Shown here in pieces: positions 1 to 64,000 of a DNA stretch of 64,000 nt. How positions within the stretch are numbered: the stretch's first letter is position 1; every line of letters starts with the position of its first letter. This DNA comes from Abyssibacter profundi (GTDB lineage Bacteria; Pseudomonadota; Gammaproteobacteria; Nevskiales; OUC007): assembly GCF_003151135.1 (NCBI RefSeq), contig NZ_QEQK01000013.1, forward strand, positions 1-64,000, given 5' to 3'. The notes beneath the pieces are model-generated. The model was not told the DNA's origin and did not search any database. It was given only the letters and a program-made list of their open reading frames with translations. The position numbers were made by a program, and so were the translations under genes.

Positions 1-997
1 TCGCCCAGCTCGCCCAGGCGATCCGAGCCAGCTTGTTGGCCACGGCACAGGCCGCTTTGTTGTGATTGGATCGCGCCTGCACGCCCAGCGCCCAGTGCTG
101 GAGCGGGCTCAGGGGTCTGCCCGCGTTCTGGTTGCGCCTAGCACTGAGTAAAACCGTTCTCGCTCCGTGGATAAGCAGCGTTCTGACGTACTTGTCGCCA
201 CGCTTGCTAATCCCGCCCAGGTGTCGCTTAGAGCCGCTTGAATGCTCTTTTGGCGTCAGCCCCAGCCACGAAGCGAGGTGCCGCCCTGACTGGAAGTGCT
301 TGGGATCACCGGCACTGGCGTATAGCGCGGTGGATGTGAGCAGCCCGATTCCTGGTATTTGTTGCAGCAATCGCACGGCCGGCGTCTGGCGTGCCACGAC
401 AGCGAGCTGGCGCTCGACACGGGCGATCTTGTCATCCAGGTCGTGCACCTCGGCCAGCAGCTCTAGCAGAGTGATCTTCAGCAGGTCAGGGACGGCTGGA
501 TCGTCAATGGCGGCGGCCATCTGTTTGACCGCGACTTTTGCACCGAGTGGCAAGATGACACCAAACTCGCGCAACAGCCCGCGCAGTGTATTGATGCGAG
601 CGGTGCGGCTACCCATCCATGCAGACCGGGCGCGATGCAGACCCTGGATGGCCTGGGCATCCACCTCTTTGACGGGCACTGACAGAATCTCGGGATTGCG
701 ATCGGCTTCGAGCATCGCCATGCAATCCGCCCGATCGGTCTTATTGCGACGGCGATAAGCGCGAACGTAGGGCACAGGGAGCAAGCGCACATCGTGACCG
801 TGCGCGAGCATCAACCGAGCCCAATGGTGGGCCCCTCCGCAGGCCTCCATGACAAACCGACTGCGTGGTCGCTGAACGATAAAGGCCTGAAATTCAGACC
901 GTTTCAGACGGTGATTTTCGACAACGCGACGCCCGTCGGACACCACCAGCTCAAAGATCAGTTTTGCCGTATCCACGGCAATCGTCGTAGATTGCAT
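1..997 (-). CDS. IS110/IS1111-family transposase (C-terminus beyond left edge)
   Basis: This ORF starts at ATG 997-995 behind a strong AAGGAG Shine-Dalgarno sequence and stays open to the window edge, giving 332 residues of a family that is usually about 340 long. The DEDD RuvC-like domain is readable: D9 in AVDTAK, E51 in FVMEACGG, and D88/D91 in KTDRAD. The C-terminal Transposase_20 domain follows, with ASWLGLTPKEHSSGSKRHLGG around the expected catalytic serine and then a KRGDKYVRTLL stretch, which is the IS1111-group pattern. Only the last few residues are missing. The gene looks intact, so the element may be active. It mobilises DNA by RNA-guided recombination in this family. Confidence 0.9.
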   Translation of the reverse strand, partial: MQSTTIAVDTAKLIFELVVSDGRRVVENHRLKRSEFQAFIVQRPRSRFVMEACGGAHHWARLMLAHGHDVRLLPVPYVRAYRRRNKTDRADCMAMLEADRNPEILSVPVKEVDAQAIQGLHRARSAWMGSRTARINTLRGLLREFGVILPLGAKVAVKQMAAAIDDPAVPDLLKITLLELLAEVHDLDDKIARVERQLAVVARQTPAVRLLQQIPGIGLLTSTALYASAGDPKHFQSGRHLASWLGLTPKEHSSGSKRHLGGISKRGDKYVRTLLIHGARTVLLSARRNQNAGRPLSPLQHWALGVQARSNHNKAACAVANKLARIAWASWA

Positions 998-1088
998 GCT
1001 CGGACTCCTTCTGTCGGTGTAGCTCGTGATTCAGAAACACCAGCTTGGCACACAGATGCCGGTAAAACGGCGGGAGGAGTCCATTCCA
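1..1088 (-). mobile_element. IS110-family (IS1111-type) insertion sequence, truncated by the left edge
   Basis: The transposase gene points left. Upstream of its start, about 90 bases lead to a motif GGGAGGAGTCC at 1072-1082, which reads as a subterminal inverted repeat typical of IS1111-type ends. The bases right after it (from about 1088) look like the interior of an integron attC site. I therefore place the right-hand boundary near 1088; the other end lies outside the window. IS1111-type elements carry their non-coding guide (seek/bridge) RNA downstream of the transposase, so that RNA should also lie outside the window. The exact boundary is an inference. Confidence 0.7.
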
Positions 1089-1186
1089 TCAATGCATCCG
1101 ACACTTTTTCCGCTACGCCTGCGGCTTCGCTCCAAAAGCGCCCTTCGGGCGGCCCTGCGGGCTGCGGCTGATGGGCGGCGTTGGGC
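1089..1186 (+). other. attC remnant interrupted by the IS element
   Basis: The right half is clear: GGCTGATGGGCGGCGTTGGGC ends in the core GTTGGGC at 1180-1186. The middle contains the usual long variable hairpin region (about 1110-1165). The left part begins with CAATGCATCCGAC, comparable to AACAATGCCTTGCAGCC in the next attC. The expected RYYYAAC core directly to its left is replaced by the end of the IS, so the insertion appears to lie just after the AAC of the first core. Confidence 0.65.
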
Positions 1187-1198
1187 GTCAGCAAGAAC

Positions 1199-1783
1199 AT
1201 GATTCGGTTAATTATCAGTGCGTTGATAGTTGTTGTCGGGCTCGTATTAGGTATTTTGGCCGCTATAAACGGAAAACCGGTGGTCTCGCTGGCACTTCTG
1301 ATGGCCGCACTATACTGCGCAGCCGGAACACTAATTGGTTTCTATGCAGTGTTTGATAGTCCAATTTGGTCGATCGTTGCCTTTGTAGTCATGTTGGCAG
1401 GTATCGCCGGTGTGTTCGTGTATCACCAGGCATTTAATCTTGATCTCCAAGCAGCCTATGCAGAGGCCTTAACCGACATGATCTCTGCAGATCCGCTGTG
1501 TGAGGACAAACCTGCCGACTTTTATCGGATGAAGGAGTTTGGAGTTTTCGCCTGTGCCACGCAGGCGAATCGCGATCAACTGTCGTCGCTCCGTGATATT
1601 GCAAAAGCTCGCTATTTTGGTCCTGAACTGACTGTGCTTGATGGGGTGTACGAATCTAAGAGCAAACAGGAACGGAACTACTGCGCTGAAGCATTCGCTC
1701 AGCTTCAGGAAAGGTGTCCCAATGCCTTCCAATTTATGAATCAAAAACACCGCAGCGCGCTCATGGCAGCGGCCACCGATTGA
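1199..1783 (+). CDS. Cassette-encoded membrane protein of unknown function
   Basis: The predicted product has 194 residues. I use ATG 1199; an in-frame TTG at 1181 lies inside the attC core and is less likely. The first 75 residues form about three hydrophobic segments (near residues 2-22, 27-47 and 51-72). A soluble C-terminal half follows, with cysteines at DPLCEDK, GVFACAT, RNYCAEA and QERCPN that could form disulfides if it is periplasmic. I do not recognise the family. The gene fills one cassette, begins 19 bases after the recombination point and stops just before the following attC. Cassettes rarely carry their own promoter, so expression may depend on upstream transcription. Confidence 0.7.
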   Translation: MIRLIISALIVVVGLVLGILAAINGKPVVSLALLMAALYCAAGTLIGFYAVFDSPIWSIVAFVVMLAGIAGVFVYHQAFNLDLQAAYAEALTDMISADPLCEDKPADFYRMKEFGVFACATQANRDQLSSLRDIAKARYFGPELTVLDGVYESKSKQERNYCAEAFAQLQERCPNAFQFMNQKHRSALMAAATD

Positions 1784-1784
1784 C

Positions 1785-1872
1785 GTCCAACAATGCCTTG
1801 CAGCCGACCCATTTTCCACTACTTCCCTTCGGTCATTCGCTCCAAATGGGCGGCTGAAGGCAGGCGTTAGGC
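1785..1872 (+). other. attC recombination site (88 bp)
   Basis: The site runs from core GTCCAAC (1785-1791) to core GTTAGGC (1866-1872). The internal arms pair well: TGCCTTGCAGCCGACCCATTT on the left against AAATGGGCGGCTGAAGGCA on the right, with an unpaired extra base as expected for bottom-strand attC recognition. The centre holds a short TTCGGTCATTCGCTCC variable loop. Confidence 0.85.
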
Positions 1873-1882
1873 GGTAAATGAA

Positions 1883-2302
1883 ATGATTGATTCCGTGTAC
1901 ACGTCCAAGATTGATACTTGGCTGCTCGTGGTTTTGCTCGTCAGTGCGGGTGTGGCACTGGTTGCTGCCGGCGCAACGCTCGTAACGAAGTCTGTATTTG
2001 CCATCGCTATTGGTGCATTCATTGCTGCCATCGGAGCAGGCCTGCCTGTCTGGCTACTCACGTCAACCAAATACACCATAGGCAGCGAAAGACTTCTTGT
2101 CCAAAGCGGGCCATTCAAATGGAAGGTCCCGCTCAGCGAAATTTCATCGGTCGAGCCAACGCGCAATCCACTTTCGAGCCCGGCACTGTCGCTTGATCGC
2201 CTTCACATCAAGTACGGCCGCGGTCAGGAATTAATGATCTCGCCAAAGGATCAACCGGCCTTCATCGAAGAGTTAGAGCGAGCCAGAGAAGATGCCGCCT
2301 AA
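1883..2302 (+). CDS. Cassette-encoded PH-domain membrane protein (bPH_4-like)
   Basis: The predicted product has 139 residues. Two transmembrane segments (about residues 12-32 and 38-57) are followed by a compact beta-rich domain: STKYTIGSERLLVQSGPFKWKVPLSEISSVEPTRNP, LDRLHIKYGRGQELMISPKDQPAFIEEL. The pattern of YTI...LLV.SG, I..V..T..P and a final SP.D...F...L fits the bacterial PH domain (DUF1200/bPH_4) found in small membrane proteins of unknown role. ATG 1883 is preceded by an out-of-phase ATG-AAA-TGA at 1878. The stop codon TAA at 2300-2302 overlaps the first core of the next attC, as is common in cassettes. Confidence 0.8.
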   Translation: MIDSVYTSKIDTWLLVVLLVSAGVALVAAGATLVTKSVFAIAIGAFIAAIGAGLPVWLLTSTKYTIGSERLLVQSGPFKWKVPLSEISSVEPTRNPLSSPALSLDRLHIKYGRGQELMISPKDQPAFIEELERAREDAA

Positions 2303-2383
2303 CATCGCCATGGAGAGGGGCATATTTTCCGTTACGCGCTTCGCGCTCCACTCCAAATATGTCCCTCATGGCGGGCGTTATGT
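2297..2383 (+). other. attC recombination site (87 bp)
   Basis: The site runs from core GCCTAAC (2297-2303) to core GTTATGT (2377-2383). The arms CGCCATGGAGAGGGGCATATTT and AAATATGTCCCTCATGGCG pair along most of their length. The last core departs from the strict GTTRRRY consensus in one position, but its exact partner ACATAAC is present at the end of the following cassette. Confidence 0.82.
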
Positions 2384-2466
2384 GCTTTCCGCTAGCTCCG
2401 GAGCTTCGCGTCCGAGCGTCTTAGCGGTAGAGTAAGGTCTGTGTTCTGGATTGCCTGAGAATCGCC

Positions 2467-2706
2467 ATGGCCGCTTCCGCTGACGCTATTGAAAACGACG
2501 CACTTTCTCTCCCGATTGAAGATCGTGCGCGGCTCATTGTCCATCTCCTGGAAAGCATTGAGGAGCGCCCCGGCGGCGATCCCCGGGCAGTCGAACGCGC
2601 TTGGCTAGCCGAAGCTCAACGCCGCTACGACGCGTATCAACGCGGAGAAGTTCAGGCGATTCCAGCCGCGGACGTGTTCTCGGAACTTCGGAAAGATGAT
2701 CATTGA
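2467..2706 (+). CDS. Addiction-module antitoxin (Unstab_antitox family)
   Basis: The predicted product is a 79-residue acidic, helical protein. The motif LSLPIEDRARLIVHLLESIEE is the hallmark N-terminal helix of the putative addiction-module (Unstab_antitox) component, followed by AWLAEAQRRYDAYQRGEVQAIPAADVFSELR. This matches antitoxins that pair with RelE/ParE toxins. It should bind and neutralise the downstream product and repress the shared promoter. The 83 bases between the attC core and the ATG contain GC-rich inverted sequence (GCTAGCTCCGGAGC) that may hold the module's own promoter/operator. Its stop overlaps the toxin start (TTGA), indicating translational coupling. Confidence 0.85.
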   Translation: MAASADAIENDALSLPIEDRARLIVHLLESIEERPGGDPRAVERAWLAEAQRRYDAYQRGEVQAIPAADVFSELRKDDH

Positions 2707-3002
2707 AGGCAATCAGCTTCTTGCCAGCTGCGCGCGAGGATATCCGGCGCGAGAAGTCCTACTACCGGAAAATCAATCCCGAACTCGCACGCCAATTCCA
2801 AGCAGCGGTTGAGACCGCAGCCAATGGCGCCGCTGAGAACCCCCAAGCGATGCAAGTACTGGAGCACGAAATCCGTCGCTGGCCGCTCACGACCTTCCCG
2901 CACGGCTTGCTCTATCGCGATGAACCGGATTCGGTTCTTGTTCTCGCGGTGTTTCATCCCAGCCAATCACCCGTTCGGTGGCAAGGTCGGTCGCGCACAT
3001 AA
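2703..3002 (+). CDS. RelE/ParE-family toxin in an integron cassette
   Basis: The predicted product has 99 residues and starts at TTG 2703, overlapping the antitoxin stop by 4 bases. The fold signature is clear: ISFLPAAREDIRREKSYYRKINPELARQFQAAVETAANGAAENPQAMQVLEHEIRRWPLTTFPHGLLYRDEPDSVLVLAVFHPSQSPVRW. The central FPHGLLYR and the terminal VLAVFHPSQSP.RW are typical ParE/RelE elements. Toxins of this group either inhibit gyrase (ParE) or cleave mRNA on ribosomes (RelE); sequence alone does not settle which. The stop codon overlaps the ACATAAC core. Such modules are thought to stabilise large cassette arrays. Confidence 0.87.
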   Translation: MKAISFLPAAREDIRREKSYYRKINPELARQFQAAVETAANGAAENPQAMQVLEHEIRRWPLTTFPHGLLYRDEPDSVLVLAVFHPSQSPVRWQGRSRT

Positions 3003-3003
3003 C
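2995..3003 (+). other. First core of a truncated attC
   Basis: GCACATAAC is the exact reverse complement of the GTTATGTGC that opens this cassette at 2377. No matching second half follows. From about 3004 the sequence leads into a decayed IS110-family transposase end, so this attC was interrupted at the same place as the first one. Confidence 0.7.
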
Positions 3004-3031
3004 AAGTGACTATGGTCGGAAGTCAATAAAT

Positions 3032-3118
3032 TCAGGCCAAATCTGGATTCCAATGCTGCCCGGTTTTCATCCTCACATTGATAATCGTGATGAGCTTTTG
3101 CATTTCGGCGAGTCGTTG
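3032..3118 (-). pseudogene. Decayed C-terminal remnant of an IS110-family transposase
   Basis: Read leftward, this stretch encodes 28 residues ending at a TGA at 3034-3032: QRLAEMQ, KLITIINVRMK, TGQHWNPDLA. This resembles the last residues of many IS110/IS116-type transposases (KLLTILNAMVKTGQHW...). Upstream of it the frame is broken and I cannot follow the rest of the protein. The remnant has the same orientation as the intact element at 1-997 and abuts an attC core in the same way. The match is to a conserved tail only. Confidence 0.6.
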
Positions 3119-3684
3119 AGCAGGGCATAGGCCAGCAACGTCCGACTCCGCTCACGCTGCTTAGCAAGCCTTTCTTCTCTAACCACCCAGGGAGTGTCGC
3201 AGTGGTGTTGCCAAACGCCTCGTGATGCGAAGGATTGCCGTGGCCAGCTGCTTGGTGTGTCCACGCAGACTGAGGTGAAGCGGCTTGGGCAGGATGCGGG
3301 ATCGTTTGTTGTCGCTAAAGCTTGATCAGCACCAGCCGATAACGTCCTTGGATCCGCATGCACGGGGGCCGACATGGCCTGCACCGACGTCTTTCTCTTT
3401 CACACGCAAACCAGCTATTTGATCGTGGTCGACGATGACCCCGATGCACTGGAGCGCGCACTTCTTGTCGGGCCGCTTCGCCCGCTCAACGGCGGCGAGC
3501 CCGTACCCGAAGGCTTGGCGTTGGAACTGCTGTATTTGTTCGGGGGCGTACGTGTGGAATCGGGTGATGCTTATGTCATCCCACCGATTGATCACACCGC
3601 TTCCAGAGCTGTGATCGCTCAGGAGGCGGTCACGGCGCTACCGCGATCTAGCGATACGCCGGCCACAACCGCGTTTCGCCTGCA
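3119..3684. other. Stretch without a recognisable gene
   Basis: About 560 bases between the IS remnant and a dispersed repeat. Short ORFs exist on both strands (3374-3688 rightward, 3326-3595 leftward) but neither has a recognisable domain or convincing ribosome binding site. A leftward stretch with RGHTKQLATAILRITRRL near 3200-3280 looks protein-like but is interrupted. The likeliest reading is debris of mobile elements. Confidence 0.5.
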
Positions 3685-3730
3685 CTAGCGCAACACTGAC
3701 CGACTCGCGCCGCCAAGTTGCTGCCTGCGA
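3685..3730 (+). repeat. Dispersed repeat, divergent copy 1 of 3
   Basis: CTAG...CACTGA...TCGCGCCGCCAAGTTGCTGCCTGCGA matches the copies at 21721 and 24010. The right half (GCCGCCAAGTTGCTGCC) is identical, and the left part differs at several positions. The final AACAGGCCAGGCA block of the other copies is absent. Confidence 0.65.
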
Positions 3731-3748
3731 TCCCCGGTCCGTCTGCGA

Positions 3749-4156
3749 TTAGGCGGACCGCAGCGACTGGCTGCGGTCGCTGCTGCGGCGTGCGTGAATT
3801 GTCGGGCGCTGCGCCTGGCGGCGGTCATGGGCGGCGCACAGTTCTACGTCGATGATGGCCTGGACGTGTTCGGGCAGGAAGTGCACCCGCTGGCCTGATT
3901 CCACATCCCCCGAGCGTGAGCCGGGCACGGCCATCCGCCGTGCCGTCTTGGCGTCGTAGCGTTGTACGCCGACGACGATGCCATGCAATTCATCCCCGAG
4001 CCGTTGCTCGGCCCGCACGCGGATAATCTCCCCACCGACGGCGATCATCTCCAGGATGTAGCGGCCGTCCGTGAGCAGGGTCTCGGGGCAGGCCCCGTCG
4101 TCCGGCCCGAGGACCGTTGGTGCGGCAGCTTCGCGAAGAACAAATCGTGATGGCAT
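3749..4156 (-). CDS. Hypothetical protein
   Basis: The predicted product has 135 residues. The start ATG at 4156 has a good GGGGAG ribosome binding site eight bases upstream, which supports a real gene. The protein is soluble with no signal peptide or membrane segment. The central stretch GRYILEMIAVGGEIIRVRAEQRLGDELHGIVVGVQRYDAKTA looks like alternating beta strands, followed by a RVHFLPEHVQAIIDVELCAAHD helix-like region and an Arg/Ser-rich tail. I do not recognise a family. A GGTCCG/CGGACC inverted repeat at about 3735-3760 overlaps its 3' end. It stands alone, between mobile-element debris and the monooxygenase operon. Confidence 0.55.
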   Translation of the reverse strand: MPSRFVLREAAAPTVLGPDDGACPETLLTDGRYILEMIAVGGEIIRVRAEQRLGDELHGIVVGVQRYDAKTARRMAVPGSRSGDVESGQRVHFLPEHVQAIIDVELCAAHDRRQAQRPTIHARRSSDRSQSLRSA

Positions 4157-4356
4157 GTTGGCGGCTCCCCAGTCGCGCGTGTCTAATAACCGACTTCTGC
4201 AAGCCGCATGCCTGGAAAAACCGGCTGCAGACGCTTGATTTCACGTCGTCATTACGGAAAACCGACGTCAAAGCTTGGCATGGGGAAGCCGGTGCCAGGA
4301 ATCCGTCAGCTGCAGCAACCTCTGCCGAAACCGCGAAGACCTGGCACCTGGGCCCG
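4157..4356. other. Intergenic gap, no gene seen
   Basis: 200 bases between the hypothetical gene and the end of the monooxygenase gene. It contains GC-rich inverted sequence but no clear terminator with a T-run and no plausible ORF. Confidence 0.4.
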
Positions 4357-5871
4357 TTAGGCTGCCTGGGTGGCGGCCTTGGCCGGCGACTCGGTACGGC
4401 TCGGCTGGGCAAGAAACCGCATCGTGCCGTCATCCAGCTTGGTGAAGCGCGTCACTGCCAGATCCATCACGTAGTTCTGATGCACACGCCACGGCGCCCG
4501 GGTGCCCTGCTGGGGGAGGAAATCCTTGGCGCGCTGGATATAACCGGATTCCAGATCGACCATATCGTCGGCTTCCACGCCCTCGCGGCGTTCGGGGATG
4601 CAGACGGCCTCGCCCCGTTTGTCCATCCGCTGAAGCAGCCGGCAGACGTACTGGGCCGTCAGGTCACATTTAAGCGTCCATGATGCATTGGTGTACCCAA
4701 AGGCAAAGGCCATGTTCGGGACGCCATCGAGCATCATGCCTTTGTAGATCAGCCGCTCACCGGTTTCGACCGGCTGGCCGTCCAGGCTGAGCGTCGCCCC
4801 GCCAAACAACTGAATGTTCAGGCCGGTGGCTGTGACGATGATGTCGGCCTCGAGCAGTTCTCCGCCACGGGTGCGCACGCCTTCGGCTTCAAAGCGTTCG
4901 ATGTGGTCGGTCACGATGTTCGCGTTCCCCTTGCGCAGGGCACGGAACAAATCGCCATTCGGCGCGATGCAAAGACGCTGATCCCAGGGCTTGTAGCTTG
5001 GGTTGAAATGCAGATCGGCATCGACCGCATCACCCAGCTGCTGACGGGCGAAGTGCAGAATTTTTTCCCGCGTGCTGTCCGGCTTGCGCCGCGCGTACTG
5101 GTAGAAATACATGCTGAGCAAGATGTTCTTCCAACGGGTCAGCGAGCCCGCCATGCGCTGCGGCAGCAGCTGTCGCAACTTGCCGGCGATGGCATCACGG
5201 CGCGGCAGATTGACCACGTAGGTCGGCGATCGCTGCAACATGGTGACCTGGGCGCCGTTCTTGACCAGCGACGGGATGAGCGTGATGGCGGTGGCGCCAC
5301 TGCCAATCACAACGATGCGTTTGCCGGCAACGTCCAAATCCTCCGGCCAGTGCTGCGGGTGCACGATGGTTCCGTCGAAGGCCTCGCGGTTGGCGAACGA
5401 CGGCGTGTAGCCGGAGGCATAGTCGTAGTAGCCGGAGCAGACATGCAGAAAACGGCAGCTGAACCGCTGCTCGCCGCCTGCGGTCTGGCATGTCACCAAC
5501 CAGCGCGCCTGTTCGCTATTCCAATCTGCACTGGTGACTCGATGACCGAAGCGGATCTGGCGATCAATCCCGTACTTGGCCGCCGTGTCCTGGATGTACT
5601 GGCGAATGGTGTCGCCGTCGGCAATGCTGACGTCGCTATCCCAGGGTTCGAAAGGAAAGCCCAGCGTGCTCATGTCCGAATCTGAACGGATGCCGGGGTA
5701 GCGGAACAAATCCCAGGTGCCACCGATGGCATCGCGCGCCTCGACGATGGTGTAGGTCTTGTCAGGGCACTCGGTTTGCAGCCGGTAGGCGGCATCCACG
5801 CCGGACAGGCCGGCGCCAACGATCAGGACATCGATGTCGATGGCCTCGGGCCGTGCAGCATCAAACGCCAT
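4357..5871 (-). CDS. Flavin-containing Baeyer-Villiger monooxygenase, EthA-like
   Basis: The predicted product has 504 residues and should be a cytosolic FAD- and NADPH-dependent enzyme that inserts oxygen next to a carbonyl (ketone to ester). Visible motifs are the FAD Rossmann site DVLIVGAGLSG (residues 14-24), the GGTWDLFRYPGIRSD block, the type I Baeyer-Villiger fingerprint FxGxxxHxxxWP (FDGTIVHPQHWP, residues 165-176), and the NADPH site VVIGSGATA (187-195). The whole chain resembles mycobacterial EthA, including RSPTYVVNLP, PWDQRLC and YTNASWTLK. It overlaps the upstream SDR gene by 11 bases and has an AGGAGG ribosome binding site inside it, so the two are co-transcribed. The natural substrate is unknown; a cyclic or long-chain ketone is likely. 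Confidence 0.93.
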   Translation of the reverse strand: MAFDAARPEAIDIDVLIVGAGLSGVDAAYRLQTECPDKTYTIVEARDAIGGTWDLFRYPGIRSDSDMSTLGFPFEPWDSDVSIADGDTIRQYIQDTAAKYGIDRQIRFGHRVTSADWNSEQARWLVTCQTAGGEQRFSCRFLHVCSGYYDYASGYTPSFANREAFDGTIVHPQHWPEDLDVAGKRIVVIGSGATAITLIPSLVKNGAQVTMLQRSPTYVVNLPRRDAIAGKLRQLLPQRMAGSLTRWKNILLSMYFYQYARRKPDSTREKILHFARQQLGDAVDADLHFNPSYKPWDQRLCIAPNGDLFRALRKGNANIVTDHIERFEAEGVRTRGGELLEADIIVTATGLNIQLFGGATLSLDGQPVETGERLIYKGMMLDGVPNMAFAFGYTNASWTLKCDLTAQYVCRLLQRMDKRGEAVCIPERREGVEADDMVDLESGYIQRAKDFLPQQGTRAPWRVHQNYVMDLAVTRFTKLDDGTMRFLAQPSRTESPAKAATQAA

Positions 5872-6733
5872 GGGTGGCCTCCTGCGTCGCGGTGGCCTGT
5901 TTGCCGCGCGGGTAGCGCTTGAGGATCAGCGCCTGATAACCCGCGCCCAGCACACGGGCGAACTTGTCGAGCAACTTGGCGTCGGGGCCGACGAGGATGC
6001 GCCGCGCATCGCGCTGAACACCCTTGAGAATGATCTGTGCGGCCTTGGTCGGCGTGGTGGTCTGGATGGCCTTCTCCGACCGACGCTTGTGGGCGTCAAT
6101 CGAGGCACCCGTCAGCCCTTCAATGGCGGCATCCACGCGACCGGAGCTGGCGATCTGCGTCGCCACACCGCCCGGATGCACACAGGACACGCTCACCGGC
6201 GCGCCTTCCATCTCCAGTTCCATGCGCAGGGTTTCGGTGTACCCGCGCACGGCAAACTTGGCGGCGCAGTAACTGGCCTGCGTGGGCATGCCAATCAGCC
6301 CGAACAGGCTGGACAGGTTGACCAGATGGCCTTCGCCCGAGGCACGCAGATGCGGCAGGAACGCCTGGGTGCCGTACACCACACCCCAGAAATTAATGTC
6401 CATCAGCCATTCGAAGTCGGCCTGGCTGGTGGTTTCGGCCGGAGCCGCCAACGCCACCCCAGCATTGTTGAACAGCAGATTCACGCGGCCATGGTCGGCC
6501 ACCACCTGATCGGCCCAGGCATACACGGCTTCGCGGTCGGCGACGTCCAGCACCGTGGTCGTGACCTTCACGCCCTGCGCCGTGGCCTGGTCAGCCGTGG
6601 TCTTGAGACCAGTTTCGCTGATGTCGCTCAAGGCCAGATCACAGCCTGCCGCGGCCAGCTCCATGGCCAACGCGCGGCCAATGCCTGATCCGGCGCCGGT
6701 GATGGCCGCAACCTTATTTGCAAACTGCTTCAT
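5861..6733 (-). CDS. Short-chain dehydrogenase/reductase
   Basis: The predicted product has 290 residues from ATG 6733; an upstream in-frame start at 6796 would run through the operator. NAD(P)-binding motif ITGAGSGIGRA near the N-terminus, NNAG at about residue 87, catalytic Ser in LSSLFG and the YxxxK pair in SYCAAK identify a classical SDR. The C-terminal 60 residues (KAAQIILKGVQRDARRILVG) match SDRs that sit beside Baeyer-Villiger monooxygenases. It probably oxidises an alcohol to the ketone that the monooxygenase then uses, or reverses that step. It is the first gene of the leftward operon controlled by the divergent TetR gene. Confidence 0.9.
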   Translation of the reverse strand: MKQFANKVAAITGAGSGIGRALAMELAAAGCDLALSDISETGLKTTADQATAQGVKVTTTVLDVADREAVYAWADQVVADHGRVNLLFNNAGVALAAPAETTSQADFEWLMDINFWGVVYGTQAFLPHLRASGEGHLVNLSSLFGLIGMPTQASYCAAKFAVRGYTETLRMELEMEGAPVSVSCVHPGGVATQIASSGRVDAAIEGLTGASIDAHKRRSEKAIQTTTPTKAAQIILKGVQRDARRILVGPDAKLLDKFARVLGAGYQALILKRYPRGKQATATQEATHGV

Positions 6734-6747
6734 GTGATCTGAACCTG

Positions 6748-6771
6748 AAGTGATGACGAGTGTCGTCACTT
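6748..6771. promoter_or_regulatory. Palindromic TetR-type operator
   Basis: Two half-sites, AAGTGATGACGA and TGTCGTCACTT, form a near-perfect 24-base palindrome in the gap between the divergent SDR and TetR genes. An extra half-site TGTCGTCA lies at 6788-6795, at the start of the TetR gene. The position suits autoregulation and repression of the SDR-monooxygenase operon. Confidence 0.75.
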
Positions 6772-6786
6772 TACTTCTGAGGACGT

Positions 6787-7452
6787 GTGTCGTCAAATAT
6801 AGATATGAGCCGATCCAGAGCCAGCCGCCGGGTTTACGGTGGACAGTCCCACGCCGACCGCATGGCCGAGCGCCGTGCCGCCTTTATCGAGGCCGGCTTT
6901 CAACTGATCGGCACCGAGGGTTATCGCGCCGCCACGATCCGTGCCGTATGTAAGCAGGCGGGCATTACCGACCGCTATTTCTACGAGCTGTTCGGCAATA
7001 CCGAGGGCCTGCTGATTGCCGTCTATGAAACCGTGGCCGAGGCCCTGCAACAGGCGCTAATGCAAGCGCTCGCCGAGGCGGATGACGATATTGAGTCCAA
7101 GACCGATGCGGGACTGCGGGCCTTCTTTGCATTCATGCGAGATGACCGCAACGCCCGGATCATGATGGCTGAGATTCTCGGGGTCAGCGCCGAGGTAACC
7201 AGCCTCTACATGCGGACCTCCCAGGCCTTCGCCACGCTGTTGATCACCGCCGCCTCGCCGCTGGCCCCTGGTGTGCTGGACCCAGGGCAGGCCGATAACG
7301 CACTGTTCGGCCAATCGCTGGTCGGTGCCATCATCTACGCGGCCGGCGCCTGGGCCTTGTCCGGTTACCGGGAGCCGGAAGAGGTGGTCATCGCCAGTTG
7401 CCGCATGATTGTCATCGGCGCCTGGCGGCAGCGATTGGAAACGCTGGGCTGA
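6787..7452 (+). CDS. TetR-family transcriptional regulator
   Basis: The predicted product has 221 residues from GTG 6787; an ATG at 6805 is the alternative, but the GAGGAC element at 6779 favours the GTG although its spacing is short. The N-terminal HTH domain is clear: AAFIEAGFQLIGTEGYRAATIRAVCKQAGITDRYFYELFGNTEGLLIAVYE (residues about 31-82). The ligand domain is variable. It is divergent from the SDR/Baeyer-Villiger operon with a palindromic operator between them, the same arrangement as ethR-ethA in mycobacteria. It therefore most likely represses that operon and is released by a hydrophobic ligand. The SGNH lipoprotein gene follows 26 bases downstream and may be co-expressed. Confidence 0.92.
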   Translation: MSSNIDMSRSRASRRVYGGQSHADRMAERRAAFIEAGFQLIGTEGYRAATIRAVCKQAGITDRYFYELFGNTEGLLIAVYETVAEALQQALMQALAEADDDIESKTDAGLRAFFAFMRDDRNARIMMAEILGVSAEVTSLYMRTSQAFATLLITAASPLAPGVLDPGQADNALFGQSLVGAIIYAAGAWALSGYREPEEVVIASCRMIVIGAWRQRLETLG

Positions 7453-7478
7453 TCAAACACAACAAGCAGGAGACACCC

Positions 7479-8783
7479 ATGCGCCACCATCGACGGGCCA
7501 TTGGGACCCTTATCGGACTGGCTGCGCTGCTGGCGGGTTGTGGTGCATCCACGTCAGACACGCCATCGGCCACGAGCGACAGCGGCAACTGGGTTGGCAG
7601 CTGGGCAACCGCCGTCTACGGGCCCTATCCCGCAGGTCCGCTGACCCAGCCGGGGGCGGCGCCGTACACGGCCCAGTTCCCCGATCACCAGGCCGAAGAT
7701 CAAAGCTTTCGCATGATCGTGCATCCCAGTCTTGGGGGCGAACGGGTCCGCGCCTGCCTATCCAATGCGCTGGGGGATCGTCCACTCCACCTGACCAGTC
7801 TTTATATCGGCGAGGTGGTCGCCGGCCCCACGGTGAGCAACCAAACCGCCCTGGCCTTTAATGGCGAACCATCGGTCACCGTGCCGGTCGGTGCCCGGGT
7901 TTGCAGCGATGCGGTGGACTTTGCGCTGACGGCCGGCACAGACGTGGCCGTGAGTTTTCATGTGTCGGGCCCCAGCGGACCGATGACCTGGCATGCCGAG
8001 GCCTTTGCCGTGAACTATGTCAGCCCGCCCGGTGTTGGCGATGTGGCGGCCGACCCCAACGGCGCAGCCCTGACGCAACTGGAACGCAGCTGGTTCTTCT
8101 TGTCGGACCTGCAGGTGCAGACCGACGAGGGATTCGCGATCACGACCTTTGGCGACTCCATTACCGATGGCGCCTTCTCAACGCCCGGCCTCAACCACCG
8201 GTATCCCGACTTTCTGGCCCGCCGTCTGCAGGCCGCCGCTATACCGGCGGGCGTGCGTAATCTGGGAATCAACAGCAATACCGTGACCACTGTGCGCGAT
8301 GGCGGCAATGCCGGACCGCCAGGTACCCAACGGTTTGCTGACGATGTGTTGCGGGCGGGCACGCGCAGCGTGTTCGTGCTGCTTGGCACCAATGACCTCA
8401 GCGCCGGCGTACCGGCAACCGCCGTCTACGATGCCCTCGTCGACCTGGCGGCGCAGGCACAGGCCACCGGCGTCTACATGGTGGTCAGCACCATACTGCC
8501 GCGCAACGATCCGCCCGTTCCCTTTGGCTGGGATGTCGACACCGATGAACCCGAGCGGCGCGCGCTCAATGCCTTGCTGATGGACAGCACAGCCTTCGAT
8601 GCCGTGGCCGACGTGGCCAGTGCGATGGCCAGCCCCTTAGACCCGAACCAGCCGTTCCAACCCTACTTCGTCGAGGGCCTACACCCGAACTCGCTGGGCA
8701 TGCAGGCACTGGCCGATGCCATTCCGCTGGCTGCCCTGCTGCCACCGCCCTACGGCGACTGCGATCGCAGCCCCGGCGGCTAG
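7479..8783 (+). CDS. SGNH/GDSL-family hydrolase lipoprotein
   Basis: The predicted product has 434 residues from ATG 7479, which has an AGGAGA ribosome binding site; a longer in-frame start overlaps the TetR gene. The N-terminus is a lipoprotein signal with lipobox LAGC. An N-terminal beta domain of about 200 residues precedes the catalytic SGNH domain: FGDSITDG (catalytic Ser near 227), GVRNLGINSN, LGTNDLS near 302 and the C-terminal GLHPNSLG with the catalytic His near 402. This layout occurs in secreted esterases that deacylate carbohydrates or lipids. As a downstream neighbour of an oxygenase regulator it could hydrolyse esters made by the Baeyer-Villiger reaction, but its envelope location argues for an external substrate. 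It ends in a 4-base convergent overlap with the next gene. Confidence 0.9.
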   Translation: MRHHRRAIGTLIGLAALLAGCGASTSDTPSATSDSGNWVGSWATAVYGPYPAGPLTQPGAAPYTAQFPDHQAEDQSFRMIVHPSLGGERVRACLSNALGDRPLHLTSLYIGEVVAGPTVSNQTALAFNGEPSVTVPVGARVCSDAVDFALTAGTDVAVSFHVSGPSGPMTWHAEAFAVNYVSPPGVGDVAADPNGAALTQLERSWFFLSDLQVQTDEGFAITTFGDSITDGAFSTPGLNHRYPDFLARRLQAAAIPAGVRNLGINSNTVTTVRDGGNAGPPGTQRFADDVLRAGTRSVFVLLGTNDLSAGVPATAVYDALVDLAAQAQATGVYMVVSTILPRNDPPVPFGWDVDTDEPERRALNALLMDSTAFDAVADVASAMASPLDPNQPFQPYFVEGLHPNSLGMQALADAIPLAALLPPPYGDCDRSPGG

Positions 8784-9043
8784 CTAGCGCGCCGGCGCAA
8801 CACGTCGAACTCGCGATCCAGCTCGAAATCACGGTCGGTCACCACGGCTTCCAGCGCTTCGAGCCGGGCCCGTAGCGCCTGATCGTCTGTCGTCGATCGC
8901 CGCGTGCCGCAACCCCAGTCATTCATGCCTAGATCGAAGCGACGATCCAACCACATCATCAGCGTGATAAAACCGCCGAGCATTAAGAATTTCACAATCG
9001 TATCTAGGTGTTCCATGTCTGCGCCGTCGGGGAAGGTCGTCAT
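8780..9043 (-). CDS. PspB-like small membrane protein
   Basis: The predicted product has 87 residues from ATG 9043, with a GGGGAC ribosome binding site. One transmembrane segment (about residues 14-31, IVKFLMLGGFITLMMWL) is followed by a charged linker and a C-terminal coiled coil LRARLEALEAVVTDRDFELDREFDVLRR. The architecture and the LEALEAVVTDR...L motif recall PspB, the phage-shock inner-membrane partner of PspC, but no pspA or pspC is nearby. A similar protein is encoded at 21816-22034 in this window. Function is unknown; a role in membrane stress sensing is only an inference. Confidence 0.65.
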   Translation of the reverse strand: MTTFPDGADMEHLDTIVKFLMLGGFITLMMWLDRRFDLGMNDWGCGTRRSTTDDQALRARLEALEAVVTDRDFELDREFDVLRRRAS

Positions 9044-9099
9044 GAATAGTCCCCGGGCAACCCGGATTTATTACAGGCCTGCGTCGAGGATGTTTGATC

Positions 9100-9453
9100 G
9101 TGGCCGTGTCTGAGCAGCACGCCAGGGTTCATGCCGCGCTGCGGCGCATCCCGGCCGGTCGTGTCGTGAGCTATGGACAGCTGGCGGCGCAAGCCGGTAT
9201 TCCTCGCGGCGCTCGTGTCGCGGTGGCCGCGTTGCGCAGCGCCCCAGACGACGCAGAACTGCCCTGGCATCGCGTCCTGCGGGCGGATGGGCGCATCGGC
9301 TTTCCCCCTGATCATCCGTTGCATGGCGAACAGCGGCTGCGACTGCAGAACGAGGGCGTCGTAGTGGTCGACGGGCGAGTCTCCATGTCGCGATACCGAG
9401 CGGACGACCGCCCTGCAAACAGCCTGCTGCTACCTGCAGTCGACGACCCTTGA
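9100..9453 (+). CDS. Alkyltransferase-like protein (ATL, MGMT-fold without the cysteine)
   Basis: The predicted product has 117 residues from GTG 9100, nine bases after GAGGA; TTG 9094 is an alternative. The MGMT DNA-binding domain is readable: IPAGRVVSYGQLAAQAGIPRGARVAVAALRS then LPWHRVLRADGRI. In O6-methylguanine methyltransferases the active motif is PCHRV. Here tryptophan replaces the acceptor cysteine, the hallmark of ATL proteins. These cannot transfer the alkyl group but bind O6-alkylguanine, flip it out and hand the lesion to nucleotide excision repair. The gene is monocistronic and its length is normal for the family. Confidence 0.92.
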   Translation: MAVSEQHARVHAALRRIPAGRVVSYGQLAAQAGIPRGARVAVAALRSAPDDAELPWHRVLRADGRIGFPPDHPLHGEQRLRLQNEGVVVVDGRVSMSRYRADDRPANSLLLPAVDDP

Positions 9454-9574
9454 GTCGCAGTGCCGCCACGGCTGGCGAGCCGAGCGGATTCCACGTGCTT
9501 TGGCGACTGGAACGCCTGATTGCGGAGCCTCAGAACACTCGATGTTCGGGACGTTGTCGAGCGCACTCAGAATG

Positions 9575-9610
9575 AAAAAACCCCGCAATGCTGCTTGCAG
9601 CACTGCGGGG
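9575..9610 (-). terminator. Rho-independent terminator of the metallophosphatase gene
   Basis: On the minus strand a CCCCGCAGTGCTGC...GCAGCATTGCGGGG hairpin is followed by six T residues. It lies 27 bases past the stop of the leftward gene ending at 9637. The pairing has one mismatch in a 14-bp stem. Confidence 0.92.
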
Positions 9611-9636
9611 CTGATACAGATTGCGAACTCAGTGGA

Positions 9637-11856
9637 TCAGGGCGCTATGAACGTGTTGATCACGCTGAGATCTTGAATCCGGCGGTCGTCAGCCGGGGCC
9701 GTCTCCGCCACGTTGAACGGCGTTGCGGCGTCCGGGTAGTTCATCAGGAAGAACTCGGCCAACGCATCTTGCTCGCCACCGGTGTAGCTGAACCCGGACT
9801 GCAGGCCAAAATCACAGGCGGTGAGAACGGGGAAGTCCGGCGTGCCGGTCGGGGCCGTGTCCGGGTCGCCAAAGCCCACGCCGCTGTAGATCTGACGCCG
9901 GTTGGGCGCGCTCAGCATGTCGAACGGGTAGTCGTCGCCGCCGTTGGCGAGGAAGTTCAGGGTCACAAGCTGGAACGTGTCGCTCGCCGCAGGCTGTGCG
10001 CTGCCCCCCGTAAACAGTGCGGTGTCGGGCGTATTGTCGGCGTCGGTGTCCACCCACAGATCGGTGACGCGGGCACCCGGAGCAAGCGCCGGATCAAAGC
10101 CGAACGCAATGCCGCCCACCTGGGGAAAGCGCCCGGGTGTCGCGCCCGGTTCCGTCTGCGCCACCGCATGCTCCAGCAGCGCTTTCAGCTCGGAGCCGGT
10201 CACGTCCAAGACAACAAGCCCGTTGTCAAAGCGCAGCGTCCCCCGGAAGTGACCCTCGCTGACATCGCCCGCGTCTGCGTTCAGCCCGTCGTTAAACGGC
10301 GGGAAGAGGTCTGTGGTGGTCCCAGTCGTGACCGCGTTGCCGATCTCGGCACGGATACCACCGCCGTTCTTCAACGCGATCACATTGGTGAGTTCGGTGC
10401 AGTTTTCGGCGTAGGCCACCATGGAGTCAGCCGTCAAGTTACCCAGGTTGGTCTCTTGCGTGCGAACCACACCGCGTCGGCCTTCCAGGAACACATCCGT
10501 GTGGCCCACGACATTCTCGAACTGGTCGAAGATCACGCCCTGCACCGCGTCACGCGACGCGACGACGGCTTCCATCGGAAGGCCACCGGCCTGCGTCACA
10601 TTCTCTGCCGTACTGGCCCAAGCACCGTTTACGGCCTCGTCGAGGCTACCGGGAATGATCTGACCGGCGTCGTCAAAAGCCACAACCAGTCGACCGAGGT
10701 ACTTGTAGTCGCCATCCACATTGACGATCAGGGTCGTGCCGCCATTGGCATCGGTTGTCGAGAACGGATAGGGCTCCGCAAAGGCCGCATCACCGGGGAA
10801 CAACGTGTCCGTGGAATCACCCATGCGCGTGTTGGAACCGCCGGCCACGATGATGTCGACATCGGTCAGTGCCTGCGCCAAGGCGCGCTCGATGCTGATT
10901 TGCTGCATATGCGAGAGCAGGATGATTTTGTCGATGCCGGTCGCCGTCAATGCATCGATCTGTGGCTGAATCGCCGCGGCAAGCTGTTCGATGGCCGTGG
11001 TGCTGCCCTCCACCGTCAGCGCGCCCGTCGTGGTGATGTTAGGAAGCTGCGGGGTCGCAGCGCCGACGAGGCCCACGAACTCATTGCGAACCCGAACGAT
11101 CGCGCTACCCGCGACTTGGCCGCCCATCCGCCGGGCGTCATCGCCATCGACGCCAATGCGTTGAGCCAAGTCCGCATCACCACTGAAATCGACGTTGGCA
11201 GCGAGGTAGGGGAAGCGCGTACCAGGGAACACGACACCGTTTCTTGATTCGGTGGAAAGAGCGTCGCTGAACTCGCCCGGGCCCTGGTCGAGTTCGTGGT
11301 TGCCAAGTGCCGACGCAACCACGCCGAAGGCGTTCATCCACAGGTGGTCGACATGGCCGGGCTCATTGCTGCCGGTCAGCGTGCGCACGGTATCGTTTTC
11401 GGCGGCAAACCAACGCGGACCGGGGATCACATTGTCACCGGACGAAACGACCACGGTGTCTAAACCGTAGGTTGCGTCGTTGCGGAATCCATCCACCAGC
11501 GCCGAGAATTCATCAACCGTGTCCAGTGCAGTGGCTTCGTTGCCGTCAACGTCGGCGAAATGGAGCAGTTGCAACCAGAAACCGTCCTCGCACAGGTAGT
11601 TGGTCGAGTCGATTTCTGACGATTCCAGCGCGCCATTGCGATTGGCGTCGGTGCCACTATCCACTTGCAGGCCACCGAAGGTGCAGGCCGTGCCCGTACC
11701 GATTTCGGTTTGCGTCACCAGTGCAGGCGCGCCATCCGCGCCGTTGGTGCCATCCAAACCGTTGGCACCGTTGGTTCCGTTTGAGCCTTCACACCCAGCC
11801 AAAGCCACCGCGAACGCAGCGCAGGCCACCGTTCGCATCAACGTCGAATTACTCAT
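9637..11856 (-). CDS. Lipoprotein with 5'-nucleotidase-like metallophosphatase domains
   Basis: The predicted product has 739 residues. The lipobox is LAGC (Cys 22). Next come short collagen-like Gly-X-Asn/Asp repeats (about 25-43) and a DUF7151-type segment (TQTEIGTGTACTFGG...DANRNGALESSEI). The metallophosphatase domain has LLHFADVDGN, SSGDNVIPGP, ALGNHELDQG and LLSHM; a 5'-nucleotidase C-terminal domain (TNLGNLTADSM, KNGGGIRAEIG, GGDDYPFD) follows. Two metal motifs deviate: the usual DxH is AD-V-D, and the usual GHTH is GGSNT. It may therefore hydrolyse phosphoesters with altered metals, or have changed function. It acts outside the inner membrane, probably scavenging nucleotide phosphate, and it is monocistronic with its own terminator. 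Confidence 0.88.
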   Translation of the reverse strand: MSNSTLMRTVACAAFAVALAGCEGSNGTNGANGLDGTNGADGAPALVTQTEIGTGTACTFGGLQVDSGTDANRNGALESSEIDSTNYLCEDGFWLQLLHFADVDGNEATALDTVDEFSALVDGFRNDATYGLDTVVVSSGDNVIPGPRWFAAENDTVRTLTGSNEPGHVDHLWMNAFGVVASALGNHELDQGPGEFSDALSTESRNGVVFPGTRFPYLAANVDFSGDADLAQRIGVDGDDARRMGGQVAGSAIVRVRNEFVGLVGAATPQLPNITTTGALTVEGSTTAIEQLAAAIQPQIDALTATGIDKIILLSHMQQISIERALAQALTDVDIIVAGGSNTRMGDSTDTLFPGDAAFAEPYPFSTTDANGGTTLIVNVDGDYKYLGRLVVAFDDAGQIIPGSLDEAVNGAWASTAENVTQAGGLPMEAVVASRDAVQGVIFDQFENVVGHTDVFLEGRRGVVRTQETNLGNLTADSMVAYAENCTELTNVIALKNGGGIRAEIGNAVTTGTTTDLFPPFNDGLNADAGDVSEGHFRGTLRFDNGLVVLDVTGSELKALLEHAVAQTEPGATPGRFPQVGGIAFGFDPALAPGARVTDLWVDTDADNTPDTALFTGGSAQPAASDTFQLVTLNFLANGGDDYPFDMLSAPNRRQIYSGVGFGDPDTAPTGTPDFPVLTACDFGLQSGFSYTGGEQDALAEFFLMNYPDAATPFNVAETAPADDRRIQDLSVINTFIAP

Positions 11857-12352
11857 GCATCCTCCGAAAAAATCCCGTGGTGGCCTTTAGAACTGGACGG
11901 TGGCCGACCCCACTGAGCCCGTCGGAGGCTAGGCTGCGTTTGTTTCAGCCGCGTGATCGTTTTTTGACGTGTCTAAGTCAGCTACCGGATGACGAAATAG
12001 GCCCTCTGATCGGAGCGTTTGACCACTGCGCGGATCGACCCCCTGGGCTTCGCCTTCGCGGGCGAGGACCGCGAAGACCATTGGGCGACTGGAGCCGGGT
12101 CACGCTAGCCGGCTACCCGAAGTCACATCGGGTCATACCGAGCTTTCGGTTTCGAGAAGGGAATGAGGGGAACGAGTCGTCTGGCGGCTCTGTCGGCGGA
12201 TGAATGCCAACAATGACCGCGATAAACGGGTCGGCCGGCCGCCGGTCGGCACCTGCGAGCCAACAGCGGGCAGTCGACTGGCGGGGCGTCGCGCAGCCTG
12301 TTGCCGTAACAACCGGTGCCGGCTCCTCTTGAAGCCTGCGACCATACCCGTA
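11857..12352. other. About 500 bases without a gene
   Basis: The part next to 11857 must hold the promoter of the leftward lipoprotein gene. The rest has GC-rich inverted sequence (for example CTTCGCCTTCGCGGGCGAGGACCGCGAAG near 12050) and no ORF with coding character; the ORFs here are continuations of frames from the neighbouring membrane-protein gene. No terminator with a T-run is obvious for the gene ending at 12353. Confidence 0.45.
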
Positions 12353-13810
12353 TCAGGTCATGCGCTCGACCGTCAGTGGCTGAGCAATGATCCACAGCCC
12401 GCTCACGGTCATGGCGACCATCAGCACCAATAACGCGATCTGGCTGAGCGCTGCGCTGCGGGGTGTCTCGAACACGCGAACGGCGACGCGGTGGGAGGCG
12501 TAAACGCCTGCGACGTGCCCGATCAGAATCAGCGCGACCTGTGAATGCCACACCCAACTCATCTCGGGTAGGAAGGGCGCTCGCCACGTCATCGCGGTCC
12601 CGAACAAATCCCAGCCCCAGCCAAAGGGGTCGGAGACCAAGCTGACGATCTTCCGGCCTTGCGTGAGCACCAGCGTGGCGTAGTGGGTCACGTGATACGC
12701 CAGCGCGATGGGTAACAACGGGTAGGCAAAATCCAGCAGCAGCGCTCGCAATGGGCGTTGCGAGCCGGTCATCCATCGTGCGACTTGAAGGCTTCCCGCG
12801 TAGGCCGCGAAATAAATGCCCGGCAGGCTCAGCAGCCAGAGTGTTTCCCAGGCGAGGTACCAGCGGCGTGCTTCGATAATGTTCTGCATCGGCCGCTGGC
12901 CCATCAAGGCTTCAACCCAGCCAGTCGGATCACTCCAGAACAACCGGACCCACCACTGGGTTGCGCGCAGACCATCAAAAGCCGTGGTCGATAGCATCGC
13001 CAGAATGAACACCACCGTCGCCATGTGGGCCGGACGACTGTGGACCAGGCCTGCGCCTGGCCAGCGCCATGCCGCGGGCTGTCGCAGGTGGTCCTCACCG
13101 CCGAGCCGCAACGGCGCCAGTCGGCCAACGAGGCGAAGGTACACGGCGAAGAGTTCTCCATGCCGGAACCACGCTTGCCGGCCAACCAGACCCACCGCCG
13201 TCACGTTCATCAGCGTGTAGACCAGTACCAGCCATCCCAACTGGCGCGGTATGCCCCTGCCGAAGAGTTCGAACCAGACAAAAGCCAGCAGCAGCAGTAG
13301 TGCGGGCCAGTCTCCCAGCCATTTCGGGTACACCCAAGCACCGCGGGCGTAGCCCGGCCAGAGCCGCCCCAGCCAGCCGGTCAGGATGGACCACGGATTG
13401 AGATAGGCGTAAACATTGCCCGCAACGGCGGTGAAGTAGGTCAGACCCAGCAGGCAGACGATCCAAAAGAACGTCATGCTGAAGTTGCGATACGGGTCGC
13501 GATTGCCCCACAGCGCTGTGGCTATGCAAAGGACCAGCAGGCCGACACTCAGGACCTGCAAAACGGACTTGAGCCGTACCCACCCACCCGTCGAACGGAT
13601 CGTCCGTGTCGTCGGTTCCGGTTCCGGCCCCTCGGGACGGCGAACGAAATAGAGCGCGAGCAAAAACGAGACCAGCAACGCAGCCGATGCCGCCCAGGCG
13701 TAAAGCCAGAACGGCACCGGCAGGTTGTAGAGCCGGCCGAAACCGTGGGCGCTGGCTGCGAGAGGCCACACCGCCCCCAGCAGCAACCCGATCCCGAAGA
13801 AACAACGCAT
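12353..13810 (-). CDS. Polytopic membrane protein, FedB-like, function unknown
   Basis: The predicted product has 485 residues from ATG 13810; an upstream GTG at 13855 is possible. It starts with a signal-like segment ending ASAHGFG, then about ten hydrophobic segments. Features that stand out are HGFGRLYNLPVPFWLYAWAASAALLVSF, DPYRNFSMTFFWIVCLLGLTYFTAVAGNVYAYLNPW, and several histidine/tryptophan-rich helices (YPLLPIALAYHVTHYATLVLTQG, SWVWHSQVALILIGHVAGVYASHRVA). It resembles proteins annotated fenitrothion hydrolase FedB or FesM in other bacteria, a label with weak experimental support. The paired histidines in helices hint at heme or metal binding. I cannot assign a reaction. Confidence 0.7.
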   Translation of the reverse strand: MRCFFGIGLLLGAVWPLAASAHGFGRLYNLPVPFWLYAWAASAALLVSFLLALYFVRRPEGPEPEPTTRTIRSTGGWVRLKSVLQVLSVGLLVLCIATALWGNRDPYRNFSMTFFWIVCLLGLTYFTAVAGNVYAYLNPWSILTGWLGRLWPGYARGAWVYPKWLGDWPALLLLLAFVWFELFGRGIPRQLGWLVLVYTLMNVTAVGLVGRQAWFRHGELFAVYLRLVGRLAPLRLGGEDHLRQPAAWRWPGAGLVHSRPAHMATVVFILAMLSTTAFDGLRATQWWVRLFWSDPTGWVEALMGQRPMQNIIEARRWYLAWETLWLLSLPGIYFAAYAGSLQVARWMTGSQRPLRALLLDFAYPLLPIALAYHVTHYATLVLTQGRKIVSLVSDPFGWGWDLFGTAMTWRAPFLPEMSWVWHSQVALILIGHVAGVYASHRVAVRVFETPRSAALSQIALLVLMVAMTVSGLWIIAQPLTVERMT

Positions 13811-13891
13811 GCGGCCTGCGCGATCCAGGCAGGCCGGCGGGGCGGCGCCTAGCACGTTGCCGGCTTGCCTCGCATCAAGAAGCGACCATGC

Positions 13892-16090
13892 TTAATGGCG
13901 ATCCGCTTGCGCACGCGCGGACGCGGCTGCCGCTTCGGTTTGCTCCCAAAGCTGCAGATAGGCCTCGGCCGAGTTGTACAGCGCGGTAATCGCCTCTTCA
14001 CCACCTTCGAGCCGGATGCCCTCGACGATATCGGCGACCAAACCGTAGTGCGACATGCCTTCCTCATCCATGACCCACTGCTTGCCACCGGGGATGGACA
14101 GCAGGTCCACCTGCAACGGGGCAATCCCGGCCTCGGCGAACTGGGGTCCCCAGCCTTCGCCCTGGAACAGCGTGAACGGATAGACGATGGGCTCGGCACT
14201 GGCCCCGCGTGACTGCGGCAAGGTGCGCAGGCCATTGGCATCGGCGCCGTAGCCCACGGCGAACGGCCGGCTGGTGCCGGAGGCCTCCCAGATCGGCTTC
14301 AGCTTGGCGAGAAAATCGACAAAGTCACGCCCGTGCGGCAACGCCGGGTAAATAATGCCGCCCTGACGGATGATCTGGGTGGCCTGGTCATTACTGATGC
14401 CACCATGGCCGCCATGGCCCGAAACCATCGGGTAAGGCGGGTCCAATTCGGCGCCCTTGTCCAGCATGTACTGCTTGCTGAGCAGCTCGGCGTGATCGAT
14501 GTCGAGCACGAAGCCCTTCTTCATGATCTGCTCGATGGCGTATTCACCCAGCTCCGTCACCGTACGGGCATTGCACTGGCGGCCGGGCGGATAAACCGGT
14601 AACTGGCCCTGCGCCAGATCCATGATCAGCTGCGTCACCGGATCATTGAACTGGGTGATTGCGCCGGACTCCAGCTCGGCCCCCGCATCGTAGAAATAGG
14701 TTTCACCCTCGCCGCCGTCCGGGCAGTCATAGGTCTTCCAGAATCCGCGGGTATCGGTGAACCCGACATAGTTCAGCACCGAGCTGAAGATCCCCGTGCC
14801 GCCGAGCGCGCTGTCGACATCGTGGAAGGGGAAGACCTGACGCACACCCAGCTCCCAGGCCTCGTCGATCTCGCGGTCGATATCGTCTCGGGTGCAGTCG
14901 CTGTTCTCGCTGCCGTCCGGATTGAAGGTGACCCGGCAATGGAACAGGTTGGAAAACTCCAGACCGGGGATGACGGCCAGATTGCCGTTGGCGATCTCCT
15001 GGCGCGCCTCGACCGGTGACCCGACGATACGGAACCAGCCCTCACCGGGGCCGCCCCACTGGGCATCCACATAGTCCTGCACGTCGTACAGGAACTCGAC
15101 CTGCTGGGTGCCGGTAATCATGTCCTCGCACTCGGCCGTCTTGTCGCCGTAGGTCGCCTTGGCCAGGTTGCACAGGGCCTCGATGGTCGTGCCGTGAACC
15201 ACCATGACACGCAACCCGGCCTTATAGGCCCGCTCCACCCAGCGGTAATACATCTGCTGGTGCAGGAAGGAGTCTTGCTTGGGCCAGTCGATAAAGCTGG
15301 GCCAGCCCTGGGTGTCATGGGTTTGCAGCGGATCGCCGTCGAGCAGGATGTTCTCGGCGCTGAGCGTGCCGTTGGGGCCGTGCATCAGCACGCAGTTGTC
15401 CAGCGCGGCGGGCGCACCGAATCGGTTGATGGCCTGGCCATACAGCACACCACCGGCAGACGGACCGACGTCTTCGCTGCCATCGGAGAGTTCGGAGCCC
15501 ATGCCCATGTGCGCGTGGACCTCGGCGAAGCCGAGAACCGGTTGGCCGACGGCCGGGCCCGTAAAGGTCGGACCGTCGATGCCCACCGGCATTTCCGGGT
15601 ACTCCGTGCAGCCGGTGGTCGGCTCAAAGCGCAGTGTGGCTGGCGTGTCTGCCAGCACCAGCAGCCCGTCGTCATCGGCAGCCAGTGATTGACCCAGGGT
15701 GCTGGCGGTGAAGCGGCCCTGATCACCGTCAAAGGTCCAGTCCGAACCATCGGCGGGATCGGTGGTGGCACTCACCGACGAGCCGCTGGCTGTCATCAAG
15801 GTTTCGTCCACCGCGTAGAACAGGTAGCGCCCCAGGTTGGCGGCGCGCATGTGGAAGCGCTCAGCCGTGGTGGCATCGTCTCCAACCGCCAGATATGCCG
15901 TGCCGTCACGCTGCACATACTGGCCGTCGACCTGCAGGACATAGCAGCCGCTGGCCAAGTCGAATTTGGTCACGGGTGCCGCACCCAGTGCAGGCGTTCC
16001 GCCAGACGAACCCGATGAACCGCATCCCGCGGTGGTCGCAACACCCACTGCCGCCATGGCGGCCATCATCCAACGTGACGATCCCTGCAT
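13892..16090 (-). CDS. Membrane-dipeptidase (M19)-like lipoprotein
   Basis: The predicted product has 732 residues. Lipoprotein signal with lipobox TAGC (Cys 23), then a Ser/Gly-rich linker and a beta-rich N-terminal domain of about 150 residues. The metallohydrolase part begins at GFAEVHAHMGMG (metal-binding HxH) and includes VMVVHGTT, AVIPGLEFSNLF (Glu at the expected bridging position), QVFPFHDVDSALGGTG, GFVLDIDHAELLS, MVSGHGGHGG and VGYGADANGL. These follow the renal-dipeptidase/amidohydrolase order, but the family is divergent and larger than ordinary M19 enzymes. The likely role is hydrolysis of a small amide or dipeptide in the envelope. It stands alone, leftward. Confidence 0.78.
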   Translation of the reverse strand: MQGSSRWMMAAMAAVGVATTAGCGSSGSSGGTPALGAAPVTKFDLASGCYVLQVDGQYVQRDGTAYLAVGDDATTAERFHMRAANLGRYLFYAVDETLMTASGSSVSATTDPADGSDWTFDGDQGRFTASTLGQSLAADDDGLLVLADTPATLRFEPTTGCTEYPEMPVGIDGPTFTGPAVGQPVLGFAEVHAHMGMGSELSDGSEDVGPSAGGVLYGQAINRFGAPAALDNCVLMHGPNGTLSAENILLDGDPLQTHDTQGWPSFIDWPKQDSFLHQQMYYRWVERAYKAGLRVMVVHGTTIEALCNLAKATYGDKTAECEDMITGTQQVEFLYDVQDYVDAQWGGPGEGWFRIVGSPVEARQEIANGNLAVIPGLEFSNLFHCRVTFNPDGSENSDCTRDDIDREIDEAWELGVRQVFPFHDVDSALGGTGIFSSVLNYVGFTDTRGFWKTYDCPDGGEGETYFYDAGAELESGAITQFNDPVTQLIMDLAQGQLPVYPPGRQCNARTVTELGEYAIEQIMKKGFVLDIDHAELLSKQYMLDKGAELDPPYPMVSGHGGHGGISNDQATQIIRQGGIIYPALPHGRDFVDFLAKLKPIWEASGTSRPFAVGYGADANGLRTLPQSRGASAEPIVYPFTLFQGEGWGPQFAEAGIAPLQVDLLSIPGGKQWVMDEEGMSHYGLVADIVEGIRLEGGEEAITALYNSAEAYLQLWEQTEAAAASARAQADRH

Positions 16091-16219
16091 CTGTGCTCCG
16101 CGCGGTACGCACCGCGGCCTCCGATTGTTATCGGAACATGATGCCAGCGAGTGTAGTCAGTCCGAACTGGTAAATCTGACTCAAGGGAGGGATCGGCCGC
16201 GCAGCGGTGCTGATCCAGT

Positions 16220-16879
16220 TCAGGCGGTTGCCAGCGCCGGCAAACCCAACAGGGCCGGCAGCTCGGCCATGTCGTCGAACAGGTAATGCGCACCGGCCGC
16301 CTGTAGGCGATCTGCCGGTACATCGGCCGTGTAGGCAAACACGGTCATCCCGGCGGCCACACCGGCGGTGACGCCCGCCGCCGAGTCCTCGATCACTGCA
16401 CATCGCGCCGGCGCGACACCCTGCGAGCTGGCCGCCAGCAGGTAGACATCGGGTGCCGGTTTGCTGTGCTCAACATCCTCGACGCTGAAAATCCGGCCCT
16501 CGAAGCGAGACCAAAGACCCGTCTTGCCCAAGGTGAGCTGCATCTTCATGCGTTCGCCAGCCGATGCCACGCAGGCAGGCACCGGCAGCCGGTCCAGTAC
16601 GTCGACTACGCCAGGCACCGGCTCGACCTGCTCGAACAAGGCCTGGGCCGCTCGGGCGCGCAGGTCTGGCACAAAATTGTCGGGCGCCGGTCGGCCCAGC
16701 GCGTCCTCGATAATGACCAGGCAACGATCCATGGCCTGGCCAACAAAGCGCTGGAACATCTCCTCCTGGGTCAGCTCCAGCCCCAACTCGGCCAGCATGT
16801 CGCAGAACACCCGACTGGTGATGCGTTCGCTGTCGACCAGCACGCCATCGCAGTCGAAGATCACCAAGTCGTAGTTCAT
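16220..16879 (-). CDS. HAD-superfamily phosphatase (beta-phosphoglucomutase-like subfamily)
   Basis: The predicted product has 219 residues. Motif I FDCDGVLVDSE (nucleophile Asp 9, acid Asp 11), motif II VASAGE, motif III KPAPDVYL and motif IV VIEDSAAGV with a helical cap between I and II define an HAD subfamily IA enzyme. It is closest in feel to YieH/YcjU-type sugar-phosphate phosphatases. It acts in the cytosol on a small phosphorylated metabolite; the substrate cannot be read from sequence. The neighbouring methyltransferase gene starts upstream on the same strand and ends 19 bases away, so both may be one transcript. Confidence 0.88.
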   Translation of the reverse strand: MNYDLVIFDCDGVLVDSERITSRVFCDMLAELGLELTQEEMFQRFVGQAMDRCLVIIEDALGRPAPDNFVPDLRARAAQALFEQVEPVPGVVDVLDRLPVPACVASAGERMKMQLTLGKTGLWSRFEGRIFSVEDVEHSKPAPDVYLLAASSQGVAPARCAVIEDSAAGVTAGVAAGMTVFAYTADVPADRLQAAGAHYLFDDMAELPALLGLPALATA

Positions 16880-16898
16880 AGGTCGCTCAGTCGCCGGG

Positions 16899-17711
16899 CT
16901 AGTTGAGCAATTTGACGAATTTCAGCGTCATGCGATCGGACTCGCCAATCGCCTGGTAGACGTCACGATCGGTGTCGCCCAGGGCCAGCGAAGGTGGCAG
17001 GGTCCAGACCCCACGGGGATGTTCGGTGTCATCCTTGGGATTCGCGTTGATCTCGCTGCTGGCCGCCAGCTTGAACCCGGCGGCCTCGGCCATGCGAATG
17101 ACATCGGCCTGGCGGATGTAGCCGGTGGTCTTGGCCTTGAGCTCGGCCGGGTCAGCATCCGGCTTGGCGCGGTGATCGACAACGCCCAGCACGCCACCTG
17201 GCTCCAGCGCCGCATGCGCGGCGGCGAAGAAGGCCTCGGCCTGATCGTCCCACCACAGGTTGTGCACATTGCGGAAGGTCAACACGACATCGACGCTGGC
17301 ATCCGGCGCCAGCGTCCACTGCCCAGCATCGGCGGTGGTGACAATGGTTTTACCGTAGGTCGACTGGTCGGCCAGTTTGCCCAACAAGCGGCCATGTAAG
17401 CGGCGCCGATAACTGGGGGTGTCGGCCGGGCCGACCTCATAGACGGCAGCGATGTACTGCCCCGAATCAGCCAGGTAGGGGGCCAGAATCTCGGTCCAGT
17501 ACCCCGCCGAAGGCCACAGCTCGACCACGGTGTCGTCGGCATCGACACCGAAGAACTCCAACACCTCGACCGGATGCCGTGCGGCATCGCGGGCAACATA
17601 AGCCTCGGTGCGGTGATCAGCCGCGGCGGCGGCCTCCAGGGTCGCAGGCCCAGCCTGGGCCAGGCCGGTCGCCAGCAAGCCAACCATCAGAAGTAACGAG
17701 CGTGGTTTCAT
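16899..17711 (-). CDS. Exported class I SAM-dependent methyltransferase-like protein (COG4798 type)
   Basis: The predicted product has 270 residues. It starts with a clear Sec signal peptide (MKPRSLLLMVGLLATGLAQAG). The methyltransferase fold follows: EVLEFFGVDADDTVVELWPSAGYWTEILAPYL (modified SAM motif I), VDVVLTFRNVHNLWW, ALEPGGVLGVVDHRAK, and a final ESDRMTLKFVK. Proteins of this type are widespread in Proteobacteria and annotated as predicted methyltransferases. An exported enzyme would need SAM outside the cytosol, where none is expected, so either it is a non-methylating SAM-fold protein or an unusual cofactor is used. The gene lies just upstream of the HAD phosphatase gene. Confidence 0.85.
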   Translation of the reverse strand: MKPRSLLLMVGLLATGLAQAGPATLEAAAAADHRTEAYVARDAARHPVEVLEFFGVDADDTVVELWPSAGYWTEILAPYLADSGQYIAAVYEVGPADTPSYRRRLHGRLLGKLADQSTYGKTIVTTADAGQWTLAPDASVDVVLTFRNVHNLWWDDQAEAFFAAAHAALEPGGVLGVVDHRAKPDADPAELKAKTTGYIRQADVIRMAEAAGFKLAASSEINANPKDDTEHPRGVWTLPPSLALGDTDRDVYQAIGESDRMTLKFVKLLN

Positions 17712-17771
17712 CGACGTGTCTCCGAAAACGGTAGGACGCAGCCTAGTGCATCCACTGTCACTCTGCAGAGG

Positions 17772-18617
17772 CTAGACGTTCAGCCTCGATTTCAGCGCGC
17801 TACGCGATCGACGGCTGACAGGCACGTGGTCGCCGTTGTGCATCTGCGCCTCGCCATCACCGGAGTCGTGCACACGAATCTCGACTAGACGATTCAGGTT
17901 GATGATGGCGCTGCGATGCACGCGGACGAATTCCCGGGCAGCCAATCGACGTTCGACACGAGCCATCGTTTCGCGCAACAGGTATTCGGTGGTACCGACA
18001 TGCAGGGTGATGTAGTTACCCGAAGCCTCGATCCAATCGATGTCCTGAACGCGCACCAAAAACTCGCGACCAAGCTTCTTGACGAGGAAACGATCGGTGA
18101 CGGGCTGTGGCTGCTGCGCATCGTCGGTCAGCATGCGGGCCTCGCCCTGCCATCGGCGCAGCAGCAGGGCATAGAGCTCGATCAGCGCCAGAATCAGAAA
18201 GTAGCTGCGCACATCCTTGAGATACTCGTAACCGAGTTCGCGCCACCACGGTGCGAAGGCGTAGTCCTCACCGACCAGCGCATAGACAGCTTCACGCAGT
18301 AAAACCATGCCGCCCACATGCAACAGGCAGAAGGGGACCGTGGCCAGTCCATGCGCCAGCAAGGCCTGCCACCAGCGGGTGCGCGGTCGCAGCCAAGCGT
18401 TGAACATCACAATGACCGGAATCAGCATCGCGGTGACCAGGGTGCTGGTGAACTCCCAGGTCACTGGCTGCCAGGCCGCCAGCGGATCCCCCGCACGGCG
18501 CAGATCGGCAATGACGACGAGGCTGTTCATCACCGCGTTGACCAGCAACAACACTCCCCAGCCACCGACTTCAATCCAGCGGCGATGTCGTTGGTATTGG
18601 GCAAGCGTAGGCAGCAT
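17772..18617 (-). CDS. Membrane-anchored LytTR transcriptional regulator
   Basis: The predicted product has 281 residues from ATG 18617; a longer in-frame start at 18740 reads through unlikely sequence. Four hydrophobic segments in the first 175 residues (for example VGGWGVLLLVNAVMNSLVVI, LVTAMLIPVIVMF, YFLILALIELYALLL) precede a LytTR DNA-binding domain in the last 100 residues: FLVKKLGREFLVRVQDIDWIEASGNYITLHVG, YLLRETMARVERRL, FVRVHRSAIINLNRL, VPVSRRSRSALK. LytTR proteins bind tandem direct repeats and often act on adjacent genes. It is divergent from an acyltransferase gene, the probable target. Confidence 0.9.
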   Translation of the reverse strand: MLPTLAQYQRHRRWIEVGGWGVLLLVNAVMNSLVVIADLRRAGDPLAAWQPVTWEFTSTLVTAMLIPVIVMFNAWLRPRTRWWQALLAHGLATVPFCLLHVGGMVLLREAVYALVGEDYAFAPWWRELGYEYLKDVRSYFLILALIELYALLLRRWQGEARMLTDDAQQPQPVTDRFLVKKLGREFLVRVQDIDWIEASGNYITLHVGTTEYLLRETMARVERRLAAREFVRVHRSAIINLNRLVEIRVHDSGDGEAQMHNGDHVPVSRRSRSALKSRLNV

Positions 18618-18771
18618 GCGCGCAGGGTAGCCGGTCCGCGGTCGGGGTCCCAACCATTCGTCCCACCTATCCGCCACTGGCCCCAGCAAGGTCGCCACCC
18701 AGCCCCCCGGGGGTAGGCGACTCAGCCCCCGTTCGCACACTGGCGGTCAACCCTGATTCGCTTTCGCCGCC

Positions 18772-19959
18772 ATGCCTGCTGCCCTGCACGAGCCGCGTCG
18801 TCATGACATCGACGCCTTACGCGCCATCGCCTTCGGACTGCTGATTCTCTATCACGTGGGGATGTTCTATGTGCCCTGGCACTGGCATGTGCAGTCAGCC
18901 TATCCGGCGGCCTGGCTGGAGCCGGTCATGGTCTTCTTTAACCAGTGGCGCATGCCGCTGATCTTTCTCGTCAGCGGACTCGCGGTGCATTTCATGCGCC
19001 GGGGCCGCAGCGCGTCGATGCTGGCCCGCCAGCGTCTCAAGCGCCTGGGCCTGCCGCTATTCTTCGGCATGCTGGTTGTGGTGCCGCCCCAGGCCTATGT
19101 GGAAGCCCTGCGCAATCAGGCGTTCGACGGGGATTATCTCGCGTTTCTGAGTCGCTACCTGCAGCTGAGGCCCTGGCCCGCGGGTAGCTTTGCCGGCGCG
19201 GAAAATGGTGTGACCTGGAATCACCTTTGGTACCTGGCGTACCTGCTGCTCTACACCTTGGTGATCATCCCGCTGGCCCCTCAACTCGACCGTCTAAGCG
19301 AACGATTCGTGCAGCTTCGGGGCACGGCATTGGTGCTTGTTCCGTTGCTGCCGTTCATGGCGGCCGGGCTTTGGGTGTACCCCCAGTTTCCCTACATCAG
19401 TCACAGCCTGATCGATGACGGCTACGCCCATGCGATGTTTGGGTGCTGCTTCATCTACGGCTATCTCATCGGGCGAGATCGCGCCCTCTGGGCCCATCTG
19501 GCCGCGCTGCGGGGGTGGCTGCTGGGTCTTGGCGTGCTGAGCTTTGCCATGCGCAGCCTGTTGGCTCGCTGGCTGGACACCGAGGCCAGCGGGGCAGAAG
19601 GGCTGGCCTGGCTATTCAGCGTTTACCTGAATCGCTGGACCTGGATGCTCGTGATGCTGGCCTGGGCGCACCACCTGCTGAACCGGCCAATGCGATGGCT
19701 TGGCTGGGCCAATGAATCGGTTTACCCCTGGTATGTACTCCATCAAAGCCTCACCGTCGTGATCGGCTACTACGCCGGCAGGGCGTTGCTGGGTCCGGTG
19801 GTTGAACCCATCGTCGTACTGGGCGGCACCCTACTGGGCTGCTGGGTGTTGACCTCGGTGATTCAGCGTAGCCGCTGGTTGCGCCCGCTGTTCGGACTCA
19901 AACCCGGCCCAAACGCAACGAGCCGGCGGCAACCCGAAGCTGCAACCGGCTCGTCATAG
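18772..19959 (+). CDS. Acyltransferase family 3 membrane protein (OpgC-like)
   Basis: The predicted product has 395 residues with about ten transmembrane helices. The N-terminal signature RRHDIDALRAIAFGLLILYHVGMFY holds the Arg/Asp and catalytic His of acyltransferase 3 proteins; FNQWRMPLIFLVSGLAVHFMRRG and RLKRLGLPLFFGMLVVVPPQ match the glucan-modifying OpgC branch. It should move an acyl group (often succinyl or acetyl) across the inner membrane onto a periplasmic sugar or polysaccharide. The divergent LytTR regulator suggests environmentally controlled envelope decoration. The tail after residue 375 is a polar extension. Confidence 0.88.
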   Translation: MPAALHEPRRHDIDALRAIAFGLLILYHVGMFYVPWHWHVQSAYPAAWLEPVMVFFNQWRMPLIFLVSGLAVHFMRRGRSASMLARQRLKRLGLPLFFGMLVVVPPQAYVEALRNQAFDGDYLAFLSRYLQLRPWPAGSFAGAENGVTWNHLWYLAYLLLYTLVIIPLAPQLDRLSERFVQLRGTALVLVPLLPFMAAGLWVYPQFPYISHSLIDDGYAHAMFGCCFIYGYLIGRDRALWAHLAALRGWLLGLGVLSFAMRSLLARWLDTEASGAEGLAWLFSVYLNRWTWMLVMLAWAHHLLNRPMRWLGWANESVYPWYVLHQSLTVVIGYYAGRALLGPVVEPIVVLGGTLLGCWVLTSVIQRSRWLRPLFGLKPGPNATSRRQPEAATGSS

Positions 19960-19997
19960 GACTCGTCCTAGCGGCGAGTCCGCGATCGCGAGACGAC

Positions 19998-20477
19998 CTA
20001 GTGGTCGGCGCCGCCCGCATGGACGTGACCATGCTCCAGTTCCTGCGGCGTGGCTTCACGCACATCGGTGATCTCGATATCGAACACCAGCGTCTGGCCT
20101 GCCATCTGATGGTTGGCGTCAACAACAACCGTGTCGCCTTCGACGGCGCGGATCACCACCGGAATGTCGCCGCCGTCGGTCGACGCGCGAAACACCATGC
20201 CGGGCTCGACCTTGTCCACACCCTGGAATGCGGCCAGCGGTACCTGCTGGACGCGGGCCGGATCGTGTTCACCGTAGGCTTTTTCCGGGGGGATGGTGGC
20301 CTCGAAGCGGTCGCCGGTGGACTTGCCCGACATTTCCTCTTCCAGCCCCGGGATGATCCCACCCGTGCCATGCAGGTAGGCCATCGGCTCCGCCTCACGT
20401 GAAGATTCGAGCACTTCGCCCTCGGGCGTCTTCAGCACATAGTGGAAGCTCGCGACGGTATTTTCTGCAATCTGCAC
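19998..20477 (-). CDS. slyD: FKBP-type peptidyl-prolyl isomerase SlyD
   Basis: The predicted product has 159 residues from GTG 20477 (AGGA eight bases upstream); a longer in-frame start at 20546 adds an unlikely N-terminus. The FKBP domain is split by an insert-in-flap (IF) chaperone domain as in SlyD: ASFHYVLKTPEGEVLESSRE, MAYLHGTGGIIPGLEEEMSG, then the IF region FEATIPPEKAYGEHDPARVQQVPLAAF, closing with QTLVFDIEITDVREAT. The short C-terminal HGHVHAGGADH is a reduced version of the metal-binding histidine tail. It catalyses proline isomerisation, has chaperone activity and can supply nickel in the cytosol. The gene is monocistronic and leftward. Confidence 0.92.
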   Translation of the reverse strand: MQIAENTVASFHYVLKTPEGEVLESSREAEPMAYLHGTGGIIPGLEEEMSGKSTGDRFEATIPPEKAYGEHDPARVQQVPLAAFQGVDKVEPGMVFRASTDGGDIPVVIRAVEGDTVVVDANHQMAGQTLVFDIEITDVREATPQELEHGHVHAGGADH

Positions 20478-20648
20478 AGGACATCCTGATAAATAAAGGG
20501 CTTTCACGGTATCACAGGCTGTCAAACCATCGATCGGAGACCCCATCAGAAATTTTGTTCAAACCAGGCAGAAATCTGCGTGATTCAGCGGTTTGATCCC
20601 CTGCTCCGATGCCCTAACGTGGTTCGGGTATTCCATTGGAGTTCGATC

Positions 20649-21212
20649 ATGAGCAAGGTTTTGATCGTCTACGCAACCGACTACGGACATACCCAGACCT
20701 GCGCCGAGGCCCTGGCGCGAGGCGTTGAGTCGGCTGGCGGCGCCGCGATGCTGCGAGCCGCTGGCGATGCAACCGGTGACGATGTCCGGGCGGCAGATGC
20801 GCTGGTCCTGGGTTCGCCGTCGCACATGGGCTCACCGGACTGGAAGATCAAGCGTTTCATCGATGAACATTGCTCCGGCCTGTGGATGAACAACGACGGT
20901 ATCGGCAAGGTGGGCGCGGTCTTCGGTACCGGTAGCGGCTACGGCAATGCAGGTGGTGGTATCGAACTGACCCTGCTGGCCCTGCTCAACAACCTCGCCG
21001 AGTTGGGGATGCTGCTGGTCCCGCTACCGAAGAACACCACCCACTACGCCGATGGCGGCTTGCAGTGGGGTCCCTACGCGCGAGTGCACACGGCCGACAC
21101 CATGGAACCCATCGAGGTGAGTGACGCCCAACAGGCTGTGCTCACCGCACATGGGGCCAACATCGCGCGGGTCGCCGATCGCGTCGCAGGTCAGACCCTG
21201 TTCAAGCCGTGA
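20649..21212 (+). CDS. Flavodoxin-family NAD(P)H:quinone oxidoreductase (WrbA-like)
   Basis: The predicted product has 187 residues from ATG 20649. The FMN phosphate loop is [42 protein letters not shown] and [39 protein letters not shown] complete the WrbA/flavodoxin_2-like fold. It would reduce quinones by two electrons in the cytosol and protect against redox cycling. Its stop overlaps the start of the macrodomain gene by 4 bases (GTGA), so they are translated together. Confidence 0.85.
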
Positions 21213-21724
21213 ACTCGCTAACGGCCGTGCAGGCCGACATCACGACCCTGGCCGTGGACGCCATCGTCAATGCCGCCAACCAATCGCTGCTGGGCGGTGG
21301 CGGTGTCGATGGTGCCATCCACCGCGCGGCCGGACCCGAATTGCTCGAGGCCTGCCGCAAGCTGGGTGGCTGCGAAACCGGTCAGGCGAAGATCACAGCC
21401 GGCTACAACCTGCCGGCCCGCTGGGTCATCCACACGGTCGGCCCGGTCTGGACAGGCGGTTCGGCTGGTGAGGCCGAACAGCTCGCGCAGTGCTATCGCC
21501 ACTCACTGGCGCTGGCCGCCGAACACGCCGTGCGGTCCATCGCCTTTCCGGCGATTTCCTGCGGAGTGTACGGCTACCCCGTCGACACAGCGCTACCCAT
21601 CGCCGTGCGCGAGTGCAACGCCTGGCTTGCCGAGCAGGCACAGCCCAGCCAGATCCAACTGGTTGGCCTGGATGCGACCATGGCCAGCCGGCTGGCGGAC
21701 GCTATCCAACAAGCGGCTGACTAG
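21209..21724 (+). CDS. ymdB: O-acetyl-ADP-ribose deacetylase, macrodomain protein
   Basis: The predicted product has 171 residues from GTG 21209, a single macrodomain. Diagnostic motifs are [55 protein letters not shown] and [19 protein letters not shown]. The asparagine and [10 protein letters not shown] loop bind ADP-ribose. YmdB-type enzymes remove the acetyl group of O-acetyl-ADP-ribose and can reverse ADP-ribosylation; in E. coli YmdB also modulates RNase III. The pairing with a flavodoxin is translational (4-base overlap). Length is normal. The gene ends inside the dispersed repeat at 21721. Confidence 0.93.
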
Positions 21725-21778
21725 GGAAGCACTGATCTATTCGCGCCGCCAAGTTGCTGCCTGCGAACAGGCCAGGCA
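21721..21778 (+). repeat. Dispersed 58-bp repeat, copy 2 of 3
   Basis: This copy begins at the ymdB stop codon: CTAGGGAAGCAC...TATTCGC...CCGCCAAGTTGCTGCCTGC...AACAGGCCAGGCA. It is identical to the copy at 24010 at 53 of 58 positions. It contains a CAGGC/GCCTG inverted motif around the AACAGG block (GCTGCCTGC...GGCCAGGC). Confidence 0.85.
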
Positions 21779-21815
21779 AGACGGAACGGGCCGGTTCTCC
21801 CGCGATCCTGCGTTG

Positions 21816-22034
21816 TCAGGCGCTGGCGTCCAGCTCGGCGAAGCGGCGCCGCAGTTCGCGTTCTTCGTTGGTGACCGCCGCTTCGAGCTCGCCCACCCGG
21901 CGCTCCAGCTTTTGCAGCCGTTCCAGCACATCGGCCGGCGGCTGTTGCTGTTGCCGGCTCTTGAGGTAGCTCGTAATGGCCCCGGTCGTCGTGCCAAAGA
22001 TCACCACGATGGTGATCATGGTGAACAGATCCAT
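21816..22034 (-). CDS. Small membrane protein with a coiled coil (PspB-like)
   Basis: The predicted product has 72 residues. One transmembrane helix (MDLFTMITIVVIFGTTTGAITSYL) is followed by RQQQQPPADVLERLQKLERRVGELEAAVTNEERELRRRFAELDA, a strongly heptad-patterned coiled coil. The pattern LExLExxVTxxxxELxRxFxxL is shared with the protein at 8780-9043, so the two are probably paralogues of one family. The product would sit in the inner membrane with the coil in the cytosol. It is single and leftward, between two rightward transcription units. Confidence 0.65.
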   Translation of the reverse strand: MDLFTMITIVVIFGTTTGAITSYLKSRQQQQPPADVLERLQKLERRVGELEAAVTNEERELRRRFAELDASA

Positions 22035-22102
22035 GATGGCGTCCCGCGCGTTGTTTCAATGCATGCCATGATTGCCCGCCGCGTCGGTTTTTGCCAAGTA
22101 CG

Positions 22103-23308
22103 ATGAGCGCATCGCCCACCACCGATTGGCGCACGCCACGTCTGTTCCTCATGTTGATGGCGGTGGCGCTGCCGCTGGGCTACGCCACCTGGAATGCCCT
22201 GCTGAATAACTTCGCCATCGAGATGGCCCGGTTCGATGGATCGGACATCGGTGTCCTGCAGTCCGTGCGCGAGATTCCGGGCTTTCTGGCCTTCACCGCG
22301 GTGTTCTTTCTAGCCGTGATTTCCGAGCAGCGCTTCGCCCTGGTCGCGATCGCTCTGCTGGGCGGCGCCGTCGCTGTGACCGGCGTGTTTGCCACAACGA
22401 CCGGGCTGCTGATCACCACGTTTTTGATGTCCGTAGGCTTTCATTACCTGGAGACGCTGAAGCAATCGCTGTCGCTACAGTGGCTGAGCAAAGCCGAGGC
22501 GCCCGCCGTGCTGGGTCAACTGATTTCGGTGGCCGCACTGACCTCGCTGGCGTCCTATGCCGTGGTCTGGGTGCTTTTAGAGGTGTTCGCGGCCAGCTAT
22601 ACGGTGATCTACGCCACGGCGGGTCTGGCCTGTCTGCTGCTGGTGCTGTTCATGGCGCTGGCCTTCCCGCGTTTTGAAGCACCAAGCCCCCAACGCAAGC
22701 AACTCATCCTGAGACGACGATACGGTCTGTATTACGCGCTCACCTTTCTCAGCGGCGCCCGCCGACAAATCTTCATGGTGTTTGCAAGCTTTCTGCTGGT
22801 TGAACGCTTTGGCTATTCGGCATCCGCCATAGCTGCACTGTATCTGGTCAACCACGGTGTGAGCTGGTGGCTGGCGCCGATTATCGGCCGCTGGATCGGT
22901 CGGGTCGGCGAGCGCCGCGCGCTCACCATTGAGTACATCGGGCTGATCACGGTATTCCTGGGTTACGCGGTGGTCGACAGTGGCGGACTGGCCGCGACAC
23001 TGTTCGTCGTGGACCACATCTTCTTTGCCATGGCCATTGCCCAGAAGACCTACTTCCAGAAGATCGCAGACCCCGGCGACATTGCCGGTACGGCCGGCGT
23101 TAACTTCACGATTAACCACATCGCGGCGGTCGTCATCCCGGCCAGTTTCGGGATCATCTGGCTGGTCGCACCTGCGTGGGTGTTCATACTCGGCGCCGGC
23201 ATGGCGACGGCGTCCCTGCTGCTGGCCCGCTGCGTGCCCGAGACGCCCAGCCCGGACCAGCCGATGCGACTGTGGTGGCAACGCCGCCCGCTGGTGAAAC
23301 CCGCATGA
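22103..23308 (+). CDS. MFS transporter
   Basis: The predicted product has 401 residues from ATG 22103; a TTG four codons earlier is possible. Twelve hydrophobic segments with a central hydrophilic break near residues 190-210 ([23 protein letters not shown]) fit the major facilitator fold. The substrate is not evident: there is no drug-resistance or sugar signature beyond generic [20 protein letters not shown]. It overlaps the nitroreductase start by 4 bases (ATGA), so the transporter and the reductase form one unit and may deal with the same aromatic or quinone-like compound. Confidence 0.85.
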
Positions 23309-23997
23309 GTCAGCAACAGCAACCACCCACTCACCCTTTACACGGCTTTGCGCAGCGCGAACCGGACGAACTCATCCAACGGGCCAGGGCCTACGCGGAT
23401 GAGCTGTCCCGTCGCCGAACCGTACGGGACTACAGCGACCGGCCGGTTCCACGGGCTGTCATCGAGCAGGCCGTGCGTGCGGCGGGATCTGCACCCAGCG
23501 GAGCCAATCAGCAACCCTGGCACTTTGTTGCGATTGGCGATCCGGCGATTAAGCAGGCCATTCGCGCCGCGGCCGAGGAGGAGGAGCGTGCGTTCTACGC
23601 ACACCGTGCGCCAGAAGACTGGCTCGACGCGCTGGCACCCTTGGGCACAACGGCGGACAAGCCGTTTCTAGAGACGGCACCCTGGCTGATCGCCGTGTTT
23701 TACGAGCGCCACCGGATCGGTTCCGATGGCCAGCGAGAAAAAACCTACTACGCCATCGACTCGGTGGGGATCGCCACCGGCATGCTGATCGCCACGCTGC
23801 ACCACGCGGGACTGGCCACGCTGACGCACACGCCCAGCCCCATGGGATTCCTCACGGAGATCCTGGGCCGTCCGAAACATGAACGCCCCTTTGTGCTGCT
23901 GGTGGCTGGTTACCCCGCTGACGATGCCCAGGTGCCGGCCATCACCCGGCGACCGCTGCCCGACATTCTCACGGTGCTATCGGATCACTCGGACTGA
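23305..23997 (+). CDS. Nitroreductase-family flavoprotein
   Basis: The predicted product has 230 residues from ATG 23305. The FMN-binding signatures of the nitroreductase superfamily are present: [45 protein letters not shown], then [29 protein letters not shown] and [11 protein letters not shown]. The [13 protein letters not shown] block and the extended helical lid around [20 protein letters not shown] resemble the iodotyrosine-dehalogenase/BluB branch rather than the NfsA/NfsB one. The likely reaction is flavin-dependent reduction or reductive dehalogenation of an aromatic compound. It is translationally coupled to the MFS gene. Confidence 0.88.
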
Positions 23998-24009
23998 ACA
24001 ACCACCGAG

Positions 24010-24067
24010 CTAGGGAAGCACCGGTTTATTCGCACCGCCAAGTTGCTGCCTGCAAACAGGCCAGGCA
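24010..24067 (+). repeat. Dispersed 58-bp repeat, copy 3 of 3
   Basis: 53 of 58 positions are identical to the copy at 21721, in the same orientation. It lies 12 bases after the nitroreductase stop and 68 bases before ttcA. All three copies sit in intergenic positions or at a gene's end. Confidence 0.85.
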
Positions 24068-24135
24068 CGGCGCTCCGGCTGATCAGCGGCAACATCAACC
24101 CACAGGAAGTCGCCAGCGAACTTTATAATGCGCGG

Positions 24136-24993
24136 ATGAATCAAGCCGTCACCGAAGACCGCCGCGCCAAGCGCGAGTCGGACAAGCTCGCCAAGCGCCT
24201 GCGCCGCCAGGTTGGTCAGGCCATTGAAGACTTCAAGATGATCGAGCCGGGCGACCGGGTCATGGTGGCCTTGTCGGGCGGCAAGGATTCCTATGCCATG
24301 CTGGAAATCCTGCGGTCGCTTCAGGCTGCGGCGCCAGTGGACTTCGAGTTGTTCGCCGTCAACCTGGATCAGAAACAGCCGGGCTTCCCCGAACATGTGC
24401 TGCCGGACTACCTGCGCAGCATCGACATGCCCTTCGAGATTCTGGAGCAGGACACCTACTCGGTCGTGACGCGGGTGATCCCCGAGGGCAAGACCTATTG
24501 CAGTCTTTGTTCACGGCTACGACGGGGCGCGCTCTACACCTATGCCGCCGAGCAGGGCTTTACCAAGATTGCGCTCGGTCATCACATGGACGACATGGTC
24601 GAGACACTGTTCTTGAACCTGTTCCATGGGGGTCGGATGGCATCCATGCCGCCCAAGCTGAAGTCGGACAAGGGCGACCATGTCGTGATCCGACCGCTGG
24701 CGTATTGCCGGGAGAAAGACCTGGCCCGGTACGCTACCGATAAGGCGTTTCCGATCATTCCCTGCAATCTCTGTGGCACCCAGGACAACCTGCAACGCGT
24801 GGCCATCAAACAGATGCTGCAGCAATGGGATCGACTCTCGCCCGGGCGGGTGGAAACGATTTTCAAGGCCATGGGCAATATCGCGCTTTCGCAGCTCGCG
24901 GACCGATCGTTATTCGATTTCGCATCGCTGCGGATTGATGGCCAAGAACCCACCACGGCGGATGATCGCTGGCTCGTCGGTGGCTCGTCCTGA
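24136..24993 (+). CDS. ttcA: tRNA 2-thiocytidine(32) synthetase TtcA
   Basis: The predicted product has 285 residues from ATG 24136. The PP-loop ATPase motif is [13 protein letters not shown]; the two CxxC pairs that hold the iron-sulfur cluster are [10 protein letters not shown] and [38 protein letters not shown] is the typical TtcA core. The enzyme adenylates and thiolates cytidine 32 in certain tRNAs in the cytosol. Its stop overlaps the start of the next gene (TGATG), so the TraB/GumN gene is translationally coupled. Confidence 0.96.
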
Positions 24994-25877
24994 TGACGTC
25001 GATGCGCCTTCGGGCCGGACTGCTGGGCCTGCTCGCACTGCTGTTGCTGGGTACGGCGCGAGCCGAGCCCTTGATCTGGATGATCGAGGATGAGGACTCA
25101 CGGCTGTACTTGGCCGGTTCACTGCACCTCTTGCCCGAGTCTGCCTACCCGCTGCACCCCGCCTACGAGCGGGTTTATGACGATGTCTCGCGGCTGGTGC
25201 TGGAAGCCGATCTGACGCAGTTGGAGTCACCCACCAATCAGACCCTGCTGCTGGCCTCGGCCCAGGCCGACACCGACGCCACGCTACGCGAGCGCATCGG
25301 TGATGCGATGTACGACGATGTGCGCCGGCATGCCAAGCGTCTCGGTCTGCCACTGTTCAGTCTCGACACCCTCAAGCCGTGGTTTGTCGGGTTGATGCTG
25401 GAACTGGCGGCGTACCAGCAAGCCGGGTTTCGGCCGGAGCATGGTCTGGATCAACATTTCAGCCGGCGGGCCATCGCCGATCAAAAGCCCATTCGCGGCC
25501 TCGAGACACCGGACGAGCACATGCGGCTGCTGACCGGCCTCGGCGATGGTGAAATCGGCAGCACCAGTACCTTGGCCGCAACACTCAGCCAGTTCGAGAC
25601 CTACGATGATCTGCCGCAATCGATTTACCAGGCTTGGCGCTCAGGCGATCTGGATGCCATGGGCCAGCTCGTCGACACCATGGCCGATGAACATCCCAGC
25701 GCCTTCGACCGCTTGCTCGCCGACCGCAACCTGCGCTGGATGAACGATCTGGTGGGACTGCTTGCAGGGACGGACAACGTGCTGGTCATCGTCGGCGCCG
25801 CACATTTGCCGGGCCAGACGGGATTGCTGCAGTTACTGGAATCCGAAGGCCTGACGCTTGTGCGGGTGACGCGCTAG
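24993..25877 (+). CDS. TraB/GumN-family exported protein
   Basis: The predicted product has 294 residues with a signal peptide (LRAGLLGLLALLLLGTARAEP). The family signature is clear: LIWMIEDEDSRLYLAGSLHLLPESAYPLHPAYERVYDDVSRLVLEADL, with the GSxH motif, then KPIRGLETPDEHMRLL (GLE) and a C-terminal DNVLVIVGAAHLPGQTGLLQLLESEG (GxxHLxG). The GxxH...GLE...GxxH residues are thought to form a metal site in this Tiki-like protease clan. It would act in the periplasm or outer envelope on an unknown protein. It is coupled to ttcA but functional linkage is unclear. Confidence 0.9.
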   Translation: MTSMRLRAGLLGLLALLLLGTARAEPLIWMIEDEDSRLYLAGSLHLLPESAYPLHPAYERVYDDVSRLVLEADLTQLESPTNQTLLLASAQADTDATLRERIGDAMYDDVRRHAKRLGLPLFSLDTLKPWFVGLMLELAAYQQAGFRPEHGLDQHFSRRAIADQKPIRGLETPDEHMRLLTGLGDGEIGSTSTLAATLSQFETYDDLPQSIYQAWRSGDLDAMGQLVDTMADEHPSAFDRLLADRNLRWMNDLVGLLAGTDNVLVIVGAAHLPGQTGLLQLLESEGLTLVRVTR

Positions 25878-25885
25878 GGCAGCAC

Positions 25886-27241
25886 TCATTTGCCCACGCA
25901 GAAGCTGGAAAAGATCGAACCCAGCAGGGTTTCCGTGTCCACCGGCCCGTTGATCTCACCCAGCACGCGGTTGGCCAGTGCGAGATCCTCAGCCAGCAGT
26001 TCGGGGGCCTGGTGAACCTTCAACTGGATCTCGGCTTGCTCCAGGCCCTGCAAGGCGCGATCAATGGCATCCAGATGCCGTCGCCTGGCGCTGAATTCAC
26101 CCACTGCGCCACCCTCTAAACCCGCACGCTGCTGCAACGCCTTGATCAGTGCATCCAGGCCTTGACCCTGCAGGACTGACAAACCGATGGATCCGTCATC
26201 GCGCAGGCCAACCACGCCGGCCGTCAGGTCGCACTTATTGTGTAACCGCAGCAACCGGGGGTCACCACGGAGTCGCTCGAATGCCGAATCGGTTTCGATG
26301 GCGCTGGGCTGACCGTCACCGCTCATGACCAGCACGACATCGGCGTCATCCAGCGTGGCCCAGGCCCGCTGCACCCCGATTTGCTCAATCGGGTCATCGG
26401 TCACCCGTATGCCTGCAGTGTCCAGCAGCAGCACCGACAACCCATCGAGTACGACACGCTCGCGGAGCACATCTCGTGTGGTGCCGGCGATCTCCGTCAC
26501 GATGGCGGCGTCATGGCCAGCCAGCGCATTGAGCAGGCTGGATTTACCAACATTGGGCGCGCCGACGATCGCCACGCGCAGCCCTTCCGCCAGCACCCGG
26601 CCGCGGTCCGTCTGGCGCCGGAGCTCCTGCAGGTGTTGCAACAGAATCGAGAGACGACGCGCCACCTCGCCATCGGCCAGAAAATCGATGTCCTCGTCGG
26701 CAAAATCGATCGAGGCCTCGACCCAGGTCCGCAGCGACAACAGCTCATCTCGAAACGCGTCGATGCGACGAGAGAACGCACCCGACAGGGAACGCTGGGC
26801 CGCCCGTGCGGCAGCCAGACTATCGGCGTCGATCAGGTCGGCAACCGCTTCGGCTTGGGAGAGGTCCAGCCGCTGATTCTCGAAGGCGCGGCGCGTGAAC
26901 TCGCCGGCCTCGGCAGCCCGACACCCCAGGTCTAACACTCTGGCCAGCACGGCATCGAGCACCACGGGGCCACCGTGGCCCTGGAGCTCCAGAACATCCT
27001 CACCGGTGTAGGAAGCCGGCCCGGGAAAGTACAGCACCAAACCCGAGTCGATCGCTTCGCGGTGCGCATCCACAAACCGACGATAAGCCGCATGCCGAGG
27101 CGGCGGACAATCACCGACTACTGCCTCGGCGACCGACACCGCCAAAGGGCCGGAGATGCGAATGACGCCGACACCGCCACGACCCGGTGCCGTGGCGATG
27201 GCGGCAATGGTGTCAGTGGAGGGGGGCACGGCGAAGCCCAT
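25886..27241 (-). CDS. mnmE: tRNA modification GTPase MnmE
   Basis: The predicted product has 451 residues. N-terminal formyl-THF-binding domain (TIAAIATAPGRGGVGVIRISGP), a helical domain, and an inserted GTPase: G1 VGAPNVGKSSLLN, G2 GTTRDVL, G3 LLDTAG, G4 NKCD. The diagnostic C-terminus FCVGK is intact and holds the cysteine used in the family. With MnmG it installs the cmnm5 group on U34 of tRNAs. It is the last gene of the leftward rpmH-rnpA-yidD-yidC-mnmE cluster next to the origin, 36 bases after yidC. Confidence 0.97.
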   Translation of the reverse strand: MGFAVPPSTDTIAAIATAPGRGGVGVIRISGPLAVSVAEAVVGDCPPPRHAAYRRFVDAHREAIDSGLVLYFPGPASYTGEDVLELQGHGGPVVLDAVLARVLDLGCRAAEAGEFTRRAFENQRLDLSQAEAVADLIDADSLAAARAAQRSLSGAFSRRIDAFRDELLSLRTWVEASIDFADEDIDFLADGEVARRLSILLQHLQELRRQTDRGRVLAEGLRVAIVGAPNVGKSSLLNALAGHDAAIVTEIAGTTRDVLRERVVLDGLSVLLLDTAGIRVTDDPIEQIGVQRAWATLDDADVVLVMSGDGQPSAIETDSAFERLRGDPRLLRLHNKCDLTAGVVGLRDDGSIGLSVLQGQGLDALIKALQQRAGLEGGAVGEFSARRRHLDAIDRALQGLEQAEIQLKVHQAPELLAEDLALANRVLGEINGPVDTETLLGSIFSSFCVGK

Positions 27242-27277
27242 TAGGCATGGCAGACATCCGCCCGGCGGACGCTGGAC

Positions 27278-28951
27278 CTACTTGCGGCCCAGACCCTCAT
27301 GATCCAGCTTGCGGTAGATGTACCACTGCTGCGCGATGCCCACGAGGTTGGAGACGAACCAGTACAGCACCAGACCGGAAGGGAAGAACGTAAAGAATGC
27401 AGCCAGTGCAATCGGCATGGCACTCATGATCTTCTGCTGCATCGGATCCATGGTCATCGCCTGACCCGATAGCTTCTGCTGGAAGTACATGGAGATGCCG
27501 AACAGCACCGGCAGCACAAACAGCGGATCGGGGGCGGAGAGATCCTGAATCCACAGGAAGAACGGGGCCTGGCGCAGCTCGACCGATTCCAGCAACACCC
27601 AGTACAAGGCGATGAACACCGGGAACTGCACGAGCATGGGCCAGCATCCCGCAAAGGGGTTGAAGCCTTCCTTCTTGTACAAATCCATCATCGCCGTTTG
27701 CATCTTCTGGCGATCGTCGCCGTAGCGATCCTTGATGGACTGAATGCGCGGCGCAAACTTGCGCATCTTCGCCATCGAACGGTACTGCGCCTCCGACAGC
27801 TTGTAGAACACCAGTTTGATGGCGAGCGTGATGATGATGATGGCCACACCCCAGTTGCCCACCACCTTGTGGACTTTGTCCATGGCCCAGAACAGCGGCT
27901 CGGACAGGGGCGTTAGCAAGCCATAGTCCACGGACAGCTGCAGACCTGGGGCCACATCTTCTAGCCGGTTTTGCAATTTTGGACCGACGTAAATGCGCTG
28001 CGACAGCTTGGCCGTGGCTTGTGCCGCCACCTCGGTTTTCTCACCAATCAACTGGGTGAGATATCCCTGACTAGACGACGGCTTGGTGACCAGCCGGACG
28101 GTCTGCTCCGCCGGTGGGATCACCGCAGCGATGAAGTAGTGCTCCATCATTCCGGCCCAACCGCCCGTCTGGGTCACGTCCAGGGGCTCGTCTTCGATCT
28201 TGCCGAAATCGGCCTTCTGGAACCGGTACTTGGTCTCTCCGTCTCGCTGCTCGTACCAGGCTGCGCCCTCGAACTGGCGGACGAACGGCGTGCCGCCACC
28301 GGCATCAGCCGGCGTCCGCCAAACCTGGCCATAGGCACTGATTGACCACGGCTGATCAGCTAGGTTGCTGACCTGGTAGTCCAGGCCGATCACGTAGCGC
28401 CCGGCTTCGAACTGATAGGTCTTGGTGACCTGACGGCCGTCGGCGCCCGTCCAGGTCAGGGGCACCTGCACGGACTCGTCACCGTCATTCAGTTGATAAC
28501 GCGTGCGCTGCGCCGTGTAGATCGCCTTGTGCGTCGGCGCATCGGTTCCTAGCAAGCCCGTTTGCACGACAAAAAAGCCGCGATTGCCTTGATGCAACAC
28601 GGCCAACGGCACGTCACTATCGGCTTCCACCGGATAATCCAGCAGCTCAACGCGCACCAAGTTCCCACCCAGCGGGTCAAGGTAGGCTCGCATGACGTCG
28701 GTTTCGACCACGACCAGATCGGTCGAAGGGGCCTCAACAACCGGCGCGGCGACATCCGGTGCCGCCGGGCTGTCGTCCGCTCGGTTCGGCGACGCGGCCA
28801 GCGATGGCACATCGTCTTCGACATTGACCGATTCGATGGGTGACGCCGTGGTCGGCTCAGGGGCAGGCGCCTGGTCCTGTTGCCAAGCTTGGTACAGAAA
28901 GAAGCAGATGACCGCGAACGCGGCGATCAACGGAAAACGAATAGATTCCAT
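27278..28951 (-). CDS. yidC: Membrane protein insertase YidC
   Basis: The predicted product has 557 residues. N-terminal transmembrane anchor (FPLIAAFAVICFFLYQAW), a linker rich in Pro/Ala/Glu, the large periplasmic beta domain (about residues 75-330), and the conserved five-helix core: WGVAIIIITLAIKLVFYKLSEAQYRSMAKMRKFAPRIQSIKDRYGDDRQKMQTAMMDLYKKEGFNPFAGCWPMLVQFPVFIALYWVLL. The length and layout match Gram-negative YidC. It inserts and folds inner-membrane proteins with or without SecYEG. It starts 3 bases after the yidD stop. Confidence 0.97.
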   Translation of the reverse strand: MESIRFPLIAAFAVICFFLYQAWQQDQAPAPEPTTASPIESVNVEDDVPSLAASPNRADDSPAAPDVAAPVVEAPSTDLVVVETDVMRAYLDPLGGNLVRVELLDYPVEADSDVPLAVLHQGNRGFFVVQTGLLGTDAPTHKAIYTAQRTRYQLNDGDESVQVPLTWTGADGRQVTKTYQFEAGRYVIGLDYQVSNLADQPWSISAYGQVWRTPADAGGGTPFVRQFEGAAWYEQRDGETKYRFQKADFGKIEDEPLDVTQTGGWAGMMEHYFIAAVIPPAEQTVRLVTKPSSSQGYLTQLIGEKTEVAAQATAKLSQRIYVGPKLQNRLEDVAPGLQLSVDYGLLTPLSEPLFWAMDKVHKVVGNWGVAIIIITLAIKLVFYKLSEAQYRSMAKMRKFAPRIQSIKDRYGDDRQKMQTAMMDLYKKEGFNPFAGCWPMLVQFPVFIALYWVLLESVELRQAPFFLWIQDLSAPDPLFVLPVLFGISMYFQQKLSGQAMTMDPMQQKIMSAMPIALAAFFTFFPSGLVLYWFVSNLVGIAQQWYIYRKLDHEGLGRK

Positions 28952-28954
28952 GTG

Positions 28955-29203
28955 TTAACGCAACACTTGATCGTTGGGAGGGGGAGCCCCGCAGCCTGGC
29001 ACGGGATCATGACCGCCAGGCTGCAGCGGGTGACAGCGGGCAATGCGCCGCAGCGCCAGTGTGCCACCCTTCACCACACCATGCGCATACAAGGCCTGGA
29101 TGGCGTACTGCGAACAACTCGGCGTGTAACGGCAGCGCGGCGGCAGCAGCGGACTCAACCAGCGTTGATAGGCGCGGATCAATCCCGTCAGCAGGCGGAT
29201 CAT
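28955..29203 (-). CDS. yidD: Membrane protein insertion efficiency factor YidD
   Basis: The predicted product has 82 residues. The sequence [68 protein letters not shown] is textbook YidD, with the conserved [11 protein letters not shown] and CHP....G.DPVP motifs. It is an amphipathic inner-membrane-associated protein that helps YidC. Its start overlaps the rnpA stop by 4 bases (ATGA). Confidence 0.96.
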
Positions 29204-29571
29204 GAGGAACCCAAGCGCCGCTGTAGACGTTTCAGGGAATCACGCAGTTCCGGCTTGCTGAGGTCGGCGACACCGCGCTTGCCGGTCACCACGATATCGA
29301 CACCTTGTAAGCCGGCATGCCGGAACCAGTCTCGGGTCACGCGTTTGATGCGATTCCGATCAACGGCTCGTTTGGCACATTTTTTCGACACGGCCAGCCC
29401 CAAACGCGCAGGGGAGCCCGTTACGCCAGGCGCTACGACGAGCATCCAATGGCGGTTATGGACACGCTGACCGGTTCGAAAGACAGCCCGGAACTCGTCC
29501 GGTTTGAGCAGACGATGATCCCGGGGAAAGCCGAACGGCTTACGGGGTGAGGCGCTTACGGCCCTTGGCAC
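29200..29571 (-). CDS. rnpA: Ribonuclease P protein component
   Basis: The predicted product has 123 residues from GTG 29571. Conserved features are [33 protein letters not shown] and the RNR signature [28 protein letters not shown]. It binds the RNase P RNA and helps mature tRNA 5' ends. The only plausible start lies inside rpmH in another frame, so the two genes overlap by 32 bases; no ATG, GTG or TTG is found between the rpmH stop and the conserved FPRDHRLL. Translation is therefore probably coupled to rpmH. Confidence 0.95.
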
Positions 29572-29674
29572 GACGCGCCTTAATCACTTTGCGGCCACCG
29601 ACGGTTGCCATGCGAGCGCGGAAACCATGCGTACGCTTGCGACGCACTGCGTGCGGCTGGAAAGTCTGCTTCAT
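29540..29674 (-). CDS. rpmH: 50S ribosomal protein L34
   Basis: The predicted product has 44 residues, [19 protein letters not shown] then [19 protein letters not shown] and RKRLTP, the full canonical L34 sequence. It starts at ATG 29674 and stops at 29540. It is first in the leftward operon and the strongest expression in the cluster is expected here. Its 3' end overlaps the start of rnpA. Confidence 0.97.
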
Positions 29675-30073
29675 CTTTCTCAATCTCGTGAAGGTGCCCG
29701 GGGCGGGCGAAAGGGCGCGGATAGTACTGAAAAATAGGCCCTTGCATCAAGCAACCTGGCTGTGGATAACTACGCTGGCACAGTTCCCGGTCGCGTTCGG
29801 ACTCGTATGTCGCTTCGGCATGCGGATCATCACTGTCGTCTGGCCCCCGCTCCGGGACGCCTTCGGACCCCCAGCAACATCCCTTGGTGACCCGGGGGGT
29901 GGTCCCTGTTCAGTCCGGCGCCCGGGGTCTCGAAGGACCTATTGCCAGCGCAGCGATGTGCTTGCGCTCGGGCTCAACGGGCCGGTGGCTGCTTGCAAGA
30001 ATGAGCTCTTGTTCGGACCATCCACTGGCGGGTCCGATCGCCCGATATTTCTACGACGACGCAGGTGTCTCTG
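29675..30073. promoter_or_regulatory. rpmH-dnaA intergenic region with a consensus DnaA box
   Basis: About 400 bases between divergent rpmH and dnaA. TGTGGATAA at 29761-29769 is a perfect DnaA box (reverse complement of TTATCCACA). It lies about 300 bases upstream of dnaA and 90 bases upstream of rpmH, so it may serve dnaA autoregulation or be an accessory origin site. No further consensus box is visible here, and no ORF in this gap looks genuine. Confidence 0.7.
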
Positions 30074-31414
30074 GTGGATTCAAACGCGCTCTGGCAGCGC
30101 TGTCTCGAACGTCTCGAATCCGTGCTCTCCGAATCGGATGTCGGCACCTGGGTGCGGCCGCTGCACGCCCATGCTGACAACGGCAACCTGGAACTCATCG
30201 CACCGAACCGGCCGGTGATGGAGAACGTCAAGGCGCAGTACCTTGCCACCATAAGTGCGGTGTGGAGCGAGGTCGTGGATTTAGAGAGTCCGCGCGTCAC
30301 GGTTCGCGTGGGTTCATCCGAACCAACCGCCCCCGCACCGGAGCCTGCAGAGCCCCGGCGAGCGGCGGCGCCCAAGACGGACTCCACCCATAGCAGTAGT
30401 CGGCTCGATCCGCGTTACACCTTTGACCGTTTTGTGGAAGGCAAGAGCAACCAGATTGCCCGCGCCGCGGCTCAGAAGGTCGCCGAATCACCGGGCACGT
30501 CTTACAACCCGTTGCTGATCTACGGTGGGACCGGCCTCGGGAAGACCCACCTGATGCACAGCGTTGGGAATCTGCTCTCCGCCCAGCGGGGGGCCAATCG
30601 GGTTGTGTACATCCCGGCCGAGCGCTTTGTGAATGACATGGTGCTGGCGGTGAGACATAACCGGATGGATGGCTTCAAAAACTTCTACCGGACGGCCGAA
30701 GCGCTGCTCATCGACGACATCCATTTTTTTGCAGGCAAGGAGCGGTCCCAGGAAGAGTTCTTCCACACGTTCAACTCACTGCTCGAAGCCAATCGTCAGA
30801 TCATCCTGACCTGCGACCGCTATCCCGCAGAGTTGGATGCCCTGGATGACCGCTTGCAGAACCGCTTTTCCTGGGGGCTATCCGTCGCCGTCGATCCCCC
30901 CGAGCTTGAAACGCGGGTCGCCATCCTGATGAGCAAGGCAGAGCAACTGGGTGCAGCCGTCCCAGAACCCGTCGCGTTCTTTATTGCCAACCGCATCCGC
31001 TCCAATGTCCGCGAGCTGGAGGGGGCACTGAATCGCCTGGTTCATACCGCCCAGTTCACCGGTACGAACATCGACATCGATTTCGCTCGTTATGCACTGC
31101 AGGACATCTTGTCGGTGCACGACCGCATGGTCACGATCGAGAGCATCCAGCGCACCGTCGCCGAGTATTTCAGCATCCGTCTGTCTGATATGACGCAACG
31201 CAGTCGTCGTCGCTCCATCGCCCGGCCACGACAAATGGCCATGGCGCTGTCCAAGGAGCTCACGACCCACAGCCTGCCCGAAATCGGCGACGCCTTCGGT
31301 GGTCGGGATCACACCACGGTCCTGCACGCCTGCCGCACGATTCAGAAGCTCAAGGATGCCGATCGCGCCATACGTGACGACTATGAGGCCCTGTTGAGAA
31401 CCCTGAGCCGTTGA
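30074..31414 (+). CDS. dnaA: Chromosomal replication initiator DnaA
   Basis: The predicted product has 446 residues from GTG 30074, which has an AGG element eight bases upstream; GTG 30065, three codons earlier, is the alternative. Domain I (LWQRCLERLESVLSESDVGTWVRPL), a variable Pro/Ala-rich linker (about residues 85-105), the AAA+ domain with YNPLLIYGGTGLGKTHLMH (Walker A), ALLIDDIHFFAGK (Walker B) and DRLQNRFSWGL (sensor/box VII region), and domain IV with RSRRRSIARPRQMAMAL and the DnaA-box-recognition signature GGRDHTTVLHACRTI. It melts oriC and loads the helicase. oriC-like sequence follows immediately downstream. Confidence 0.97.
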   Translation: MDSNALWQRCLERLESVLSESDVGTWVRPLHAHADNGNLELIAPNRPVMENVKAQYLATISAVWSEVVDLESPRVTVRVGSSEPTAPAPEPAEPRRAAAPKTDSTHSSSRLDPRYTFDRFVEGKSNQIARAAAQKVAESPGTSYNPLLIYGGTGLGKTHLMHSVGNLLSAQRGANRVVYIPAERFVNDMVLAVRHNRMDGFKNFYRTAEALLIDDIHFFAGKERSQEEFFHTFNSLLEANRQIILTCDRYPAELDALDDRLQNRFSWGLSVAVDPPELETRVAILMSKAEQLGAAVPEPVAFFIANRIRSNVRELEGALNRLVHTAQFTGTNIDIDFARYALQDILSVHDRMVTIESIQRTVAEYFSIRLSDMTQRSRRRSIARPRQMAMALSKELTTHSLPEIGDAFGGRDHTTVLHACRTIQKLKDADRAIRDDYEALLRTLSR

Positions 31415-31652
31415 TGTGGATATCTCGGGGATGGAATGTGACAATGCGAGAAATCGGGTTGCGCACACATTCTGTCCACAGGAATCCGACGGCGTTGCCC
31501 CAGGTGTTTGATCCACGGCGGGGCGTGGATAAGCCATTGAAAGAAAACAGTATTTCTGTGTTACACACAGCGGGCCACGCCCTCTACTACTACTACTATC
31601 TTTAAAAGATACTTCTATATAGTCATTTGCCGATGGAGTTCGGGGACCAGAC
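31415..31652. other. Predicted oriC (dnaA-dnaN intergenic region)
   Basis: 238 bases with several DnaA-box-like 9-mers: TGTGGATAT at 31415 and CGTGGATAA at 31524 (one mismatch each to TGTGGATAA), CTGTCCACA at 31472 (two mismatches), TTACACACA at 31561 (one mismatch to TTWTNCACA). They lead into a GC-rich spacer, repeated CTA trinucleotides and an AT-rich stretch ending near 31625. Gene orientation diverges on both sides of this region, as expected at an origin. The dnaN promoter must also lie here. Confidence 0.85.
31561..31625 (+). promoter_or_regulatory. Basal origin unwinding module: DnaA box, GC spacer, DnaA-trios, AT-rich DUE
   Basis: TTACACACA (31561-31569) is followed by a 14-base GC-rich spacer, then five exact CTA units at 31584-31598 (TAG repeats on the other strand), then TCTTTAAAAGATACTTCTATATAG. 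This is the order of the bacterial basal unwinding system, where DnaA loads on the trio strand next to a double-stranded box. The order and spacing are seen in the sequence; the role is inferred from the known module. Confidence 0.75.
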
Positions 31653-32753
31653 ATGAAGTTCGAAATCGATCGTGGGTCATTCCTGCAAACCATTCAGGCC
31701 GTCATCGGCGTGATCGAGCGTCGGCAGACCATGCCGATCCTGTCGAACTTCCATATCGAAGCGTCGGAGACCGGACTGCGCATGACCGGTACCGATCTGG
31801 AACTCGAGTTGGTCAGCCATGTCCAGGCGCAGGTCGATCAGCCCGGTGCGATCACCGTGCCGGCCCGGAAGCTGTTCGACATTTGTCGTGGACTGCCGGA
31901 AGGTTCCGTCATTCGTGCTGAGCTTTCAGAGCAGAAGTTCATCGTTCGCTCTGGTCGAAGCCGATTCACGCTGGCGACGCAGCCGGCCAGCGAATTTCCT
32001 TCGCTAGGTGATATCGATTCGGCGGATCGTCATTCCATACCGAATCTCGCGTTGCGCCAGGTGCTCAATCGCACCATGTTTGCGATGGCGCAACAGGATG
32101 TTCGTTACTACCTCAACGGACTGTTGCTGGCGCTGCGGCATGACCGTTTACGCGCGGTTGCCACCGACGGCCATCGACTCGCTTTGTCCGATGTTGATGT
32201 GGAACTTGAAATCAGCGAAGAGCGTCAGGTCATCGTCCCGCGCAAGGGTGTCCTGGAGCTGAACCGCCTGCTCTCCGATGAGGACGAGACTGTGAGCGTG
32301 TCGCTGACGAACAACCATCTGCAGGTCGACCTGGGCACCATCTTGTTCACGACCAAGCTCATCGATGGTCGATTCCCAGATTATGAAAAGGTGGTCCCCG
32401 CGGCGGGCGACAAACTGCTCACCGGTGACCGAGAAGTGATTCGCCAAGCGCTGGCTAGAGCGGCGATTCTCTCCAACGAAAAATTCCGAGGGGTTCGTCT
32501 CGTACTGGACCCCGGTCTGCTCAAGCTGCAAACCGAAAACCCGGAGCACGAGCAGGCGGAGGAAGAGATCGAGGTGGATTACAATGGGGCGCCGTTGGAA
32601 ATCGGTTTCAACGTCAACTATCTGTTGGATGCGCTCGGCGTGATGGAAGGCGATGCGTTCCGCTTTGAAATGAGCAGTCCGGATGCCGGTGGACTGCTCA
32701 CCGAAATGGGGACGGACGCGCACAAGTACGTCGTCATGCCCATGCGGCTGTAA
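31653..32753 (+). CDS. dnaN: DNA polymerase III beta sliding clamp
   Basis: The predicted product has 366 residues, the normal length. The N-terminal MKFEIDRGSFLQTIQAVIGVIERRQTMPILSNFHIEA, the middle LRQVLNRTMFAMAQQDVRYYLNGLLLAL with TDGHRLA, and the C-terminal TEMGTDAHKYVVMPMRL (consensus ending YVVMPMRL) mark the three clamp domains. It forms a dimeric ring that tethers the polymerase to DNA. The gene follows oriC and precedes recF by 51 bases. Confidence 0.98.
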   Translation: MKFEIDRGSFLQTIQAVIGVIERRQTMPILSNFHIEASETGLRMTGTDLELELVSHVQAQVDQPGAITVPARKLFDICRGLPEGSVIRAELSEQKFIVRSGRSRFTLATQPASEFPSLGDIDSADRHSIPNLALRQVLNRTMFAMAQQDVRYYLNGLLLALRHDRLRAVATDGHRLALSDVDVELEISEERQVIVPRKGVLELNRLLSDEDETVSVSLTNNHLQVDLGTILFTTKLIDGRFPDYEKVVPAAGDKLLTGDREVIRQALARAAILSNEKFRGVRLVLDPGLLKLQTENPEHEQAEEEIEVDYNGAPLEIGFNVNYLLDALGVMEGDAFRFEMSSPDAGGLLTEMGTDAHKYVVMPMRL

Positions 32754-32804
32754 GCGCATTACACCGATCATCAGACGGGCAATCGGTCGATTGTCCAGCG
32801 CGGC

Positions 32805-33881
32805 ATGTTGATTCGCTCATTGGCGTTGACCGACTTTCGCTGTCACGCCCGGATGCAGCTCGAGTTAACGGCGGCCAGCGCGCCCGGCGGCGTGGCGATC
32901 ATCGGTGATAACGCCACCGGAAAGACGTCCGTACTCGAAGCCATATATCTACTCAGCCGCGGCGTGTCGTTTCGGGGGAGTTCACCCTCGGATGTCATTC
33001 GACACGATAAAGACCATGCGCTGGTGGTCGCCACCGTGGAAGTCCAGAACGAAGCCTCGCGCTACGCAGTCCAGCGCGGTCGGGCCGGGCTCGAAATCCG
33101 AATCGGTGGGCGGCGAGATGCCACGGTGCTGGAGTTGGCGCGGGCCTTACCTATACAGGTGATGGACCCGCGGGCGCACAGGCTGATTGATGAGGGGCCG
33201 GTGCATCGGCGGCGCATGCTCGATTGGGGAGTGTTCCACGTGGAACATTCTTTCCTGCATAACTGGAGACAGTTTCAGCGCGTGTTGCGTCAGCGGAACG
33301 CAGCGTGTCGCCGTGGGGACCGAAAACAGCTTCGCGCGTGGAATCCCGCATTCATCGAATCTGCACAGCGTGTGGATGCGGCTCGTCGCCAGCATCTCGA
33401 AGCACTGGCGTGCTCGTGGCGGGAGCGGGTCAATCACCTGCTCGACGATGAACTGAACCCCGTGTTGGGTTATCGGCCCGGTTGGCCCAAGCACGCCGCG
33501 CTGGGTGAGGCCCTAGAGGATGCAGAGTCTCGTGAGCTCGATGCGGGTTACACCGTGGTCGGACCTCACCGTGCGGACATTCGGCTGCAGTTAGGCGGGC
33601 GGCAGGTGCGTCATCAAGCTTCGCGTGGACAGCAAAAGGCGCTGGTCATGGCGCTGCTGACCGCGCAGGTCGAACTGGTCGCTGAACAGCTCGGTCACAG
33701 CCCCTTGTTGTTAATCGATGATTTCTCCGCTGAGTGGGGTGTAGCGATGCGGCACCGCGCAGTGGCGCAACTGCAACAGGGCAGCGCGCAATGGATTTCG
33801 ACCTGGCTGGATGCGCCCGGCTCGGATTTGGAGCTTGCCGAGATGTTCCACGTGGAACATCTGGCGCGGGCTGCCCCGTGA
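32805..33881 (+). CDS. recF: DNA replication and repair protein RecF
   Basis: The predicted product has 358 residues. Walker A is IIGDNATGKTSVLEAIYLLSRG; the signature region ASRGQQKALVMALLTAQVEL and Walker B HSPLLLIDDFSAEWG are present, as is the family motif HRRRMLDWGVFHVEHSFLHNW. RecF is a structural-maintenance-type ATPase that directs RecOR to gaps. Two parS palindromes are embedded in the reading frame, both read as FHVEH: one in the conserved motif (33233) and one near the C-terminus (33844), where RecF is not normally conserved. Confidence 0.96.
   Translation: MLIRSLALTDFRCHARMQLELTAASAPGGVAIIGDNATGKTSVLEAIYLLSRGVSFRGSSPSDVIRHDKDHALVVATVEVQNEASRYAVQRGRAGLEIRIGGRRDATVLELARALPIQVMDPRAHRLIDEGPVHRRRMLDWGVFHVEHSFLHNWRQFQRVLRQRNAACRRGDRKQLRAWNPAFIESAQRVDAARRQHLEALACSWRERVNHLLDDELNPVLGYRPGWPKHAALGEALEDAESRELDAGYTVVGPHRADIRLQLGGRQVRHQASRGQQKALVMALLTAQVELVAEQLGHSPLLLIDDFSAEWGVAMRHRAVAQLQQGSAQWISTWLDAPGSDLELAEMFHVEHLARAAP
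33233..33248. promoter_or_regulatory. parS site 1 (inside recF)
   Basis: TGTTCCACGTGGAACA, a perfect 16-base palindrome differing from the common TGTTNCACGTGAAACA parS consensus at one base. It is the ParB/Spo0J-type binding site of chromosome segregation systems and lies 1.7 kb from the predicted unwinding site. Confidence 0.85.
33844..33859. promoter_or_regulatory. parS site 2 (inside recF)
   Basis: The same perfect TGTTCCACGTGGAACA palindrome, 611 bases after the first. It encodes FHVEH 12 residues before the end of RecF, in a part of the protein that is not conserved, which favours selection on the DNA rather than the peptide. Confidence 0.87.
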
Positions 33882-33894
33882 TAACATGACGTAG

Positions 33895-36327
<2,433 letters not shown>

Positions 36328-36352
36328 CAGGGGTTTCCCCGCAGAATGAAAG

Positions 36353-36382
36353 AAGCCGCCCCTTCGGGCGGCTTTTTCTTTT
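36353..36382 (+). terminator. Rho-independent terminator after gyrB
   Basis: Stem AAGCCGCCC / GGGCGGCTT with loop CTTC is followed by TTTCTTTT, 26 bases after the gyrB stop. The stem is perfect over nine pairs. Confidence 0.93.
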
Positions 36383-36430
36383 ATATCAACAACTTACGAT
36401 GCCAGCATCAGCCGGGATACTTGCGGTTGA

Positions 36431-37555
36431 TCAAGCGGCCTGCGACAACACCTCATCGGCAGGCACATAGTTGTAGTCCAGCGCCTCGGCTACAGCCTGA
36501 CAAGTAATTTTGCCGCGGTGAACATTTAAACCGTTGCGCAGGTGGCGATCCGTTTGTAATGCCTGCTTGTAACCCTGGTTGGCGAGCTTGAGAACAAACG
36601 GCAAGGTGGCGTTCGTCAACGCAAAGGTTGATGTCCGGGCGACTGCGCCGGGCATGTTGGCGACGCAGTAATGCACCACGTCATCGACCACATAGGTCGG
36701 GTTATCGTGCGTGGTGGCTTTCGAGGTTTCCGTGCAGCCACCCTGATCAATGGCTACATCCACGATGACCGCCCGTGAACGCATCAAACCGAGCATGTCC
36801 CGCGTGATGATCTTAGGTGCTGCCGCGCCGGGCAGCAGCACTGCGCCGATCACGAGATCTGCATTCCGTATGCTGTGCTCCAGAGCATCTGCCGTTGAAA
36901 ACAGCGTTGTCATGCGACCTTGGAACAACTCGTCCAACTCCCGCAGCCGTGGCAGGGAGCGGTCGATGATATTGACATCAGCGCCCAGCCCCACGGCCAT
37001 GCGCGCGGCGCTGTAACCGACCACGCCGCCACCGATGATGCAAACATTGGCCGGCGCGACGCCGGGCACGCCTCCAATCAGGGTGCCATTACCGCCCTGC
37101 GCCCGCTCCAAGGCATGTGCACCCGCCTGGATGGACATGCGGCCGGCCACTTCACTCATCGGCCGTAGCAAGGGTAAGCCGCCGTGGTCGTCCGTGACGG
37201 TTTCGTAAGCGATTGCGGTACAACCTGAGGCTACCAGCAACTCGGTTTGAGTCGGGTCCGGGGCCAGGTGCAAGTAGGTAAACAGAACCTGTCCATCTCG
37301 TAGCTTTCGGCATTCGTCAGGTTGTGGCTCCTTGACCTTGACGATCATCTCGGCCTGTTGGAAGACCGAATCGGCGTCGGCCAGAATGACTGCACCTGCC
37401 TGCTCGTAGGCTTCGTCACTCAAACCAATGCCGTCGCCGGCCATGGTTTCGACCACCACCTCATGACCGCGGCTGGTCAGTTCACGCACGCCCGAAGGCG
37501 TCAGACCGACGCGATATTCACGGGCTTTGATTTCCTTGGGTACACCGATTTTCAT
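36431..37555 (-). CDS. ald: Alanine dehydrogenase
   Basis: The predicted product has 374 residues from ATG 37555; a TTG two codons upstream is in frame. The chain follows alanine dehydrogenase throughout: [105 protein letters not shown] (NAD-binding glycines), and [46 protein letters not shown]. It catalyses reversible NAD-dependent deamination of L-alanine to pyruvate in the cytosol. It is divergent from tamA and convergent with gyrB. Confidence 0.96.
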
Positions 37556-37589
37556 GAACAACCCCAGACGGAGAAAGGGCGACGGCCCG

Positions 37590-37595
37590 TATAAT
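37590..37595 (+). promoter_or_regulatory. Candidate -10 element of tamA
   Basis: A perfect TATAAT lies 61 bases before the tamA ATG in the gap between divergent ald and tamA. The -35 element is weak (GACGGA-like at the expected distance), so the call rests on the -10 box and position. Confidence 0.5.
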
Positions 37596-37655
37596 GACTA
37601 AGCCTTGGCAAACAATCATGGAACTTGTCCGAGGAACGGACGACCAAGGTCAGGC

Positions 37656-39404
37656 ATGCCTGCAAACGCTACCCGTTATTGTAAACCGTTCATCGCCGCA
37701 GGCCTGATCCTGGCTGGCTTCTGTGCGTCGGCTGCAACGGTTTCAGTCCAACTGGAAGGTGTGCAGGAAAATGCCATACGCAACAACATAAACGGCTTTC
37801 TCGGCATCAGAAAGCTCGAAAACGACGACAAGACGCGCGCTCGCGCCATCCGTCGGCTGCATCGTCGCGCCGAATCCGATATTCGCGATGCGCTGAGGCC
37901 TTTCGGCTATTACAACCCGGTGATCCGATCCGAACTGGTCCCCACCGATCAGGGCTACCAGGCGACCTATACGGTCGACGTGGGACCGCTGACTACGCTC
38001 CGTGACATCCGTATCGAAATTTCGGGTCCGGGTTCTCGGGAGCAAGCGCTACGCAACGTCGTACAGGCCAGCGAGATCAAGGCGGATGCGCCGTTGCGAC
38101 ACGACCTTTACCGGTCGACCAAGGCCGCCATTCGTGACAAGGCTTACGAACTGGGTTACCTGGATGCGCAGTATCAAACGGCGCGCTTGGCGGTGGATCC
38201 GGCGATTAACCGTGCCGATGTTGCTCTGATCCTGAGCAGCGGAAACGCCTACGAATTTGGCGAGATCAAGATCAACCAGGACATCTTGGACCCCGATTTT
38301 CTGACGCGCTACGTCAAGGTGGCGCCTGGCGAACGCTTCGATCCGTCGCGTTTGGTGAACCTGCAACTGGATCTGGCCGACCTGGGCTATTTCAACCAGG
38401 TCCAAGTCGATGCCAACAAGGACAATGCCGTCAACCATCGGATTCCCGTGGTGATCGAGACGGTGCCCAGGCCGTCCGAGCGTTATGAAGCCGGTGTGGG
38501 TTATGGAACGGACACGGGGGCCCGCCTGACAGCCGGGGCGGAATGGCGACGCCTGAACCGTCGTGGGCACCAGCTGGACCTGTCGTTTCAGGTCTCCGAA
38601 GTGATCAACACGCTGACGACGCAGTATCTCGTGCCCGTTGGCAATGTGCCGGGTGAATCCCTGACATTTTCGGCCGGTGTCGAAGACGAGCGGCTGGAGG
38701 ATGGCGACCGTAGAACCCTGCGCCTAGAGGCGGCTCGCAACTGGCAGCTGGGCGACTGGAAACGACGCTATTACCTGCAGTTCGTGCGCGAAGATTTTCA
38801 ACTGTCCGATCAGCAAACTTTTAGCGTGCTCTTCACCCCAGGCGTGAGTTTCAGCAGGACGGAGCTGTCCGACCCCGTGTTTGCCCGCAGCGGGTGGAGT
38901 GCCTTTTTTGATGTCCATGGCGCCGAACGAACCCTGCTGTCGGATACCAACTTTATTCAGTCGCGTTTACGGCTCCAAGGCGTATTGCCCGTGTTGAGCC
39001 GTGGTCGCTTGTTGCTACGCAGCGAAGTGGGCGGAAGCTGGACCGATGAGTTCTCCCGCCTGCCGGCATCGGAACGGTTTTTTGCGGGCGGTGACAACAG
39101 CGTCAGAGGTTATGCCTACGAATCCCTTGGTCCGACGGACGACGAAGGCCGGGTCATCGGGGGCGAGTTTCTGCTCACCGGGTCTGTTGAATACGAACAC
39201 CTGATTCGCGGCAACATGGGCGCGGCCATCTTCGTCGACGCCGGTAACGCCGACGATGACGGGTTTCCTGAGCCTGTCTATGGTGCAGGTGTGGGTTTTC
39301 GGTATCGGTCTCCCGTAGGCGTGATCCGCATCGACGTAGCCCATCCATTCGATGACCCCGACCGGGCGGCGCGCCTGCACATCGGCGTGAGGGCAGGACT
39401 TTGA
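37656..39404 (+). CDS. tamA: Translocation and assembly module outer-membrane protein TamA
   Basis: The predicted product has 582 residues from ATG 37656, which sits after AAGGTCAGGC; an in-frame ATG 51 bases upstream lacks a signal-peptide context. Signal peptide (FIAAGLILAGFCASAAT), three POTRA domains (about residues 28-260, for example YEFGEIKINQDILDPDFLTRYVKVAPGERFDPSRLVNLQLDLADLGYFNQVQV), then an Omp85 16-strand barrel with the conserved lid motif RFFAGGDNSVRGYAYESLGP and final GVGFRYRSPVGVIRIDVAHPF. It helps insert certain outer-membrane proteins or transports phospholipid with TamB, with which it overlaps (TGATG). Confidence 0.95.
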   Translation: MPANATRYCKPFIAAGLILAGFCASAATVSVQLEGVQENAIRNNINGFLGIRKLENDDKTRARAIRRLHRRAESDIRDALRPFGYYNPVIRSELVPTDQGYQATYTVDVGPLTTLRDIRIEISGPGSREQALRNVVQASEIKADAPLRHDLYRSTKAAIRDKAYELGYLDAQYQTARLAVDPAINRADVALILSSGNAYEFGEIKINQDILDPDFLTRYVKVAPGERFDPSRLVNLQLDLADLGYFNQVQVDANKDNAVNHRIPVVIETVPRPSERYEAGVGYGTDTGARLTAGAEWRRLNRRGHQLDLSFQVSEVINTLTTQYLVPVGNVPGESLTFSAGVEDERLEDGDRRTLRLEAARNWQLGDWKRRYYLQFVREDFQLSDQQTFSVLFTPGVSFSRTELSDPVFARSGWSAFFDVHGAERTLLSDTNFIQSRLRLQGVLPVLSRGRLLLRSEVGGSWTDEFSRLPASERFFAGGDNSVRGYAYESLGPTDDEGRVIGGEFLLTGSVEYEHLIRGNMGAAIFVDAGNADDDGFPEPVYGAGVGFRYRSPVGVIRIDVAHPFDDPDRAARLHIGVRAGL

Positions 39405-42400
39405 TGCGCCGGGTGATCAGGACCTTGGGTTGGCTGCCCGCCACGTTGGCCGGCCTGTTGGCCCTTACTTTGCTCTTCTTGTTCACCACGGAAGCGGGGC
39501 TGGCATCGCTTTGGTCGTTGCTCCGGGATCGCCTACCCGAAGGCGTGTCGGTCCAGCGCGTCGAAGGTCGCCTCATCGGCCCGCTGGAGCTGCACGGCGT
39601 AGACATTGACCAACCCGGTCTGCAAATGACGGCGGATCGCTTGGTCCTGGATTGGCGGCCCAGCCGCCTCACAGTGGCCAAGGTTCAGATTGCACAGCTC
39701 GGGGCCGAGGGTGTGGATATCGAACTGCGTGGCCCCGCGCCGCCGCCAGCGGCGGATCCGGACACTGCCTTGTCGCTGGATTTTCGCGCCCCGATTACGC
39801 TGGTCATCGAAGACGCCTTCATCGAGAACTTCACGCTCCGGTCCAGCCCAGGTGCGGAACCGCTGGTGATCAATGCGGCGACGATGGCAGGTGTCTGGGA
39901 TCGCGGTTCGCTGGAGATCTCGGAATTGACGGTCCGGTCGCCTTTGACGGGTCATCTCCAGGCCCAGGCCTTTGCCCTGCTGGAACACAATGCGGTGCGC
40001 ATCCAGACCCTGAATCTGGCATCACCGGATAGCGATCTGTCCACACAGCTGCAAGGCCAAATTCGGCAAACCCTGGGGCGTCTCAACCTTGACCTCGAAG
40101 GCCAGTGGAACGCGTTGCGTTGGCCGTTGACCAGCCAGCCGCAAGTCCGCTCGCCCAGCGGCCGCTTTCACGTGGAAGGTCACCTGGCGGCCTTAGAAGC
40201 ATCACTCAAGGCCGATCTGCTCTCTCGGGGGCGTCCGGCCACGCTCCAGGCCCAGGCAACGGTCCAACGGGAGCAAATCGATGCCCGTATCGCCTGGGAC
40301 ACGCTGGCGTGGCCATTGGAGGCGGCCCTCGGTGATGTCCAGCTGCGCTTACAATCCGGAGCCATCACGGCCAAGGGGCCGGTCGACGCGGTGCGACTAC
40401 AGGCCCAGACCGCCGTGCTTCCGGCTGAATTCAAACCCGTGGAGCTGCGGCTAAACGGCGTGGGTAACCCGCAGGGCTTGACCCTGGATGCGTTGCGGCT
40501 GGATACGGCGGGTAGCGAGACCCGAATCACCGGTCGTGTCAGCTGGCAGCCAACATTGTCCGCCCGTTTGAACATCTCCGGTCGGAATTTTGACCCGTCC
40601 AACCTCTCCCCGACCTTGGCTGACTGGCCTGGCGATATGGTTGCCGAGGGTGCGATTCGGCTGGAACGCGAAGGCGAGCAAATCCAGATCACCATCCCGG
40701 ACCTGCGGGTCGAGGGGCAGCTTAGAGATCAGCCGCTTGCCGTCGCCCTCAAGGGTCAGCTGTCGCCCGAACGTGTGCAGCTAGAGCGATTGCAGATCAA
40801 GGCACTAGGCGGTGAAATCGCTGGTCAGGCCCGACTGGCCCTTGCCCAGCAACTCGAAGGCCAGGCGCAGCTGCGCCTGGACCAGCTCGATCCGGCGGTG
40901 CTGCTGCCGCAGTGGCCAGGGTCGGTGAATGGGCAGGTCCAGGTCGAACTGGCCGGCACCCGCCAGACGCCAGTGGTCCGTGTGCCCCGTCTCCAACTCT
41001 CGGGTGAACTAAGGGAGCGCCCCGTCGACCTTGCCGGACGGCTTCAGTATGTCGAGGAGGGTCTGCGTATCGAAGAACTGACGCTGGAGTCCGGCCCATC
41101 GGAGCTTTCGCTTCAGGGTCGTGCCAGTGCTCAGCAACTCGACCTGCAATGGCGCATCTCCAGCCCGGACCTGGCAGATTTTTATCCAGGCGTCACCGGA
41201 CGATTGCTCGGAAACGGCCAACTGTCGGGTCCGACTCAAACACCACGTGTTCAAGGCGAGCTGCGCGGCGAGGCCCTGGGTTATCGGGAATTTGCCGTGG
41301 CCGGTCTCGATGTGGCCGCGGATATTGACCTGGCCGACGGTGAACGCATGGATGTGGATTTGCGGATGGCCGATGCACAAATCGCTGCCACTGGCATTCG
41401 CAGCCTGATCATCGACGCCAGTGGCGAAGCCGAGGCCATGGTTCTCAAACTGGAAACACAGACCACTGAAGGCGTGTTGAAGATGAGACTGGCCGGAGCG
41501 GTAGATCTGCAAGCGCCCGGTTGGGAAGGCCAGCTCACCGAGTTGGAGCTTGATCCGGTTGATTTTCCGGCCTGGAGGCTGGAGTCGGAGGCGTATCTGG
41601 ATGTCGGCGCTACGGACTGGTCGGTGGCCGACCTCTGCCTAGCGGCTGCCTCGGGCCCCATTCGCCGCTCGGCCACGACACAGCAGACCGCCGCACCGCA
41701 ATCCACCCGGCGCAGTCAGCTTTGCCTGGAGGCGGCTGCAACGGATGGCGCCATCAAGGCCAGTACCACCATCGACTACTTCGATCTGGCCTACATCACC
41801 CCCTTGTTACCCCCGGCCACACGCCTGAGCGGTGCGGTGCAGGGCGAGGCCGCGTATCAGCGCGACGCCGGGCGGGAGCAGCTCAACGCAGACCTCAAGA
41901 CCTCGGCCATCGAACTCATCGGTACCCGGGGTCCCGACGATCCGCTGGACATTGCGTTTGCGCCGGGTGGTCTGACGATTCGCAATGAGAACGGGGCGAC
42001 TCGCGCGCAGCTCAGCCTGCCGCTGGAGGACGATACGGCGGCCGGCCTGCAACTGGACGCCCGTCTCCAGGGCGAAGGCATGCTGATCGACCGCCCGCTG
42101 GACGGCCAGTTGCGCGTCGAGCTGAGCAACCTGGACTTCGTGGCCCTGCTCGTTGATGCGCTCACCGATGTCACCGGTCGCCTGAGCGCCGATCTACAGC
42201 TCACCGGGGCGCTGAATGCACCGGACATCAATGGCCGCCTGGAGCTGGCCGATGCAGCGGCGTCGATTGATGCCGCCGGGATCGACTTGCGCGAGGTTCA
42301 AGTGCTGGTGACCGGCGACCCGAGCCAGGCTTTGACGATCGAAGCCCAGGCGAAATCAGGGGATGGCCAGGTGCGCGCCAACGCCCGCGCACAGCTGGGC

Positions 42401-43378
42401 GAACGACGACGCATCCAGGCGCAGGTCAGCGGGGAGCGATTCCTGGCGTACAACACCGAAGACGCCCGTGTCCTGGTCACGCCGGACCTGCAGTTTGAGC
42501 TAGAAGACCGTCAGGCCACACTAGAGGGTGCCGTGCGGGTCCCCTCGGCCCGTATCACGCCGCAGAAGCGTGATTCGGACACCCTGGTTCGCGCCAGCGA
42601 TGATGAAGTCATCATCGGGCCCCGCGCGCGCGGGGCAGCTGAAGAGCCCATCCAACTGACGGCGACGGTTGATCTAATCCTAGGCGATGACGTGCGCTTC
42701 GAGGGCTTTGGCCTAACCTCGCGCATTGAAGGCCAGATCACGGCACGCGACCGAGCCGGTAATCAAACGACGGCGACCGGCGAACTGCGCCTGGTGGACG
42801 GCGCGTACAAGGCCTACGGCCAGAACCTCGATATCCGCCGCGGCCGCTTGATCTTCGCCGGCGGGCCGATCACGGAGCCCGGTTTGGATGTAAAGGCATC
42901 CCGCTACCCCACGGAAGACATCGAGGTGGGTGTGCGCGTGCGCGGCCCGTTGAACCGGCCGGAATTCGAACTGTACTCAGACCCGACTATGGCGCAGCAG
43001 GAGCAGCTGTCGTACCTGGTCTTGGGTCGGTCGCTGGATCGCCGCTCGGGCGCCTCGGGCACCGAGCAGGCGGCACTGGCCAACGCCGCACTCGCCCTGG
43101 GGCTCCGGGGGGGCAGTTTCCTGGCGGACACCCTGCAGGACAAGGTGGGCCTGGACGAGATCAGCATTGGCGCCCAGGCGGGCGCATCCAATGACCAGGC
43201 CTCGCTGGTGCTGGGCAAGTATCTGTCGCCCAAGCTGTACATCAGCTATGGCGTGGCCTTGTTCAAGCCAGGACAAAGCTTTCGACTGCGCTATTCGCTG
43301 TCGGACAAATGGACGCTTAAGACCGAAACCGGCAGCCAGACCGGGGGTGATCTGATCTACACCATCGAGCGCGACTAG
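39404..43378 (+). CDS. tamB: Translocation and assembly module protein TamB
   Basis: The predicted product has 1324 residues from ATG 39404, close to E. coli TamB (about 1260). One N-terminal membrane anchor (LGWLPATLAGLLALTLLFLFT) precedes a very long repetitive beta-taco region rich in alternating hydrophobic residues (VQLERLQIKALGGEIAGQARL and similar units). The conserved DUF490 C-terminus is present: DGAYKAYGQNLDIRRGRLIFAGGPITEPGLDVKASR, PEFELYSDPTMAQQEQLSYLVLGRSL, and KYLSPKLYISYGVALFKPGQSFRLRYSLSDKWTLKTETGS. It spans the periplasm as a lipid-carrying groove and pairs with TamA. It is translationally coupled to tamA. Confidence 0.95.
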   Translation: MRRVIRTLGWLPATLAGLLALTLLFLFTTEAGLASLWSLLRDRLPEGVSVQRVEGRLIGPLELHGVDIDQPGLQMTADRLVLDWRPSRLTVAKVQIAQLGAEGVDIELRGPAPPPAADPDTALSLDFRAPITLVIEDAFIENFTLRSSPGAEPLVINAATMAGVWDRGSLEISELTVRSPLTGHLQAQAFALLEHNAVRIQTLNLASPDSDLSTQLQGQIRQTLGRLNLDLEGQWNALRWPLTSQPQVRSPSGRFHVEGHLAALEASLKADLLSRGRPATLQAQATVQREQIDARIAWDTLAWPLEAALGDVQLRLQSGAITAKGPVDAVRLQAQTAVLPAEFKPVELRLNGVGNPQGLTLDALRLDTAGSETRITGRVSWQPTLSARLNISGRNFDPSNLSPTLADWPGDMVAEGAIRLEREGEQIQITIPDLRVEGQLRDQPLAVALKGQLSPERVQLERLQIKALGGEIAGQARLALAQQLEGQAQLRLDQLDPAVLLPQWPGSVNGQVQVELAGTRQTPVVRVPRLQLSGELRERPVDLAGRLQYVEEGLRIEELTLESGPSELSLQGRASAQQLDLQWRISSPDLADFYPGVTGRLLGNGQLSGPTQTPRVQGELRGEALGYREFAVAGLDVAADIDLADGERMDVDLRMADAQIAATGIRSLIIDASGEAEAMVLKLETQTTEGVLKMRLAGAVDLQAPGWEGQLTELELDPVDFPAWRLESEAYLDVGATDWSVADLCLAAASGPIRRSATTQQTAAPQSTRRSQLCLEAAATDGAIKASTTIDYFDLAYITPLLPPATRLSGAVQGEAAYQRDAGREQLNADLKTSAIELIGTRGPDDPLDIAFAPGGLTIRNENGATRAQLSLPLEDDTAAGLQLDARLQGEGMLIDRPLDGQLRVELSNLDFVALLVDALTDVTGRLSADLQLTGALNAPDINGRLELADAAASIDAAGIDLREVQVLVTGDPSQALTIEAQAKSGDGQVRANARAQLGERRRIQAQVSGERFLAYNTEDARVLVTPDLQFELEDRQATLEGAVRVPSARITPQKRDSDTLVRASDDEVIIGPRARGAAEEPIQLTATVDLILGDDVRFEGFGLTSRIEGQITARDRAGNQTTATGELRLVDGAYKAYGQNLDIRRGRLIFAGGPITEPGLDVKASRYPTEDIEVGVRVRGPLNRPEFELYSDPTMAQQEQLSYLVLGRSLDRRSGASGTEQAALANAALALGLRGGSFLADTLQDKVGLDEISIGAQAGASNDQASLVLGKYLSPKLYISYGVALFKPGQSFRLRYSLSDKWTLKTETGSQTGGDLIYTIERD

Positions 43379-43453
43379 CCGGGTGGCTGAACGCGGCGAC
43401 GCGGCCTGATGGTGGCGTCGTACACTGGGTCTCCACTCGGATGGTGAACTGTC

Positions 43454-44353
43454 GTGCATGTTCTGATCACCGGAGGGACCGGATTCATTGGCTCGGCGCT
43501 GGTTCCCGCGTTACTCGCCGACGGTTGGTCCGTGACCGTCTTGACGCGCAACCCCGGCCAAGCGAGCCAGTCCCTGCCCGCCGCGGTCCGCTTGGTCAAC
43601 ACGCTGGCCGAGGTTCACCAGCCGGTCTCCGCGGTCGTGAATCTCGCAGGTGAAAATCTGGGTGAAAAACGCTGGACCGCGCGTCGCAAGCAGGCGTTTT
43701 TTGACAGCCGGGTGGGTCTGACCCAGGAGCTGGTGGCCTGGATGCGCGGGCTGGACGCCCCACCGGCCGTGCTGGTTTCGGGATCCGCGGTGGGCTATTA
43801 CGGCGCGCAGGGCCATGAGACTGTCGACGAAACCACGCCGCCCCACGACGAATTCCAGCATCGGCTGTGTCGTGATTGGGAGGCCGCAGCGCAGGCCGCG
43901 GAGTCGCTGGGCCTACGCGTGGTGCGCCTGCGTATCGGCGTGGTGCTCGATGCCGGCGGAGGCGCGCTACAGGCGATGATGCCGCCATTTCGCTGGGGGC
44001 TGGGTGGTTGGCTGGGCCATGGACGCCAGTGGATGGCCTGGATTCACCGCCACGACCTGGTCAGCCTGATCCAACAGGCGCTGGCCGACCCGACCCTCCA
44101 AGGCCCGGTCAATGCGGTGGCACCCAATCCCGTGACCAATAAGCACTTTTCCAAGGCACTGGGGGCCGCGCTGCGTCGCCCGGTGTTACTGCCGGTGCCG
44201 GCCTTCATGTTGCGCTTGTTGGTGGGCGAGATGGCGCACCTACTGCTCACGGGCCAGCGCGCCGTACCGGCGGCTGCGCAGGCCGTTGGATTCGCGTTCG
44301 CCTATCCGACAGTCGAGGTGGCATTTGCCGACATCCTCGCGCGTGAACGATAG
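43454..44353 (+). CDS. TIGR01777-family NAD-dependent epimerase (YfcH-like)
   Basis: The predicted product has 299 residues from GTG 43454. Rossmann motif VLITGGTGFIGSAL at the N-terminus, VVNLAGENLGEKRWTARRKQAFFDSRVGLTQELVAWM, VSGSAVGYYGAQGHETVDET, and the C-terminal DUF1731 region GPVNAVAPNPVTNKHFSKALGAALRRP...LLTGQRAVPAAAQAVGFAFAYP. This is the sugar-nucleotide-epimerase-like family of unknown substrate, SulA/YfcH type. It is probably cytosolic. The gene starts 75 bases after tamB. Confidence 0.93.
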   Translation: MHVLITGGTGFIGSALVPALLADGWSVTVLTRNPGQASQSLPAAVRLVNTLAEVHQPVSAVVNLAGENLGEKRWTARRKQAFFDSRVGLTQELVAWMRGLDAPPAVLVSGSAVGYYGAQGHETVDETTPPHDEFQHRLCRDWEAAAQAAESLGLRVVRLRIGVVLDAGGGALQAMMPPFRWGLGGWLGHGRQWMAWIHRHDLVSLIQQALADPTLQGPVNAVAPNPVTNKHFSKALGAALRRPVLLPVPAFMLRLLVGEMAHLLLTGQRAVPAAAQAVGFAFAYPTVEVAFADILARER

Positions 44354-44410
44354 TCTGCCCCTGATAATCCACATCGGTCGCCCGATGCGCCGCGGCCTGG
44401 AGTGTTCCGA

Positions 44411-45721
44411 ATGAAGCCACGCCTGACCTGTTTGTTGCTCGGTGCCGGTTTGCTGACGGCCTGTGGGGGCGGGGACGACTGCCAAGTGGTCAACCAGAAC
44501 GCCTACGTTTACGACCAGCTACGTGACACCTACCTGTGGGCGGAATTCGTGGCCGACGGGGCCAACCCGGCGAGCTACAACAGTCCGTCTGCCCTGCTCC
44601 AAGATCTTCGGCATACCCTGGATGAAACCCGCTTTGGCAATAGCTACAGCTATGTGGCCGACAAGGCCCAGTTCAACTCCCTGCTCAACGAGGGCCAGTT
44701 CACCGGGCTCGGTGTCCGGCTGGGGTTTAGCGATGCCGACGAGCTGACGGCCCTGCTGGTCTTCTCCGACAGTCCGGCGGCCGAAGCCGGGCTGGTGCGA
44801 GGCAGCCGCATCCTGCGTATCGAAGGTCAGGTTCCCAGCTCCGATCCATCCCAGCCCAACTATTTCGACACCCTGCTGGGTGCGGATGAGGAAGGCGTGA
44901 CCGTCGACATGGAGATCCAGGGTCCGGACGACGCGACCTCGCGGCAAGTCAGCGTGACCAAGGCGGTGGTCACGATTGATAGCGTCCAGGCCGCGCAGGT
45001 CCATGAGACGGTTGGTGGCACGCGTGTGGGGTATTTGCTGTTCACCAATTTCTTCACGGATCCGTCCCGAACAGCCCTGCGGGAGGCGTTTGCGGCCTTT
45101 CGTTCACAGGGGGTCGACGAACTGATTCTGGACCTGCGGTACAACGGCGGTGGCAGCGTCCGCACCTCCACCATTCTCGCCAGCCTGGTGGGTGGGGATC
45201 AGGTGTATCGCGGTAACAGCGGTGAGGTATTCACCCATGCAGCGGCCAATGACGATCATCCCGAGCTGGGCTTTGTCGAGCGCTTTTTCAACGAAGCCGA
45301 AGCCCTCGATCTGGGGCGCGTCGTGGTGGTCAGCACCGCGTCCACGGCATCGGCCAGCGAACTGGTCATCAATGGTCTGGAGCCGTTTATCAACGTCGTC
45401 GTAGTCGGCGACACCAGCTTCGGCAAACCGGTGGGACAGCATCCAATGGACTTCTGCGACAAGACGCTGGTGGCGGTCACGTTCCAGACGCTGAATGCCG
45501 ATGGTCAGGGGGATTACTTCGACGGCATCACGCCGGATTGCATTGCGGGTGATGAATGGGACGAGCCGCTGGCCATTCAGGGACAGACCGGCAACGAAGC
45601 GTCGATTCAAACCGCTCTGGACTACCTGACCACCGGGCAATGTCCTGCGGGCAGCAAACAGACTGGCGTGGCCCCCGTTGCGTATACGGCCGGACTACGT
45701 GGGCTGATCGGCGCCCACTGA
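44411..45721 (+). CDS. S41-family peptidase lipoprotein
   Basis: The predicted product has 436 residues from ATG 44411. Lipoprotein signal with lipobox LTAC. An N-terminal helical domain (YDQLRDTYLWAEFVADGANPASYNSPSALLQDLRHTLDETRFGN) is followed by a PDZ domain (GLGVRLGFSDADELTALLVFSDSPAAEAGLVRGSRILRIEG) and the C-terminal-processing-peptidase core: ELILDLRYNGGGSVRTSTILASLVGG, VVVSTASTASASELVINGL (catalytic Ser in STASASE) and DTSFGKPVGQ (catalytic Lys). It would cleave proteins in the envelope. A cysteine-rich C-terminus (FCDKT, DCIAGD, GQCPAGS) suggests disulfides. It appears monocistronic. Confidence 0.9.
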   Translation: MKPRLTCLLLGAGLLTACGGGDDCQVVNQNAYVYDQLRDTYLWAEFVADGANPASYNSPSALLQDLRHTLDETRFGNSYSYVADKAQFNSLLNEGQFTGLGVRLGFSDADELTALLVFSDSPAAEAGLVRGSRILRIEGQVPSSDPSQPNYFDTLLGADEEGVTVDMEIQGPDDATSRQVSVTKAVVTIDSVQAAQVHETVGGTRVGYLLFTNFFTDPSRTALREAFAAFRSQGVDELILDLRYNGGGSVRTSTILASLVGGDQVYRGNSGEVFTHAAANDDHPELGFVERFFNEAEALDLGRVVVVSTASTASASELVINGLEPFINVVVVGDTSFGKPVGQHPMDFCDKTLVAVTFQTLNADGQGDYFDGITPDCIAGDEWDEPLAIQGQTGNEASIQTALDYLTTGQCPAGSKQTGVAPVAYTAGLRGLIGAH

Positions 45722-45877
45722 CTTAACGTCAGGACTTTCAACCTAGGCGACCGTCGGCAGTGGGCGCATTGCGGAAGTTCACTGCGCCAACCCCATTGGC
45801 GCCGATGTCTTACCATTTGCTTGCGAGTAAAGAATCTCTTAGTCTTTACTTCTAGCCATAAAGTAAAGGGTGGCCCC

Positions 45878-46099
45878 GTGCCCAAGGTCAGCGCAAAGAG
45901 GCAAATTACATTGCCAATCGAGCAGTGCAGAGTTGCCGGAATTGAGCCCGGTGATGAATACCAAAGCTTCGTCGATAACGAAGGTCACATCACCATCGTG
46001 AAAAAAGTGGCCGGAGCTGCGCACGGCCTACTGAGCCACGTCAAGGGCGATTCTCGAATGAGTGACGAGGCCTCGATGAAGAGCGGAATTGGTGCGTGA
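45878..46099 (+). CDS. AbrB/MazE-type antitoxin (VapB-like)
   Basis: The predicted product has 73 residues from GTG 45878 (an in-frame ATG at 45821 is not needed by the domain). The swapped-hairpin AbrB signature is VSAKRQITLPIEQCRVAGIEPGDEYQSFVDNEGHITIVKK. The C-terminal tail (AHGLLSHVKGDSRMSDEASMKSGI) should wrap the toxin. It overlaps the PIN-domain gene by 4 bases. The region from about 45830 to 46580 is visibly more AT-rich than its neighbours, which suggests recent transfer of the pair. Confidence 0.85.
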   Translation: MPKVSAKRQITLPIEQCRVAGIEPGDEYQSFVDNEGHITIVKKVAGAAHGLLSHVKGDSRMSDEASMKSGIGA

Positions 46100-46530
46100 T
46101 TGCAGTCGATACCAATGTCCTGCTCAGGTATCTGCTTAATGACGATCCGGAACAATCGCCGCGTGCCGCCACATTATTTAGCGGTGAGAAAAAGATCTTG
46201 GTAACCGATGTCGTTCTTGTCGAGACGATCTGGACGTTGAAAGGAAAGAAGTACAAGCAAGACAGGGAAGCTATTGCACGGGTGGTTTCAGCCCTATTTG
46301 AAGAGCCCTCCGTATGCTTTGAAGACGGCCAAACGATTTGGCGTGCCCTTGTAGACTTCCGAAATGCACCAGCCGTGAGAATTTCTGGCAAGTTGAAATG
46401 GGCAGATTTCCCTGATGTTCTGATTCTCAACAAGGCTTCGAAATGTTCTGGAGATTCAGGAGATCGTCTGGACGGACTCTGCACGTTTGATCAAGCACTA
46501 CTTGAATTGCCAGGCACATTGCAGCCATAA
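46096..46530 (+). CDS. PIN-domain toxin ribonuclease (VapC-like)
   Basis: The predicted product has 144 residues from GTG 46096. PIN motifs are IAVDTNVLLRYLLNDD (first Asp), TDVVLVETIWTLKGKKYKQDRE (Glu), LKWADFPDVLILNKA (Asp pair) and GLCTFDQALLELPG (final Asp). VapC toxins are Mg-dependent RNases that usually cut initiator tRNA or rRNA loops; the target here is unknown. Translational coupling to the antitoxin (GTGA overlap) and the AT-rich composition mark a mobile toxin-antitoxin module. Confidence 0.9.
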   Translation: MIAVDTNVLLRYLLNDDPEQSPRAATLFSGEKKILVTDVVLVETIWTLKGKKYKQDREAIARVVSALFEEPSVCFEDGQTIWRALVDFRNAPAVRISGKLKWADFPDVLILNKASKCSGDSGDRLDGLCTFDQALLELPGTLQP

Positions 46531-46642
46531 AGAAGGTCCCCTTTAGGCACATAGAGGAAGTCCGTTATTTGCACCATAGGGTTGTAACCTGCAGTCATCC
46601 AACCCTGAGACGCAGATAGCCTTTAATGCAGGGAGTGATTTG

Positions 46643-47038
46643 ATGTTGAGCCATGTCATGCTGGGGTCGAATGACCTCGATCGGTCCAAGCGCTTCTACG
46701 ACGCCGTGCTGGGGGTACTGGGCGCCGGGGAACCCATCCGCAACGTCGCGGCGAGCGGCCACGTCCGCTATTTCTACCGCCATGCCGGCAGCTCGCTCTG
46801 CCTGACCCAACCGATTAACGACGAACCGGCAACGGCGGCCAATGGCAGCACCCTGGGGTTCGCCTGTGAGTCACCCGAGCAAGTCCGCGCCTTCCACGAC
46901 ACGGCCGTGGAACAGGGTGGGACGTCCATTGAGCAGCCGCCGGGCCCACGGCAGGCCTCCATGGGGCCCATGTACCTGGCCTATGTGCGTGACCCGGATG
47001 GGCACAAGCTCTGCGCGATATGCCGTCTGCCAGCCTGA
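46643..47038 (+). CDS. VOC-family (glyoxalase-like) protein
   Basis: The predicted product has 131 residues from ATG 46643. A single vicinal-oxygen-chelate domain: LSHVMLGSNDLDRSKRFYDAVLGVLGAG with the first metal His (His 4), SLCLTQPIND, GSTLGFACESPEQVRAFHDTAVEQGGTSIEQPPGP and a final MYLAYVRDPDGHKLCAICRLP. The two-module betabetabetaalpha pattern is complete. Members include glyoxalases, dioxygenases and resistance proteins, and the specific reaction is not readable. It follows the toxin-antitoxin islet and precedes convergent photolyase genes. Confidence 0.9.
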   Translation: MLSHVMLGSNDLDRSKRFYDAVLGVLGAGEPIRNVAASGHVRYFYRHAGSSLCLTQPINDEPATAANGSTLGFACESPEQVRAFHDTAVEQGGTSIEQPPGPRQASMGPMYLAYVRDPDGHKLCAICRLPA

Positions 47039-47059
47039 CACGACGCTGGCCCGCGGGGT

Positions 47060-47764
47060 CTAGAGGGTGGGGATGGCCTCGGCCATCACGACCAGACTGA
47101 CGATGACGCCGGTGGTCAGCACGGCGCGCAGTTTCAGATACCAGCCGGGCCAGCCCTTGCGGCGCTGCAGGCCGATGTCGACCAGCAGCAGCCCGGCAAA
47201 CCCCGCCAGCAGCACGCAGAGGGTGGCAACCGGACCCATGAGCCAGGCCGGCCAGATGACCAACGGTGGGATCACCGACAGCACATAGCGCCATCGATTG
47301 CGCTGATCCCGGACGTTAACCGCCCCACCCCACTGGCTTCCGGCCATGAACGACAGGATCAGCACCGCGTAGGCCAAAGTGGCGTTGAAGATGTGTGGGC
47401 CGATGAGCCCCACATCCAAATGGCTACCCAGCGCACCGAGCACGAAAGGAATCAGCCCGGCCAGGCCCAGCGTCCAGGTGATTGGGTCTTCGGGCCGTAG
47501 CAGCGGGTGGTCATAGAGTTCGGGTTCCCCACCGATGCAGCGACCATGAACGAACACCATCGGTAGCTGCGACCAGCCGTGTTCGGTCTGTAGGTCGTGA
47601 AACGCCTGCCGGTGCTCGGCGCTGCCCATGCCAAGGATGAGGATACGGAAATCGGCGCCCGCCAGACCCAAGCGCTTTTCCAAGGTCCGCGTGTCCGTCA
47701 GTTTGGAGGCGATGATGACGATGGGCGTCTCGTCGATGATCCGCCCCAGTGTAGATGCGTCCAT
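47060..47764 (-). CDS. Glutaredoxin-like domain fused to DUF3429 membrane domain
   Basis: The predicted product has 234 residues. Residues 1-85 look like a glutaredoxin: DETPIVIIASKLTDTRTLEKRLGLAGADFRILILGMG...LPMVFVHGRCIGGEPELYDHP. The usual CPYC redox motif is replaced by SKLTD, so the thiol chemistry is lost although the GG-E/D substrate loop remains. Residues 92-234 are a DUF3429 domain with about five transmembrane helices (ITWTLGLAGLIPFVLGALGSHL, LAYAVLILSFMAGSQWGGAVN). Its start overlaps the photolyase stop by one base (TAATG), so the two are translated together. The function is unknown; DUF3429 genes recur beside photolyases in marine gammaproteobacteria. Confidence 0.85.
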   Translation of the reverse strand: MDASTLGRIIDETPIVIIASKLTDTRTLEKRLGLAGADFRILILGMGSAEHRQAFHDLQTEHGWSQLPMVFVHGRCIGGEPELYDHPLLRPEDPITWTLGLAGLIPFVLGALGSHLDVGLIGPHIFNATLAYAVLILSFMAGSQWGGAVNVRDQRNRWRYVLSVIPPLVIWPAWLMGPVATLCVLLAGFAGLLLVDIGLQRRKGWPGWYLKLRAVLTTGVIVSLVVMAEAIPTL

Positions 47765-49287
47765 TACAGCTGCCCGTCTCGCGCCAGCTTGCGCACGGTA
47801 TTGGCGCGCCGGCTGATCGCGGCGCGCTCGCCGCTGTTCTTGCGGGCGTAGTGGCGGTACTGGAACCGCATGCGCCGATGATCGGCAAAGCGGTCTTCGT
47901 GACGGGCCAGGAAATCCCAGTAAAGCGTGGTCATCGGACAGGCTTGGTCGGTCGTAGCATCCCCGGGATCATACCGGCAGCCGTCGCAGTAGTTGCTCAT
48001 CCGCTTCACATACTGGCCGCTGGCCACGTAGGGCTTGCTGGCCATGCGCCCGCCGTCAGCGTGCTGGGACATGCCCAGCGTATTGGGTAGTTCCACCCAT
48101 TCAACGGCGTCGACGTAAATCGCTAGATACCAGGCGTGGACCTCACGTGGGCGGACACCCAACAGCAGACCAAACAGCCCCGTGATCATCAGGCGCTGGA
48201 TGTGGTGGGCGTAGCCGTAGCGCAGCGTCTGCCCGACCGCCTGCTGCATGCACTGCATTTCCGTCTGGCCGGTCCAGTACATCGGCGGCAAGGCCTCCTG
48301 CGCGTCCAGGCGGTTCTCGTCCAGCCACTGGGGCATATCGCGCCAGTAGAGGCCGCGCACATACTCACGCCACCCGAGTATCTGTCGGACAAAGCCTTCA
48401 ACCGCGTTGATCGGGGCATGGCCGGATTCCCAGGCTTGAACAGCGGCATCCATCACCGACCGCGGGTCGATGAGTTTCAGGTTGAGCGCAGCCGACAGCG
48501 TGGAATGTGATAGGAACGCGGCGTCGGTCCACATGGCGTCCTGGTGGGCGCCAAAGCCGGCCAGGCGGTGTTCGACAAAATCGTCCAGTGCCTGCTGGGC
48601 TTGTGCCGGGGTCACCGGCCAGTCGAAGTCCGCCAGCTCGCCGGGGTGATCTGGCCAGCGCGCCTCGACCAGGTCGATGACGGACTGGGTGGTTGCGTCG
48701 GGGTCGAAACGCTGCCGCGGTGGCAGCTTGCCAGGCCCTCCCCGGCCAAAACTGGCGCGATTATCCTCGTCATAATTCCAACGCCCGCCGGCAGGCTCGC
48801 GATTGCGCATCAGAATACCCGTCCGCTTGCGCAGCCATCGGTAGAAATCCTCCAGCAGAAAGCGTTTACGCCCGTCGGCCCACGCTTCGAAGTCGGCCAG
48901 GGAGCAGATGAAGTGTGGATCGTCGTCGACCACCAACTCGATGCCGGCGTCGCGACAGGTCTGTTCGATGGATTGTTCCACGCGCCAGTCGCCCGGTTTG
49001 AGCAGACGGACACGTTGCGGCTGGTGCTGGGTCAGGTCCGCCGCCAGCGCGGCGGCCAGGTCTGGATGCGCGCCGAGTTCGTGATAGATCAACGGCCGGT
49101 CGAGGTCGTCGCGAAAATGGCGCATGGCCGACAGAAACAAGACCAGCCGAGCCTTATGAGACCAGACATGCGTGGCCTCATCGTCGACTTCGGCCATCCA
49201 GACCCGGTCCTGCTCGGGATCCATGTCGGCGATCAGGGCATGGGCGGGATCCAGTTGGTCGCCGAGCACGACAATGAGATCACGCAT
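47764..49287 (-). CDS. Cryptochrome/photolyase, iron-sulfur bacterial (PhrB/CryB) type
   Basis: The predicted product has 507 residues from ATG 49287; the same frame stays open further upstream but has no photolyase sequence there. N-terminal [37 protein letters not shown] matches DPRP-type photolyase-related proteins. The FAD-binding C-terminal part includes [78 protein letters not shown], and [30 protein letters not shown], whose cysteines suit the [4Fe-4S] cluster of this class. It likely repairs (6-4) photoproducts with light. Confidence 0.95.
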
Positions 49288-49447
49288 GGCGGGCGCTCGG
49301 CCTTCCGCTGCGTCGACAGCGTTCAGAGCAGTAGACAACCTGCGGCCAGTCGCGGGCCCAGCGTTTGCGCCAGGCGAACGGTCGCTGGCAGACCGGACAT
49401 TGTTTTTCCGGCAGATAAGGCTTGCGGTGGACCATGGACCGTCGCAT
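49280..49447 (-). CDS. DUF2256 small zinc-ribbon-like protein
   Basis: The predicted product has 55 residues, too short for ordinary ORF screens. Read leftward from ATG 49447 it contains [40 protein letters not shown]. The CxxC...CxxxC pattern and the PFxWRKKWxxxWxxVxYCSxRCR core are the DUF2256 signature. Its stop (TGA 49282-49280) overlaps the photolyase start by 8 bases, so it is the first gene of the photolyase operon. DUF2256 genes often accompany this photolyase class. Function is unknown; zinc binding is likely. Confidence 0.93.
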
Positions 49448-49525
49448 CGAGATGGCCTGTGAGCGTCGGCAATTCCTGCGCCTGACCGCAACAGCTGTTC
49501 ATGTTTGACCGCGAACCCAAGGCGA

Positions 49526-51136
49526 TCAGGGCGTGGTGATCGGACCCGGGCAGCTGTATCCGATGGGGTCACCGGCCAGCGCATCGGCCACGGCGTTCGC
49601 GTTGCGTAGGCTGTTCGGGTCGCTGTCCAGCAAGCGATCCACCAGGTCGCGGTAGCTTTCGATGACGGGGGCGAGATAGTCCAGTGACAGCTTGTCGATG
49701 GTGTCCGCCGGCGAGTGGTGGAAGAGCCCGGCTCCGGAGATGCCCAGCGTGGGAATCTGCAAGGCGTAGGCGGCCTGGGTCTCGCCAGGATTGAACACGC
49801 CGCCGGGCGATACCGTGAGTGCCTGCGTGGCAATCACGTCGGCAAAAGCGGCCAGCGTGGCGGTTTCCAACAAGGGGTTTTCCGAGATCACCAGCGCACG
49901 CTGCGTGGCGGGTAGCCCGGTGGGCATGGGCTCACCCTGACGCTCGATATAACCTCGGCTGGCCAAGCCCGCGCCCAGATGCACATAAGTCGCCACGCGC
50001 TCGGGTCCCAGGCATTGCAGGACCCGCTCCTGACCAAACCCCATCATCTCGTGCGCACCTGTGAAGGTGAACACCACGGTGTAAGGCAGCGGGCCTTCGC
50101 GCCGGACCCGGTCGGCCAGATACCGCGCCAGGTAGATGAGCCCGCCCACGCCGGGGCCGCGTTCCGAGCCCACGGTGAACCAACCATTGACGGGGGTGCC
50201 AATGACCAGAAATTGATCCCGATTCACGCCCGGTAGAAACGCATAGCTGTTCGAGGAATAGCCATCTGGGCCCGGCTCGGCGATGTCTGCGTCCACAACC
50301 AGCTGCGCGGGCTGGCCGGCCAGTTCCACGAGGCGTTGTCCGTCGAATTCGCCGACGATAAGGGTTGGCAGACTGCGCGGGCCCTCGAAGGTGTTGTAGT
50401 TCTGGGCGACCAGTTCGTTGGATGGTCCTTCGACGGCGACGATCGCCCCGATGGCGCCCTGCTCGGCGGCCCAATCCAGCGCCTGCTGGGCGCCCACGGT
50501 CGCGGCGTTGAGCACTTGCCGCGCGGTGAAGATGATGACCTTGCCGGAGACATCGCCGGCGGCCAGCCGATCCAATAGGCTGCCTCCTCCCAGATCAACC
50601 AGGTCACCGCTAACGCCCTGGGGCGGTGTCACCCCTTGGAAATACCACGGAAATACGGCGGGTCGGTAGGTGGATCCATCCGCCAGGCTGACGGTGAGTT
50701 CGTAGTTTCGCGGTTTGAAGATCGGGAACCCGAACGGCTGTTCCTGGATGTGTTCCAGCCCGTCGATGCGACGGAATTGATCCGCGGCCCAGCGGTGAAC
50801 CTGATGGCCCAGGCCGCTGCCCGTGCGCGGTCCCGGTAGGCACTTGTACCACTCGGTGTCCGGGTCCGTGGTCAGACACTCGTCGAAATGAGCTGGCTCG
50901 ACGATGACATCCAGGTACGCCTGCAAATGGGCGTACGCGGTGGGGCCAGGCTCGCCCAGTGGAATCTCAAAACCCGTGGTCGGTGATTCGGTCGGATCTG
51001 TGGGGTCGGCAGGTTCGTTGGCCACCGGCGTGGCGTCGCCGCCCCCGTCCACACAGGCAGTGAGCACCAGTAACAGCCCCAGCAGCATGGCGGTGGCATG
51101 GAGTGGTCGTCGCGCGCGCGGGGTCCGTCGGGCCAT
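49526..51136 (-). CDS. M28-like lipoprotein with degenerate metal ligands
   Basis: The predicted product has 536 residues. Lipoprotein signal with LTAC lipobox. A protease-associated (PA) segment (FTARQVLNAATVGAQQALDWAAEQGAIGAIVAVEGPS) precedes an M28-like fold: DQFLVIGTPVNGWFTVGSERGPGVGGLIYLARYLADRVRREGPLPYTVVFTFTGAHEMMGFGQERVL and HHSPADTIDKLSLDYL. In active M28 enzymes the first motif is GxHxD and the second has a bridging Asp (DDNASG); here both are missing (GTPVNGW and GPGVGG), although Glu in AHEMMG and the last His remain. It may be a pseudoenzyme or bind metal differently. It is the downstream neighbour of the sigma-factor operon, on the same strand. Confidence 0.85.
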   Translation of the reverse strand: MARRTPRARRPLHATAMLLGLLLVLTACVDGGGDATPVANEPADPTDPTESPTTGFEIPLGEPGPTAYAHLQAYLDVIVEPAHFDECLTTDPDTEWYKCLPGPRTGSGLGHQVHRWAADQFRRIDGLEHIQEQPFGFPIFKPRNYELTVSLADGSTYRPAVFPWYFQGVTPPQGVSGDLVDLGGGSLLDRLAAGDVSGKVIIFTARQVLNAATVGAQQALDWAAEQGAIGAIVAVEGPSNELVAQNYNTFEGPRSLPTLIVGEFDGQRLVELAGQPAQLVVDADIAEPGPDGYSSNSYAFLPGVNRDQFLVIGTPVNGWFTVGSERGPGVGGLIYLARYLADRVRREGPLPYTVVFTFTGAHEMMGFGQERVLQCLGPERVATYVHLGAGLASRGYIERQGEPMPTGLPATQRALVISENPLLETATLAAFADVIATQALTVSPGGVFNPGETQAAYALQIPTLGISGAGLFHHSPADTIDKLSLDYLAPVIESYRDLVDRLLDSDPNSLRNANAVADALAGDPIGYSCPGPITTP

Positions 51137-51216
51137 TGTGGACAGTGGAGACAGGCAGGAACGCAGTGTCCCGCGCCGCGCGCCCTGCGGCTATCGGCCA
51201 GCCGGCCCGGGCGCTG

Positions 51217-51795
51217 TCAGAAAATCCTGTACGGTGCCTGTCGGGCCGGTCCGATGCAGTAGTCGCGCGAACGCCGCCACAGGCGCCAGGCCCACCACTG
51301 GCAGGCGCCGATCCAGGCCAGGGCCCAGCCCATCGAAAACGCGAGGTAGGGCCAGCGATCGGTGAAGCCGTAGAGCGCCAGATCCAGCAGCGGCAGCGGC
51401 AGGATTAACAGGAACAGCACCGTGGCGGCCCGGCAAACCGTGAGCCAGAAGCGAGACACGGCAAGCATCCGCGCCCGGATGGCCCAGGGTCGGACCGGCA
51501 GCGGTGCCTGCTGGCGACGGTAGGCGGCCAGGACCACCCACCAGTAGCCGATGATGCTCAGGCCCAGCAGGGCGATCATCAGGTATTCCAGCGTATGGTC
51601 GAGGCGGGTCCAGGCCCAGGCCAACAGCAGCAGCGCAAACGGTGATCCAATCATTTCGGATGCGATGTACCAGCGCATCCAACGCACCCGCTTGCTCAGG
51701 CGTGTGACATCCGGTGGTGCGGTGCTGCGACCCGTTTGATCCGGGTGGGTGTCGACCTGCTGCCAGGCCTGGCGCATTGAATCCCATTCGTTCAT
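51217..51795 (-). CDS. Membrane protein co-transcribed with an ECF sigma factor (possible anti-sigma)
   Basis: The predicted product has 192 residues. A cytosolic N-terminus of about 40 residues (MNEWDSMRQAWQQVDTHPDQTGRSTAPPDVTRLSKRVRWM) precedes four hydrophobic segments (for example IGSPFALLLLAWAW, YLMIALLGLSIIGYWWVVLAAY, ATVLFLLILPLPLL, YLAFSMGWALAWIGACQWWAW). The gene starts 4 bases inside the end of the sigma-factor gene (ATGA overlap). Position and topology suggest a membrane anti-sigma factor, but no ZAS zinc motif is visible, so this is inference. Confidence 0.75.
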   Translation of the reverse strand: MNEWDSMRQAWQQVDTHPDQTGRSTAPPDVTRLSKRVRWMRWYIASEMIGSPFALLLLAWAWTRLDHTLEYLMIALLGLSIIGYWWVVLAAYRRQQAPLPVRPWAIRARMLAVSRFWLTVCRAATVLFLLILPLPLLDLALYGFTDRWPYLAFSMGWALAWIGACQWWAWRLWRRSRDYCIGPARQAPYRIF

Positions 51796-52286
51796 GGCTT
51801 GGCCTCCGCGGCCAGTTGTTTGCTGAGCGCGGCGCGGGCCCGGTTCAGTCGCACGCCGACGAGATTGCTGGTGATATCCAGCACCTTGGCCATTTCCGCA
51901 TAGCTCAGGCCTTCCAACGCCAAGGTCACCAGCTGGCGCTGGCCCAGCGGTAGCGCACGGACCGCGGCCAGCAGGCGATCGGCCTGTTCCTGCCGTTCGG
52001 CGCGATCGAGGGCCGAGCCCTCGGGACTGCTCATATCCGGAATCTGATCCGTCGATCGGGGCTGCCTGGACTGCGTCAGGGCATGGGAGGCGCCGCGGTT
52101 ATGGGCAATGCGCAGCACAAACGTGCGCGGCGACGCCTCGCCGCGAAACCGTGGCCAGGCGCGCCAGATCGCCACCAGCATGTCCTGCGTCAGGTCTTCG
52201 GCCAGACCGGGGTCGTGTTCGTAGCTGGCGGCTACGCGGCGGATGGCGGGTCCATGCTCGGCCACCAGCGCGTCAAAATCGCTCAT
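51792..52286 (-). CDS. ECF-type RNA polymerase sigma factor
   Basis: The predicted product has 164 residues from ATG 52286; longer in-frame starts read into the ABC permease gene. Region 2 is FDALVAEHGPAIRRVAASYEHDPGLAEDLTQDMLVAIWRAWPRFRGEASPRTFVLRIAHNRG, and region 4 is LPLGQRQLVTLALEGLSYAEMAKVLDITSNLVGVRLNRARAALSKQL. Both are complete. It directs RNA polymerase to a stress or envelope regulon. It follows the ABC permease gene by 28 bases and overlaps the membrane gene, so it lies in one leftward operon with the transporter and hydrolase. Confidence 0.93.
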   Translation of the reverse strand: MSDFDALVAEHGPAIRRVAASYEHDPGLAEDLTQDMLVAIWRAWPRFRGEASPRTFVLRIAHNRGASHALTQSRQPRSTDQIPDMSSPEGSALDRAERQEQADRLLAAVRALPLGQRQLVTLALEGLSYAEMAKVLDITSNLVGVRLNRARAALSKQLAAEAKP

Positions 52287-52314
52287 GGCTGCGGGCGTGG
52301 ATCGGTCAGGCGCC

Positions 52315-53477
52315 TCACAGGCCGCGCAGCATGCGTTCAGAGGCATACATCCGAGCCGTGGCGATGACGCAAACCAGCCCCAGCCCCACCACGGTGGCCG
52401 TGGCCACAGCCCAGGACAGCGGGTCCGGCGACAGCTCCCGCAATGCATCGCCCAGTAGCTGCTGTTGACCCAGTACCGGGACGGCAAACATCCAGGGTTC
52501 GGCATCTAGCTGCAGAAAACTCACCGCCATGGCGGGCACCATGGGGACGAACATCAACAGCGACAGATACGTCTGCGCCTCTTTGAACGACTTCGCGTAG
52601 CTGGAGGCCAGCATCTGCAACCCGGCGGCCAACAGGGACAGCGGTGCGATGAGTGCGAACATGGTCAGCATCGACATCGGCGTGGGCTGATAGCGAATGC
52701 CCAGCTCGCCCAGCGGCGCCATGGGCAACAGCAGGCCCATGGCGGTGAGCGTCAACGCCACGCCCAACAGCCCGAACAGCGCCGCGACCAGCCACTTGCC
52801 GACGACCAGCGCCAGCGGCGACACCGGCTGGACCAGCAGGGCCTCTAGCGACCGTCGTTCCCGCTCACCGGCAGTGGCGTCGATGCTGACATGCATGCTG
52901 CCGAAGAAGGCGGCAATCAATACGAAGACCTGGAAGCCGCTCAGCACCAGCGCCGCGCGGTCGGCGCGGCTGGCGACATCACGGCGCTGGGTGAGCACCG
53001 GTTGCGCGGCCTGGGGCGATACGCCGAGAGCCATGAGGCGCAGGCTGGCCAGCTCGCCGCTCCAGGCCGCGATGGTTTGTTCCACGCGGCGCGTGGCGCT
53101 TTGGCTGCTGGTGCGCGAACTGTCATGGAGCAGCTCGATATGGGCCGGCTGGCCGGCGCGCATCCGCCGCCGGAAGTCATCGACGGGTCGCAGGATCACG
53201 TCGTGGTCGCCCACGGCCTGCTCTGCATCGATGTCCGGGGCCAGTGTCTCCAGGCGGTAGCCCGCCTCGCGCAGGTGTTGGGCCAGGCCCGGCGCCCGAT
53301 CGATGTGCTGCACGGTGACCTGCTGCTCGTTCCGGGTCTCGTTTTCCACCAGCGCCGTGAACGCGGCCAGCATCATCACCGGCCCCATGAGGGCATAGCC
53401 GACCAAGGTCATAATCGACCGCGGATCCCGGCGAGCATCGATGAACTCCTTGGTGGCCACGGCCCAGAGTTGGCGCA

Positions 53478-53481
<4 letters not shown>
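52315..53481 (-). CDS. ABC-2-type exporter permease, NatB-like
   Basis: The predicted product has 388 residues. An N-terminal transmembrane helix (TLVGYALMGPVMMLAAFTALV) is followed by a long extracytoplasmic loop (about residues 45-185) and five more helices. The signature region ATAGERERRSLEALLVQPVSPLALVVGKWLVAALFGLLGVALTL is the ABC-2 transporter motif seen in sodium-exporter NatB-like permeases. It partners the ATPase gene upstream, which it overlaps by 4 bases. The substrate could be Na+ or a hydrophobic compound. Confidence 0.9.
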
Positions 53482-54208
<727 letters not shown>

Positions 54209-54212
<4 letters not shown>

Positions 54213-55612
54213 TCGGGAAGCTCCGGTCCAGTGGCGTCAATAAAAAATGCCTTGGGCTGGATGTCCGCCACGCAGCGGGTATCCAGTGATTGGGGGTCCG
54301 CCGTGTCGATAAAGCGGGAGGTCAGTTCGGCGATACAGCCTCGGCGGCTGGCAATATGCGCAGCGCCAGCGACTTCCAGCACGCGGCTATTGGACAGCGT
54401 CCGCGCGGCCTGGTGGGCGGTGTACGGCGGTGTGACCGGGTCCCACTGTCCGGCAATCAGCAGGCTGGGGATGTCGCTGGTCACCGGTTCGTGGAAGTCG
54501 GGTGCCACGGCGTGTCGGGGCCAGACCGAACAGGCGGTCATCCAGAATTTGAATACCTGGTCTCCCATAAACGATGTCCGTTCGGCTGCACTGATGTCGG
54601 CAGCCTCAAGCCGGCCGATGTCCTCCGAGCACAAAACCGACAGCATCATCCCGAAGGCGATGTCATCCAGCATGCCGCTGTTAAAGGCCTCTGCCGCTGC
54701 ATGCAACGGCGCGTAACGGCCCTCGAATGCCTGGATGATGGTGTACGGGAGCACGCGAATCATCGCATCGCTGTACAGCATGCCGCGGAGGGCCGAACCC
54801 GCACGCAGCGCGTTGAATGACTCCTCGCGGGTGGCGCCGGTGAGCGGATGCGCCAGGTCGGCCGCGAACGGCCGGGCATCCAAACGGTTCATCAGGGTGT
54901 CGAAGCGTCGCGGCAGCGCCGGGAAAGCTTCCGAACAGCCGGTTTCGTCTGCACAGGCCTGAAACACACGCGTTAGCGCCTGTTGCGCATCGGCGCCCAT
55001 GTGGGCGCCAATGGTCCAGTCCGTGGGCGCGACCGAATCCAGGGTGAGGGTTCGGGTGTGCGCCGGATAGCGGCGGGCGTAGACCAGTGCGGCCCGCGTG
55101 CCCCAGGACCCGCCCCAGAGATTGAGTGTCGGTGCCGCCAGTGCTTGGCGTAGCCGATCCAGATCATCGGCCACGGCCTCGCTGCCATAGGCGGTCAGGT
55201 CCGTATCCAGCTGATCACGACAGGCCACGGTCTCGGCCACGATGCGCTCGCGGTCGTCGGCGAAGTCGTCATCTTCGAAGGGACAGGCCAGCTTGTTGGA
55301 TGAACCGGTGCCACGCGGGTCGATGATGACAATGTCGCGGTCGACATTGGCGTCGCGCAGCAGACCACCCGCCATCGCGGCGATGGAGCGCCCGGATTGT
55401 CCGGGCCCGCCGGGGATCACGACAATCGGATCGGGCGCGGGGGTGGCGGACTGTGCCGGTAGCCGGACAAAGGCCAGCGGCAGCTGCTCGCCGTCGGGCT
55501 CGGCGTGATGCAGGGGCACCGACAGCTCGCCGCATTCCACGCGGCTACCCAGCCCGTCGACAAAGCAGGGGGAGGTCAGGCCGGTCGCGGCCAGGGCCAG
55601 TATCGAAAACAC
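54209..55612 (-). CDS. Exported alpha/beta hydrolase with TAP-like C-terminal domain
   Basis: The predicted product has 467 residues from GTG 55612, with AAAGGA eight bases upstream; longer in-frame starts lack a signal peptide. Signal peptide (VFSILALAATGLTSPCF), then the alpha/beta-hydrolase core: IVVIPGGPGQSGRS (oxyanion HGGPG-like), IVIIDPRGTGSS, LNLWGGSWGTRAALVYARRYP (nucleophile Ser in GGSWG), and the TAP-like C-terminal domain with IPSLLIAGQWDPVTPP (Asp) and EVAGAAHIASRRGC (His). These resemble proline iminopeptidases and tripeptidyl aminopeptidases. It probably cleaves small peptides in the periplasm and is first in the operon with the NatAB-like exporter and the sigma factor. Confidence 0.92.
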
Positions 55613-55835
55613 GCGGCGATCCTTTGGGGGAGATACCTCGCTAGTGTGCGGTGGGCTCGGATTTATTACATCCGGGTGCGACGAGCCGCAGCGCCCATCG
55701 CCCGGCGCGGGCGGGATCGTGGTGTCCATGCCGCCGGGCGGTCACAATACGCGCCTTGATGAGCGCCCTGTCTGCCATGACCGCCCCGCCCTGTTCCACG
55801 GCCCCTGTCCGGGGCCTGCACTGCTGGCTCCTGCC

Positions 55836-56729
55836 ATGAGCGCGGCGCCTATTGGTGTCTTCGACTCGGGCGTGGGCGGGCTGTCGGTCCTGCGACATAT
55901 TCATCGCATGCTGCCCTCCGAATCGCTGATCTATGTCGCCGATTCCGCCTATGCGCCCTACGGTGATCGCAGTAGCGAGGAGATCCACGCGCGGGCGCAT
56001 GCGATTTGCCGGTTCCTGATCGACCAGGGTGCCCGCGCCATCGTCGTGGCCTGCAACACGGCCACGGCGGTGGCCGTGGCATCGCTGCGAGCAACCTTCG
56101 ATTTACCCATCGTGGCCATGGAGCCGGCGATCAAGCCCGCGGCGGCGCTGACACAAACCGGGGTGGTGGCTGTGCTGGCGACCCAGCGCACGCTGGCCAG
56201 CCAGCAAATCGAGCGGCTAGTTCAGCGACATGCCCAAGGCTGCCGCGTACTGCTTCAGCCCTGTCCGGGGTTTGTCGATCAGGTGGAGCGAGGGGAGCTG
56301 ACCGGTGCCCGGACCCGCCGGCTGGTCGCCGACACCCTGCAGCCGCTACTGGATGCGGGCATCGACGTCCTGGTGCTGGGGTGTACCCACTACCCGTTCC
56401 TGCTGCCGGCGATTCGCGCCGTGGTCGGCGAGGACCTGACCATCATCGACCCGGCCGAGGCGGTGACCCAGGAGTTGCAACGGCGACTGACCGGCCACCG
56501 GAGCGCTGCCGAGCGTGCCGTCGGGCCCGCGACGTTGCGGTTTTACACCACCGGCTCGATTGCGACAGTGGGTCCGGTGCTGGACGCCCTGTGGGGGCGA
56601 CCGGCGCAGCTGTCCGGCTGTCTGGATGCCCAGACCGACACGGTGCAGGGCGCGTCACCGGCAAGGGCGTCCGCCGAAGGAACAAGCGCGCCACCGCCGC
56701 ACTCAAGTTGCCCGGATGGCGGCCGATAA
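55836..56729 (+). CDS. murI: Glutamate racemase MurI
   Basis: The predicted product has 297 residues from ATG 55836; longer in-frame starts are not conserved. PIGVFDSGVGGLSVLRHI, YVADSAYAPYGDRSSEEI, IVVACNTATAVAVASLR (first catalytic Cys) and LVLGCTHYPFLLPAI (second catalytic Cys) are the standard motifs. It interconverts L- and D-glutamate for peptidoglycan in the cytosol. The C-terminal 40 residues after ALWGRPAQLSGCL form a low-complexity Ser/Pro/Ala tail that exceeds the usual length. The 223 bases upstream, toward the divergent hydrolase, contain the promoters. Confidence 0.95.
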   Translation: MSAAPIGVFDSGVGGLSVLRHIHRMLPSESLIYVADSAYAPYGDRSSEEIHARAHAICRFLIDQGARAIVVACNTATAVAVASLRATFDLPIVAMEPAIKPAAALTQTGVVAVLATQRTLASQQIERLVQRHAQGCRVLLQPCPGFVDQVERGELTGARTRRLVADTLQPLLDAGIDVLVLGCTHYPFLLPAIRAVVGEDLTIIDPAEAVTQELQRRLTGHRSAAERAVGPATLRFYTTGSIATVGPVLDALWGRPAQLSGCLDAQTDTVQGASPARASAEGTSAPPPHSSCPDGGR

Positions 56730-56759
56730 CCCCGGACAAGCCCCCGTCCGGAGTCCGTC

Positions 56760-57164
56760 ATGGACAAAGCCATTGCTGCCGTCGCCACGGTGCGCAACGC
56801 GATCATCGATACCGTCAACGAGCTTTGCATTCCCGCTGGCGGGTGTATTCATCTGGCCACGCTTAAAGCGCACATCGGCGGTCTACGGGTGCGCAAGGAC
56901 GACTACACCGACGCGCTGTCTTCACTCGTGCATCAGGGGGTGTTCACCACCGAGGTCGATGGTGAGGGGCTATTGCTGCAACTGACCGAGGTGGGGGCCG
57001 ATGTCGTCTACGCCCCGCCATCGCTGGTTCGGCCCATGGACTGGATCGCCGCGTTTCGCACGCTCAAGGCGCAGCGTGAATTTCTGCGTCGTCCTGCCGC
57101 CAATGACGGTCCGGTGTACGGACGGCGCGCCAATGACCAGCCGTTGTCCGTCAGCGCGTATTAG
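56760..57164 (+). CDS. Hypothetical protein (possible winged-helix)
   Basis: The predicted product has 134 residues. Features visible: VRNAIIDTVNELCIPAGGCIHLATLKAHIGGLRVRKDDYTDALSSLVHQGVFTTEVDGEGLLLQLTEVGADVVY, an alpha-rich pattern with a beta hairpin that resembles a winged-helix fold, and a basic tail. No catalytic motif is evident. It starts 31 bases after murI on the same strand and overlaps the end of the convergent StpA-like gene by 14 bases. I do not recognise the family. Confidence 0.7.
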   Translation: MDKAIAAVATVRNAIIDTVNELCIPAGGCIHLATLKAHIGGLRVRKDDYTDALSSLVHQGVFTTEVDGEGLLLQLTEVGADVVYAPPSLVRPMDWIAAFRTLKAQREFLRRPAANDGPVYGRRANDQPLSVSAY

Positions 57165-58410
57165 TGGCAGCCGCCAGGGCGCAGAACCAGTTCACATACT
57201 GCACATGCCCGCCGGGCATGATGAGGTTGGGCCGGAGCGGGTCCTCGGGGTCGCAAAGCCCGCTCATGGCTTCGATCGGTACGACATCGGCGTCCGGGTC
57301 CAGCGTGTCGGTTTGGACGCCGGGGCGACGTACCTCGCCGCCGCTGCTGTCCACGAAGATCACGATATTGCCCGTCTCAAAGCGCTGCCCCAGATCCTGA
57401 ACCAGGGTCAGAAATCCACGATCGCTGCCACCCCGTTGCCATTGGCCGCTGTCGTCCGGGGTGGAGGTCAGCGTATCGCCGACGCCGACAATGCGCGGCA
57501 TCAAGGCCGGGTCGAAGCGCTGCACAGCGAGTTCGATTAATGATGGGTGATCGGCCGGTGCTTCACGGGCGTTGAAATCCTCACCCAGGGGGTATTGGCC
57601 GGTGCGGCTGAAGTAGTAGTGATTCAGCAGCACGAGCACCCCGGCTTCCTTGACCGCGCCACGCAGCATGAACTGAAAGTCCGTGGTGCCGGCATGGTGA
57701 TCGTCGGCCCATTGGATGCGTTCGCCCCCCTTTGCATCCCGGCCCATGTTCGGCGCGTAGTGGACGAAAAAGCTGTCACCGAGTCCGGATTGATCGGCAC
57801 GTTCCAGCAAGGCCTGCATGAACTGCTGCACGGCAACCTGGGCCTGTCGGTAGGTTTCCGCGTCGTCGGTAAACCGATGATGCAAGGGGTTGAGATTCAG
57901 CGTCGGCGAAGCCGCGTTGTCCAGCACACAGACTTCGGCCAGTGCCAGGGCTTCGGGTTCTTGCAGTCGGAACGGTGGTTGGGTCAGCAAATCGGTGAGA
58001 AAACGCAGTGCCCGCTCGGGAAACGCCGCGAGGAAACGATGCTCGGCGTCCGAAACGCCGGGATGGGTCACCTGACCATAGCGGTCCTGCGACTGCACGC
58101 CGCCGGCTGCCAGTCCGGGCAGATAAAGCCCTTCGAGGCCGGCCTGGTCCGGATCATCCAAGGCCGCATCGACAATCGCGTTTACGCCGCGCCGGCCGAT
58201 GTGTTCTCCATTGGTCAATACGTAGAACCGGCCATCGAGGACGTGTGCGGCCTCGACATAGCCGCGTTCCAGTGTTCGCGTCAGCGGGTCGCGGACCAGC
58301 CCCATGCAAACGCCATCGAGATCCTGAATGATCAGAAAGGCCTCGCTGGCCAACAGGGTTTGCCGGAAGCGCTCAGCGTCTAAGGTGCAGGTCGGAAGCA
58401 GATCGTGCAT
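57151..58410 (-). CDS. stpA: Glucosylglycerol-3-phosphate phosphatase, StpA-like
   Basis: The predicted product has 419 residues from ATG 58410; a longer in-frame start at 58506 has no conserved sequence. The chain follows cyanobacterial StpA from end to end: LIIQDLDGVCMGLVRDPLTR (nucleophile motif, DxDG), RFYVLTNGEHIGRRGVNAIVD, EGLYLPGLAAGGVQSQDRYG, VLDNAASPTLNLNPL, DSFFVHYAPNMGRDAKGGERIQWA, DFQFMLRGAVKEAGVLVLLNHYYFSRTGQYPLGEDF and MPRIVGVGDTLTS with RGGSDRGFL. It removes phosphate from glucosylglycerol phosphate, the last step of glucosylglycerol osmolyte synthesis. The partner synthase (ggpS) is not in this window. Confidence 0.9.
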   Translation of the reverse strand: MHDLLPTCTLDAERFRQTLLASEAFLIIQDLDGVCMGLVRDPLTRTLERGYVEAAHVLDGRFYVLTNGEHIGRRGVNAIVDAALDDPDQAGLEGLYLPGLAAGGVQSQDRYGQVTHPGVSDAEHRFLAAFPERALRFLTDLLTQPPFRLQEPEALALAEVCVLDNAASPTLNLNPLHHRFTDDAETYRQAQVAVQQFMQALLERADQSGLGDSFFVHYAPNMGRDAKGGERIQWADDHHAGTTDFQFMLRGAVKEAGVLVLLNHYYFSRTGQYPLGEDFNAREAPADHPSLIELAVQRFDPALMPRIVGVGDTLTSTPDDSGQWQRGGSDRGFLTLVQDLGQRFETGNIVIFVDSSGGEVRRPGVQTDTLDPDADVVPIEAMSGLCDPEDPLRPNLIMPGGHVQYVNWFCALAAATNTR

Positions 58411-58461
58411 GGCGAAATGGTAACGCGGCGGGCGGGCTGTCTTGAACGGGGCTGCGCATGC

Positions 58462-58502
58462 CATCGGTTCTACCGATGATCCATATCGAAACAACCGGTT
58501 GT
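58462..58502. promoter_or_regulatory. Inverted repeats in the stpA-katG divergent promoter region
   Basis: Two palindromes lie in the 187-base gap between leftward stpA and rightward katG: CATCGGT-TCT-ACCGATG at 58462-58478 (seven-base arms) and ACAACCGGTTGT at 58491-58502 (perfect). They could be operators for one or both genes. They do not match the spaced OxyR pattern, so the regulator is unknown. Confidence 0.5.
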
Positions 58503-58597
58503 ACATCGTCGCGGCCGATTAATAGTCTCCCAACACCAGCCTTTCAACGATGAATATCCAAGGCTGCCCCCTACTCATTCGTTCTGGGAGACGAATC

Positions 58598-60835
58598 ATG
58601 ATGTCAGTTGCATCAAAAGCTGCTGTTGCGTTGGGTATGGCCGCCGCCGTGGGTCTGCCCACGCTGGCTCCGTCCAGCGCATCGGCCCAAACGGCGAAGT
58701 CCAATCAATTCTGGTGGCCGGACACCATCAGCCTGACTCCGCTACGCCAGCAGGCCAGCGAGTCCAACCCCTACGGCGAGGACTTCGACTACGCCGCCGC
58801 GTTCGCCGAGCTGGATCTGGACGCCGTTAAGGCCGATCTCGAAGCCGTGATGAAGGATTCGCAGGACTGGTGGCCTGCCGACTACGGTCACTACGGTCCC
58901 TTCTTCATCCGTATGGCTTGGCATAGCGCCGGTACCTATCGCTCGGCCGATGGTCGCGGTGGCGCCGGTGGCGGTCAGCAGCGTTTCGAGCCGCTGAACA
59001 GCTGGCCGGACAATGCCAACCTGGATAAGGCACGGCGGCTTTTGTGGCCGGTTAAGCAGAAGTACGGCCGCAACATCTCCTGGGCTGACCTGATGGTGCT
59101 GGCCGGGACGGTGGCGATGGAATCCATGGGCTTTAAGACCTTTGGCTTTGCCGGCGGTCGCACCGACGACTGGGAAGCCGATCTGGTGTACTGGGGGCCC
59201 GAGCGCAAGATGCTCGCCTCGGACCGTTTCCATGGTGACGGCAAGATCCAGGACCCGCTTGCTGCATCGCAGATGGGCCTGATCTACGTGAACCCCGAGG
59301 GACCGGGTGGCAAGCCTGATCCGGTCGCCGCCGCCAAGGTGATTCGGGAAGCCTTCGGCCGCATGGCCATGAACGACGAGGAAACGGTGGCGCTCATCGC
59401 TGGAGGTCACACCTTCGGCAAGGCGCATGGTGCCGCCAAGTCCTCGGACTGTGTCGGCCCGGAGCCGGCCGCCGAGTCGGTGGACAAGCAGGGATTCGGC
59501 TGGGAGAACCGCTGTGGTTCCGGCAAGGGTGCGGACACCTACACCAGTGGCCTGGAAGGTGCCTGGACCGCCAGTCCGGCCCAGTGGACGACCCAGTACC
59601 TGGACAATCTGTTCAACTTCGAATGGGAGCAGACCACCAGCCCGACGGGCCACATCCAGTGGGTACCGAAGAATGCCGATCAGCTGAAGTTTGTCCCGGA
59701 CGCACATGATCCGACCAAGCGCCACGCGCCGATCATGTTCACGACAGATTTGTCGCTGAAGTTCGATCCGGTTTACCGCGAGATTTCGCAGCGGTTCCGC
59801 AAGAACCCAGAGGCATTCGAGCTGGCCTTTGCCAAGGCCTGGTTCAAGCTGACCCACCGCGACATGGGTCCGCGCGCCCGCTACATCGGTGACAGCGTGC
59901 CGGACGAGGTGTTGCTGTGGCAGGACCCGGTCCCCGCGGTGGACACTCCGCTGATCGAAGCCAAGGACATCGCCAAGCTGAAGAAGGCGATTCTCGATTC
60001 CGGGCTGACCGTGGGCGAATTGGTGCGCACGGCCTGGGCCTCGGCGGCGAGCTACCGTGGCTCAGACATGCGCGGTGGTGCTAATGGCGCCCGTGTTCGC
60101 CTGGCGCCGCAGAAAGACTGGGCCGTGAACAACCCGGCTGAGCTGCAGAAGGTGCTGACGACCCTGGGCGAGATTCGTGACGACTTCAACGGCGGTTTCT
60201 TCCAGAAGAAGCAGGTGTCGATGGCCGACATGATCGTGCTGGGTGGTGCAGCGGCCATTGAGCAGGCCGCCAAGGCCGCGGGTCACGATGTGACGGTGCC
60301 GTTCATCCCGGGACGGGCCGATGCCACCCAGGCACAAACCGATGTCGAGTCCTTCGCGGTGCTGGAGCCCAAGGCCGATGGGTTCCGCAACTACTACTCG
60401 GACGAGGCCTACCTGTCACCGGCACTCATGCTGGTTGATCGCGCGGCGTTGCTGGAACTGACCGTGCCAGAAATGACGGTGCTGGTCGGCGGAATGCGGG
60501 CATTGGGTGCCAACAGCCAGGGCGTGCAGCATGGTGTGTTCACCGATCGCGTCGGTCAGCTCAGCAATGACTACTTCGTGAATTTGCTCGATATGTCCAC
60601 ACGCTGGCAGCCTGCCAGCGACACGGATGGCCTCTATGAGGGCGTGGACCGCGCCACCGGACAGGTGAAATGGACCGCGACCCCGGTGGACTTGGTGTTT
60701 GGCTCGCATGCCGAGTTGCGGGCAGTGGCCGAGGTCTACGCGGCGAATGATGGCGAACGCCAGTTCGTCGAGGATTTCGTCAATGCCTGGGTCAAGGTGA
60801 TGCAGCTGGATCGCTTTGATCTGCGGCGCAGCTAA
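58598..60835 (+). CDS. katG: Catalase-peroxidase KatG with a signal peptide (periplasmic type)
   Basis: The predicted product has 745 residues from ATG 58598 (GGGAG seven bases upstream). The first 33 residues ([26 protein letters not shown]) form a signal peptide ending in SASAQ, not found in ordinary KatG. Catalytic features are intact: distal Arg-Trp-His in [12 protein letters not shown], the adduct Tyr in [11 protein letters not shown], the Met in [10 protein letters not shown], and proximal His in [13 protein letters not shown]. The inactive C-terminal domain is complete ([47 protein letters not shown]). It detoxifies peroxide in the periplasm, as the KatP/KatG2 types do. Confidence 0.95.
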
Positions 60836-60867
60836 CTCATCCAACCTGCTGTAAGCAGCGGATTGGT

Positions 60868-60903
60868 CGGGCGGGGTGCCACGCAAGGTGGCACCCCGCC
60901 CAG
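60868..60903. terminator. Bidirectional terminator between katG and the DUF2855 gene
   Basis: A perfect 14-base stem, GGGCGGGGTGCCAC / GTGGCACCCCGCCC, with a five-base GCAAG loop lies between the two convergent genes. It lacks a long T-run on either side. Confidence 0.75.
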
Positions 60904-60915
60904 TCGTTTCTGGCT

Positions 60916-62028
60916 TTACGCTGGTTGGGGTCGGACGATGTGACCCTGCTGTGGATCGATCCGGCCGTTAACCAGGGCCGCCACCAGCGACTGCGCGGCT
61001 GGCAATCCGCTGTGCTCCGTCAGCGTCAGACGTGAGTGTTGCGGGTCGCGCACGAAGTCGTAAAACGCCAGTTGCGCCTGATTGAACCGCCGCGTCACCT
61101 CGGCAGCCCCCCAGTCGGCGTTGCGTTTGCGAATCTGATACGGGGCGAAGTACAGCTCGGGTTTGGGGCCTGGTAACGCGGCCGCCTGTTCCGGGGTCAA
61201 GAAGTCCTGGGACTGTGCGGAGCCGGCAAAGCAGCTATAGGTCAGGTGTTGGTCGAAATGCTGGTGCACCTGCTGGCGTAGCGCCTGCCGACCGGAAAAA
61301 TCGACGTAAACCGTCGGCCGGGTGGCGTCCAGGTCGGATAAGCCGCCGTAATCCACTGATGTGTCATAACAGCCCAGGGCCTGGACAAAGGCCTGATGGC
61401 CGGCCGATGTCATCCCCGTTTGCCCCGGCGAGGCGTGGCGCAGGCAGAAGGCCGTGCCAAACGCGGTTTTGCTGGAGGCGCTGGAGTACAGCAGCTGCTC
61501 GGCGCCGAAAAACGCGTTGTCTTCGAGAAAGTCCGCCAGCATGAACGAGGTGATGAACAGCGGCCGGAGCAGGCACTGCAAATCCTCGGTCTCCGGTCGA
61601 TACGCCGCATCGGTGGTGCAGCGCTGGTACTGGTTATACGCCGAAGTGAGTGATTGGCGGTGCTTGCGACCATCGTAGAAACCCCGCTCGGTGACACGGA
61701 CGGGCTGCACGATGTCATGCGTGGCGATGGGCCAGTAGCCATAGTAGCGCTCGCCCTCCTCCACGCCGGGAACCGTCGAGCTCTCCACGGTGGCAAAGCC
61801 CCAGGCGGGCATATGCCCCCAGTCCGGGTCATCGGTCGGGAAAAAATCCCAGTAGCGCAGATGCGGCACGTCGCCAAAGGCCGCATAGGTAATATTGTTG
61901 CTGGTGACGGCGAGGCGATCGATGCGCAGCAGCACCTCCCCGGTCGACAAGGTGGGGCGCGAGCGCGAAGCGATGCGGGTCTGCGCCAGTTGGTCGCGTC
62001 GGGTCTGCAACTGCGTGATGGTGGTCAT
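60916..62028 (-). CDS. DUF2855-family protein
   Basis: The predicted product has 370 residues. The family signature is recognisable: LSTGEVLLRIDRLAVTSNNITYAAFGDVPHLRYWDFFPTDDPDWGHMPAWGFATVESSTVPGVEEGERYYGYWPIATH, and LRPLFITSFMLADFLEDNAFFGAEQLLYSSASSKTAFGTAFCL. The opening resembles the GroES-like part of medium-chain dehydrogenases and the SSASSKTAFG block a nucleotide-binding site, so it may be a remote MDR relative. Function is unknown. It is divergent from a TetR gene and next to katG. Confidence 0.88.
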   Translation of the reverse strand: MTTITQLQTRRDQLAQTRIASRSRPTLSTGEVLLRIDRLAVTSNNITYAAFGDVPHLRYWDFFPTDDPDWGHMPAWGFATVESSTVPGVEEGERYYGYWPIATHDIVQPVRVTERGFYDGRKHRQSLTSAYNQYQRCTTDAAYRPETEDLQCLLRPLFITSFMLADFLEDNAFFGAEQLLYSSASSKTAFGTAFCLRHASPGQTGMTSAGHQAFVQALGCYDTSVDYGGLSDLDATRPTVYVDFSGRQALRQQVHQHFDQHLTYSCFAGSAQSQDFLTPEQAAALPGPKPELYFAPYQIRKRNADWGAAEVTRRFNQAQLAFYDFVRDPQHSRLTLTEHSGLPAAQSLVAALVNGRIDPQQGHIVRPQPA

Positions 62029-62113
62029 TCGCCGGCCTCGGGGTTGTGGGCCAAGGGCCCATCTGCAATGGTCGATCTACTGTAAGCAACGGCGGTAGCC
62101 AGCGGGTTCGGAT

Positions 62114-62833
62114 ATGCGACAAGACGCCAGGACGCCGGCCCGCCCCCGGTCACGCCGCCCCCAGATCAGCCTGTTGCCACGGGCCGACAGCAAGCCACGC
62201 AAACGGCCGAAGCAGGCCCGGGCGCAGGTGACCGTGGAGGCTTTGTTCGAGGCCTTTGTTCGGATATGGCAACGCGACGGCTGGGACAAGCTGACGACGC
62301 GGGCCGTGGCCCTGGAAGCCGGCGTGGCCGTCGGCACCTTGTACGAGTACTTTCCCAACAAGCTGGCGCTGTACTCCGGCTATGTGCGCTACTGCATCGA
62401 GTCACTGATGGCGGCTGTTCAGGCGGCCGCAGTGGACCCAGAGGGGTTGAGCTGGCAGGCGCGGATACATCGCATGCTGCAGATTCTCTGCGGCCTGGAG
62501 AAACTGCCTCGCGTCTGGCTCAACGCCGACATGTATCTGCTTGAACCCCTTGTGGCCGAGCCCAAGCACCAGCGCCGTGCTCATGAGGAACTGCTGGGGC
62601 TTTGGCGTCGGGTGCTGGCGGCCTGCGAGGATCTGCCGCACCCGCCGTCGCCGCAGGCCATCGAGACCCTGCACCTGAGTGTTTGGGGAGGCCGTCGCTA
62701 CGCGATTGTTGTGGGTCTGTCGCCGGAAGAGACCCGGCGTTGGGCGCAGGGCCTGGAGCAGCAGTGCTTCGCCTATCTGGAGTCGCCACAGTCGGCCGAG
62801 CCCGCGCAAGCTTCCCGGCGCATGCGGCTTTAG
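62114..62833 (+). CDS. TetR-family transcriptional regulator
   Basis: The predicted product has 239 residues from ATG 62114. The N-terminus is a basic 35-residue extension (RQDARTPARPRSRRPQ...KPRKRPKQARAQ) before the HTH: VTVEALFEAFVRIWQRDGWDKLTTRAVALEAGVAVGTLYEYFPNKLALYSGYVRYC. It is divergent from the DUF2855 gene, with an 85-base gap that must hold the promoters, and ends in a 4-base convergent overlap with the MFS gene. It probably represses the DUF2855 gene and possibly others here. Confidence 0.92.
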   Translation: MRQDARTPARPRSRRPQISLLPRADSKPRKRPKQARAQVTVEALFEAFVRIWQRDGWDKLTTRAVALEAGVAVGTLYEYFPNKLALYSGYVRYCIESLMAAVQAAAVDPEGLSWQARIHRMLQILCGLEKLPRVWLNADMYLLEPLVAEPKHQRRAHEELLGLWRRVLAACEDLPHPPSPQAIETLHLSVWGGRRYAIVVGLSPEETRRWAQGLEQQCFAYLESPQSAEPAQASRRMRL

Positions 62834-64000
62834 CCGGTGCCCGCGGCTTGCAGGCGCGCCTGCAGCTGCGCGTGTCGGTCGCGGCTCAGCGGGAAATTCC
62901 AAACCACCGGAATGACGCAAAGCTTGATCGCCACGGGCAGCACCGCGTACAGCGACGCCAGCGTCCAAAGCGCCGTGGCGTCATTGTTGATTTTGGCGTC
63001 GAAACCCGCGAGATCCAGCACCGGGAAGGCGATGCCCACGCCCAGGGCAATGGCCAGCTTAGTGGCCAGACCCCACAGGCCAAAGTAAAGCCCGGCGCGC
63101 CCGCCGCCGCCGGCGGCCGTGTCCTCGTCGATGACATCGGCCTGCATCGAGGCTGGAATGGCCTGATCCACCCCCAGACACGCCCCACCCAGCACGCAGA
63201 TCACCAGGTAGCCGGCCAGGTCGCCCGGCCCCAGCAAGGGGGCGAATGCGAACACGACCGACACCCAGCCCATGGATGCACACCACAGCCGATGTTTGCT
63301 CCAGTGGCGTCCCACCCGCAGCCAGATGGGCAGGCCGACCACGGCCGACAGGAAATACACCACCAAAGCCATGCCCATTTCGGCCTGGCTGGCTTCGAGT
63401 CGATGTTCGACAAAGAACACGAACAGCACGGCCGGTAAGGCATTGGCAAAGCCGTTGAGCAGATAGGCGAACAGCAAGCGGCGAAACGGGCGGTTGTTCC
63501 GCATCAATGCAAGACCGCCGCGCAGGTCCAGGCCGGCGTGGCCGTGGCGAGTGGGCTCGTCCACGCCCAGCAATAACACCAGCAAACAAATCGGCAAGCT
63601 GGCGAGCAGAAACACATAAAGGGCTACCAGACCGTCGCCGGTGTCGCCTCCTTGCTGCATCCACACATTGGGCAGGATGATCGCCACCAGTGTGCCGACC
63701 ACCGCGAAGATCTCGCGGGCGGCGGTGACCCGCGAACGCTCGTCGTAGTCGGTGGACAGCTCGGCGCCCCAGGTCTGGTAGGGCAGCATGATCATGCTCC
63801 AGCCCAGGTAGGCGACCAGCGACCAGCCCAGCAGATAAACCCAGGTGGCCGTGTCCGGCGGCGTGAACAGATACCACCCACCCACGAGCAGCACCGGCGT
63901 GCCGAGCACGATCCACGGTCGGCGGCGGCCGAAACGGGAACGGGTACGGTCGGAGGCCCAGCCCACGCCGAGGTCGGTGACCAGATCCCAAAGGCGGGCG
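62830..64000 (-). CDS. GPH-family MFS transporter (start beyond right edge)
   Basis: The frame is open to the window edge, so the N-terminus is outside; 390 codons are inside. The signature of glycoside-pentoside-hexuronide:cation symporters is present: DLVTDLGVGWASDRTRSRFGRRRPWIVLGTPVLLVGGWYLFTPP, MIMLPYQTWGAELSTDYDERSRVTAAREIFAVVGTLVAIILPN. The last segments are VPVVW-type helices near the C-terminus. It likely carries a sugar, steroid-like or other carbonyl compound with a cation. The order DUF2855 / TetR / transporter suggests one accessory pathway. Confidence 0.88.
   Translation of the reverse strand, partial: ARLWDLVTDLGVGWASDRTRSRFGRRRPWIVLGTPVLLVGGWYLFTPPDTATWVYLLGWSLVAYLGWSMIMLPYQTWGAELSTDYDERSRVTAAREIFAVVGTLVAIILPNVWMQQGGDTGDGLVALYVFLLASLPICLLVLLLGVDEPTRHGHAGLDLRGGLALMRNNRPFRRLLFAYLLNGFANALPAVLFVFFVEHRLEASQAEMGMALVVYFLSAVVGLPIWLRVGRHWSKHRLWCASMGWVSVVFAFAPLLGPGDLAGYLVICVLGGACLGVDQAIPASMQADVIDEDTAAGGGGRAGLYFGLWGLATKLAIALGVGIAFPVLDLAGFDAKINNDATALWTLASLYAVLPVAIKLCVIPVVWNFPLSRDRHAQLQARLQAAGTG

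What the first reader, a model, noticed from the sequence alone, without database searches (positions are those of the whole stretch)
1089..3003. A chromosomal integron cassette array whose borders prove themselves
Three consecutive segments start and end with sequences complementary to each other over 9-11 bases, which is what circular cassettes cut by an integron integrase leave behind. The two intact attC sites fold with long paired arms. The cargo (membrane protein, PH-domain protein, toxin-antitoxin) is typical of sedentary integrons, yet no integrase is in view. It lies only 28 kb from the replication origin.
Basis: partly seen in the sequence, partly recalled or inferred. Interest (0 to 1): 0.8.

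Follow-up and report, generated by a model that had tools for sequence, protein, structure and literature searches.

The report
Integron cassettes bounded by attC-targeting transposons
The stretch is a real piece of a chromosomal integron (a bacterial gene-collecting array) with three gene cassettes, and both ends are cut at the recombination site by transposons whose own non-coding DNA carries a copy of that site; one of these belongs to a transposon group for which I found no report of this target.

Summary
A covariance model built from 14 attC sites of this genome hits 1785-1872 (E 1e-19) and 2297-2383 (1e-18), plus a damaged attC ending at 1186. Cassettes are 1180-1791, 1866-2303 and 2377-3003. 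In 17 cassettes of the genome, each end is complementary to its own start (9.5 bases versus 4.3 in mismatched pairs). As an integron it is ordinary. "No integrase" reflects the contig starting at window base 1: an intact IntI lies on another contig, and the array probably continues through an IS into a contig with an attI-like site and an IntI remnant.

What stands out is the borders. The left attC is cut by an IS1111-attC element (closest named relative ISPa25, a known attC targeter). The right attC is cut at its R'' box by a remnant of an IS110-type IS (non-coding region upstream of the transposase). Its relatives form a supported clade: 17/17 examined copies, plus 4/4 found later by guide motif, sit in R'' boxes; 13 other IS110s do not. 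Candidate guide segments match attC and covary with the IS end. I found no report of attC targeting for the IS110 type.

The parts
1..1090 (-). IS1111-attC insertion sequence, transposase-proximal part: transposase 2-997 (346 aa in all, rest on contig C21), sub-terminal inverted repeat 1070-1083, 7-bp left extension 1084-1090
   Evidence: PF02371/PF01548; 147-bp exact overlap with C21:1-147; end GATGGAATGGACTCCTCCCGC identical to ISPa25; 53% aa identity to ISPa25
1091..1186 (+). attC site whose 5' (R'') end was replaced by the IS1111 element; R' box 1180-1186
   Evidence: R1 hit 33 bits, E 1e-6; sequence
1180..1791 (+). cassette 1, ORF 1199-1783 (194 aa, hydrophobic N-terminus, no family)
   Evidence: start/end complementarity 10/12
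1785..1872 (+). intact attC
   Evidence: R1 80 bits, E 1.2e-19
1866..2303 (+). cassette 2, ORF 1883-2302 (bacterial PH domain, bPH_4)
2297..2383 (+). intact attC
   Evidence: R1 76.3 bits, E 1.3e-18
2377..3003 (+). cassette 3: type II toxin-antitoxin pair, antitoxin 2467-2706, ParE-type toxin 2703-3002
   Evidence: PF09720, PF05016, TIGR02574; border match 9 bases
2997..3005 (+). R'' box (ACATAAC) plus CAA core of a fourth attC; the rest is lost to the IS110 insertion
   Evidence: same junction at C5:350321 (95% over 66 bp) and C21:~1650; sequence
3003..3103 (-). remnant of an IS110-type attC-targeting IS: right end (CAAGTGACTATGGTC...) and last ~25 codons of its transposase
   Evidence: 79% identical to C21:1552-1653; translation MQKLITIINVRMKTGQHWNPDLA*
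4357..6748 (-). flanking chromosomal genes (FMO-like monooxygenase, SDR) conserved next to a decayed attC region in same-genus genome G002
30065..31414 (+). dnaA (origin region, 27-29 kb from the array)

Best explanation
Window 1089-3003 is part of a sedentary chromosomal integron: three circularisable cassettes joined by attC sites that an integron integrase recombines as folded bottom strands. It is cut off from integrase and attI only by an insertion and a contig break; read through the IS1111 element, the array runs on into contig C21 towards an attI-like site and an IntI remnant, and an intact IntI elsewhere in the genome could act on it in trans. Both edges are attC sites hit by RNA-guided transposons of the IS110 superfamily. 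On the left is an IS1111-attC element (guide in the region downstream of its transposase). On the right is a remnant of an IS110-type element (guide upstream) that inserts at the R'' box, core TTG/CAA. Shown here: array anatomy, insertion points, the clade of attC-targeting IS110s, guide-to-site matches and covariation. Inferred: transcription of the guides, transposition, recombination in trans, and the C21-C13 join.
For: attC hits at the stated sites and covariation; cassette border test; IntI on C19 and remnants on C12 and C21. C21/C13 share an exact 147-bp IS overlap found in no other contig and keep attC orientation. IS1111: ends and attC-side flank identical or nearly so to ISPa25, which sits antisense between a cassette and the 3'-conserved segment of a class 1 integron; T segment TAACAAATC followed by B segment GTTGCAGCG, the order reported for IS1111 (PMC11187229). 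IS110: 17/17 clade members with the guide motif CCG-N-TAACAA have TTGTTA(G/T) (R'' complement) at the right end, 13 other IS110s have neither; clade support 100/99. Guide/right-end pairing at two positions 29/34, 0 of 50,000 permutations; left guide versus left flank p 2e-5. Held-out test: 4/4 copies found by guide motif in viral contigs sit in R'' boxes and pair at both positions. Joined flanks re-form attC-like hairpins, 245 arm pairs against a shuffle maximum of 104.
Against: The C21-C13 join rests on one overlap in a draft assembly. One clade member, L216, has the guide but no R'' at its right end. Exact-match statistics for the own IS110 guide alone are modest (10 of 300 shuffles as good). 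Guide covariation at position 1 is mostly one event on the tree; position 2 changed several times, but the L199 group has a T:T mismatch there. The two halves left around the IS1111 do not rejoin to an attC of exact spacing (2 bases extra).
Confidence: 0.85

Rival explanations
1. The array is a true orphan (CALIN): a cassette cluster that lost its integrase and attI and is now an inert relic, and the IntI on C19 belongs to an unrelated integron.
For: No IntI in the window. IntI copies next to the type-2 attI-like sites are N-terminal remnants only. The outer attC sites are broken. In G002 the same locus holds attC sites that score poorly.
Against: The two inner attC sites are intact and score like those beside the intact IntI on C19, and cassette borders are still matched. 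IntI can act in trans on attC sites (established knowledge of integrons).
Confidence: 0.3
2. The IS elements sit at attC sites by chance or because any hairpin attracts them; the guide matches are coincidental.
For: attC sites are hairpins, and group IIC introns and IS1111 elements both favour them; the own IS110 guide match alone is not strong.
Against: Same base position in R'' in 21/21 copies across several families; guide motif present in all of these and in none of 13 comparison IS110s; guide and IS end covary.
Confidence: 0.05
3. The repeats are not attC but another inverted repeat (terminator or REP) between unrelated genes.
For: The genome does have a dispersed REP-like repeat.
Against: R''/L''/L'/R' order, conserved RYYYAAC...GTTRRRY, extra-helical bases, own start/end matching and IntI in the genome.
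Confidence: 0.01

Closest known systems
Sedentary chromosomal integrons / CALINs (e.g. Xanthomonas integrons, PMC12444791; IntegronFinder classes)
   Same: attC arrays with small, mostly unknown or TA cassettes, single IntI, decayed IntI copies, place in the chromosome kept between relatives
   Different: At least six array fragments over contigs C2, C5, C12, C13, C19 and C21, with two kinds of attI-like site; several array ends are IS110-superfamily insertions
IS1111-attC group (ISPa25, ISKpn4, ISPst6; Tetu and Holmes 2008, Post and Hall 2009, Siddiquee 2024)
   Same: Left IS: same sub-terminal repeats and 7/3 extensions, NCR downstream of tnp, same attC flank, antisense to cassettes, T-then-B guide order
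   Different: Only 53% aa identity to ISPa25; guide letters differ and fit this genome's attC (TGCAACGATT) instead of ISPa25's
IS110-type IS with upstream seekRNA/bridge RNA (ISEc21, IS621)
   Same: Right IS and its clade: DEDD transposase ~316 aa, long left non-coding end, short right end, B-then-T guide order, no long sub-terminal repeats
   Different: Target is the attC R'' box; ISEc21 targets an IS3-type transposase gene (PMC11187229). I found no report of an IS110-type attC targeter

Membership tests
Integron cassette array | attC sites with R''/R' boxes and paired L''/L' arms | tested here: met
   80 and 76 bits, 84.8% paired cells, 65 both-side changes
Integron cassette array | each cassette's end and start derive from one circle (complementary borders) | tested here: met
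   9.5 vs 4.25 bases, 0 of 20,000 permutations
Complete integron | intI and attI adjacent to the array | tested here: inconclusive
   not on the contig (starts at window 1); intact intI on C19; attI-like site and IntI remnant on C21, which probably joins
Integron cassette array | integrase-mediated excision or insertion | not testable with these tools
   needs bench assay
IS1111-attC group | IS1111-type transposase, sub-terminal inverted repeats with 7/3-bp extensions, NCR downstream of tnp | tested here: met
   ISPa25 53% aa
IS1111-attC group | inserted at one end of an attC site, antisense to the cassettes | tested here: met
   own C21/C13, remnants at C2 and C5
IS1111-attC group | seekRNA with T match 5' of B match | tested here: met
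   sequence only: TAACAAATC then GTTGCAGCG; 51 nt covered by matches, 0 of 300 shuffles; the RNA itself is not testable here
IS110 type (upstream seekRNA/bridge RNA) | long NCR upstream of tnp, short right end, DEDD plus Transposase_20 | tested here: met
   (P0001)
IS110 type (upstream seekRNA/bridge RNA) | B match 5' of T match | tested here: met
   AAACGATTGG then TTAACAAGTG
IS110 type (upstream seekRNA/bridge RNA) | RNA bound to transposase and needed for movement | not testable with these tools
   bench

The most novel reading that the evidence does not exclude
A clade of IS110-type transposons, found in this genome, other gammaproteobacteria, and plasmids of Vibrionaceae and Pseudoalteromonas, is dedicated to integron attC R'' boxes through an upstream guide RNA. 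It parallels the downstream-guide IS1111-attC group, so RNA-guided parasitism of integrons arose in both branches of the superfamily, and such insertions cap and split cassette arrays.
Probability: 0.65. Interest if true: 0.6.

Novelty: new variant of a known kind. Interest (0 to 1): 0.47.

Why it matters
The array itself adds one more sedentary integron. The border elements matter more: they indicate that both branches of the bridge-RNA/seekRNA transposon superfamily have settled on attC sites, with guides that resemble the attC sites of their host. That gives natural guide-target pairs for learning how these RNAs read DNA, and a simple mechanism for how cassettes become fixed, since an IS in R'' destroys the recombination site and freezes the neighbouring cassette. 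It may also explain why some 'orphan' arrays in draft genomes end at transposases: the IS sits exactly at the cassette border and can break the assembly there.

Tried and rejected
Rfam has no match at gathering level in the window (I recall no attC family there), so a model was built from the genome's own sites. The genome-contig scan with IntI did not name the organism; its best relatives reach 54-58% IntI identity in Pseudomonadales, Ketobacter, Kistimonas and an unclassified gammaproteobacterium. The single-protein search of IMG/VR with the IS110 transposase found nothing; a guide-motif scan did, but most of its loci carry no such transposase downstream and were not used. Considered and rejected: terminator or REP repeats; an array on a plasmid (it is on the dnaA contig). 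For the IS1111 guide I first read both segments as matching one strand; the second pairs with the other strand if two G-U pairs are allowed, which restores the reported T/B order. This is a reading by eye, not a computed result.

Full report
Check of the observation. The window is the start of contig C13 (92,232 bases) of a 3.74-Mb gammaproteobacterial genome in 47 contigs. I collected 14 candidate attC sites of this genome by their R''/R' boxes and arm pairing, aligned them and tested the hairpin: 84.8% of cells pair, against 33-38% for slid arms; 65 cells change on both sides against 28 in shuffles. The covariance model built from them hits the two predicted sites at exactly the predicted coordinates with E 1e-19 and 1e-18, and the damaged site ending at 1186 with E 1e-6, which was not in the training set; the next hit in the window is at 16 bits. 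The two intact sites were in the training set, so the independent weight lies on the pairing test and the border test. In the whole genome the model gives 17 hits, nearly all in array fragments on contigs C2, C5, C13, C19 and C21.

Cassette borders. In 17 cassettes of seven array fragments, the first bases after R' and the last bases up to R'' of the same cassette are complementary over 9.5 bases on average, against 4.25 when cassettes are crossed; no permutation of 20,000 reached the observed value. For the window: cassette 1 (1180-1791) 10 of 12 with one early mismatch, cassette 2 (1866-2303) 9 in a row, cassette 3 (2377-3003) 9 in a row.

Surroundings. The FMO/SDR gene pair to the right (4357-6748) is present in two same-genus genomes. 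In G002 a region with degenerate attC sites and a cassette-type toxin-antitoxin pair lies directly beside it in the same orientation; in G001 other genes lie there. The place is therefore probably an old integron locus in at least two species.

The missing integrase. One full IntI (TIGR02249, 462 bits; cut-off 265) lies on C19, with an attI-like end and two cassettes before the contig breaks at an IS. N-terminal IntI remnants stand beside a second kind of attI-like sequence on C12 and C21, and two more attI-like copies without IntI are on C5. C13 starts inside an IS1111 transposase; its first 147 bases occur elsewhere only as the reverse complement of C21:1-147. Joining the two completes one 346-aa transposase and keeps all attC sites in one orientation, from the attI-like site on C21 through cassettes, IS110, IS1111 and then the window's cassettes. 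This join is inferred.

Left border. The IS1111 element ends at 1090; 1070-1083 is its sub-terminal repeat. Its left end (GATGGAATGGACTCCTCCCGC) is identical to that of ISPa25, its closest named relative (53% aa), and its right end with flank (GGAGGAGTCCATATACGATTTGT) differs at one base; ISPa25 there lies antisense between an OXA cassette and the 3'-conserved segment of a class 1 integron. ISPa25, ISKpn4 and ISPst6 are known attC targeters, and for ISKpn4 and ISPst6 a guide RNA from the region downstream of the transposase was shown, with the top-strand match 5' of the bottom-strand match (PMC11187229). The element here carries TAACAAATC followed by GTTGCAGCG around a small hairpin in the same region; both are exact 9-mers of this genome's attC arms, and matches cover 51 nt against none of 300 shuffles. 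Two further remnants of this right end abut attC halves on C2 and C5.

Right border. At 3003 the attC stops after ACATAACAA and continues into GTGACTATGGTC..., the right end and last ~25 codons of an IS110-type transposase. The same junction is on C5:350321 behind a 2.1-kb cassette whose first gene reads as a C5-type DNA methyltransferase, and at a full copy on C21 (transposase P0001, C21:673-1623) with a long upstream and a short downstream non-coding end. That full copy sits in an R'' box with TTG (CAA) at both junctions.

A clade of attC-targeting IS110s. I took relatives of P0001 from class-wide genomes and from plasmids. Seventeen elements (this genome, five other gammaproteobacterial families, eleven Vibrionaceae/Pseudoalteromonas plasmid copies) carry CCG-N-TAACAA in the left non-coding end, and all 17 have TTGTTA(G/T), the R'' complement, directly at the right end. 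Thirteen other IS110s, most of them 42-48% identical to P0001, have neither. The carriers form a clade with support 100/99 (L214, a disrupted copy, was left out of the tree); the one member inside it without the flank, L216, keeps the guide but has lost its right end. Many neighbours on the plasmids are typical cassette genes antisense to the IS, and the attC model from this genome finds antisense attC sites in seven of the 16 non-self loci at E below 0.01 (L199, L202, L205, L207, L209, L212, L214; L215 also, at 0.001, making eight). Joining the two flanks re-forms attC-like hairpins: 245 arm pairs in 18 sites against at most 104 in shuffles; 11 of 18 sites have 12 or more pairs by the listing, and some sites failed because the left flank could not be placed.

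Guide evidence. The two bases after TAACAA pair with the two last IS bases before the core in 29 of 34 cases, 0 of 50,000 permutations; position 1 is 17/17, though on the tree this is mostly one change, while position 2 changed several times. The left guide segment resembles the left flank of its own insertion more than those of others (p 2e-5; p 0.015 within the six non-plasmid elements). The order left-flank match then TAACAA match is the one reported for the IS110 type. As a held-out test I scanned viral contigs for the motif; of 23 loci four carry an IS110 transposase downstream, all four end at TTGTTA(G/T), and all pair at both positions.

Mechanism and limits. Shown: anatomy, positions, clade, matches, covariation. 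From established knowledge: integrase recombines folded bottom-strand attC; IS110-superfamily transposases use a two-segment guide RNA (PMC11187229, PMC11208160). Inferred: that these guides are transcribed and used, that the C19 integrase serves this array, that the IS insertions freeze the outer cassettes. Literature: full-text searches found attC targeting only for IS1111 elements; a Shewanella survey lists five IS110 insertions in arrays but reports none in attC. Most subscription papers are not held, so novelty of the IS110 clade is probable, not certain.

Noticed in passing
window 3684-3728 and 21720-21766: Dispersed REP-like repeat (about CACTGACYGRYTCGCGCCGCCAAGTTGCTGCCTGC) with more than 20 further copies over the genome and copies in same-genus genomes; a copy also lies near the IntI remnants on C12 and C21.
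   Followed up: partly
L054 3170-5387 (C5:348169-350386): Single large cassette of 2.1 kb, first gene reading as a C5-type DNA methyltransferase and a second ORF after it (possible restriction-modification pair), between an orphan attI-like site and an attC cut by the same IS110 type; no IntI beside it.
   Followed up: partly
L021 4914-4972, L020 9112-9178, L029 10203-10268; L019 12930-12985, L030 6490-6545, L054 3158-3213: Two families of attI-like sequences (three copies each) in one genome with a single intact IntI; several have no integrase gene next to them. How they spread is unexplained.
   Followed up: partly
L031 7990-8232, L020 8286-8526, L076, L062: A ~240-bp dispersed repeat at contig ends (C13 end, C25, C9) and inside C12 that breaks the assembly.
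   Followed up: no
L019 14120-14705 and L236 2180-2760: The same toxin-antitoxin cassette type occurs in the C19 array and in the decayed array of same-genus genome G002 at the locus syntenic with the window.
   Followed up: no
L022 1-160, ends of C12, C19 and C21: Sequences that read as IS30-type elements end several array fragments and probably link C2 with C12 or C21.
   Followed up: no
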